Shown: positions 1 to 33,969 of the stretch, one piece after another
Position numbering within the stretch: position 1 is the stretch's first letter
Layout: each line of letters starts with the position of its first letter
DNA from: a virus
Direction: 5' to 3' (one strand)
DNA: 33,969 nucleotides
Virus record (IMG/VR): IMGVR_UViG_3300021368_000996
Location: 1 to 33,969 of that record
The notes under the pieces: model-generated
Told to the model about the DNA's origin: nothing
Database searches by the model: none
The model's input: the letters and a program-made list of their open reading frames with translations, nothing else
Made by a program: the position numbers and the translations under genes

Positions 1-1
1 T

Positions 2-2881
2 GGTTCAGTAGGTGCCAATGCACCTGCTCCAGTCGCTGCTGCGAGTAAAACTACTTTAGCATTAAACAGAACGGGCGCAATTGCATCCAGTATCGGTGAA
101 ATGGTACAGGATCTGGAGAAAATTGCCCTTAAAGGTCAAACATTACAAAAGACTGAAGAAATCCTGGCACGCAAGAGAAAGCGTCGGGAAATGGATGCTG
201 CTGCTGAAGAGGCACAGGAATTAGAAAAACTAGAAAAAGGAAAGGTAAAACCTAAGAAGGATAGTAAGACTAAGAAAGGTATAAAAAAATCGTTTGGTTG
301 GTTAGAAAGTTTCTTTGGACCAATCGGTAGTCTTTTAATGAAGGTTGCCACTCTGGGCATTATTACAGAGACTTTAAAATATCTGTCAGATCCTGAAAAG
401 AAACAACAGATTGTAACTTTTTTAGAGAAAACAAAATTTGTTTTTGAAAAGTTATATGGATTTGCTAAAGGTCTAACTACAACTTTCTTAGACGGATTCT
501 CAGCATTGATGGATCCTAATTCAGACTTTGGTACTCGTCTGAAGGGTCTTGGAAAGGTGATGCTTGGCATCACAGCACTGAAGTATTTGATGAATCCATT
601 CAGTTTAATTACTGATATTCTTGGTATCATCGATCTTCTAAGTCTTGGTGGAGGAACAAAGCAACCAAAGAACCAACCAAAGAAGACACAAAAGAAACCT
701 CCTGGAGTAGATCCTAAAACTAAGAAACCACCAGGTAGCACTACTACAACACCAAAACCGCAAGTAAGACCCCAGACTACGTTTACTGGGATTGAAGATA
801 GTGCTTTAAATTCACCACAAAGAAGAATAGCGGACAATATTTCTAAACAGCATGGTAATGCTGCTAGAAATGTATATAACCAAAGATATAATCAATTAAT
901 CTCTGAAGGTGTTTCTCCATCTCAAGCAGCAGCGCGTGCTAAAGCAGATGTAGCAAAGAGAATTAGTAAAGGGCAAATTAAATCTGCACCTAAACTGGGT
1001 AGTCTATCTACCAGAAGTAATAGGATTACTGCGACTTTATTAGGTGAAAGCAACGAACAGGCAGCAAAATTAGCAGGATCTTCCATCTTCAAGAAGGGGA
1101 TGGACAAAGCAACACAACGCTTCTTCCTGAAGATCCTTGGCATGGGTGGTGTTAAAACTCTGAAGAAAGTTCTTAACAGAATTCCTGTCATTGGTCCTCT
1201 GATTACATTTGCTCTGAACTGGGCATCAGGTGAATCGATTGCCAAGTCTGCTGCCATGGCAGTTGGTGCAGGTCTTGGTGAACTGCTTGGAACTTGGGCA
1301 GGTGGTGCTATTGGTGCTATTGGTGGTCCAGCAGCACCTCTCACAGTTCCTATCGGTGCCTTTATTGGAGGTATGCTCGGTAGTATTGGTGGTGAAGCAC
1401 TTGGTGGATGGTTGTTTAGCACTATCACTGGAGAAGGTGGTGGATCAGGTGGTCTTGGTGCTGTAGGCGAATCCCTGATGGGAGCAGTCAAGACTTTATT
1501 TACTGGTGAGTTCTGGACACAAATTGGTCAAGGTATAGCAGAATTCTTTGGTAATGTAGTCAAGGGAATTGGCGGTCTGTGGAACATGTTAGGTTCCATG
1601 GCAGAATTCCTAGGTGTCAAAAATTTCTTTGATGCCCTTTGGGAGGAACTCGGCAGCATTGCTGGTTCGATGTTCAAGGTGATGAAGTATCTCGCCAATC
1701 CACTTAACTGGTGGAAAATTGGTGGCGAGTTATTCAAAATAACAAAACAACTTACCAAACTATTTGTATTCCCTGGTCCTATAGGTTTTATTTGGGAGAA
1801 TGCTATTCAACCATTCTTCGCGAATGTTGGAAAACTTTGGGCACAAAGAGATAGGTTCTTTGATTTCTTAATGCAACCAGGAACGTTCCAACAAACGTTT
1901 GGTGCAAAATATGATCCAAGTCAGACTTCTCCTCAAGCAAAAGGATCTCAAGACAGACAAGCACATTCTGGCGGCGGACTTGTACAACCTCAACAATTAT
2001 TCCTTGGTGGTATTGTCAAAGGTATTAAGAAAGCGGTAAGTGGTGTAGGTAAAGCAGTTGGTAGTATTGTAAGTAACCCTATTGTTCAGACTGCTGCGTC
2101 GTTTATTCCTGGTGCTGGACCTATCATAGCAGGTGTTAATGCAGTTGCTGGTCTTGCCAGTGGTAATCCCATGGGTGCTATCACTCAAGGTCTTAGCATG
2201 ATTCCTGGAGTAAGTGGAATAATGAGTCAAGTTGGCAATTTCATGGATTCGCCACTTGGAGGAATTGCATCAAACCTGATGGGAGGAAACTTTGCTGGTG
2301 CTATCACTGGTGGATTAAACATGATCAACCCAGCATTAGGTGCCATTGGAGGTAATCTGATGAGTGGCAACTTTATGGGTGCTCTCAGCGGTGGATTGAA
2401 CATGATCAATCCTAATCTTGGTGGTATTGCACAGCAATTAGCAGGTGGTAATTTCGGTGGTGCTATTCAGAATGCATTCAACTCTTTTGATATTGGTTCT
2501 AAACTTGGAAGTTTTGGTGGAACTGTATCTGCATTTGTGAATAGTGGATTTGATGCAATGACTGGTATGCAAGCAATGGCAGATCAGTTCGGTGCTGGTG
2601 GTATCTTCCGAGGTATTACTAATGCTATAGGTGGAGATTATTCATCTGCAATTAGTGAGATTGGTTCCGATCTCGGTATCGATCCTAAGATTTTGGGTGT
2701 AGCAAGTTCTGCTACAAAAGAAATGATGAAACCTGGTGGTTTATCTGCTGAATATGTAATGAACACTGCTATAGACATTGTTCCTGTTCCAGTTGTTCTT
2801 GAGAAAATTGTTCCTATTCCTCAAGCAGTGCCCATAAATAACGTTAGAACTATTGTTCAACATGCTGCCTCAGGGAGATAA
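2..2881 (+). CDS. Large hydrophobic virion/baseplate-associated protein (5' partial)
   Basis: The frame is open to the left edge, so the true start lies upstream; the first in-frame ATG is at 101 (926 residues from there). Numbering from that ATG, residues 15-65 are a charged, Lys/Glu-rich likely coiled coil. Residues 69-172 match residues 110-216 of the next gene product (shared SFF, YLSDP/WLADP, NP-LITD), so the two are tandem paralogues. A Gly/Pro/Thr-rich linker, a long Gly/Ala-rich hydrophobic stretch (about 380-450) and short Gly-Asn-Phe repeats (about 690-800) follow. I see no catalytic motif. The size, hydrophobic helices and position before the hub genes fit a tail-tube, tape-measure-like or hub component, as T4 gp29 itself is usually not recognisable in cyanophages. 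The role is inferred; that it is a virion gene is fairly secure. Confidence 0.6.
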   Translation, partial: GSVGANAPAPVAAASKTTLALNRTGAIASSIGEMVQDLEKIALKGQTLQKTEEILARKRKRREMDAAAEEAQELEKLEKGKVKPKKDSKTKKGIKKSFGWLESFFGPIGSLLMKVATLGIITETLKYLSDPEKKQQIVTFLEKTKFVFEKLYGFAKGLTTTFLDGFSALMDPNSDFGTRLKGLGKVMLGITALKYLMNPFSLITDILGIIDLLSLGGGTKQPKNQPKKTQKKPPGVDPKTKKPPGSTTTTPKPQVRPQTTFTGIEDSALNSPQRRIADNISKQHGNAARNVYNQRYNQLISEGVSPSQAAARAKADVAKRISKGQIKSAPKLGSLSTRSNRITATLLGESNEQAAKLAGSSIFKKGMDKATQRFFLKILGMGGVKTLKKVLNRIPVIGPLITFALNWASGESIAKSAAMAVGAGLGELLGTWAGGAIGAIGGPAAPLTVPIGAFIGGMLGSIGGEALGGWLFSTITGEGGGSGGLGAVGESLMGAVKTLFTGEFWTQIGQGIAEFFGNVVKGIGGLWNMLGSMAEFLGVKNFFDALWEELGSIAGSMFKVMKYLANPLNWWKIGGELFKITKQLTKLFVFPGPIGFIWENAIQPFFANVGKLWAQRDRFFDFLMQPGTFQQTFGAKYDPSQTSPQAKGSQDRQAHSGGGLVQPQQLFLGGIVKGIKKAVSGVGKAVGSIVSNPIVQTAASFIPGAGPIIAGVNAVAGLASGNPMGAITQGLSMIPGVSGIMSQVGNFMDSPLGGIASNLMGGNFAGAITGGLNMINPALGAIGGNLMSGNFMGALSGGLNMINPNLGGIAQQLAGGNFGGAIQNAFNSFDIGSKLGSFGGTVSAFVNSGFDAMTGMQAMADQFGAGGIFRGITNAIGGDYSSAISEIGSDLGIDPKILGVASSATKEMMKPGGLSAEYVMNTAIDIVPVPVVLEKIVPIPQAVPINNVRTIVQHAASGR
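2276..2500 (+). repeat. Tandem 81-bp (27-residue) coding repeats
   Basis: Units begin at 2276, 2357 and 2438, an exact 81-base period; the third is partial. Each encodes a unit built on GNF-x-GA followed by GGLNMINP and a short Gly/Ile segment. A diverged copy (GNPMGAITQGLSMIP) lies just upstream at about 2160-2210 but off the period. The repeats sit inside the large virion protein and probably form a repeated amphipathic helical hairpin. Confidence 0.75.
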
Positions 2882-2884
2882 TTG

Positions 2885-5749
2885 ATGGCAACCATTTCAA
2901 AAACTAGCAAGATTAATTTCTATAAGTTTGTTAATGTAGAAAAAGTATCTGTTGATGCTAATGACACAAAGAACGAACCTAAAAGAAGAGCAAAGTTAGT
3001 AAAATCTATTAACAACAATACTCAAGCAGTGAATAATCTGGGTGCTACCCTGAATTCAATTGCTGGAATGGTTGCTGGTTTGAAGTCTGCCATGATTGGT
3101 AGATTGGAATTGCAAGAGAAGCAAAAGAAAAAGTTTGACGCTGAATATACAGAACCGAAAAAAGATAGGAAACTGGTTAGTTTTGTAGGACAACTTGTAA
3201 CTGGTACAGGTAGTTTCTTTGAAGCTATCATGAAGATGTTTGGGGGTTTGTTCAAATTATTTGTTGTTGTACCTGCACTCAAATGGTTAGCTGACCCGAA
3301 AAATAAACAGAAAGTTATTGGCATTTTAGAAGGTATTGCTAAGGTAGTCAAGTTTATTTTTGATTGGGCAAAATTTGGTGTCGTTAATACTATTGAAGGA
3401 TTATATAAACTTTTATCTGATGATACTAGTTGGTGGGAAAAACTGAAAGGTTTTGGACAAGCATTTGTTGGATTAGGTGCATTGTTCCTTGGATTGCGTT
3501 GGTTGAGCAATCCTTTAAAAATTATTACGGATTTTGGTGCCGTCCTTAAATTGTTTTATAATGGCCTTGTGAGAGGCAAAGCAAGCCTTATAAAAAGAGC
3601 TTTGAGGTTTGGACTTAATCCAAAGACTCTATTAGCTGCTGGCGTCATCACTGCGGGTGTCATGACGTACCTATCAAACCAAGATGGTTCTGCACAGGAT
3701 GAAGAAGCAGCAGCTCAAGGCAAATCTCGTCAGCAGGAAATGTCTGAGGAGAAAACTGGTGGTGGATTTAATGTTTCTGAACCTTTCAATGTTTTCTCTA
3801 GAGGTGGTAAAGTCCCCTCATTAAAAGGTTTCTCTCAGGGAGGATGGATCAATGGACCACAATCAGGATATCCCGTATCATTGGATGGAGGGAGATCAAC
3901 CTCGTTTATCGGACATGGCTCTGAGTACGTCGCTAGAAAGAGCGATGGGGGAGCTTTCGTCGTTCCTTTTAATACTCCTGGAACAAAAACGCAACCCCAC
4001 CTAACAGATAAACGACTGGGCGAAGCAAAAAGTTTAGGATATAAAGTTCCTGGATTTGCACAGGGTGGTAATTTAGATAAACAGATTTATTTCCACTGGA
4101 CTGCTGGTGGATATAATTGGAAGAATGGTCCATATCACACAACTATTCAAGGTGATGGTAGTGCATATAGACACAAGGGTTATGATGAACATACTAACCA
4201 TACTTACTACAGAAATCGTGGTAATGTAGGTATCTCCATGGCAGGTATGAAGGGATGGGATTGGGACAACTATGGTCCTAAAAACATTCAACTTCAAAAT
4301 ATGGCAAAGGAAGCATCTAACGTTGCTTTAGACTGGGGATGGGAACCAAAGCATATTAATATTAAGCGTGTAATGAATCACGCTGAAGCAGCATCAAATA
4401 AAGATGGTAGATCACCTCATGATAATTATGGTCCTACTTGGTGGGGTGGTACTGGTGAGCGTTCTGACTTACATAAACTATCTAAGAATGAAGCAGATGG
4501 CAGTGGTGGTGATAAACTTCGTGCCATGGTTAAAAAATATTTGGCAAAAGGTGAGAAGTATAATATTCCTAGTGCTGGTGGACCTGCTACTGATAATACT
4601 GGATCTGGTTCTACTAGACAGGGTGGAGAAATTTCTGGTTCCAAAGAATTTGAATACTTACAAAAACTCGTTTTAGCAGAAGCAGGTGGAGAAGGTTTAA
4701 TTGGACAGGCATTGGTTGCTAGATCAGTTCTTAATAGAGCAGGACTAATTCAGGGCAGTGTAGTTAATCCTGGAATGTTTAACGCAAAGTCTGGTAGTAT
4801 TACTGACGTTATCAATGCTTCTGGTCAGTATCAACCAGTACCAGCATCTATTAATGGTAATGGTAATGGAAGTATCAATAAACCAAGAACTAAAGCAGAG
4901 ATGGACGCTGCAGCAACAGCGATTAAAATAGCACAAAATCCTGCAGGTCTTAGGGGTAGTCTTGAGGCACGGGGATTAGGACCAGATCAGATCAATTATT
5001 TGTTAGCAGCAACTGGATTTAGAACTGGTTCTGCAAAAAAAGATTCTTCTCAGAATGTCAACGTTGTTCAATTTGGTAATCATTTCTTCAATACTGCTGG
5101 CAATAAAACTCTACAAACACCAGTAAGTGAGATTGGTCCTGATGGCGGTACTAGTGGTCATAGAGGTTTAGATTCTCCTGTAGGAGAAGCAGCTGAAGAA
5201 TCGAGTAAACCAAAATTTAAAATTAATTTAGGTCTCGGACCTGGATCTGATTCTAGATCTGGCATGGTGAGAAGGGGTGCTAGTTATACACATTCAGTAG
5301 ATGCCCTCATTAGACAGGCTCAACAGGCAGATACTAATCAACGATTAGCAGCACTAAGAGGCGCAGTTCCTGGTGGTCCTACTGGTAATATGTCTAATTT
5401 AGGACCTGGAAAACGACCAGGTGCTAGTGATGTACAAAGACAGAGAGAATTGGCAAAACTAACTGAAGATAGAAATGCTGCCAAGGAAGGCATAAGTCAA
5501 AGAACTAGAGAGATGATTCAAGCTGTTATGGATCAGGTTGGAAGACAAAATGGTATGAATAGACAGCAGATTGGTGCTGCTCAGCAAGTGATTACACAAC
5601 TAATGTCACAAGCGAGTGGACAACAGGAACAACATATGATGACTAGTAGTATGAGTGGTCGGGGAACCAGTCGTGTCAACGGAGTACAACAAACATCTGC
5701 AAAGGCGTTGAATTCCAACCTAAATCCAATTAAAGGTCTGATCAAATGA
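2885..5749 (+). CDS. Virion protein with amidase and SleB/CwlJ-like cell-wall hydrolase domains
   Basis: 954 residues from ATG 2885; a TTG three bases earlier is in frame but less likely. Residues 110-216 repeat the hydrophobic module of the preceding gene. Residues 400-532 resemble an N-acetylmuramoyl-L-alanine amidase of the Amidase_2/PGRP fold: HWTAGG (His404), YHTT (His418), GNVGISMAG (447-454), MNHAEA (His499) and a D-x-H near 528-530 supply the expected zinc ligands. Residues 587-740 resemble the SleB/CwlJ hydrolase family: LAEAGGEG with candidate catalytic Glu599, VARSVLNR, and GNHFF at 731-735. The tail is Gln-rich. It begins 3 bases after its paralogue and overlaps the next hub gene by 4 bases. 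It probably acts in or near the baseplate, opening peptidoglycan during DNA entry; location is inferred, the hydrolase domains are well supported. Confidence 0.8.
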   Translation: MATISKTSKINFYKFVNVEKVSVDANDTKNEPKRRAKLVKSINNNTQAVNNLGATLNSIAGMVAGLKSAMIGRLELQEKQKKKFDAEYTEPKKDRKLVSFVGQLVTGTGSFFEAIMKMFGGLFKLFVVVPALKWLADPKNKQKVIGILEGIAKVVKFIFDWAKFGVVNTIEGLYKLLSDDTSWWEKLKGFGQAFVGLGALFLGLRWLSNPLKIITDFGAVLKLFYNGLVRGKASLIKRALRFGLNPKTLLAAGVITAGVMTYLSNQDGSAQDEEAAAQGKSRQQEMSEEKTGGGFNVSEPFNVFSRGGKVPSLKGFSQGGWINGPQSGYPVSLDGGRSTSFIGHGSEYVARKSDGGAFVVPFNTPGTKTQPHLTDKRLGEAKSLGYKVPGFAQGGNLDKQIYFHWTAGGYNWKNGPYHTTIQGDGSAYRHKGYDEHTNHTYYRNRGNVGISMAGMKGWDWDNYGPKNIQLQNMAKEASNVALDWGWEPKHINIKRVMNHAEAASNKDGRSPHDNYGPTWWGGTGERSDLHKLSKNEADGSGGDKLRAMVKKYLAKGEKYNIPSAGGPATDNTGSGSTRQGGEISGSKEFEYLQKLVLAEAGGEGLIGQALVARSVLNRAGLIQGSVVNPGMFNAKSGSITDVINASGQYQPVPASINGNGNGSINKPRTKAEMDAAATAIKIAQNPAGLRGSLEARGLGPDQINYLLAATGFRTGSAKKDSSQNVNVVQFGNHFFNTAGNKTLQTPVSEIGPDGGTSGHRGLDSPVGEAAEESSKPKFKINLGLGPGSDSRSGMVRRGASYTHSVDALIRQAQQADTNQRLAALRGAVPGGPTGNMSNLGPGKRPGASDVQRQRELAKLTEDRNAAKEGISQRTREMIQAVMDQVGRQNGMNRQQIGAAQQVITQLMSQASGQQEQHMMTSSMSGRGTSRVNGVQQTSAKALNSNLNPIKGLIK

Positions 5750-7119
5750 GTATTAAAAGAGAACAGGTTGGTGAAATTGATTTCACCCTGTTAGTTTATA
5801 GAAATGGTCAAAAACTTCAGAACTCTGAAGGTAGTTATGACCTGAAAGAATTTGTCAGAGGATTTGAGATCTTTGAAAGTATTGAAAATGCCACTATAGA
5901 AGCATCATTTATCTTTGAAGATGCTGCTGGTCTGATTGGTGCTTTAACTGGATCTGAGCAGTTTGCTCTCAATATTGTTGGTACGATCGTCGATAAGAGT
6001 TATAATTTTAGAAGTTATGAAATTGAATCTAGAACAAGAACTAATCAGGGTTCTGATGTATTCATAGTCAATTGTGCTTCTGATGAGTTTGTTCGTAATG
6101 AAGTTACAAATGTATTCGGAAACTCTGAAGTTATCTTTAAAAATGGAACCGAAGCATCTCAAATTGTAAAACAATTAGTTAAAAATCAAAAATATCTTTC
6201 TAGTGGTAAAAAAGTATACTTAGAAGAGACTTTAAACGATCATCATTTTGTTGCTCCAAACTGGAGACCCTTTGATGCAATTTATTGGATTGCACAAAGA
6301 ACTATCAGAAAGAGTCAATCAGGTGGTGGATTTCAAAATGGTTTTGCTTTTTTTGAAAATGGACTTGGGTTTAATTTTAAGTCTATTGACAGAATGATTG
6401 AGGATATTAACGATCAATCTCCTACAGAAAAGACAAATACAAATACTGGAAAACCAAGATTGTATAGTTATTCATATAGTCCTAAGCGTGGCGATGATGG
6501 TTCTATGGACTCATACAAAATCAATGCCTTAACCTTTCCAAGCGAAAGAAACTTTTTGGAAGGTTTGAGACATGGTGCATGGTCTGGATTTAGTATTGGA
6601 TTTGATCCTAATACTGTACCTAACTCTAAGATGGGAACCAGTACAGATATGTCCATTGATGCATATCGATATTCCCTGAAAGAGTTGTGGTCAAACATGT
6701 CTCACTTAGGTAAGAACTCTACAAATCCATTTGAAAAAGCAGATGATAATGTTAAAAATTTAGTTGATTATCCAAAGAGGGTTAGATATACTATCCTACC
6801 TAATCAGATTTTCGATCCTAAGTTTCAACAGAATGCAGACACTAACTATGAAGCATTGGTAGAACTTCAAGCATATCAGTGGATGAGATTTGAATCGTTG
6901 AAGACTATCAAACTTAAAATTAAAATTCCTGGTAATTTAGATCTGTATGCAGGTCATGGAATCAACATAGTTATACCTGCAACCACTAGAAGTGGTAGTA
7001 AAACTCAGATAGATAAAAAATATAGTGGAAGATATATGATTGCTTCCTTGACACATAGTTCTACAGGAACTATCCTAGAGACGGAACTATTCCTGGTTAA
7101 GGATTCAGTTCTAAAATAA
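5746..7119 (+). CDS. gp27-like baseplate hub subunit
   Basis: 457 residues; ATG overlaps the upstream stop as ATGA. The N-terminal half is mixed strand/helix. NWRPFDAIYWIAQR corresponds in place and character to the segment of T4 gp27 before its second tail-tube-like domain, and the C terminus (PGNLDLYAGHGINIVIP, then KYSGRYMIASLTHS and LETELFLV) has the late gene D/gp27 pattern of a barrel strand pair followed by a 'retrieves the same tube fold' strand. Its place between large virion genes and not far upstream of gp5, the partner that docks on gp27 in T4, supports the call. Similarity is remote and read by eye; a profile-profile comparison against T4 gp27 or the phage late control gene D family would settle it. 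Confidence 0.6.
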   Translation: MSIKREQVGEIDFTLLVYRNGQKLQNSEGSYDLKEFVRGFEIFESIENATIEASFIFEDAAGLIGALTGSEQFALNIVGTIVDKSYNFRSYEIESRTRTNQGSDVFIVNCASDEFVRNEVTNVFGNSEVIFKNGTEASQIVKQLVKNQKYLSSGKKVYLEETLNDHHFVAPNWRPFDAIYWIAQRTIRKSQSGGGFQNGFAFFENGLGFNFKSIDRMIEDINDQSPTEKTNTNTGKPRLYSYSYSPKRGDDGSMDSYKINALTFPSERNFLEGLRHGAWSGFSIGFDPNTVPNSKMGTSTDMSIDAYRYSLKELWSNMSHLGKNSTNPFEKADDNVKNLVDYPKRVRYTILPNQIFDPKFQQNADTNYEALVELQAYQWMRFESLKTIKLKIKIPGNLDLYAGHGINIVIPATTRSGSKTQIDKKYSGRYMIASLTHSSTGTILETELFLVKDSVLK

Positions 7120-7122
7120 ATA
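7115..7122 (+). promoter_or_regulatory. T4-type late promoter (AATAAATA)
   Basis: ATAAATA at 7116-7122 matches the core of the T4 late promoter (TATAAATA). It overlaps the TAA stop of the hub gene (7117-7119) and lies 25 bases before the cp12 ATG, like the sites at 18453, 21313 and 25893. Confidence 0.6.
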
Positions 7123-7146
7123 GTAACGTATCAGTAGTATACAAAT

Positions 7147-7374
7147 ATGGAATCCATCGAAAAGCATATCGAGGCTGATAAGCAGATTCTCGATAACCCA
7201 AACACAAATCCTCAAATGCGTCGTCATATTGAAAGCGAACTGCATGATCTTGAGGAATACAAAGAGCACCATAAAAAGGAAATCGAAGCGGGTGACCATC
7301 ATGACCCTACATACCTTGAGCTCTATTGCGACCAATTCCCATCGGAACCTGAATGCCTAGTGTATGACGATTGA
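7147..7374 (+). CDS. cp12: CP12-like Calvin-cycle inhibitor
   Basis: 75 residues. The C terminus, ELYCDQFPSEPECLVYDD, is the CP12 signature: a C-x8-C pair (Cys61, Cys70) and a terminal YDD that enters the GAPDH active site. In cyanobacteria CP12 bridges GAPDH and phosphoribulokinase under oxidising conditions and shuts the Calvin cycle. Cyanophages carry it to push host carbon toward the pentose phosphate pathway and NADPH/nucleotide supply. The N-terminal half is a charged helix with no cysteine, so the second (N-terminal) redox pair found in many host CP12 proteins is absent. It has its own late-type promoter and overlaps cpeT by 11 bases, so the two are co-transcribed. Confidence 0.87.
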   Translation: MESIEKHIEADKQILDNPNTNPQMRRHIESELHDLEEYKEHHKKEIEAGDHHDPTYLELYCDQFPSEPECLVYDD

Positions 7375-7816
7375 TGATTTTTTATTAGGGCACTGGACAA
7401 ACAAATATCAAGCACAATCTTCTCCACATTGTTATGCTCAAGTAGAAACAATATGGGAGAAGATTGATGGTGGGTATCATTCAAAAAACTTTTATAGAAA
7501 GGATGGTCCCAGCAATCCATATCGAGAAAGATATCACAAACTCGTAGTCATCTCAGAAACTGAAGTTGTCTTTGAAAATTACGATCTAGACTGGACACGA
7601 TCAGAAAATTGTGATATGATGTTCTCATTCGACGGCACTGCATGGCACGGACGTTTAGTCGGTGATAAATGCACTGGTGTTAAAGGATATCGTGTTGAAT
7701 CTATGATGTCTCTCTATGGTACTAAATTACATAGTAGAGATAGAGGATTTAATACAAATGGAGAAATGGTGTGGGGATCTCACAATCCTTACAAATTTAT
7801 CCGAACGGGAGATTAG
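7364..7816 (+). CDS. cpeT: CpeT/CpcT-like phycobiliprotein lyase
   Basis: 150 residues, somewhat shorter than host CpeT (about 200). The family motifs are in order: FLLGHWTNKYQAQ at 6-18, NPYRERYHKL at 51-60, SRDRGFN at 124-130 and VWGSHNPYKFIR at 136-147. CpeT/CpcT attach or chaperone bilin chromophores on phycobiliprotein beta subunits. Phage copies are common in cyanomyoviruses, and their in vivo activity is less certain than that of host enzymes. It follows cp12 in one transcription unit. Its TAG stop (7814-7816) is bases 8-10 of tRNA-Val, so its last residues are encoded by the tRNA acceptor strand. Confidence 0.9.
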   Translation: MTIDDFLLGHWTNKYQAQSSPHCYAQVETIWEKIDGGYHSKNFYRKDGPSNPYRERYHKLVVISETEVVFENYDLDWTRSENCDMMFSFDGTAWHGRLVGDKCTGVKGYRVESMMSLYGTKLHSRDRGFNTNGEMVWGSHNPYKFIRTGD

Positions 7817-7878
7817 CTCAGCGGTAGAGCACCTCGTTTACACCGAGATTGTCACAAGTTCGATCCTTGTATCTCCCA
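7807..7878 (+). tRNA. trnV-TAC: tRNA-Val (anticodon TAC)
   Basis: 72 bases. Acceptor GGGAGAT pairs with ATCTCCC with discriminator A; D arm GCTC/GAGC; anticodon loop TTTACAC gives TAC; T arm ACAAG/CTTGT with TTCGATC. The outermost anticodon-stem pair is a C-A mismatch. No CCA is encoded. The first 10 bases overlap the 3' end of cpeT, whose stop codon is T8-A9-G10. Confidence 0.95.
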
Positions 7879-7882
7879 TATT

Positions 7883-8494
7883 ATGAACATTCAGTATTTA
7901 AAAGAACCTTTCCCCCACATCATTATTGACAATCATTATGATGATTGGCAACAAAAAGAAATTTGGGAAGAGTTAGATTATCTTACACATCCTAGTAGGA
8001 TGGTAAAAAGTAGTGCTGGAGATGGAGCACTATCTCCTGATGGAGAATTGCTTAAAGACAATTATGTTGTATGGGTAGATGATTTTTTCACTGACAGAAA
8101 TCATTCTAGCATTTTAAGGAATACTGCTAAAATGTATGAAAATGATCTGCAAATATTGAAAGATCATGGACACTGGTATTTTTCTGCGCGAAATCTTTCT
8201 GCATACAATACTCAACTTTGTTACTATGAAGATAGTAATTCATATAAACCTCATTGGGATGTTTCTATTGTCACAACTCTAACTTGGTTTTATAAAAAAC
8301 CTAGAGCATTTAGAGGTGGAGATTTAATTTTTCCTGAATTTGACTATAAGGTAGATCTAGACTATAATAGAACTTTGATCTTCCCATCTCCATTGATGCA
8401 TGAGGTAACTCCTATCAAAATGAAACGACAAGGTGAAAAACTTGGTAGATATTGTATCAGTCAATTCATTATTTGTGAGCAAAATCAGCGATGA
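7883..8494 (+). CDS. 2OG-Fe(II) oxygenase
   Basis: 203 residues. A double-stranded beta-helix oxygenase: the iron triad is H124-W-D126 (KPHWDVS) and H173 (LMHEVTP), with R189 (GRYCISQF) for the 2-oxoglutarate carboxylate. FRGGDLIFPEF before the distal His is typical of the family. Such enzymes couple 2-oxoglutarate decarboxylation to hydroxylation of a protein, nucleic acid or small molecule; the substrate cannot be read here. The ATG follows tRNA-Val by 4 bases, and the end overlaps the next gene as ATGA. Confidence 0.82.
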   Translation: MNIQYLKEPFPHIIIDNHYDDWQQKEIWEELDYLTHPSRMVKSSAGDGALSPDGELLKDNYVVWVDDFFTDRNHSSILRNTAKMYENDLQILKDHGHWYFSARNLSAYNTQLCYYEDSNSYKPHWDVSIVTTLTWFYKKPRAFRGGDLIFPEFDYKVDLDYNRTLIFPSPLMHEVTPIKMKRQGEKLGRYCISQFIICEQNQR

Positions 8495-9099
8495 TTAAAG
8501 CAGTCAGTCCTAACAATCTTGGATGGTTAGAAAAAAAATTATCTCGCCAAGAAAAGATACATTTATGGGAATGTATCGAAAGCGGAGGTGAGGACTTAAA
8601 AGAAAAACTAGCAGGAAATATTTCCACTAGTCATGTGATTCCTGACACTGATGATTGGTTCTTCGATAATACATTGATAGAACTGATAGAAAGATATGGT
8701 CAAGAATTTGTTGACTTAACTAGATCATTGCCTACAACAGAAGTCCTTCCTATATGTTTGGATAAAATGTGGGTTAACTATCAGAACCAATATGAATTCA
8801 ACCCAATGCATGATCATACTGGTATCTATAGTTTTGTAATCTGGATGAAAATTCCTACTAAATTTGAAGAGCAAAAGAAATTACCATTTGCTCGATCAAA
8901 TTCTATGGACATCTCTAATTTTCAATTTATCATCACAAATATTTTAGGTCAACCTTGTCCTTACACATATTTTATGTCACCTGAATATGAAGGAACTATG
9001 TTATTTTTCCCATCTAAACTAACACATATAGTATATCCTTTCTATAATTGTGATGACCAACGTATCTCTATCTCAGGCAATTTGTCTTTAAAAGTATGA
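8491..9099 (+). CDS. 2OG-Fe(II) oxygenase-like protein (HxH type)
   Basis: 202 residues. The pattern follows the group with an HxH first motif: NPMHDHTGIYSFVIWM (H107 and H109), FFPSKLTHIVYPF (H179) and RISISGNL (R191). The order and spacing of these elements fit the double-stranded beta-helix core. The insert between strands (about 123-165) is longer than in its neighbours. Substrate unknown. Start and stop both overlap neighbours by 4 bases (ATGA), placing it in an operon with the upstream oxygenase and the downstream exported metallopeptidase-like gene. Confidence 0.72.
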   Translation: MIKAVSPNNLGWLEKKLSRQEKIHLWECIESGGEDLKEKLAGNISTSHVIPDTDDWFFDNTLIELIERYGQEFVDLTRSLPTTEVLPICLDKMWVNYQNQYEFNPMHDHTGIYSFVIWMKIPTKFEEQKKLPFARSNSMDISNFQFIITNILGQPCPYTYFMSPEYEGTMLFFPSKLTHIVYPFYNCDDQRISISGNLSLKV

Positions 9100-9773
9100 A
9101 AAACACCATTATTGCTGGACTTCTTCTCGGTATGGCACATGGATTCTCCATGCCTGTACAAGCAGAGGGTAAGATTACTAAAGGATACTACACCATGGAC
9201 GCCATGGGTTGTATGCTTCTTAAAGAATGCACCAAGGATGTAGAAAGGATCAACTCATCTATTGATCTCGAACATGCATTTCCACAATCTAATTGGGATC
9301 CAGTCAAAGATGAGTTTGATCAGATTATGATCGCCTTTAAGAAGATTGGTGTTCATGTTCACCTTGCTGATGAAAAGTATTTTCCTGTAGGACATCGTGG
9401 TGTCTATCATACTGTAAGTAATCACTTCTATCTCAATCGCTCATATGTGTATCGCCCACACATCCTGATGAGTGTTGTTCGTCATGAAGGTTGGCACGCT
9501 GCTCAGGATTGTATGGCAGGCACCATCAAGAATAATATGATCGCTATTATCAAACCTGAAGACGATGTGCCTATGATTTGGAAAGAAATGGTCAAGCGCA
9601 CTTATCCTGCACACGCACAACCCTGGGAAGCAGAAGCAACCTGGGCAGGCAAAACTGAGAATATGACACAGGAAGCATTAGAGTCCTGTGCTCGTGGCAC
9701 TATGTGGACTGATTATAATCCTACACCCATGACTGGTGAATGGTTAAAAGAAAACGGATACCTTACTAAATAA
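9096..9773 (+). CDS. Exported HEGWH zinc metallopeptidase-like protein
   Basis: 225 residues. The N terminus is a signal peptide (Lys3, hydrophobic 5-16, cleavage after VQA near residue 23). VVRHEGWHAAQDC gives the zincin motif H130-E131-x-x-H134, and PWEAEATWA offers a third acidic ligand at Glu178 or Glu180. Cysteines 39, 45, 138 and 198 could form two disulfides, fitting an extracytoplasmic protein. The HE-x-x-H-x-AQDC context recalls uncharacterised proteins of marine cyanobacteria. Possible roles are periplasmic cleavage of a host protein or help in lysis; neither can be shown here. It closes the coupled oxygenase operon. Confidence 0.68.
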   Translation: MKNTIIAGLLLGMAHGFSMPVQAEGKITKGYYTMDAMGCMLLKECTKDVERINSSIDLEHAFPQSNWDPVKDEFDQIMIAFKKIGVHVHLADEKYFPVGHRGVYHTVSNHFYLNRSYVYRPHILMSVVRHEGWHAAQDCMAGTIKNNMIAIIKPEDDVPMIWKEMVKRTYPAHAQPWEAEATWAGKTENMTQEALESCARGTMWTDYNPTPMTGEWLKENGYLTK

Positions 9774-9799
9774 ACTTATAGGATATAAACCTTAAATAA

Positions 9800-12337
9800 A
9801 TGGCAACAATTGATGGTATTATCAATGAACCTTCAGTAAATTTTGTCGGTAGAGACGGATTTTTCTGGTGGGTTGGTGAAGTAGAAGACAACGAAGATCC
9901 AATGGAACTCGGACGCTGTAAGGTTCGGGTTCTCGGATATTACACGAACGTTCGTGGTGGAACTACTGCTGATTTGCCAACTAAAGAAATTCCTTGGGCA
10001 ACTGTTCTACAACATACTTCTCAGGCAGGTAATGATGGTCAGGGTGAAAGTTCTGGTCAATTACAACCTGGCGCTATTGTTATGGGATTCTTCATGGATG
10101 GAGAATCTGCACAGATGCCCATTGTGATTGGTGTCTTGCGTGTAAATAAATCTCCAGAATCTGCAGATAAGAAAGTATTTGCATTTACTGGTGAATACAT
10201 GGAACCAGGCATCGCACCCAATGCATCTGCTTTGAATCCAACTTCACCAAACTCTGTTACTGCTAGAACTAAATCAGAAGGATATAATCGTCAGGGTAAT
10301 AATAACTCAGTATCATTGCCTGCTAGTAAGACAACAGGTGTTCAAGGTGCTGGTTCTCCAAATAGTATTGCTACAACTCCTGGTGTTGCTGGTAGTAGTG
10401 CTAACCCTGTAAAACCAAGAAATCCAGAAAAACCAATTCCTGCTGCTAATGGTGTTGGTGGTCCATGGAAAACTTTAGAGTATCAATTATCTTATCTTGT
10501 AGAAGATCTAGCAGATACGGCAGGTAATCTAGTTAAAGCAGAAGATGGTGACTTCTTAGATATTGTTTCTGGAAAACTGGTTACTGCAAAGGCATTGACT
10601 GCAAAGATTCAAAACTTTTTGAGTGCAGTATTTACGCAGGTTGTTTCTGCAGTTCGTCAATCAATTGCTAACTTAGCAGAGCAACTGCAACTCGTTAACC
10701 TTTTAGGCGGTGCTACTGGTGTTCCGTTTATTATCTTTACTGCTATTCAACAGGCAGTCGTACAGATTCTATCTTCTCTATGTAATATTGACTCTAACTT
10801 GATTGGTTACATCTCTGATCCTATTGGAAGTCTTACTAATATTGTTAATTCATTCTTGGATGGAATCATTGATAAGGCAGCAATGGTTCTTCAGGGTGTT
10901 CAGGAAATCATTGATAGTATCGTCTGCAGTGTAAATAACATCCTTGATCAAGTTCTTTCAATTGTTGATACAGTTTCAACTATTGTTCAGGGTGTTCAGC
11001 AAGCACAAGAAATTATTGAAGCATGGAAATCTGGTAGTGCTATTTTCTCAGAAGGAACAGACTTAATCAAGAATGGAATCAGTAGCATCACTGGTCTCAT
11101 TGCTATGTTTATTAAGTTTGCTGCTGGTAATTGCGACAGAACTCCTGATGGCGGTGTAGATACAGTTGGTTGGTTCCCTCTCTTTGGTGTTACACATTGT
11201 ACACCTGAAGAATTAGAAGAAATTAATAAAATCCGAGGAAAACAAAGAGGGAGTTGTGGCAATAATAGTGGTGGTGGAAGTTTAATCGATAACATCATTG
11301 CTGAAGCAGATCCATATATGACTGCTGCAAAAACATGGATTAATGGTGCATATGAGATGTATGTTGGTACACCAGGTAGACAAGCAAGTCTAAAAAAAGA
11401 TACCAACGGAACTACACACCTCGCAGTTAAAACTAACAATCATGAGTATGCTAAACATGTAGCATATAAAAAGATTCGTGAAGAGAACAAAGATCTCAGT
11501 GACGAAGAAGCACAAAAATTAGCAGATCAAACCGCAAAGCAAAATAATAGTGGTAAAGGTGATACTGGTAATTTAGTTGCAAACCACTCAACTTATGCAG
11601 GTAACTACACTCAAGAAATTCATGGTGATGATTGTAAAACAGTTGACAATGATAAGGTTGTCAATGTAAATGGCGATTACTTCTTGAAAGTTACAGGTGA
11701 CATGCACCTTGAAGTTGGTGGTGGTTTATTCGTTGATGCTGAAGGTGCTCCTAAGGTAGTTGATAAGAATGGTGAGGATAAAAGCACTAAGATTCAAAAG
11801 CATACACTCAAATTTGGATCTGATGTTGATATCAACGTTGTTGGTGCTAAACTTGAAGCACAAGCATCCGAAATTAACCTCGCATCACAATCCACTAAAA
11901 TTACTGGTGCATTGTATGAAAACTCTTGTAGTCAGCAAAGTATGTCTGGTGCAGAAATTATCTGTACAGGATCTAATAGTATCAGTTTGATTACAACAAC
12001 ACTGAATGAAACTATTAACATGCTTAGTGCAGGTATTCCTCCTGCAAAAGCAGGTATCTTCAGACTAGTAAAAGGATCTGTAGAAACTATCATGTCTCCT
12101 GCTGGTTCTGCTGCTGATGCTGTTCCTCGGTATACTATTTCAAATACTGCGGGTCTTAAAGCAGAAAACTATGGTCTTACTTCTGTATGTGACGTTAAAG
12201 GTGCATACACATTAACTGTTGGTGGTGTCGCTACTACAAAAGTTGGTGGTGTTTGTTCTATCTCTGCTGGTGGTGCGATGAATCTCATCGCGAAAGGCAA
12301 AATGATCATTGGAGCACCAACTATTTACTTAAACTAA
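9800..12337 (+). CDS. gp5: gp5-like baseplate hub/spike protein (no lysozyme domain seen)
   Basis: 845 residues. Residues about 20-135 form an OB-fold as in gp5/VgrG (ELGRCKVRVLGYY, the WATVLQHT strand, GQLQPGAIVMGFFMDGE, MPIVIGVL). A Pro/Asn-rich linker follows, then a long helical, hydrophobic section (about 215-430). From about 600 to the end there are short repeated strands (DNDKVVNVNGDYFLKVTGD, MHLEVGGG) typical of the gp5/VgrG C-terminal triple beta-helix needle. The T4 lysozyme catalytic pattern is not visible where T4 gp5 has it. In T4 this protein trimerises on gp27 and pierces the outer membrane. It is separated from the gp27-like gene by the cp12-to-metallopeptidase insertion. Confidence 0.82.
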   Translation: MATIDGIINEPSVNFVGRDGFFWWVGEVEDNEDPMELGRCKVRVLGYYTNVRGGTTADLPTKEIPWATVLQHTSQAGNDGQGESSGQLQPGAIVMGFFMDGESAQMPIVIGVLRVNKSPESADKKVFAFTGEYMEPGIAPNASALNPTSPNSVTARTKSEGYNRQGNNNSVSLPASKTTGVQGAGSPNSIATTPGVAGSSANPVKPRNPEKPIPAANGVGGPWKTLEYQLSYLVEDLADTAGNLVKAEDGDFLDIVSGKLVTAKALTAKIQNFLSAVFTQVVSAVRQSIANLAEQLQLVNLLGGATGVPFIIFTAIQQAVVQILSSLCNIDSNLIGYISDPIGSLTNIVNSFLDGIIDKAAMVLQGVQEIIDSIVCSVNNILDQVLSIVDTVSTIVQGVQQAQEIIEAWKSGSAIFSEGTDLIKNGISSITGLIAMFIKFAAGNCDRTPDGGVDTVGWFPLFGVTHCTPEELEEINKIRGKQRGSCGNNSGGGSLIDNIIAEADPYMTAAKTWINGAYEMYVGTPGRQASLKKDTNGTTHLAVKTNNHEYAKHVAYKKIREENKDLSDEEAQKLADQTAKQNNSGKGDTGNLVANHSTYAGNYTQEIHGDDCKTVDNDKVVNVNGDYFLKVTGDMHLEVGGGLFVDAEGAPKVVDKNGEDKSTKIQKHTLKFGSDVDINVVGAKLEAQASEINLASQSTKITGALYENSCSQQSMSGAEIICTGSNSISLITTTLNETINMLSAGIPPAKAGIFRLVKGSVETIMSPAGSAADAVPRYTISNTAGLKAENYGLTSVCDVKGAYTLTVGGVATTKVGGVCSISAGGAMNLIAKGKMIIGAPTIYLN

Positions 12338-12339
12338 TT

Positions 12340-12897
12340 ATGACAAATTGGCAAATTCTTCCGATGTTTGCTCGTCCGATAGCAATCACGAAGATTGATG
12401 ATGAAAAAACTAAAGCAGTTCAAAAACTTGCATCTAATGTGATGTGGTTTGCTTCAAAAGAACATCAGGATATTGAGATAGCATATTCTAAGAAGGATAA
12501 TATCCTTAAAGGAGAACTGCAGGAATATTTTCTCGACCTTTCTGCAGACTTAATTGGTGAGTTTGGGTATCAATGTGATATTCAAATGACTAGATCATAC
12601 TTCCGAAAGTCTGATCCATCAGGATTTACTTGGGAAGATTGTAACCCAGGATCTTGGTTTACTGCTATTTTCTGGTGGGAAGATTATGCGGAAGAATCTG
12701 GTGCAATAAAGTTTTCTTGTGACCCTGATCCATACGGACAACCTAAGGAATGGAATGTATGGAGTTCTCCTTGGATCGATATTTACCCCAATGCAGGCGC
12801 GTTATGCATATTCCCCAGCACCATGCGTAATCGCTTGACTGTTAACCAGTCAGAGACCTCTCGGAAGGAACTGATGTTCCACTTTGTGCCAAAGTAA
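12340..12897 (+). CDS. Oxygenase-fold protein lacking metal ligands
   Basis: 185 residues from ATG 12340, just after the gp5 stop; an upstream in-frame start at 12253 would lie inside gp5 and is rejected. The strand order (SWFTAIFWWEDYAEESGAIK, IYPNAGALCIFPSTM, RKELMFHFV) fits a 2OG-oxygenase double-stranded beta-helix. The HxD/H site reads WEDCNPGSW with no His, and the distal His position of FPS-x-x-x-H is Asn164. Arg175 of the co-substrate site is kept. It is therefore probably not an iron enzyme but a pseudoenzyme or binding protein; a wrong family assignment is the alternative. Confidence 0.55.
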   Translation: MTNWQILPMFARPIAITKIDDEKTKAVQKLASNVMWFASKEHQDIEIAYSKKDNILKGELQEYFLDLSADLIGEFGYQCDIQMTRSYFRKSDPSGFTWEDCNPGSWFTAIFWWEDYAEESGAIKFSCDPDPYGQPKEWNVWSSPWIDIYPNAGALCIFPSTMRNRLTVNQSETSRKELMFHFVPK

Positions 12898-12908
12898 CTG
12901 CTGGCACA
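12885..12908 (+). other. Stem-loop at gene end, upstream of early promoter
   Basis: TGTGCCA (12885-12891) pairs with TGGCACA (12902-12908) around a 10-base loop that contains the TAA stop of the preceding gene. No T-run follows, so it is not a classic terminator. TGGCACA recurs at 28111 and 31604, each 12-13 bases before a -35 box. Confidence 0.5.
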
Positions 12909-12914
12909 CCCCCC

Positions 12915-12942
12915 TTGCGTTTCGCTCTGGTTGTGCTATAAT
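12915..12942 (+). promoter_or_regulatory. Sigma70-like early promoter
   Basis: TTGCGT (12915-12920), a 16-base spacer and TATAAT (12937-12942), preceded by TGTGC. It lies in a real intergenic gap 25 bases before ATG 12967, and the leader carries AATCAAGGGA as a ribosome-binding region. It should be read by the unmodified host polymerase. Confidence 0.72.
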
Positions 12943-12966
12943 ACATAGGTAATCAAGGGAACTCCC

Positions 12967-13161
12967 ATGGACACCGAACTGGCACATGTCTTCGTCAACT
13001 TCTCGAAGCGTTCTATGAAAATCGTAGACAACGAAGGATATGACAAAGATGTCAACTGGAAGTGGGACTATGAAGGAGCAGCAGGTTTCTCTGAAACTGT
13101 TTCTGAACTAGGGGAAATTCTCGATCCCGATATGATCACCTATTGTTTTGCAGAAGTATGA
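12967..13161 (+). CDS. Small hypothetical protein
   Basis: 64 residues, acidic, predicted mixed strand/helix (HVFVNFSKRSMKIVDNEG looks like a strand pair; SETVSELGEIL a helix). No recognised family. It is the first gene after an early-type promoter, has an AAGGGA ribosome site 6-7 bases upstream, and overlaps the next start as ATGA, so it heads a three-gene early operon that runs into tRNA-Leu. Confidence 0.75.
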   Translation: MDTELAHVFVNFSKRSMKIVDNEGYDKDVNWKWDYEGAAGFSETVSELGEILDPDMITYCFAEV

Positions 13162-13388
13162 TTGGACCTATTGGTATTACCCTACGTCAAGCAGAAGATC
13201 ACTTTGATTTCATTATGGATCTAACAGAATCTCAACATGTATGCTGGAAGATTACTCGTCCAGATGGAAAGTCTGCGATGATGGTTCCTGTAAATGAGAT
13301 CCCTCCTGTTGCAGATGAAATCCAACAGCAAGCAGAAGAATTTCGTAAATCATTTTTAGAAGGAGTTGGTGTTTCTGATGAGACCTGA
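13158..13388 (+). CDS. Phd/YefM antitoxin-like small protein
   Basis: 76 residues from ATG 13158 (ATGA overlap); an in-frame start 15 bases earlier is less likely. GITLRQAEDHFDFIMDL followed by VCWKITRPDGKSAMMVPV resembles the N-terminal DNA-binding part of Phd/YefM antitoxins (I-T-x-x-x-A, a helix, then I-T-R-x-G-K-x-x-A-x-x-V). A Gln/Glu-rich helix ends it. No toxin of the Doc or YoeB type is visible next to it. The resemblance is short and was judged by eye, so the protein could be an autorepressor, a decoy antitoxin or unrelated. Confidence 0.42.
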   Translation: MIGPIGITLRQAEDHFDFIMDLTESQHVCWKITRPDGKSAMMVPVNEIPPVADEIQQQAEEFRKSFLEGVGVSDET

Positions 13389-13578
13389 AACTCGTAAATC
13401 TATGGAAATGCTTTGGTCAGCAAAATGGAACTTGCCAACAGCAGCAGCACATGCTAATCTTAGCAACAAGGAGATGAAAATTACTTTCAATGAGTATTGT
13501 CATTTCCATCCCCCAACCTATGATGGGAGTGTGGCGGAATCGGTAGACGCACCAGACTTAAAATCTGTTGAGAATTAA
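13378..13578 (+). CDS. Small hypothetical protein running into tRNA-Leu
   Basis: 66 residues from ATG 13378, overlapping the previous gene by 11 bases; the in-frame start at 13366 is less likely. Residues about 8-45 (WSAKWNLPTAAAHANLSNKEM) could form helices with a helix-turn-helix look. No family is recognised. From about residue 50 the frame is the translated 5' part of tRNA-Leu and stops at a TAA in its variable arm (13576-13578), so the last 17-18 residues are tRNA-encoded. The natural end may have been replaced when the tRNA arrived. Confidence 0.6.
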   Translation: MRPETRKSMEMLWSAKWNLPTAAAHANLSNKEMKITFNEYCHFHPPTYDGSVAESVDAPDLKSVEN

Positions 13579-13609
13579 TCTCGTGGGGGTTCAAGTCCCC
13601 CCACTCCTA
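13525..13609 (+). tRNA. trnL-TAA: tRNA-Leu (anticodon TAA)
   Basis: 85 bases, with the long variable arm of class II tRNAs. Acceptor GGGAGTG pairs with CACTCCT (first pair G-T), discriminator A; anticodon loop ACTTAAAAT in stem CAGA/TCTG gives TAA; T arm GGGGG/CCCCC with TTCAAGT. No CCA is encoded. It overlaps the 3' end of the 66-residue gene by 54 bases. Confidence 0.94.
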
Positions 13610-13613
13610 TATT

Positions 13614-13793
13614 ATGGACAAGGAAAAGTTGATTGAGATGCTTCACCAAAATGAAAATGACTATCACGAACTTCCGATGTATGGTCTAATTTCAGATTGG
13701 TATCTTCGTTATTGGCATCTACATATTGCATTGTATCAGTATTTGGAACTTGATAAGGAGGATTATTATGGTCCTTGGCCTCTAAGACAATAG
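13614..13793 (+). CDS. Small hypothetical protein
   Basis: 59 residues, starting 4 bases after tRNA-Leu and ending at TAG 13793. It is rich in Tyr, Trp, Leu and acidic residues (ISDWYLRYWHLHIALYQYLEL), likely a helical pair with an amphipathic face. No family is recognised. Codon use and the lack of any other frame here support it as real. No ribosome site is obvious, as expected if translated from a transcript processed at the tRNA 3' end. Confidence 0.55.
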   Translation: MDKEKLIEMLHQNENDYHELPMYGLISDWYLRYWHLHIALYQYLELDKEDYYGPWPLRQ

Positions 13794-13843
13794 TCCCGAA
13801 ATGACTTAAAACTTGCTCTGGTCGGGTGTTCCCTTCGTTTACT

Positions 13844-14395
13844 ATGGAATTTTTATTTTCTAACTCATTTTATTCTAAATTTCAAGCACCTAATGCTGGT
13901 GAATTAATCTCAACTCTAGAGATGGATGAGGGTGAAAATGTAAAATATTCATGGTCCGACATGTGTAATGTAAAGACTTATCGTCTTTCAACTGAAAAGT
14001 ATCTCCCAATCCTGAAACCTTCTATTGAACTATTTGCTCGTAATGCAGCGATTGGAGAACTAAATTATTACATGTGGGATCCTTGGATAAATTTTTATTC
14101 AAGAAATGGTTTCCAAGAGTTGCATGATCATTCTAATCATGATATAGTATGTGTATTCTTCTTGGACACTGGTATAGACTTTAGTGAATTCTACTTCTAC
14201 AATAGAAATCACATTCAATGGTCTTTTAACTGGAGAACTCTTATGGAACTATCTGATAGGTTTGTACCTACAATCAGAGAAGGTGACATAATGTTTTTCC
14301 CAGGTCATATGTTGCATGGAGTATCTCCTCACCGATCCGATAAAGTGAGGAGAACACTATCGTTCAATCTGGATATTACTTTTCCAAATGCATGA
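13844..14395 (+). CDS. 2OG-Fe(II) oxygenase-like protein
   Basis: 183 residues from ATG 13844; a GTG 18 bases upstream is in frame but less likely. Motifs: QELHDHSNHDIVCVFFL (H94, H96), FFPGHMLHGVSPH (H158) and R169/R170-TLSFNL. This is the HxH variant of the double-stranded beta-helix oxygenases (the TIGR02466-like pattern with P-x-H-x-H replaced by Q-E-L-H-D-H). Substrate unknown. It overlaps the next, different oxygenase by 8 bases, so two non-identical oxygenases are made from one message. Confidence 0.75.
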   Translation: MEFLFSNSFYSKFQAPNAGELISTLEMDEGENVKYSWSDMCNVKTYRLSTEKYLPILKPSIELFARNAAIGELNYYMWDPWINFYSRNGFQELHDHSNHDIVCVFFLDTGIDFSEFYFYNRNHIQWSFNWRTLMELSDRFVPTIREGDIMFFPGHMLHGVSPHRSDKVRRTLSFNLDITFPNA

Positions 14396-14939
14396 TTTTA
14401 TCAGAGAATATCAAATTAGTAAAGAACTCTGCGAAGAATTAATCATACATTTTCATACCTCCATGAATAAACGTCCTGGAGAATGTGGAAGAGGTGTTGA
14501 CTTGAACGTAAAAAGATCTACAGATTCTGAATTTACAGACTTAGACACAGGTTACGGAAAACTTTATCATGATGCTCTCATGAAATGTGTAGATGCATAT
14601 TGCGATGAGTATCCATTCGCTGAGTTTTATTGTGAATTCAGTGCCGTAGAACCTATTCGTTTACAATGGTATAAACCAGGCGAAAGTTTTCGTTTGTATC
14701 ACTGCGAACGAGGATCTGTAGAAAGTTCTATGAGACATCTAGTCTTTATGACTTATCTCAATGATATTGATGTTGGTGGTGAAACTGAGTTTTACCATCA
14801 GCAACTCAAAGTTAAACCTGAGACAGGTAAAACACTTATCTGGCCATCAGATTGGACATTCACACATCGTGGAGTAGTTGCACCTCACGAACACAAATAC
14901 ATAGTCACAGGTTGGTTATCATTTCCATCGCCCCCGTAG
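14388..14939 (+). CDS. Prolyl-4-hydroxylase-type 2OG-Fe(II) oxygenase
   Basis: 183 residues. RLQWYKPGESFRLYHCERG then LVFMTYLNDIDVGGETEFY and GKTLIWPSDWTFTHRGVVAP is the prolyl-4-hydroxylase layout. The metal site is H105-C-E107 with H160; the usual Asp is Glu, which still can bind iron. K170 replaces the Arg for 2-oxoglutarate, as in true P4Hs. The last two prolines and the TAG stop lie inside tRNA-Thr: the stop is tRNA bases 8-10. Confidence 0.82.
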   Translation: MHDFIREYQISKELCEELIIHFHTSMNKRPGECGRGVDLNVKRSTDSEFTDLDTGYGKLYHDALMKCVDAYCDEYPFAEFYCEFSAVEPIRLQWYKPGESFRLYHCERGSVESSMRHLVFMTYLNDIDVGGETEFYHQQLKVKPETGKTLIWPSDWTFTHRGVVAPHEHKYIVTGWLSFPSPP

Positions 14940-15001
14940 CTCAGTGGTAGAGCAGGGCTTTTGTAAAGCTCAGGTCGCAAGTTCAAATCTTGTCAGGGGC
15001 T
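14930..15001 (+). tRNA. trnT-TGT: tRNA-Thr (anticodon TGT)
   Basis: 72 bases. Acceptor GCCCCCG pairs with CAGGGGC apart from one C-A mismatch at pair 6, discriminator T; D stem GCTC/GAGC; anticodon loop TTTGTAA gives TGT; T arm GCAAG/CTTGT. No CCA. The first 10 bases overlap the oxygenase gene upstream, whose TAG stop is T8-A9-G10. tRNA-Ala follows after 4 bases. Confidence 0.93.
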
Positions 15002-15005
15002 CCTT

Positions 15006-15078
15006 GGGGAATTAGCTCAGTTGGTAGAGCGCCTGCTTTGCAAGCAGGATGTCAGCGGTTCGAGTCCGCTATTCTCCA
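15006..15078 (+). tRNA. trnA-TGC: tRNA-Ala (anticodon TGC)
   Basis: 73 bases. Acceptor GGGGAAT pairs with ATTCTCC (one G-T), discriminator A; anticodon stem CCTGC/GCAGG with loop TTTGCAA gives TGC; T arm AGCGG/CCGCT with TTCGAGT. No CCA encoded. It is in tandem with tRNA-Thr and must be cut from the same precursor. Confidence 0.96.
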
Positions 15079-15126
15079 TGGGGGAGTACAAAAGATCTGT
15101 ATTTTAGAAACAGCGCCCCCTCTTTT

Positions 15127-15327
15127 ATGGCATCTAATTACGAATTTGGTGGTAGACCCGTAACGGGAGTTCATCTTCTTCTACTCATAAGTGAGATGGA
15201 AGGTACTTATCAACATCTTAAGTACATGGGTTTTGAAGAAGATATGACCACTATTGACAATATGAAGAAAAAGTATTATAGTCTTTACTTCAAGACTGCC
15301 AAACAAGAAAAACTCAATCCTCAGTAG
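15127..15327 (+). CDS. Small hypothetical protein ending in tRNA-Asn
   Basis: 66 residues from ATG 15127; the frame is open from 15049 but that start is inside tRNA-Ala. A short Gly-rich start (EFGGRPVTGVHLLLLISEME) is followed by a helical, Lys/Tyr-rich C-terminal half. No family is recognised. Its TAG stop (15325-15327) is bases 8-10 of tRNA-Asn and its last residues (NPQ) overlap the tRNA 5' acceptor strand. Confidence 0.6.
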   Translation: MASNYEFGGRPVTGVHLLLLISEMEGTYQHLKYMGFEEDMTTIDNMKKKYYSLYFKTAKQEKLNPQ

Positions 15328-15389
15328 CTCAGCGGCAGAGCTATCGACTGTTAATCGATTGGTCGTAGGTTCAAATCCTACCTGGGGAG
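15318..15389 (+). tRNA. trnN-GTT: tRNA-Asn (anticodon GTT)
   Basis: 72 bases. Acceptor TCCTCAG pairs with CTGGGGA (one T-G), discriminator G as usual for Asn; anticodon stem ATCGA/TCGAT with loop CTGTTAA gives GTT; T arm GTAGG/CCTAC with TTCAAAT. No CCA. Its first 10 bases overlap the 66-residue gene upstream, and the next oxygenase starts 5 bases after it. Confidence 0.95.
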
Positions 15390-15393
15390 TTAT

Positions 15394-15996
15394 ATGATTG
15401 TTACCATGGAACAAGCATTCACCGAAAAAATCCTTTACGAAACACGAACTAAATTGCCTGATCCTATGATCGCAATGATGGTGCAACAAGTTAAAGAACT
15501 GACTTATAACACAGCAGAGACTGGATCTGAAAAAGAAGGGAATCCAGATTTAGATTTAGTTCGTAGATCTAATGTTGCTTGGATTAATTGGGATGAATGG
15601 ATTCCTGGAATTATTCACAACATTATGACATCTGCTAATGAAGAATATTTTCATTATGATTTAACTCACTTTGATAGTAGAATACAATCTACCATCTATA
15701 ATGGTGAGGATGAGGACTTTTATACATGGCATACTGATGATGGTACATCAACGCTAAAACCAGAATATCCTGGTCAGGAGAGAAAACTATCATGTTCTCT
15801 TCTGTTAAGTGATGCTGACGAATATGAAGGTGGTGAGTTTCAAATTCACTATCATAGGAATTGTTTTATGTCCTTGAAACCAAAGAAAGGAACTGCTCTC
15901 GTATTTCCATCTTGGATTCCACATAGAGTTAGACCAGTAAAAAGCGGTCAACGTATTTCTTTGGTAGCATGGATGAAAGGTCCGATGTTTAAATAG
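15394..15996 (+). CDS. PKHD/P4H-type 2OG-Fe(II) oxygenase
   Basis: 200 residues (or 196 from ATG 15406). DEDFYTWHTDDGT (H113-T-D115), SCSLLLSDADEYEGGEFQIH, GTALVFPSWIPHRVRPV (H177) and GQRISLVAWMKGP (R187) give a complete, canonical PKHD-type hydroxylase layout, the PiuC-like group. Of the oxygenases in the window this has the clearest catalytic set. The substrate is unknown. It follows tRNA-Asn by 5 bases. Confidence 0.87.
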   Translation: MIVTMEQAFTEKILYETRTKLPDPMIAMMVQQVKELTYNTAETGSEKEGNPDLDLVRRSNVAWINWDEWIPGIIHNIMTSANEEYFHYDLTHFDSRIQSTIYNGEDEDFYTWHTDDGTSTLKPEYPGQERKLSCSLLLSDADEYEGGEFQIHYHRNCFMSLKPKKGTALVFPSWIPHRVRPVKSGQRISLVAWMKGPMFK

Positions 15997-16008
15997 TAAC
16001 GAACTACC

Positions 16009-16362
16009 ATGGAACATATGGGAATATACGACACAATTTATTCAACCTTTGATCTTGGACCAGGATTCTGGAATCGAGAGTTACGGACTAAAGATCTGGA
16101 AGGATATATGACGTATAATTGGATTGACCCTAAAGGTCAACTTTGGACAGTAGATCACACTGGAACATATGATTTTGAAGATAGCGGATGCTTCAAGGTT
16201 GTAAAGAACATAAATCATGGTAGAGTATCACCATACCCCCTTTCAAAACAAATAGAACTATATCCTGCACATTGGACTATACATTACGCTCCAACTCCCA
16301 GTGCTATGGTTACATTTGTGGAGGGACGTGTTGAAAACGTATTATTCGCTTCTGGTAATTAA
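16009..16362 (+). CDS. Conserved-looking hypothetical protein
   Basis: 117 residues (ATG 16018 is an alternative start). Aromatic-rich, mostly strands: GIYDTIYSTFDLGPGFWNRELRTKDLEGYM then IDPKGQLWTVDHTGTYDFED, ending in a further strand pair. The zinc-free, compact layout recalls uncharacterised small phage proteins; no function can be assigned. It overlaps the next gene as TAATG. Confidence 0.7.
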   Translation: MEHMGIYDTIYSTFDLGPGFWNRELRTKDLEGYMTYNWIDPKGQLWTVDHTGTYDFEDSGCFKVVKNINHGRVSPYPLSKQIELYPAHWTIHYAPTPSAMVTFVEGRVENVLFASGN

Positions 16363-17006
16363 TGGCATTCCTTGTACATCCTATTCCTCCAAATCCAGTA
16401 TTCGTAAAGAAAGAATATCTTTACGATCATGAAAAAGGTCATGGTGAATTGACACCAGGTATATGGATTTCTGTTAAAAGTGTTCAGACTAAAGCATTGT
16501 ATTTTGAGACACTTTTGACTGAATATGGTGCATTGTTTGATAAATTACCTTTAAGCGCATTTGTATGGAAAAAAGACTTCGATCCAGAAGATCAACTCCC
16601 TTTGGACGTACTTGAACTTTGGGACTCTTTCGACTATAATATCACTGTAGTTCGGAAACCTATTCTAGGACGTTGCGAGTTCTTTGGTAAGGACAAAAAA
16701 ATGCACGCAGGAGAATATGAATTTACAATTGACACTGCTCATCCAGATCAGTCTATTATTGACACTAATTTTTCTGAGTTGGACCCCGAACATAAATCGT
16801 TCAACATCATCGCCCTCGACAACGGGCAGTTCGCTGCTCAACCGAACAATCGAGTGATCTGGAGAGACAATTCACTAATCCCAGGAAAACTTAAACAACC
16901 CGATTTCAAAGTTTGCACACAAAACTATGCAGTTGAAACAGAACCAAAATGGTGGACAGTTGGACACACAGACGAGTGGCAGTACAAAACCGAAGATGGT
17001 GCCTGA
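16362..17006 (+). CDS. Hypothetical protein
   Basis: 214 residues, soluble, no signal or membrane segment. Pro-rich N terminus (PIPPNPVF), a helical middle part, then strands (YNITVVRKPILGRCEFFG, KMHAGEYEFTID) and a C-terminal part with NIIALDNGQFAAQPNNRVIW. No family is recognised. It starts at a TAATG overlap and is overlapped by 11 bases at its end, so it belongs to the 16009-18461 chain of coupled genes. Confidence 0.7.
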   Translation: MAFLVHPIPPNPVFVKKEYLYDHEKGHGELTPGIWISVKSVQTKALYFETLLTEYGALFDKLPLSAFVWKKDFDPEDQLPLDVLELWDSFDYNITVVRKPILGRCEFFGKDKKMHAGEYEFTIDTAHPDQSIIDTNFSELDPEHKSFNIIALDNGQFAAQPNNRVIWRDNSLIPGKLKQPDFKVCTQNYAVETEPKWWTVGHTDEWQYKTEDGA

Positions 17007-17226
17007 AGATGCCAAACTAATTGATGATGCTTTCTACGTTGTGGAAACACGATTTATGTGGAAAAGTATGCGTCAAGTTGATGGTGAATGGAAGGATTTC
17101 CTATTCGGTCTCACCGAAAAAGTTGTCACTGACATGTCTAGGTGGCATCTTAAATGTGAACAAGAAGGCACTCTAGAACAATATTCCCGAGTCGTCGGGT
17201 CCGCAATCGTTGGAGGAAAATTATGA
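16996..17226 (+). CDS. Small hypothetical protein
   Basis: 76 residues from ATG 16996; a longer in-frame start at 16927 would overlap the upstream gene by 80 bases and is unlikely. Basic/aromatic residues around FMWKSMRQVDGEWKDFLFG and a helix (TDMSRWHLKCEQEGTL). No family is recognised. Overlaps the following gene by 4 bases (ATGA). Confidence 0.6.
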   Translation: MVPEDAKLIDDAFYVVETRFMWKSMRQVDGEWKDFLFGLTEKVVTDMSRWHLKCEQEGTLEQYSRVVGSAIVGGKL

Positions 17227-17387
17227 CGAAAAAAACAATGACTATTGGTAGCGATACTTGGGAGTGGGAAGAAACTCCTGAAGCAAAAGCAGCAATCGCA
17301 AAGTTACATAAAAATGCAACTGAGCGTCTTCATGCTGACATTCGCAAACTTGAACTGAAAGCACCTGATTATGGAGTTGGAAAATGA
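17223..17387 (+). CDS. Very small hypothetical protein
   Basis: 54 residues. ATGA overlaps at both ends (upstream stop and downstream start), and GGAGG lies 7-11 bases before the ATG, which together support it despite the length. A strand (MTIGSDTWEWEET) and a charged helix (EAKAAIAKLHKNATERLHAD). No family is recognised. Confidence 0.65.
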   Translation: MTKKTMTIGSDTWEWEETPEAKAAIAKLHKNATERLHADIRKLELKAPDYGVGK

Positions 17388-17593
17388 AACCACCTACCCT
17401 TGAAGAATATCAAGCAGCAGGAGAAGAATTCTTTCCTAAGTATTTCTATGTTGCCAGAGAACTTGGTGAAGGTGCTAAGGCAGAAGAAATTCTGAAAGTG
17501 ATGGAATCTCTTGCTGGTGTTGCCATGAAAAAACGTTCTGAGGATAAGGTTGGTCCTTGGGGGTTTGTAAAGGACGATGATACAAGTAATTGA
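17384..17593 (+). CDS. Small hypothetical protein
   Basis: 69 residues, helical (LEEYQAAGEEFFPKYFYVAREL, GAKAEEILKVMESLAGVAMK), ending in an acidic DDD tail. No family is recognised. Coupled to the upstream gene by ATGA and overlapping the downstream oxygenase by 17 bases. Confidence 0.65.
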   Translation: MKPPTLEEYQAAGEEFFPKYFYVARELGEGAKAEEILKVMESLAGVAMKKRSEDKVGPWGFVKDDDTSN

Positions 17594-18110
17594 TGATTTC
17601 TTACCAGAAGAAGATTTTATGACCATCAGTCAATTCATGACTGGTTATAAAATCAACTGGTATTTTCAAAACTATGTTAATGATAAATGTGATGAGGAGT
17701 TTAATGATCCAAACACATTTCAATTTACACATGGCATTTACAATGTAAACAAAGGTCCAGTTAGTGAAACTTTCAACGCCATTGAAACATTATTCATGGA
17801 AAGGTTGAATGTTTGGATGTGGATTAGAATTAAAGCAAACCTTCTAACTAAATCGGAAAATTTAAGAGAGTTTGGTTATCATGTAGATTTTCCTAGACCT
17901 ATTAGCGATAACATGACTACCGCAATCTATTATCTAAACACTTGTAATGGTTATACATCTTTTATAGATGGAACAACTATTGAGACTATTGGTAATCGGA
18001 TGGTAATTTTTCCAACTAACACTAGACACACTGGTTCAACAACAACTAATAGTAAGCATAGAGTTGTAATTAACTTTAATTACTATCAAAATATGGAGAT
18101 TCAGAAATGA
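17577..18110 (+). CDS. 2OG-Fe(II) oxygenase
   Basis: 177 residues. It begins MIQVIDDFLPEEDF, the usual first strand and helix of phage and bacterial P4H-like proteins. EFGYHVDFPRP gives H102-V-D104, FPTNTRHTGS gives H151, and HRVVINFNYY gives R162. YYLNTCNGYTSFIDG between them is the family beta-turn region. The triad is complete, so activity is plausible; the target is unknown. It overlaps both neighbours. Confidence 0.82.
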   Translation: MIQVIDDFLPEEDFMTISQFMTGYKINWYFQNYVNDKCDEEFNDPNTFQFTHGIYNVNKGPVSETFNAIETLFMERLNVWMWIRIKANLLTKSENLREFGYHVDFPRPISDNMTTAIYYLNTCNGYTSFIDGTTIETIGNRMVIFPTNTRHTGSTTTNSKHRVVINFNYYQNMEIQK

Positions 18111-18364
18111 CAATCGAAGGACGCCCTGATATCAATGTCTCCGATGAGTATTGGCAAAAAGAGTATGAAGTCCAACGCAAAGATCGTATGCAAGATTGCA
18201 TCGATGATTACCTACAAGATAGGAAAGTCACGGCACGACAAGCGTATGAAGAGATTCTATCTTGCGTCGATGATGTAATCAACTACCATAAAAAAGAATA
18301 TGACAAAGCAGTCGCCCTCAAATCCCTCATGCTCGGACACCGAGATACCGTCACATTTGACTGA
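18107..18364 (+). CDS. Small hypothetical protein
   Basis: 85 residues, highly charged and predicted helical throughout (WQKEYEVQRKDRMQDCIDDY, TARQAYEEILSCVDDVINYH), possibly a coiled-coil dimer. No family is recognised. ATGA overlap with the oxygenase upstream; its last 65 bases overlap a small gene in another frame. Confidence 0.65.
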   Translation: MTIEGRPDINVSDEYWQKEYEVQRKDRMQDCIDDYLQDRKVTARQAYEEILSCVDDVINYHKKEYDKAVALKSLMLGHRDTVTFD

Positions 18365-18461
18365 AGAATGGGAATCTTATCTTGCTGTGTGTGAATCTCT
18401 TGAAGTAGAACCTAACGCACGTCGATTCCTCAGATACAATGAATTGTATCCGTATAAATAA
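18300..18461 (+). CDS. Very small hypothetical protein, last of the accessory block
   Basis: 53 residues, not long enough to be obvious. After a Ser/Pro-rich start, SHLTEEWESYLAVCESLEV and NARRFLRYNELYPYK look like a compact helical domain. It starts inside the 3' end of the preceding gene (65-base overlap); a later start is possible but no ATG is available in frame. Its TAA stop (18459-18461) overlaps the late promoter TATAAATA. Evidence is protein-like composition and filling of an otherwise empty gap. Confidence 0.5.
   Translation: MTKQSPSNPSCSDTEIPSHLTEEWESYLAVCESLEVEPNARRFLRYNELYPYK
18453..18460 (+). promoter_or_regulatory. T4-type late promoter (TATAAATA)
   Basis: An exact match to the T4 late consensus TATAAATA, 28 bases before the GTG start of the first fibre gene and overlapping the stop codon of the preceding small gene. 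It should be driven by the phage late sigma and clamp proteins. Confidence 0.75.
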
Positions 18462-18487
18462 ACTTGTAGCAAATCGTGTGATTATTC

Positions 18488-19837
18488 GTGGGAACTCGTA
18501 AAATTTCTCAGTTAGATACAATCGCAGATGCGAACTTGTCGGGAGAAGCAATTCTCCCCGTTGTCGTATCTGACCCGTTGATTCCTAACAGAAAGGCAAA
18601 AGTAAATCAACTCTTTAAGGGAGTTTCGCAGGGCACTAAAGCAGAGCCTGGATTATCTTTCGACTTGGATCGAAATACTGGATTGTATCAAAATGCATAC
18701 GATGAATTAGGTCTTGGTTTTGGTGTTGGTGGTCTTTATCTTACTAGAGCAGCAGTTGGTTCTAATTCAAAAATTACTATCACTGCCGTTGATTCAACAA
18801 CCCCCGAGAAAACTAATCTTCACCTGAGTGCTGCTGGAACAGGTACAGTTATTATTGACTCTACACTGGAAGTTGTAGATACCGAGTTTATCATTAAGGA
18901 CGCTGGTACTGGTCCTCAAGCAAGATTTTCTACGATTGATATTGGTTCTGGTTCTGCACAGAGGATCTTTAAGTTTCCTCCTATGAGTAGTGACACTACT
19001 ACTTTAATCGGTTCTGATACTACACAAACCCTCACGAATAAAACCATCCAGATTGATGATGATAATCTGATTCTTTATAAGGATGGTGCTAATGCTAGTT
19101 CTGATAGAGCAAGATTTGTACTAAACTACGATCCTAATCCTGGATCCCAAGGACAACAAAGAACATATAAGTTGCCTGATGCTGGTACTACAGTTGTTAC
19201 AGTAGAAGATCCAGCGGTACTTGATTCAACTATCGTTGATACTAAGGCAACACAAAAGATTCTTAATAAGACTCTCGTTCTTCCTAAGTTTGCTGCAAAT
19301 GATTCAACAGGCACTAATTTCTTCCAGTTCAACACTGACGCTCTAACAACTACAAGGGTCATTACAATTCCTGACCTTAGTCTTACTCTGGTTGGTAAAG
19401 ATACTACGCAGACATTAACTGCTAAGACTATTGTTGATTTGATTCTTGCAGATGATATTGACAATACAAAGAGACTGACGTTTGATTTATCTAACATCCA
19501 GACTCTAACAAATAACTCTATTGGTTATCCAAACACGGATACGCTAAATAATCCTGGTGCTACTAACATCACAGTTCTTGAGAAAGCAACTCAGGATCTG
19601 TCAAATAAAACTTTGATTCGTCCTCGAATTCGTGAGGCGGCATCAACTACTCGTTATGTAACCATTGACACCACTAACATCACTGCGGCAAGAACAATTA
19701 AGTTCCCAGATGCAGACGCTACATTACTTTCTACTGAAAACGTAACGGTCGATGATGTTAACTTTGGTGCAGGTATCGGTGCTGCTAATCTAACAGGTCG
19801 CACTAGACTTCAACAATTCTTTTACGCAGGATTCTAA
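18488..19837 (+). CDS. Tail-fibre-like structural protein with TQTLTNKT repeats
   Basis: 449 residues with a GTG start; no ATG fits and the N terminus GTRKISQLDTIADANLSGEA looks complete. Four copies of a T-Q-x-L-x-N/A-K-T-I/L motif (near 19020, 19250, 19405 and 19590) punctuate the middle, each followed by a short strand pair, as in trimeric phage fibres where the motif is a beta-strand cap between repeats. Strands dominate; there is no signal peptide. First gene of the late block after a consensus late promoter. Probably a fibre or baseplate-periphery protein; the exact place is unknown. Confidence 0.75.
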   Translation: MGTRKISQLDTIADANLSGEAILPVVVSDPLIPNRKAKVNQLFKGVSQGTKAEPGLSFDLDRNTGLYQNAYDELGLGFGVGGLYLTRAAVGSNSKITITAVDSTTPEKTNLHLSAAGTGTVIIDSTLEVVDTEFIIKDAGTGPQARFSTIDIGSGSAQRIFKFPPMSSDTTTLIGSDTTQTLTNKTIQIDDDNLILYKDGANASSDRARFVLNYDPNPGSQGQQRTYKLPDAGTTVVTVEDPAVLDSTIVDTKATQKILNKTLVLPKFAANDSTGTNFFQFNTDALTTTRVITIPDLSLTLVGKDTTQTLTAKTIVDLILADDIDNTKRLTFDLSNIQTLTNNSIGYPNTDTLNNPGATNITVLEKATQDLSNKTLIRPRIREAASTTRYVTIDTTNITAARTIKFPDADATLLSTENVTVDDVNFGAGIGAANLTGRTRLQQFFYAGF

Positions 19838-19846
19838 TTTATAACA

Positions 19847-21313
19847 ATGGCAAGATCAGGCATTTTAGGACAATCTAAACCCGCTGGTACTACAAATACA
19901 GTTTTGTATGCAGCACCAACAAATAAATCTGCTAGCGCAGTATTAACCATTGCAAACGATGGTACGGGAGCAGCATATGATGTTGCTCTGAAAGATTACG
20001 ACCAAAGTCTAACAATGGACGCTAGCACATATCTCTTCCACGAAGGTGATGTGATTACTAGTCAGAGATTCACTTTGAGTCCTAATATTACACCAGATGA
20101 AGCGATTACTCCTGGTGATCAACTTACTAGTGCTAGTGGTGAAAAGAAAGCAAAGTTCCATGCATTTTACATTCCAGCAACTACAACAATTCATGTAAGA
20201 AAAGTATCTCTTACTGCTATTACAGTTGAAAGTCCTAGTGGTGATTTTAATATTGGTGCAACTTTAACCAAAGGTACTGCACCTAACGCAACAACTGCAT
20301 TAATTTATGATGCATACAATGCAGGTTCCAATCTTATCATTCAAGTTGGACCTTCTACCGTCAATGGTAGTGGTAGTGCATTTGCTGCTGGTGACTCTGT
20401 TAGTGCAAGTTCTGGTGGTTCTGCAACTATTGCTACTGGTGGTATTGGTACTGCTGGAGATGAGTTTGTATTCTCTACAGATAACGAGACTACCTTTGGT
20501 TTCTATGCACAAACATCTGACTATGATCTGAATGTATTCACAGACAGAACTTACAGATTTGATGTTTCTGACTCTTCTATGAGTGGCAGATTGTTGAGAC
20601 TTTCTTCTACCATTAATGGTGAGTATGGTCCTGACAATGATTCTGCTACCACAGGAGATAATGGTACTGAATATACCGATGGTAAAACTACTAATGGCAC
20701 CGCTGGATCTAGTGGCGCATATGTTCAGTATGATTTTACTCAAGGTACACCTCCATCAGTTCTCTATTGGTATGATGGAAACACTGGATCTAACGCTGGT
20801 GCAGGATATGGTGGTTCTGAAAGATATCTTGGCACAACTACAGCATATGAATATAGTGAGATCTATGTTTATGATATTGAAAACACATGGTCCAACTCAA
20901 CTGATACATTTGCTGTAGGTAATAGTTCGTTTACAGTAACTGCTCAGACCGCTGGTAAGTGGGGTGTTGTCAGAGATTACACTAGCACCGCACTTAAGAT
21001 TATTAAAGGTCTTAACTCTGCTGATTTTGCAGGTTCTGAAGTCTTCTTAGATTCGCCTCTTAAAGCAGGTGCAACTAGAAGTTTTGCCACAGTTAGTTCT
21101 ATTGGCACTGCAACAACAGCACTTGAGGCACAGCATTACATTGTTAAAGATAAGACTAATGCTGCAAACAACATTGACAAAATTACGTCGATTGTTGTTG
21201 GTCCTGGACAACGTGTGATTGTAGAGAGTGCAACGCAAAATAACATCTTTTCCTTGGTTGGATTTGAAGACAACTCTACTGAACTTTCCGTAAGGAACTA
21301 TACCTCCTCCTAA
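19847..21313 (+). CDS. Virion structural protein (fibre/decoration-like)
   Basis: 488 residues, Ser/Thr/Gly/Asn-rich and strand-dominated, typical of secreted-looking phage fibre or adhesin proteins but with no signal peptide. MARSGILGQSKPAGTTNTVLYAAP recalls the N termini of cyanophage structural proteins. A segment near 195-230 is low complexity (Gly/Ser/Ala). No enzymatic motif. It follows the fibre gene by 9 bases, and its TAA stop is the first part of the next late promoter. Possibly made from the late promoter at 18453. Confidence 0.7.
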   Translation: MARSGILGQSKPAGTTNTVLYAAPTNKSASAVLTIANDGTGAAYDVALKDYDQSLTMDASTYLFHEGDVITSQRFTLSPNITPDEAITPGDQLTSASGEKKAKFHAFYIPATTTIHVRKVSLTAITVESPSGDFNIGATLTKGTAPNATTALIYDAYNAGSNLIIQVGPSTVNGSGSAFAAGDSVSASSGGSATIATGGIGTAGDEFVFSTDNETTFGFYAQTSDYDLNVFTDRTYRFDVSDSSMSGRLLRLSSTINGEYGPDNDSATTGDNGTEYTDGKTTNGTAGSSGAYVQYDFTQGTPPSVLYWYDGNTGSNAGAGYGGSERYLGTTTAYEYSEIYVYDIENTWSNSTDTFAVGNSSFTVTAQTAGKWGVVRDYTSTALKIIKGLNSADFAGSEVFLDSPLKAGATRSFATVSSIGTATTALEAQHYIVKDKTNAANNIDKITSIVVGPGQRVIVESATQNNIFSLVGFEDNSTELSVRNYTSS

Positions 21314-21319
21314 TAAATA
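21313..21319 (+). promoter_or_regulatory. T4-type late promoter (ATAAATA)
   Basis: ATAAATA overlapping the upstream TAA stop (21311-21313) and 23 bases before ATG 21343. AAAGGA at about 21331-21336 supplies the ribosome site. Confidence 0.65.
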
Positions 21320-21342
21320 CTATTATCACCAAAGGATAAGAA

Positions 21343-24300
21343 ATGGCTCTTACTAGACTTAAGAACATTATTACTTCCCGCACGGGAAGAATTATCTATG
21401 TGAATCCAGATGACTTTGATGCATCTGATTCAATTGATAACAGAGGTAACTCTGCATTGCGACCATTCAAAACTATTCAAAGAGCATTTCTTGAGGTAGC
21501 AAGATTCTCGTATCGAGTTGGTCTGAGTAATGACGAATTCGACGCATTCTCTATCATGCTGTATCCAGCAGAGTATGTTGTTGATAACAGACCTGGCGAG
21601 GTTCTCTACACAAACGTTGCTCCCATTGATGCTAACTCAAACTTAGATATTACATCACCTAACAATGTATTGTATAAGTACAATTCTGTAGAAGGTGGTC
21701 TCATTGTTCCTAGAGGTTGTTCTCTTGTAGGTACTGATCTTCGTCGTACAAAAATTATTCCTAAGTACATTCCTTATCCTACAACTTATGCCGCGAAAGG
21801 CATTAATGAGGGTCAGGAACCTCCTAGAACTTCTATTTTCAGAGTAACTGGTGGTACATACTTCTGGCAATTCTCTTTCTTCGATGGTAGTGAAGAAGGT
21901 GTATATTTCAAACCAGACTCTACAGAAACAATTCCTCCAAAGTTCTCTCACCATAGACTTACCTGCTTTGAATTTGCAGATAATGTCAATACTTTAGCAG
22001 ATTTTATTGCTGCTGGAAGAGTTCCATCTGCTGACTATTCCGCAGTTCCAAATATTCTTGAGAGAACAGACTTAGAGATTTACTATCAAAAGATCTCTAA
22101 AGCATTCTCTTCAATTCCTGATACATCTGGTGATCCTACTACTGACCAAATTCAGGCAAGGGTTGAAGAAAACAGAATTGTTGGTCCTATCTCTGACGAA
22201 TATCGTGTTTCTCAGATTACAAGTAATGGTGCAACTGCAACTGCTGTAACTGTTGACGAATTCGATCAACCTAGAAATCATGGATTCTCTGTTGGTGTTA
22301 ATATTAACATTGATGGTGTTACTGGATCTTTAGGACCTAATAGTGCAGCAGATATTGCATTGTATGAAGGTTCGTTCACTGTAACATCTGCTAGGGATAA
22401 TATCTTTACCTATCAGATGTCGGGTGAACCGAGTGGAAATGCTGTAGGTACTGCTATCACAGTTAAAACTGAGATTGATACAGTTGACTCTGCATCACCA
22501 TATGCGTTTAACCTATCACTGAGATCGGTGTGGGGTATGAATGGTATGCACGCTGATGGTAGTAAATCTACTGGTTTCAAATCAATGGTTGTGGCGCAGT
22601 TTACTGGTCTGTCACTACAAAAAGATGATAGGGCATTTGTTTTATACGATCAATCAACTGGAACTTATACACCACAGGCAGCAGGTTCAGGTGCTCACTT
22701 GAATGGTTTTGCAGAATATAGAAAGGGATGGGCACACGAACATATTAAATGTAGTAATGACTCATTCATTCAGGCAGTTTCGGTGTTCGCTGTTGGATAT
22801 GGCACACACTTTACCGCACTGAGTGGCGGTGACATGTCAATTACGAACTCTAACTCTAACTTTGGTAACACTGCTTTAAGATCTGCTGGTTTTAAGGCAA
22901 AAGCATTCTCTAAGGACAAATCTGGATTCGTTTCACATATCATTCCACCCAAAACATTGCCTGTTGTAACAGCAGTATGTACTGGTACTAGTGGTGCTAC
23001 AACTGTTACTTTACCGAATGATGGTTCGGTGTATGGTGTATTGGCAGGTATGAATGTAACTGGCAATGGTATCGGAACTGGTGCTACTGTATTAAGTACA
23101 TCTGGTAATGACGTTCCATTATCTGTTGCCAATAGTGCAACCGTCAATAATCAAGTTATTTTTGGTGATGAAACTGCGGTAAACTGGGTCAACATTGACA
23201 TCAACAGAACAAAAGTAATTAACGCAGGATTAAGTGGACAAGGCGAACTCGCAGGAACAAGATTATACTTATTTGGATACACGAACGAAAATTCGCCTCC
23301 TACAAATAAAGTCCAAGGTTTCACCGTTGGAGCACGTCTTGATGGCACGGGCGCAAGTGCTGTACCCGACAAATTATTCTGCCAGTTAGCAGCAACTGCT
23401 GGTGCTGATCCTACACCATTATCTGCAAGAATTGCTGGTGCTGGTCCTAGTGTTTCAAGTGTTGCTCCTGGTGCTGCTGGATCACCATTGCAATTTGACT
23501 CTAATTCCTATAACTTAGACGCTAATACTGGAACTGGTACTCAACCTGGTGGTTTAGATGCAGTTGGTGGTTGGTATCTAACTGTAGAAAATAACAATGC
23601 TAGTAATGAAATTTATCAAGCACTGAATACTAATGCTGATTTCAATAACGTAAGTTTCACACCTACTACGTTCATTAAGAGAATCTCTGACCCTAGAGAC
23701 TTGCAGGATAGAACGTATCGTATCCGTTATGAAACTGACAAAGATAAGTTAAGTCCTACACCTAGAGATCCTATCAGCGGTTATGTTTTACAACCTCTGA
23801 ATAGTGATGCGGGTGGTGTAAATCTTCAAGGTGCTTTCTACATCTACGATATTGAAAAAGTACAACCTTTGATTAGTGGAGTACAAAATGGAGTCTATTA
23901 TATTACCCTCCTTTATGCATCTGTTACACCTAACGTTGCTAATTTCGACGACAGGAAGTTCTCTCAAAACGTCAACGAAGTCTATCCTACGTTTGACAGA
24001 GACAACCCTCTTGCTGACCCTCTGCGTGCTTATTCCAAAGCTGACACTCAAATTATCGGGTCGGTAAGTGCAACAAATAACCTACTATCTGATGGTGAAT
24101 TTGTTAAAGATCCTAAGCGATCTATTACTAAGGAAGCAATCGTTAAACTCCTCAAAGATAGTGGTTGGCCAGCAGCAAACGCTCCCGCATATACTGGTGG
24201 TCAGGAAGATTCTGAAGGAGAAAATGATGGTAGTGGTAGTCTTTCTACAATCATTCTTACTGCTAGATCTGGTGATGAGGAAGCAAGAAAGATCAACATT

Positions 24301-25440
24301 CGTACATCTTCTGGAGCAAATGTTCCTATTCCAGTAGAACTCAGACGCCACTCAATTATGCGTTCTGGTAACCATACGTTTGAATATCTTGGTTTCGGTC
24401 CTGGTAACTATTCAACTGCATTCCCTCAGGCACAGGTTGAAACTCTGACAGAGGAACAGATTAAATTCTCTCAGTCAATCAAAGAAGAAGCGGGTGTTGC
24501 TTTCTACTCTGGTCTGAACTCTAATGGTGATCTGTTTATTGGTAACCAGATTATTAACCCTGTTACTGGTCAGATTACTAGTGAAGATATTGCACAACTT
24601 AATGTTGTTGGTGAAGAAAACACAACCATCGAAACATTCTCTGAGTTGGTGCTTACTGATAAACTAACGGTTATCGGTGGTGCATCTAACCAGTTAGAAT
24701 CTATTTTTGCTGGTCCTGTTACATTCCAAGGACTTGTATCTTCTACACAGAATATTCAGGCAAGAAAACTTACATATACCAACCAAGATGGTACAACCAT
24801 CAGACAAACACTGATGGCACCTCCAAATAATCCTGACAATGGTGAACCAAACTTAACTGGTATTACAACATATCCAACTCAGGCAGATGGTGACTTAGTT
24901 TACAATCAAAGTTGGGTGCCTGGAAAATCATTAGGTTGGATTTATTATGATAATGGTGTTGCTGGCGAAAGTAATTGGTATGAGTTTGGTTTAAGTGATA
25001 CTGGTGTTATCAACATTAATGATAAGTATGGAAATAATGTACCTCTGACTATCAATAATGCTGGTGATGCTGGTACTGGTGTTGGTATCGGTACTGAACC
25101 TGAGAATACTTTCAGACTCACAGTTGCTGGTAATACAAAGATTGATGGTGATGTTGTTGGTACTGGTTTTGGTGTAGTTGGTTCTGGTAAATATATCAGG
25201 AGACTATATACAGGTGATGGCACAACTCAGACGTTTACTATCACTAATCCATCAAATACTAATATTGATCACACCGCAAACTCAATACTTGTGTTTATTA
25301 ATGGTGTTATGCAAATTGGTGGATCTGCATCGGAAGTTAGTGGCAATACGGCAAACTATTCCGTCAGTAATGCTCAGGTGGTATTTGGATCTGCACCTCC
25401 AACTGGTGTAAACATCCAAATTTTAGAATTACCTATCTAA
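21343..25440 (+). CDS. Giant tail-fibre/baseplate structural protein
   Basis: 1365 residues, the largest gene here. The N-terminal 200 residues include IIYVNPDDFDASD, PFKTIQRAFLEVAR and GGLIVPRGCSLVGTDLRRTK, a layout that recalls pectin-lyase-like beta-helix fibres. Repeated strand-rich, Gly/Ser/Thr-rich domains follow. The C terminus (YIRRLYTGDGTTQTFTI, then ILVFINGVMQIGG) resembles a fibre-end domain seen in cyanophage structural proteins. There is no catalytic motif and no signal peptide. Its own late promoter precedes it. It is a good candidate for a long side fibre or a baseplate-plug protein; position in the virion is inferred. Confidence 0.75.
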   Translation: MALTRLKNIITSRTGRIIYVNPDDFDASDSIDNRGNSALRPFKTIQRAFLEVARFSYRVGLSNDEFDAFSIMLYPAEYVVDNRPGEVLYTNVAPIDANSNLDITSPNNVLYKYNSVEGGLIVPRGCSLVGTDLRRTKIIPKYIPYPTTYAAKGINEGQEPPRTSIFRVTGGTYFWQFSFFDGSEEGVYFKPDSTETIPPKFSHHRLTCFEFADNVNTLADFIAAGRVPSADYSAVPNILERTDLEIYYQKISKAFSSIPDTSGDPTTDQIQARVEENRIVGPISDEYRVSQITSNGATATAVTVDEFDQPRNHGFSVGVNINIDGVTGSLGPNSAADIALYEGSFTVTSARDNIFTYQMSGEPSGNAVGTAITVKTEIDTVDSASPYAFNLSLRSVWGMNGMHADGSKSTGFKSMVVAQFTGLSLQKDDRAFVLYDQSTGTYTPQAAGSGAHLNGFAEYRKGWAHEHIKCSNDSFIQAVSVFAVGYGTHFTALSGGDMSITNSNSNFGNTALRSAGFKAKAFSKDKSGFVSHIIPPKTLPVVTAVCTGTSGATTVTLPNDGSVYGVLAGMNVTGNGIGTGATVLSTSGNDVPLSVANSATVNNQVIFGDETAVNWVNIDINRTKVINAGLSGQGELAGTRLYLFGYTNENSPPTNKVQGFTVGARLDGTGASAVPDKLFCQLAATAGADPTPLSARIAGAGPSVSSVAPGAAGSPLQFDSNSYNLDANTGTGTQPGGLDAVGGWYLTVENNNASNEIYQALNTNADFNNVSFTPTTFIKRISDPRDLQDRTYRIRYETDKDKLSPTPRDPISGYVLQPLNSDAGGVNLQGAFYIYDIEKVQPLISGVQNGVYYITLLYASVTPNVANFDDRKFSQNVNEVYPTFDRDNPLADPLRAYSKADTQIIGSVSATNNLLSDGEFVKDPKRSITKEAIVKLLKDSGWPAANAPAYTGGQEDSEGENDGSGSLSTIILTARSGDEEARKINIRTSSGANVPIPVELRRHSIMRSGNHTFEYLGFGPGNYSTAFPQAQVETLTEEQIKFSQSIKEEAGVAFYSGLNSNGDLFIGNQIINPVTGQITSEDIAQLNVVGEENTTIETFSELVLTDKLTVIGGASNQLESIFAGPVTFQGLVSSTQNIQARKLTYTNQDGTTIRQTLMAPPNNPDNGEPNLTGITTYPTQADGDLVYNQSWVPGKSLGWIYYDNGVAGESNWYEFGLSDTGVININDKYGNNVPLTINNAGDAGTGVGIGTEPENTFRLTVAGNTKIDGDVVGTGFGVVGSGKYIRRLYTGDGTTQTFTITNPSNTNIDHTANSILVFINGVMQIGGSASEVSGNTANYSVSNAQVVFGSAPPTGVNIQILELPI

Positions 25441-25459
25441 ATAAGAATAAACGACTGCT

Positions 25460-25891
25460 ATGGCGTTCACTCAAATTACTGGAGATAATATCTCCACAGC
25501 AACAAATGCAACTATCACGGCACTAGCGTTTCAGAATACTAATTCTGTTTTAGCATTGCCTGCTGGATCAACTGCTGATCGTCCCACTACACCTGCATTA
25601 GGTTCTATTAGATATAATTCTGATGATGATAATGCAGAGATTTACATCACAAACGTTGATGGTTCTGGTACTGATGGATGGGCACCTGTTGCAGGTGGTG
25701 GACCTTCTGTAGGTAATGATTCGATCATTAGAACTAATGGAACTCAATTAACTGAAGACGCAGCAGTCGGTGCTGGTGCTCCTAATAATGATGATAAATT
25801 CTCTAACGGATTTACCATTGGACCTATCACAGTCTCTGGTGCCACGACTACATTAACCATCCTCACTGATGGTAACTTGGTAATTTTTTGA
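25460..25891 (+). CDS. Short fibre-like structural protein
   Basis: 143 residues. The segment LPAGSTADRPTTPALGSIRY is the common phage-fibre motif RP-x-x-P-x-x-G-x-I-R-Y-N, seen where a fibre domain begins. The rest is Gly/Ser/Thr-rich strands. Placed 19 bases after the giant fibre gene; no clear ribosome site, only an imperfect AATAAAC late-like box at about 25448. Likely a fibre subunit or cap. Confidence 0.65.
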   Translation: MAFTQITGDNISTATNATITALAFQNTNSVLALPAGSTADRPTTPALGSIRYNSDDDNAEIYITNVDGSGTDGWAPVAGGGPSVGNDSIIRTNGTQLTEDAAVGAGAPNNDDKFSNGFTIGPITVSGATTTLTILTDGNLVIF

Positions 25892-25892
25892 T

Positions 25893-25900
25893 CATAAATA
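25893..25900 (+). promoter_or_regulatory. T4-type late promoter (CATAAATA)
   Basis: ATAAATA at 25894-25900, just after the TGA stop of the upstream gene and 25 bases before ATG 25926; AGAGGA lies between as ribosome site. Confidence 0.65.
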
Positions 25901-25925
25901 ACTATACAACAGAGGACTTCGGAGA

Positions 25926-26525
25926 ATGTCAACACTTAAAGTAGATACAATCAGAAATCAGGGGGGAACTGGCGGTAAGATCCAACTCCTGACTTCTGGT
26001 GATGTTAATGTCAATGATAATAAGTTGTATGTAGATAGTGCAACGTCGAAAGTTGGCATCAACACTAGTGATCCTCGTGCTGCATTAGAAGTTGAAGGAA
26101 ATGGTGGTGCAATCTTTAAGACATCACCACTGCTAGAGAAGACAAATAACGTTTCTGGTGCATCAAACGCAAACGCAACCATTAATGTTTATAATGGTGC
26201 GATCACTCTGTTTACTACTGCTAACACTAATAACTTTACTCCTAATATCACTTACACAGATGGTGGTAGCGTCACTACTTTGAACGCATACATGGAGAAT
26301 AGTGAGAATTTAGTTGTCACTCTCATTTCTCAAAATGGTAGTGGATCTGGATATGTTCCTGGAAATATTCAAATTGATGGTAGTAGTGTAACAACAGAAT
26401 GGTCTGGTGGTTCTGCTCCCACTGCGCGTGGTGGTACTGGAGGATATGATGTTTATGCATTTTCTATCCTAAAAACAGGTTCATCTGCTTACGTTGTTTT
26501 AGCATCACAGACACATTTTAATTGA
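25926..26525 (+). CDS. Fibre-like structural protein
   Basis: 199 residues. MSTLKVDTIRNQGG and the VGINTSDPRAALEV motif are hallmarks of phage fibre proteins (the second is the V-G-I-x-T-x-x-P-x-x-x-L-x-V segment before intramolecular-chaperone or knob domains). The rest (YMENSENLVVTLI, GYDVYAFSILKTGSSAYVVL) is a compact strand-rich domain. Its own late promoter precedes it, and the next gene starts 6 bases after it, so the two may form one fibre tip. Confidence 0.7.
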   Translation: MSTLKVDTIRNQGGTGGKIQLLTSGDVNVNDNKLYVDSATSKVGINTSDPRAALEVEGNGGAIFKTSPLLEKTNNVSGASNANATINVYNGAITLFTTANTNNFTPNITYTDGGSVTTLNAYMENSENLVVTLISQNGSGSGYVPGNIQIDGSSVTTEWSGGSAPTARGGTGGYDVYAFSILKTGSSAYVVLASQTHFN

Positions 26526-26531
26526 TAAGTC

Positions 26532-27527
26532 ATGCCTTTACTTTCATCCTATGGTCTTAGCGGCGGTCTCGCTTTTAGGGGCGGGGCAAGGGCGCTGGAA
26601 ACATTTAACAAGATTTTTACATACACTGGCGGCATCCAAACATTTAGTGCTCCTAGTGAATCAACTACCTTGACCGCATATGTTTTCGGTCCTGGGGGTG
26701 GATCTGAAGCAGATCAAAACTCTAATGGTGGTGCTGGTGGATATAGTGTTGGAACAATTAATAATTCTGCTGGAGCAACATTTAAGATCGTTGTTGGTGG
26801 TGGTGGAGGTCCTGGAACTCAGAACAATGGTTCTGGTGGAGGATATTCAGGTGTCTTCACTAATGCTTGGAATGGAAATAGTGTAAGCACAGATCATAAC
26901 GCTTCGATTATTCTTGCTGGTGGTGGTGGAGGTTCTGGTGACAATAATCGCGGAAACCCTCACGGCGGTGGTGCTGGTGGTGGAAATAGTGGTCAAAATG
27001 GTGCTACTCCTTCAGGTGGTGGAGGTGGAACACAAAATGGTGGTGGACAATATAGAAACAATGGTGGTGGAAACTGCACTGCCCCAGGTCCCCAAGGTAA
27101 CTGCCGTGGTGCTCAGTTAAGAGGCGGTATTGCATGTGGTGGACAACAAAATGGTGCTGCAACTGGTTGGCCCAATACAATTTACGGAGGACAATGGGCA
27201 TCTGCTGCTGGTAGAAATGGTTGCAATTCTGGTGGCGGTGGTGCTGGTTATTATGGTGGTGCTGGTGGAGGTGGACAACCCAATTCATCAAATGGTGGTG
27301 GAGGATCAGGATATGTTGGTGGTCATCCTAGTCACCCTGTTAATAATGCAAATACTTACACTGGCAGCGGTAGAGACTTACCTCCACAGGCAACTTCGTC
27401 CCCTTATTGGCCAGGAAACCAAGTAGGTAGGGGCGGAATTAGAAGCACTAACCATGCCCGAGGACAACAATATGGTGGAGATGGTAGAGTAGTTATTGAA
27501 TATGAAGCATTTGAACCTGTTGGTTAA
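26532..27527 (+). CDS. Glycine-rich adhesin-like protein
   Basis: 331 residues. An N-terminal strand domain (about 25-60: FTYTGGIQTFSAPSESTT) is followed by a long region (about 60-315) full of Gly clusters of three to five residues separated by Asn/Gln/Ser-rich stretches, as in T-even gp38 adhesins where Gly-rich runs pack as polyglycine-II helices and the loops bind the receptor. Three Cys lie in the Gly region (with CNS, CRG and NCTAP contexts) and might cross-link loops. The C terminus RVVIEYE closes a strand. It sits at the end of the fibre block, the usual place of an adhesin. Receptor-binding is inferred from composition. Confidence 0.65.
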   Translation: MPLLSSYGLSGGLAFRGGARALETFNKIFTYTGGIQTFSAPSESTTLTAYVFGPGGGSEADQNSNGGAGGYSVGTINNSAGATFKIVVGGGGGPGTQNNGSGGGYSGVFTNAWNGNSVSTDHNASIILAGGGGGSGDNNRGNPHGGGAGGGNSGQNGATPSGGGGGTQNGGGQYRNNGGGNCTAPGPQGNCRGAQLRGGIACGGQQNGAATGWPNTIYGGQWASAAGRNGCNSGGGGAGYYGGAGGGGQPNSSNGGGGSGYVGGHPSHPVNNANTYTGSGRDLPPQATSSPYWPGNQVGRGGIRSTNHARGQQYGGDGRVVIEYEAFEPVG

Positions 27528-27538
27528 TGTGCTATAAT
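27511..27538 (+). promoter_or_regulatory. Sigma70-like early promoter
   Basis: TTGAAC (27511-27516), 16-base spacer, TATAAT (27533-27538), with TGTGC immediately before the -10 as at 12915-12942. It overlaps the 3' end of the adhesin gene and serves the oxygenase gene at 27557. Confidence 0.68.
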
Positions 27539-27556
27539 TGACGAAACACTTATATT

Positions 27557-28108
27557 ATGGAAAACTATAATTTGTTTTCAACTCCATTATGGATGGAGTT
27601 TGTGAATATAGACAATTCAAAGTTAATAAAGCAGATTCATGAGTTTCAAAATACTCATGAATCTGTTTCTATTTCTAATGAAGGTGGGTATCAGAGTCCA
27701 GAATTTCATTGTCAAGAATTACTGGATGTTGTACAACAGATAACACCAAGATTAGAGAATAAACCATTATCTAATTTCTCATTGTATTCATGGATTAATA
27801 TCAATGGGAAAGGACATCATAATAGAAGACATACACATGTATCAACAAATATATTTTTGTCTGGTATCTATTATGTAAAAGTACCACAAAATAGTGGTAG
27901 AGTTAGATTTTACGATCCTAGAGGAGCATTGATACAATCAATGCCAGATCATTCATATTTTAATAATGGCACTGAATATGTGTTCATTGAACCTCAAGAG
28001 GGGATGATTATGTTCTTTCCTAGTTGGTTAGAGCATGATGTTGAACCTAGTAAAAGTGATGAAGATAGAATATCAATAGCATTTAATGTATCGTGTGACA
28101 CTGAATAA
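27557..28108 (+). CDS. 2OG-Fe(II) oxygenase (TIGR02466-like)
   Basis: 183 residues. RRHTHVSTNIFLSGIYYVKVP gives the H92-T-H94 pair and the hallmark SG-x-YY-x-K; FFPSWLEHDVEPS gives H160; DRISIAFNVS gives R171. This is the YhcG-free, HxH-type 2OG oxygenase group also seen in cyanobacteria and other marine phages. The N-terminal FSTPLW-like start is characteristic. Unlike the oxygenases at 7.9-18.1 kb, it lies after the fibre block under its own early-type promoter. The substrate is unknown. Confidence 0.84.
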   Translation: MENYNLFSTPLWMEFVNIDNSKLIKQIHEFQNTHESVSISNEGGYQSPEFHCQELLDVVQQITPRLENKPLSNFSLYSWININGKGHHNRRHTHVSTNIFLSGIYYVKVPQNSGRVRFYDPRGALIQSMPDHSYFNNGTEYVFIEPQEGMIMFFPSWLEHDVEPSKSDEDRISIAFNVSCDTE

Positions 28109-28110
28109 GG

Positions 28111-28151
28111 TGGCACAGGGGGTTGTGCATCTAGAGAAATCCTGTTATACT
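28111..28151 (+). promoter_or_regulatory. Stem-loop plus sigma70-like promoter module
   Basis: TGGCACA (28111) begins a small hairpin (GCACA/TGTGC, loop GGGGGT) whose right arm is also the -35 box TTGTGC (28123-28128). After 17 bases comes TATACT (28146-28151). The leader contains AATCAAGA (28165). The same order of parts occurs at 12885-12960 and 31604-31660. Confidence 0.62.
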
Positions 28152-28174
28152 ACTAGAGTCAACCAATCAAGACA

Positions 28175-28390
28175 ATGCCACAATTCACTCTAATTTGCAC
28201 AGACGAAGACGAAACTACAACTACTAAAGAGTTTGAGTCAACTATTTTGCAAGATGCGGTAGAAAAAACTGCTGACTTCTTGAAGGGTGTTGGTTATGTC
28301 TTTGAAGATCTGCATGTTCAGACTCATGCTATCCCCGAAAAGGATGATGACGACTACGTTAAGTCGGTTTACCCTCAGTTTGATCGCTGA
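28175..28390 (+). CDS. Small hypothetical acidic protein
   Basis: 71 residues, acidic (TDEDET, EKDDDDY), with a central helix (ILQDAVEKTADFLKGV). No family is recognised. First gene after an early-type promoter module; AATCAAGA in the leader. Confidence 0.68.
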   Translation: MPQFTLICTDEDETTTTKEFESTILQDAVEKTADFLKGVGYVFEDLHVQTHAIPEKDDDDYVKSVYPQFDR

Positions 28391-28431
28391 TATATATTTC
28401 TAGTAGTTTATTTCTGACCATTAACTCTATC

Positions 28432-28635
28432 ATGGGCAAAACCTTTCGGCGTGGTGGTAACGAACGAGGTTACTACTCTTTTGGAAAATCCATCCGTGAC
28501 AAACGACAACGTGGAACAAATAGATACGCAACCGAGGACAACTATCATGGCGAATACGACAACAGAAAATCCAAAGCAGATCGAAAAAACCGAAAATTTG
28601 ACCCAGAAATCGACAATGACAATGGATGGTATTGA
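28432..28635 (+). CDS. Small basic hypothetical protein
   Basis: 67 residues, rich in Arg, Lys, Asn and Tyr (RRGGNERGYYSFGKSIRDKR), likely disordered or nucleic-acid binding. No family is recognised. Its last 89 bases overlap the next gene in another frame; both frames look protein-like. Confidence 0.55.
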   Translation: MGKTFRRGGNERGYYSFGKSIRDKRQRGTNRYATEDNYHGEYDNRKSKADRKNRKFDPEIDNDNGWY

Positions 28636-28720
28636 TGAAATCGAAAGTTTCTATGAAGACTTAGAATTTGACGATGCATCTGCTGTAGACTACGACCTGG
28701 ATTTCACCACCCAATCGTAA
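28547..28720 (+). CDS. Small acidic hypothetical protein
   Basis: 57 residues from ATG 28547, with GAGGA 9-14 bases upstream; ATG 28616 is a shorter alternative. The C-terminal half is strongly acidic (DEIESFYEDLEFDDASAVDY), in contrast to the basic protein encoded in the overlapping frame. No family is recognised. Confidence 0.55.
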   Translation: MANTTTENPKQIEKTENLTQKSTMTMDGIDEIESFYEDLEFDDASAVDYDLDFTTQS

Positions 28721-28724
28721 TTAA

Positions 28725-28904
28725 ATGGACACCGAACCTCAAAACGAAAAGTTCAACAGAGGACTTGATCTTTTTATCGAGTCCGTACTCAAACCTGACC
28801 ATAAATTGCGTCAGTGTGCTCACAATCAAAAGTGTTATAATGAACTCATGTGGGTTCGTGAGGATGTAATGTCTTATCTTAAGACACTGCGGAGGGATAA
28901 CTAA
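28725..28904 (+). CDS. Very small hypothetical protein
   Basis: 59 residues, helical, with Cys31 and Cys37 (LRQCAHNQKCYNELMWVRED). Coupled to the next gene by TAATG. No family is recognised. It is too short to be called by length alone, but the tight spacing with both neighbours supports it. Confidence 0.62.
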   Translation: MDTEPQNEKFNRGLDLFIESVLKPDHKLRQCAHNQKCYNELMWVREDVMSYLKTLRRDN

Positions 28905-29098
28905 TGCAGTTCCTCCATTCTGCAATTCTCGACAAAGAAGAAAAAATGATCCTAAAGGATGCTTTGTTCTTGTATGTTTCTGATCTACAGAAACGCTATT
29001 ATCAAGACAAACTAATTGAACAACCCGTCTATCTCGACAAAATGAAAGAGGTAGAAGCAATCGTAGAAAAACTACATTTAACTGACTTGTATAGGTAA
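28904..29098 (+). CDS. Small hypothetical protein
   Basis: 64 residues, all-helical and charged (LDKEEKMILKDALFLYVSDL, DKMKEVEAIVEKLHLTDLY). No family is recognised. TAATG overlaps at both ends. Confidence 0.65.
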   Translation: MQFLHSAILDKEEKMILKDALFLYVSDLQKRYYQDKLIEQPVYLDKMKEVEAIVEKLHLTDLYR

Positions 29099-29274
29099 TG
29101 TTAGAATCTGAAATTAGTGTTCTCAAAAAAGCAATCAAGAAAGGGTATGATGATCCTTTCTTGTATACTGATGAAGAACTTCGTAAACTCAAAACAAAAC
29201 TAAACCAGTTGAGAGACTGGAGACGCTCAGCACAAATTTCACAAAACAATGGATTTGGTCAGTATGTACAATGA
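29098..29274 (+). CDS. Very small hypothetical protein
   Basis: 58 residues, helical and basic (LESEISVLKKAIKKGYDDP, EELRKLKTKLNQLRDWRR), possibly coiled coil. TAATG start and an 11-base overlap with the next gene. No family is recognised. Confidence 0.6.
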   Translation: MLESEISVLKKAIKKGYDDPFLYTDEELRKLKTKLNQLRDWRRSAQISQNNGFGQYVQ

Positions 29275-29389
29275 AGACTTTGACATCTCTTGGGATGAGA
29301 ATGACATCATTCAAGCACCCGAAGATGACTGGGTTTCTGCTATTCTTGGCAGTGAAGATGAAACTATCGGTGAACTAATCAATGATTGA
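29264..29389 (+). CDS. Very small acidic hypothetical protein
   Basis: 41 residues with about one third Asp/Glu and a single Trp pair (FDISWDENDII, EDDWVSAILGSEDETIGEL). Overlaps both neighbours. No family is recognised; the composition could suit an acidic protein-binding mimic, which is only a guess. Confidence 0.5.
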   Translation: MYNEDFDISWDENDIIQAPEDDWVSAILGSEDETIGELIND

Positions 29390-29546
29390 CAAGTATCGCA
29401 TCACTTGGTTAAAAAACAAAGCAAAAAATGGGTTCTATTCTAGACAAGAAGTGGTAGTATATGGACTGGACAATGTAAAGTTTGTTATGGACAACCTTGT
29501 GCCAGTTGACGCAGTGGGCGCAGTGGACATCATTCCATGCCTCTGA
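29382..29546 (+). CDS. Very small hypothetical protein
   Basis: 54 residues (MIDKYRITWLKNKAKNGFYS, then strand-like RQEVVVYGLDNVKFVMDNL). The layout is strand-helix-strand and recalls a small ferredoxin-like half-domain, but no family is recognised. Overlaps the upstream gene by 8 bases. Last of the run of small genes. Confidence 0.55.
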   Translation: MIDKYRITWLKNKAKNGFYSRQEVVVYGLDNVKFVMDNLVPVDAVGAVDIIPCL

Positions 29547-29550
29547 CTGC

Positions 29551-29556
29551 TACAAT
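29551..29556 (+). promoter_or_regulatory. Weak extended -10 promoter candidate
   Basis: TGC-TACAAT forms an extended -10 box in the only clear gap here (29547-29611), with no good -35. It could serve the operon starting at 29612. A second TGC-TATAAT (to 30123) lies 24 bases before the methyltransferase ATG. Confidence 0.3.
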
Positions 29557-29611
29557 ATGATCAACGGAATGAGCAGCGCCCCAAAGACTCTCCCAAAATC
29601 GCTATTTTATT

Positions 29612-30151
29612 ATGCACATCTCCAACGTCAAAACTGCTACAATGGTCGGAAAGTTCGCATTGAACGACGGACCTTCCAAAGCACGACTTAAACTCAACTA
29701 TGAGAATCTTGATAACAAAGTTCTCAAAGATGATGCTGGTCGTGTATATCTCCTCGTCAAAGATGGTGAGATCATGAAGATCGGTGGCAGTGTCTCTAAA
29801 GGTGGTATCAAATCCACCATGTCATTCTATGTGTCCGCTAATACTGGACGCCCATCAATTCGTTCCTTTGGTATTAACCAACTGGTACATGAATCGATCA
29901 TGAGTGGCGCTGAAGTATCAGTTTATATGATTACTTCTGTACAGGTTTTTGCACCAGTTAAAGGTCTCTTTGGTGCAGAAACTATGTCCATCTCTGCCTT
30001 CAAAGAGATGGAAGAAAAATGTCTTCGTGACTATGTTGCTTCTGAGGGTTGTTATCCTGCTTGGAATTACCAAGAATCGGGTAAACCTTGGGAGCAATAT
30101 ATTCAGGAAGCACATGCTATAATTCTAACAAAGACTGCAAAACGCAAATGA
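29612..30151 (+). CDS. GIY-YIG/T5orf172-like protein
   Basis: 179 residues. GRVYLLVKDGEIMKIGGS (43-60) matches the two-strand GIY...YIG core as found in T5orf172-type domains (x-Y-x-L...x-K-I-G). Basic residues Lys63, Lys67 and Arg80 and the acidic cluster KEMEEK (131-136) are where GIY-YIG nucleases carry their Arg and Glu; the pattern is degenerate and activity is uncertain. The C-terminal part (YPAWNYQESGKPWEQYI) is aromatic-rich. Its TGA overlaps the ATG of an adenine methyltransferase. Options are a restriction-like nuclease partnered with the methylase, a homing-type nuclease, or a non-cutting DNA-binding protein. Confidence 0.5.
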   Translation: MHISNVKTATMVGKFALNDGPSKARLKLNYENLDNKVLKDDAGRVYLLVKDGEIMKIGGSVSKGGIKSTMSFYVSANTGRPSIRSFGINQLVHESIMSGAEVSVYMITSVQVFAPVKGLFGAETMSISAFKEMEEKCLRDYVASEGCYPAWNYQESGKPWEQYIQEAHAIILTKTAKRK

Positions 30152-31041
30152 AAACTCCACTCAGATACGCTGGCGGAAAATCCAAAGCATATAAAATTAT
30201 CACTGAACATCTTCCTGAAAAGTTTCCTAAGGATAGAATTATCTCCCCATTTTTGGGTGGTGGTAGTCTAGAATCTCGCTGGAGTTCTGAGTTAGGCATC
30301 AAGACTATTGGTTTTGATGCCTTTGAGCAATTAATTGTATTTTGGTGTATTCTGTTGCAAGATCCTCAAGGACTTGCAGATCGTTGTAGACATCTTGTGC
30401 CTACAAAAGAAGAATACAAAGCAGTCAAAGAAGAACTGCTGAAATGGAATATCACTCAGCAAATGTTTGCTGGTTATGGTGACAGATACAAGTATTATGA
30501 ACGTGAACCTATCTGTTTAGATCATAAGAACGCAGCAGCATATTATTATTTCAATCACAATCTTTCCTATGGACCTATGTTCTTGGGATGGATGAGTAAG
30601 ATCTACGAATCTCCTGAAAAATGGGAGCGTATGTGTAAACGTGTTGAAGAATATCGCAATCCAAATCTGACTGCGATGAAGGGTGATTATGCTAACACTC
30701 TGGATGAATTTAACTCAGACTTTTTGTATCTGGATCCTCCATATTATTTGGAAAAGGATAAAGATAACAAGATGTTCAAGGGGATGTATCCAAACTGCAA
30801 TTTTGCAGTGCATCATGATACTTTCAACCATGAGGGTTTGATGCTACAACTCTCTAGACATAAGGGACCATTTATTCTCAGTTACAATAATTGTGAGACA
30901 ATTCGTGACTGGTATGCAGAGTATGAAATTGTATATCCTGAGTGGCATTATTCATATGCACTAGGTGAGAAACGTATTGGCAAGAATAAAGTCAATAATG
31001 ATCCTAAGAAATCACATGAAATTCTAATTATTAAACGATGA
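30148..31041 (+). CDS. D12-class DNA N6-adenine methyltransferase (Dam-like)
   Basis: 297 residues from ATG 30148 (ATGA overlap); a start at 30088 inside the upstream gene is rejected. TPLRYAGGKSK (3-13) and ISPFLGGGSLE (32-42) form the SAM-binding N terminus, and YLDPPYY (194-200) is the catalytic DPPY motif. Order I then IV is that of alpha-group D12 enzymes such as Dam and M.DpnIIA, which methylate adenine, often in GATC. It may protect phage DNA from host or self-encoded nucleases. The target is not readable here. Coupled at both ends, ATGA to the cysteine-cluster gene. Confidence 0.9.
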   Translation: MKTPLRYAGGKSKAYKIITEHLPEKFPKDRIISPFLGGGSLESRWSSELGIKTIGFDAFEQLIVFWCILLQDPQGLADRCRHLVPTKEEYKAVKEELLKWNITQQMFAGYGDRYKYYEREPICLDHKNAAAYYYFNHNLSYGPMFLGWMSKIYESPEKWERMCKRVEEYRNPNLTAMKGDYANTLDEFNSDFLYLDPPYYLEKDKDNKMFKGMYPNCNFAVHHDTFNHEGLMLQLSRHKGPFILSYNNCETIRDWYAEYEIVYPEWHYSYALGEKRIGKNKVNNDPKKSHEILIIKR

Positions 31042-31601
31042 CAGATTTTGTACCAAGTAATGACTACAGAGAGTGTGGTGACTGCAACATGTGTTGCCAA
31101 GGATTTCTCCCCGCAAATATTCATGGATATCAAATGATGCAGGGAATCCCATGTCATTTTGCAAAAAATGATAGTGTTGGATGTGGTGGGTGTACAATCT
31201 ATGAAGATCGTCCACAATTATGCAGAGCATTTGAATGTGTCTGGAAGACATCACCTCAAGTAATTCCACAATGGATGCAACCAAATAAATCTGGTGTTAT
31301 TCTCTCTGCTAGAGAAGATAAAAACGAACAAACTGGTGAAGTCTATGAGTATATCAATATGAAAGAGACATTTGAACCAGTATCAGCACAAGTGCTGAAC
31401 CAAGTGTTAAGAACCTGTATGCATTATAATAAGAATCTAGAGTATGAAGTAAATGGCAGTTGGTTCTATCATGGTAACGGAGATTGGATTAATTATCACG
31501 TTGAAAGATATGGAGGACAGAAAGTCCCAGGCGGAAATATGCCAGAAAATCAATTAAATCAGCAGATCATTGCTCATGGTGCTGCCGAGGTCAGTGAATG
31601 A
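31038..31601 (+). CDS. YkgJ-like zinc/iron-chelating cysteine-cluster protein
   Basis: 187 residues. The N-terminal 70 carry nine Cys in the YkgJ (CxxCxxCC ... C ... CxxC ... C ... C) layout: CGDCNMCC (13-20), Cys39, GCGGC (49-52), and YEDRPQLCRAFEC (55-67) with the signature Y-x-x-RP-x-x-CR-x-F. The rest (FEPVSAQVLNQVLRTCMHY) is helical. The family is thought to bind zinc or an iron cluster, but its function is poorly known. Third gene of the operon with the GIY-YIG-like protein and methyltransferase; a terminator follows 8 bases after its stop. Confidence 0.8.
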   Translation: MTDFVPSNDYRECGDCNMCCQGFLPANIHGYQMMQGIPCHFAKNDSVGCGGCTIYEDRPQLCRAFECVWKTSPQVIPQWMQPNKSGVILSAREDKNEQTGEVYEYINMKETFEPVSAQVLNQVLRTCMHYNKNLEYEVNGSWFYHGNGDWINYHVERYGGQKVPGGNMPENQLNQQIIAHGAAEVSE

Positions 31602-31609
31602 AGTGGCAC

Positions 31610-31634
31610 AACCCCCTTGACTTGGGGGTTTTTT
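31610..31634 (+). terminator. Intrinsic terminator
   Basis: AACCCCC (31610-31616) pairs with GGGGGTT (31624-31630) around loop TTGACTT, followed by a run of Ts to 31634. It ends the methyltransferase operon. The loop contains TTGACT, the -35 box of the next promoter. Confidence 0.85.
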
Positions 31635-31645
31635 CATGTCATACT
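31617..31645 (+). promoter_or_regulatory. Sigma70-like early promoter with -35 in terminator loop
   Basis: TTGACT (31617-31622), 17-base spacer, CATACT (31640-31645), with TGGCACA 13 bases upstream of the -35 as at 12902. The leader contains GTCAAGG before ATG 31668. It should transcribe the helicase gene. Confidence 0.65.
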
Positions 31646-31667
31646 ATAGTCATAGTCAAGGTTATTC

Positions 31668-32906
31668 ATGCAACTTCGCCCCCATCAACAACGTGCATTT
31701 GATGCTATGCAAAGCAACAATGCAGGTCAAATTATTGTGCCTACTGGTGGCGGCAAGACTTACATCATGATTGCCGATACTCTCGCTCGTGCTGCACAAG
31801 GTAGCACAACAGTTGTTGTTGCTCCGCGTATTCTTCTCGCTAATCAGTTGTGTGAAGAGTTCATGGAGTTTGTGTCTGCTACATGGACGCATGTTTGTCA
31901 TGCTCATAGCGGTGAGACACATCACTTCAGCACAACAAAAGCAGACAAGATTGCTTTGTTCGCTAACACTGCGCGAGCAGCATCTGAGTCCTGCATTATA
32001 TTCACCACTTATCATTCTTTGCACCGCGTTGTTGAGAGTGGTATTGATATTGACACCATTTATTTTGATGAAGCACACAATGGGTGCGGTAAGCACTTCT
32101 TCACTAGCGTCTTTGCTACTGCTCAGTATGCTAAGCGTCGTTATTATTTCACTGCAACCCCTAAAACTGGTCGTGGTGTGAGTGTTGCTCGCGGCATGAA
32201 TAACACTGATGTTTGGGGTGGTGTGCTCTGCAATGTTCCTGCTAAGGAACTCATCGAAGCAGGTGCAATCGTTCCCCCTCGTGTTGTTCCTTTTGAAACG
32301 AATCGCACTCGCACTAAGCACAATGCACACGAGGTTGATGCTGACAATCTGAAGGATATGTTTGAGCAACTTGATGTATTCCAGAAACCTAAAGTTCTGG
32401 TTGCTGCTCCATCTTCTAAGGTTCTTGGCAATATGCTCGGACACACTGACATTCTTGAGTATTTCTACAAGAAAGGTTATGAAGTGATGCACATCACCTC
32501 TAAGTTCGGTGCTATCATCAACGACAAAAAAGTTGGTCGTGAAGAGTTCTTCACCACTCTGCAATCTTGGGGTGCTGATGACACTAAAAAGTTTGTGATC
32601 TTCCACTATTCTATTCTCAGTGAGGGCATCAATGTGCCTGGGTTGACACATACTATTCTGCTCAGAAATCTGCCTATTGTTGAGATGGCACAGACAATCG
32701 GTCGTGTTATCCGTGTGCATAAAGATGACCGCGCTGCTGTTACTGAAGGTCGCATCCCTGCTGGTGCATTTCACCTCTATAAAAAGCAGGAAGGTGTTGT
32801 TACTATGCCCACAGGTTACAAGATGGGTAATGCTATCGCGGCAAGATTGCAGAACGTTGTTAATCAAATCTTTCTAGAGGGCATCCCCCCTCTTGCCTAC
32901 TGCTGA
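31668..32906 (+). CDS. SF2 DEAH-type helicase
   Basis: 412 residues. Motifs in order: Q-like RPHQQRAFD (4-12), Walker A PTGGGKT (25-31), DEAH (134-137), TATP (162-165), motif V ILSEGINVPG (316-325), motif VI QTIGRVIR (342-349). It is a minimal two-RecA-domain helicase of the type III restriction/UvsW/RecG-like superfamily, with no obvious accessory domain, and shorter than T4 UvsW (about 500 residues). The role could be branch migration, R-loop removal or DNA repair. Under its own early-type promoter. Confidence 0.85.
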   Translation: MQLRPHQQRAFDAMQSNNAGQIIVPTGGGKTYIMIADTLARAAQGSTTVVVAPRILLANQLCEEFMEFVSATWTHVCHAHSGETHHFSTTKADKIALFANTARAASESCIIFTTYHSLHRVVESGIDIDTIYFDEAHNGCGKHFFTSVFATAQYAKRRYYFTATPKTGRGVSVARGMNNTDVWGGVLCNVPAKELIEAGAIVPPRVVPFETNRTRTKHNAHEVDADNLKDMFEQLDVFQKPKVLVAAPSSKVLGNMLGHTDILEYFYKKGYEVMHITSKFGAIINDKKVGREEFFTTLQSWGADDTKKFVIFHYSILSEGINVPGLTHTILLRNLPIVEMAQTIGRVIRVHKDDRAAVTEGRIPAGAFHLYKKQEGVVTMPTGYKMGNAIAARLQNVVNQIFLEGIPPLAYC

Positions 32907-32932
32907 TGTGCCAGTTTGTCAAAGTGTCCACT

Positions 32933-32966
32933 GATCGCCCCATTGGGTCCGATCCTGTGTCATACT
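32933..32966 (+). promoter_or_regulatory. Stem-loop plus promoter-like module
   Basis: GATCG (32933) pairs with CGATC (32950-32954), extended by CCC/GGG around CATT. CATACT follows at 32961-32966, in the same GTCATACTAT context as 31638-31647. The -35 is poor. The leader contains AATCAAGGGA (32978-32987), identical to that at 12951, before ATG 32995. Confidence 0.5.
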
Positions 32967-32994
32967 ATGTTTATAGCAATCAAGGGAAACCACC

Positions 32995-33186
32995 ATGCGT
33001 CACTACACCAAAGCACAAGTTGTTGAGCAATTCCGTTACAACTGGAAGGTAGCAACAATGCAGGATCCTTCTATCAAAGGTGATAAGATTCGCAAGCGTA
33101 TTGCATTCGGTGACTTCACTGACATGCTTTGCAAGTGTGGTGAAATTAGTCTCAAACAGTACGAGACATGGAGCAACCCTTTCTGA
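32995..33186 (+). CDS. Small hypothetical protein
   Basis: 63 residues. The C-terminal segment AFGDFTDMLCKCGEISLKQY aligns without gaps to the protein at 33323 (F, D, L, G, I and W conserved), so the two are paralogues. Helical, with Cys47 and Cys49 close together. No family is recognised. TGATG overlap with the next gene. Confidence 0.68.
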   Translation: MRHYTKAQVVEQFRYNWKVATMQDPSIKGDKIRKRIAFGDFTDMLCKCGEISLKQYETWSNPF

Positions 33187-33326
33187 TGGAAAAACTTATG
33201 TCATGTAACACAAACGAAGAGATTATGGAATCTCTTTTTGAACAAGTTCAGGAAGAATATCCTGATCTGCCTATTGAACAACAGGCAACAATCGCTTCTC
33301 AACGTTTCTGGAATCTCGCACAATGA
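33186..33326 (+). CDS. Very small hypothetical protein
   Basis: 46 residues between two coupled genes (TGATG upstream, ATGA downstream), helical and acidic (EEIMESLFEQVQEEYPDLPI). No family is recognised. Support comes mainly from the seamless coupling. Confidence 0.6.
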   Translation: MEKLMSCNTNEEIMESLFEQVQEEYPDLPIEQQATIASQRFWNLAQ

Positions 33327-33520
33327 CTGCTTCTTTCCCTATTCTCAGCAAGATGATTCACTCTAAGAAAATGATCCTTGACGTGATCAAAGATTGTGAT
33401 GGTATTGATACTCTCAACCGAGAGGAAAAATTCGCAGTCTTCTGCGAAGTTTGCGACAACTTGTTAGAAGAGGGCAGAATTACCCCAGCAAAGCATAAAC
33501 AATGGACAATGGTCGTCTGA
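33323..33520 (+). CDS. Small hypothetical protein (paralogue of 32995 product)
   Basis: 65 residues. VFCEVCDNLLEEGRITPAKH shares with the protein at 32995 the pattern F-x-[DE]-x-x-D-x-L-x-x-x-G-x-I-[ST]-x-x-x-x-x-x-x-W. Last gene of the three-gene coupled unit. No family is recognised. Confidence 0.68.
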   Translation: MTASFPILSKMIHSKKMILDVIKDCDGIDTLNREEKFAVFCEVCDNLLEEGRITPAKHKQWTMVV

Positions 33521-33537
33521 TACTGTGACACCTGACA

Positions 33538-33556
33538 AAGCGCCACACAGGCGCTT
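33538..33556 (+). terminator. Stem-loop after small-gene operon
   Basis: AAGCGCC (33538-33544) pairs perfectly with GGCGCTT (33550-33556) around loop ACACA. No T-run follows, so termination may be weak; the right arm overlaps the next -35 box. Confidence 0.5.
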
Positions 33557-33582
33557 GTAGGTGCCTTAAAATCGTGTATTCT
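33555..33582 (+). promoter_or_regulatory. Sigma70-like early promoter
   Basis: TTGTAG (33555-33560), 16-base spacer, TATTCT (33577-33582), directly after a stem-loop as at 31610. The leader has GTCAAAGGA before ATG 33610. Confidence 0.55.
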
Positions 33583-33609
33583 ATAGGAGTCAAAGGAACA
33601 CAACCAAAC

Positions 33610-33771
33610 ATGCTCATCAAAGGACACAACAACCGAATCCTGATGCTCAACCAACTTACACCATTTGAAGCAAAACGACGCATGGCAATCGAAGAGCAAC
33701 GCATGAAAGAACAGCGTGAAGAATGTGCCCGTGATGCACAACAACTGTTCGATGATATGTTCGGAGGTTGA
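33610..33771 (+). CDS. Small hypothetical protein
   Basis: 53 residues from ATG 33610; an in-frame ATG at 33574 lies within the promoter and is rejected. Charged helix through the centre (TPFEAKRRMAIEEQRMKEQR), probably a coiled coil. No family is recognised. Confidence 0.65.
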   Translation: MLIKGHNNRILMLNQLTPFEAKRRMAIEEQRMKEQREECARDAQQLFDDMFGG

Positions 33772-33773
33772 TA

Positions 33774-33962
33774 ATGAAAACTACTACACAAACTTATCTC
33801 GTGCGACTCTATGATGAGTTCACGATGATGCAAATCTCTCGCACAATGCCCACCAAACCAACGTCAAGTAAGGGCATCAAAGCACAAAACAATCGAGTGC
33901 TAAAGTGGGCACAAAAAACTTATCCAAACCAAATTCGTTACGAGGTTGAAGCACTAAAATGA
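33774..33962 (+). CDS. Small basic hypothetical protein
   Basis: 62 residues from ATG 33774, with a perfect GGAGG 6 bases upstream; the TTG at 33768 is rejected. Strand-helix-helix (TYLVRLYDEFTMMQISRTM, then KAQNNRVLKWAQKTY) and basic. No family is recognised. Its stop overlaps a new ATG. Confidence 0.68.
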   Translation: MKTTTQTYLVRLYDEFTMMQISRTMPTKPTSSKGIKAQNNRVLKWAQKTYPNQIRYEVEALK

Positions 33963-33969
33963 ACAACTT
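33959..33969 (+). CDS. Start of a further gene (3' cut by window edge)
   Basis: ATG at 33959 overlaps the TGA stop of the preceding gene (ATGA), the coupling used throughout the window. Only MNN can be read, so nothing can be said about the product. Confidence 0.3.

Follow-up and report, generated by a model that had tools for sequence, protein, structure and literature searches.

A predicted Type II restriction-modification pair and its cysteine-cluster neighbour in a T4-like cyanophage

Why should a cyanophage carry a nuclease-like gene, a DNA methyltransferase gene and a cysteine-cluster gene, each overlapping the next? The question is raised by a 34-kb viral contig (hereafter the window, the whole stretch of DNA analysed, positions 1-33969), which is part of the genome of a T4-like Synechococcus phage. 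The sequence-only reading of this DNA had described the three genes as coupled by ATGA overlaps and closed by a terminator, and the reading frames, their starts and the hairpin all match that description: the true start of the methyltransferase is the ATG at 30148, inside the stop of gene 1, and that of the cysteine-cluster gene is the ATG at 31038 (Table 1). The order of the three genes and their overlaps are kept in the isolates S-P4, Syn30 and S-E7, with protein identities of 98-99%. S-P4 and Syn30 are placed in Leucotheavirus (Kyanoviridae), and the window's phage is a T4-like cyanophage, by kinship lytic.

Table 1. Features of the locus and of related viral loci; positions without an L number are those of the window
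Feature	Position	Strand	Description
Gene 1, nuclease	29612..30151	+	179 aa; GIY-YIG endonuclease, Hpy188I family, HpyAORF481P branch; predicted Type II restriction endonuclease
Gene 2, methyltransferase	30148..31041	+	297 aa; D12/alpha-class N6-adenine DNA methyltransferase; predicted modification enzyme of the pair
Gene 3, cysteine-cluster	31038..31601	+	187 aa; CxxCxxCC/YkgJ-like putative metal-binding protein; neighbour of the pair
Terminator-like hairpin and T-run	31610..31630	+	7-pair stem, 5 G-C
UvsW-like helicase, locus anchor	31668..32906	+	phrog_16 DNA helicase, E 2e-82
NUC2	L061:2207-2911, L063:958-1662, L071:1245-1955 and relatives		upstream of the same methyltransferase, in the nuclease slot
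Extra genes between nuclease and methyltransferase	L011:878-2080, L012:1139-2137, L013:3583-4713, L014:3658-4731		ParB/DGQHR-like by eye

Predicted activities of the first two genes

For gene 1, a GIY-YIG fold and homology to R.Hpy188I emerge from profile searches, AlphaFold, Foldseek and PADLOC. The protein matches the PHROG family phrog_1111, 'endonuclease' (E 3e-25), as well as the PADLOC model REase_II PDLC03493 (E 8e-5), which also recognises 13 of the 18 family members, and a search of the PDB with a profile built from 18 homologues recovers R.Hpy188I (3oqg; hmmsearch E 1.6e-4, hhalign probability 85%). The AlphaFold model, built on the homologue alignment, reaches a pLDDT of 87.8, and Foldseek ranks T4 endonuclease II (EndoII, 2wsh) and Hpy188I (3oqg) at the top with E values of about 2e-6; these are the only PDB matches below 1e-3, and the GIY-YIG domain of UvrC comes next. 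Structure prediction thus upholds the GIY-YIG half of the initial description, a GIY-YIG/T5orf172-like protein. The T5orf172 half falls away, as no Pfam family, T5orf172 included, matches gene 1 even at E<=5. NCBIfam gave no match, and a plasmid search found no homologues on plasmids.

The predicted catalytic residues of gene 1, whose equivalence to those of the Hpy188I family was read off alignments, are Y46, K56, Y73, R84 (the alternative Arg position), E134 and N152. Y46, K56, Y73 and E134 are invariant across the 18 homologues, and an Arg stands at position 84 or at the next residue in every row. This is the active-site set of the HpyAORF481P branch, namely Tyr, Lys in place of the YIG Tyr, Tyr, Glu and an Arg at the alternative position 104/105, and the gene is followed by an alpha-class PF02086 methyltransferase. 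No member of this branch with a demonstrated activity or recognition site was found in the literature searched.

Gene 2 belongs to Pfam MethyltransfD12 (E 5e-24), carries the DPPY motif and matches PADLOC MTase_II PDLC03281 (E 4e-76). It had been called a Dam-type methyltransferase. An adenine methyltransferase of the D12 alpha class is what Pfam and PADLOC bear out, whereas an assignment to Dam, with methylation of GATC, was rejected: the score against the NCBIfam model 'dam' (TIGR00571) is 68 bits, below the cut-off of 114.85, and gene 2 lacks the RYN..G.FNVPFG hairpin that marks GATC-recognising enzymes and is present in the GATC-type Dam of S-IOM18. A second match to gene 2 lies elsewhere in the record of each of the carrier isolates S-P4, S-E7 and Syn30. 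Motif depletion pointed to no candidate site depleted specifically in carriers of the pair; cyanophage loci are poor in CCGG, AGCT and GGCC whether or not they have the module. The window has no CCGG at all, where 17 would be expected, and shows a 5-fold depletion of AGCT, and since both are also scarce in cyanophage loci that lack the module, this scarcity is a general trait of the cyanophages examined.

A conserved pair and a changeable neighbour

The nuclease and the methyltransferase keep close company. They are adjacent in all 11 annotated phage records (in S-PM2 the pair spans the origin of the record), and all 23 IMG/VR nuclease loci whose flanks are long enough to check have the methyltransferase immediately downstream or no more than 1.3 kb away. 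On chromosome-like contigs of Bacteroidales (L042, L043) the methyltransferase comes before the nuclease on one strand, while on contigs from Nanoarchaeota MAGs (L041, L044) the two genes are convergent. A linkage that persists through three gene layouts, and in genomes of several kinds, suggests that the two genes function together. Together with the fold, the active-site residues and the profile matches, this conserved pairing, established by computation as they are, makes it very probable that genes 1 and 2 constitute a Type II restriction-modification pair, and it strongly supports the earlier suggestion that a nuclease joined to a methylase forms a unit of this kind. We infer that both proteins are active enzymes and that they share a common site.

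It is possible that gene 1 is instead a free-standing homing endonuclease, like the Seg proteins of T4, that spreads itself and sits beside a methylase by chance. T4-like phages often carry homing genes of the GIY-YIG type, and a T5orf172/MUG113-type gene does occur near one relative locus (L068:3-443). However, gene 1 itself shows no T5orf172 or homing-associated domain at E<=5, its nearest solved structures are Hpy188I and EndoII rather than I-TevI, and the partnership with a homologous methyltransferase recurs, with three different gene layouts, in viruses, Bacteroidales and Nanoarchaeota. Such a chance association therefore seems very unlikely.

A second scenario is that the methyltransferase shields phage DNA from host restriction, and that gene 1 is a degenerate nuclease, or one repurposed for instance for repair, with no function in restriction. 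Protective methylases are common among phages, the nuclease slot of the pair is exchangeable (see below), and copies of the methyltransferase stand without a recognisable nuclease at loci L075 and L076 and in the jumbo phage L007, which counts against a restriction-modification pair; those of L007 and L076 in particular would fit protection alone. However, the catalytic positions of the nuclease are invariant in the 18 homologues, its dN/dS of 0.07-0.21 indicates purifying selection, and loci that lack the GIY-YIG gene mostly have a different nuclease-like family in its slot. We consider protection alone to be improbable and retain the restriction-modification pair as the preferred reading. 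The two genes do have partly separate histories, since between the window and contig L009 dS is 0.34 in the nuclease and 2.7 in the methyltransferase; this, like the failure to see motif depletion specific to carriers, speaks against the pair.

The third gene behaves differently. Its product matches phrog_9155 (E 4e-82), a family of unknown function, and an AlphaFold model of the protein alone is of too low confidence to be informative (pLDDT 44). The conserved Cys and His residues (C13, C16, C19, C20, H29, C39, H40, C52, C62 and C67) fit its earlier description as a YkgJ-type metal-binding protein, with a Cys spacing similar to that of the Pfam family CxxCxxCC (PF03692), but the threshold of that family is not passed (E 0.09, 13.9 bits versus a cut-off of 23).

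Could all three genes make up one new system, with the cysteine-cluster protein as a metal-dependent third component, as the sequence-only reading had proposed? The ATGA coupling and the common terminator in Leucotheavirus-type phages would be in keeping with this, as would the viral contigs L009 and L010, where the cysteine-cluster gene also follows the pair. However, the nuclease and the methyltransferase are present at only 3 of the 80 viral loci of the cysteine-cluster gene. Co-occurrence thus holds for the two-gene unit, which is adjacent wherever this could be tested, and fails for the three-gene unit. In most isolates the cysteine-cluster gene is separate from the pair, and the pair for its part is usually found without this gene: in S-ShM2, S-CAM1 and S-CAM3 the cysteine-cluster gene is found between the gp45/gp44 replication genes, and in Tefnutvirus it lies beside another Dam and just upstream of the helicase gene uvsW. 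The carriers of all three genes form a single clade on the methyltransferase tree. A three-component system is thus extremely unlikely, and the cysteine-cluster gene is a lineage-specific neighbour rather than a restriction-modification component. Nor is the pair itself a new system, since it belongs to a published family of putative Type II restriction-modification systems (PMC2630997).

Partner exchange and the region upstream of uvsW

The methyltransferase does not always accompany a GIY-YIG nuclease. Among 38 viral loci of the methyltransferase, 23 have this nuclease and 8 have in the same slot an unrelated protein of ~235 aa, NUC2; of the others, 2 show only an insert gene before the contig ends, 3 run off the end of their contig and 2 have no visible nuclease. 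All the NUC2 loci found adjoin the same methyltransferase family, with the exception of one truncated contig. Searches of Pfam, PHROG, NCBIfam, PADLOC and the PDB returned no match of note for NUC2. By eye, its KPD(V/I)..SVK resembles a PD-(D/E)XK motif. The methyltransferases of L011 and L015 are 96-100% identical and their nucleases only 48% identical, and the near-identical methyltransferases of L062, L068 and L070, from the same clade, accompany NUC2; near-identical methyltransferases with divergent nucleases or with NUC2 imply that partners have been exchanged. The nuclease and methyltransferase are, moreover, often separated by one of three types of extra gene, which belong to phrog_2615, to phrog_2558 (with a DGQH motif) or to a third type without matches. 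Relatives of these extra genes flank other methyltransferases in the isolates Syn19, S-CAM22 and S-RIM2, and do not flank methyltransferases in S-RIM8 and ACG-2014d. Syn19 has an annotated R.RsaI endonuclease with a methyltransferase (PADLOC REase_II, E 2e-11).

Of 26 dereplicated loci on viral contigs with a uvsW relative, 14 have a methyltransferase at most 4 kb upstream of it, and 3 of 26 have one downstream (raw counts, 35 of 63 upstream versus 8 of 52 downstream), figures that count contigs rather than independent events and cover the methyltransferase families collected in this analysis. The DNA upstream of uvsW has the look of a hotspot where cassettes resembling restriction-modification systems are exchanged. 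Several unrelated methyltransferases with candidate nucleases are also seen upstream of the UvsW helicase (L178-L257; L173, L174, L034). Beside a GATC-type Dam there is a protein of ~199 aa (L034:2375-2974, from S-IOM18; L033; L039; H200 of Tefnutvirus) that looks MutH/Sau3AI-like by eye; it matches Pfam MvaI_BcnI weakly (E 0.04) and has no match in the PDB or PADLOC.

Perhaps, and we put this forward only tentatively, T4-like cyanophages maintain a hotspot of restriction-modification cassettes upstream of uvsW, in which one methyltransferase family alternates between the GIY-YIG nuclease and NUC2, often with one of three extra genes (one of them with DGQH) in between, such cassettes taking the place of modified cytosine in telling self from host DNA. 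If this hotspot holds, marine cyanophages would be a store of shuffled restriction-modification cassettes, possibly including a new nuclease family. The apparent hotspot and NUC2 are the parts most worth following.

Proposed role and comparison with known systems

If the pair works as predicted, the methyltransferase would mark phage DNA at a site that contains adenine, and the GIY-YIG endonuclease would cut at that site when the mark is lacking. Most probably this would serve to attack the DNA of the host, or that of a competing phage, while the phage's own DNA is spared; the pair would then be a restriction-modification counterpart of EndoII and hydroxymethylcytosine in T4, and of the restriction-modification pairs of chloroviruses. 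In the window's lineage the cysteine-cluster gene would be carried on the same transcript and have a different job. We rate the chance that host DNA degradation is the main role of the pair at slightly under even. The same biochemistry might instead be aimed at rivals, to exclude them, and the results fit both roles alike. The isolates Syn30, S-P4 and S-PM2 allow one to ask how a T4-like cyanophage could break down host DNA without harming itself.

In T4, EndoII starts the breakdown of host DNA (PMC6071114), the phage's DNA is protected by modified cytosine (PMC6071114, PMC1564403), and the degradation has been likened to restriction-modification (PMC1564403). The model of gene 1 suggests the same fold as EndoII, the product of denA (Foldseek E 2e-6, TM 0.69-0.75 on the target). 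However, the two proteins are 17% identical, and T4 relies for self-protection on modified cytosine, with no linked methyltransferase. For chloroviruses, host DNA degradation is the presumed task of their restriction-modification enzymes (PMC7019647), whose genes resemble the pair in that methyltransferase and endonuclease are adjacent in a lytic virus. The likeness is one of gene arrangement; chloroviruses differ in having a eukaryotic host, and they package their endonucleases in virions. The R.RsaI-like cassette of cyanophage Syn19 shares the overlap of endonuclease and methyltransferase genes and, in related contigs, the same region upstream of uvsW, whereas its nuclease and methyltransferase families are unrelated to those of the window.

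Compared with Hpy188I, the window's nuclease has an Asn (N152) in place of a Gln. Its features agree with those of the HpyAORF481P branch, in which a Lys replaces the YIG Tyr, the phosphate-binding Arg has shifted to either of two neighbouring positions and an alpha-class methyltransferase lies next to the gene (PMC2630997): the window's nuclease has KIG for YIG, the alternative Arg and a PF02086 alpha-class partner. The S-PM2 nuclease and M.SspSPM2ORFAP were tabulated within this branch in 2008 as a putative Type II restriction-modification system (PMC2630997). The window's nuclease is a variant 37-41% identical to the S-PM2 type (about 40% to the tabulated S-PM2 protein), from which the window's pair also differs in its operon linkage to the cysteine-cluster gene. 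What had been singled out as a candidate for a new system thus contains a pair from an established, if putative, family.
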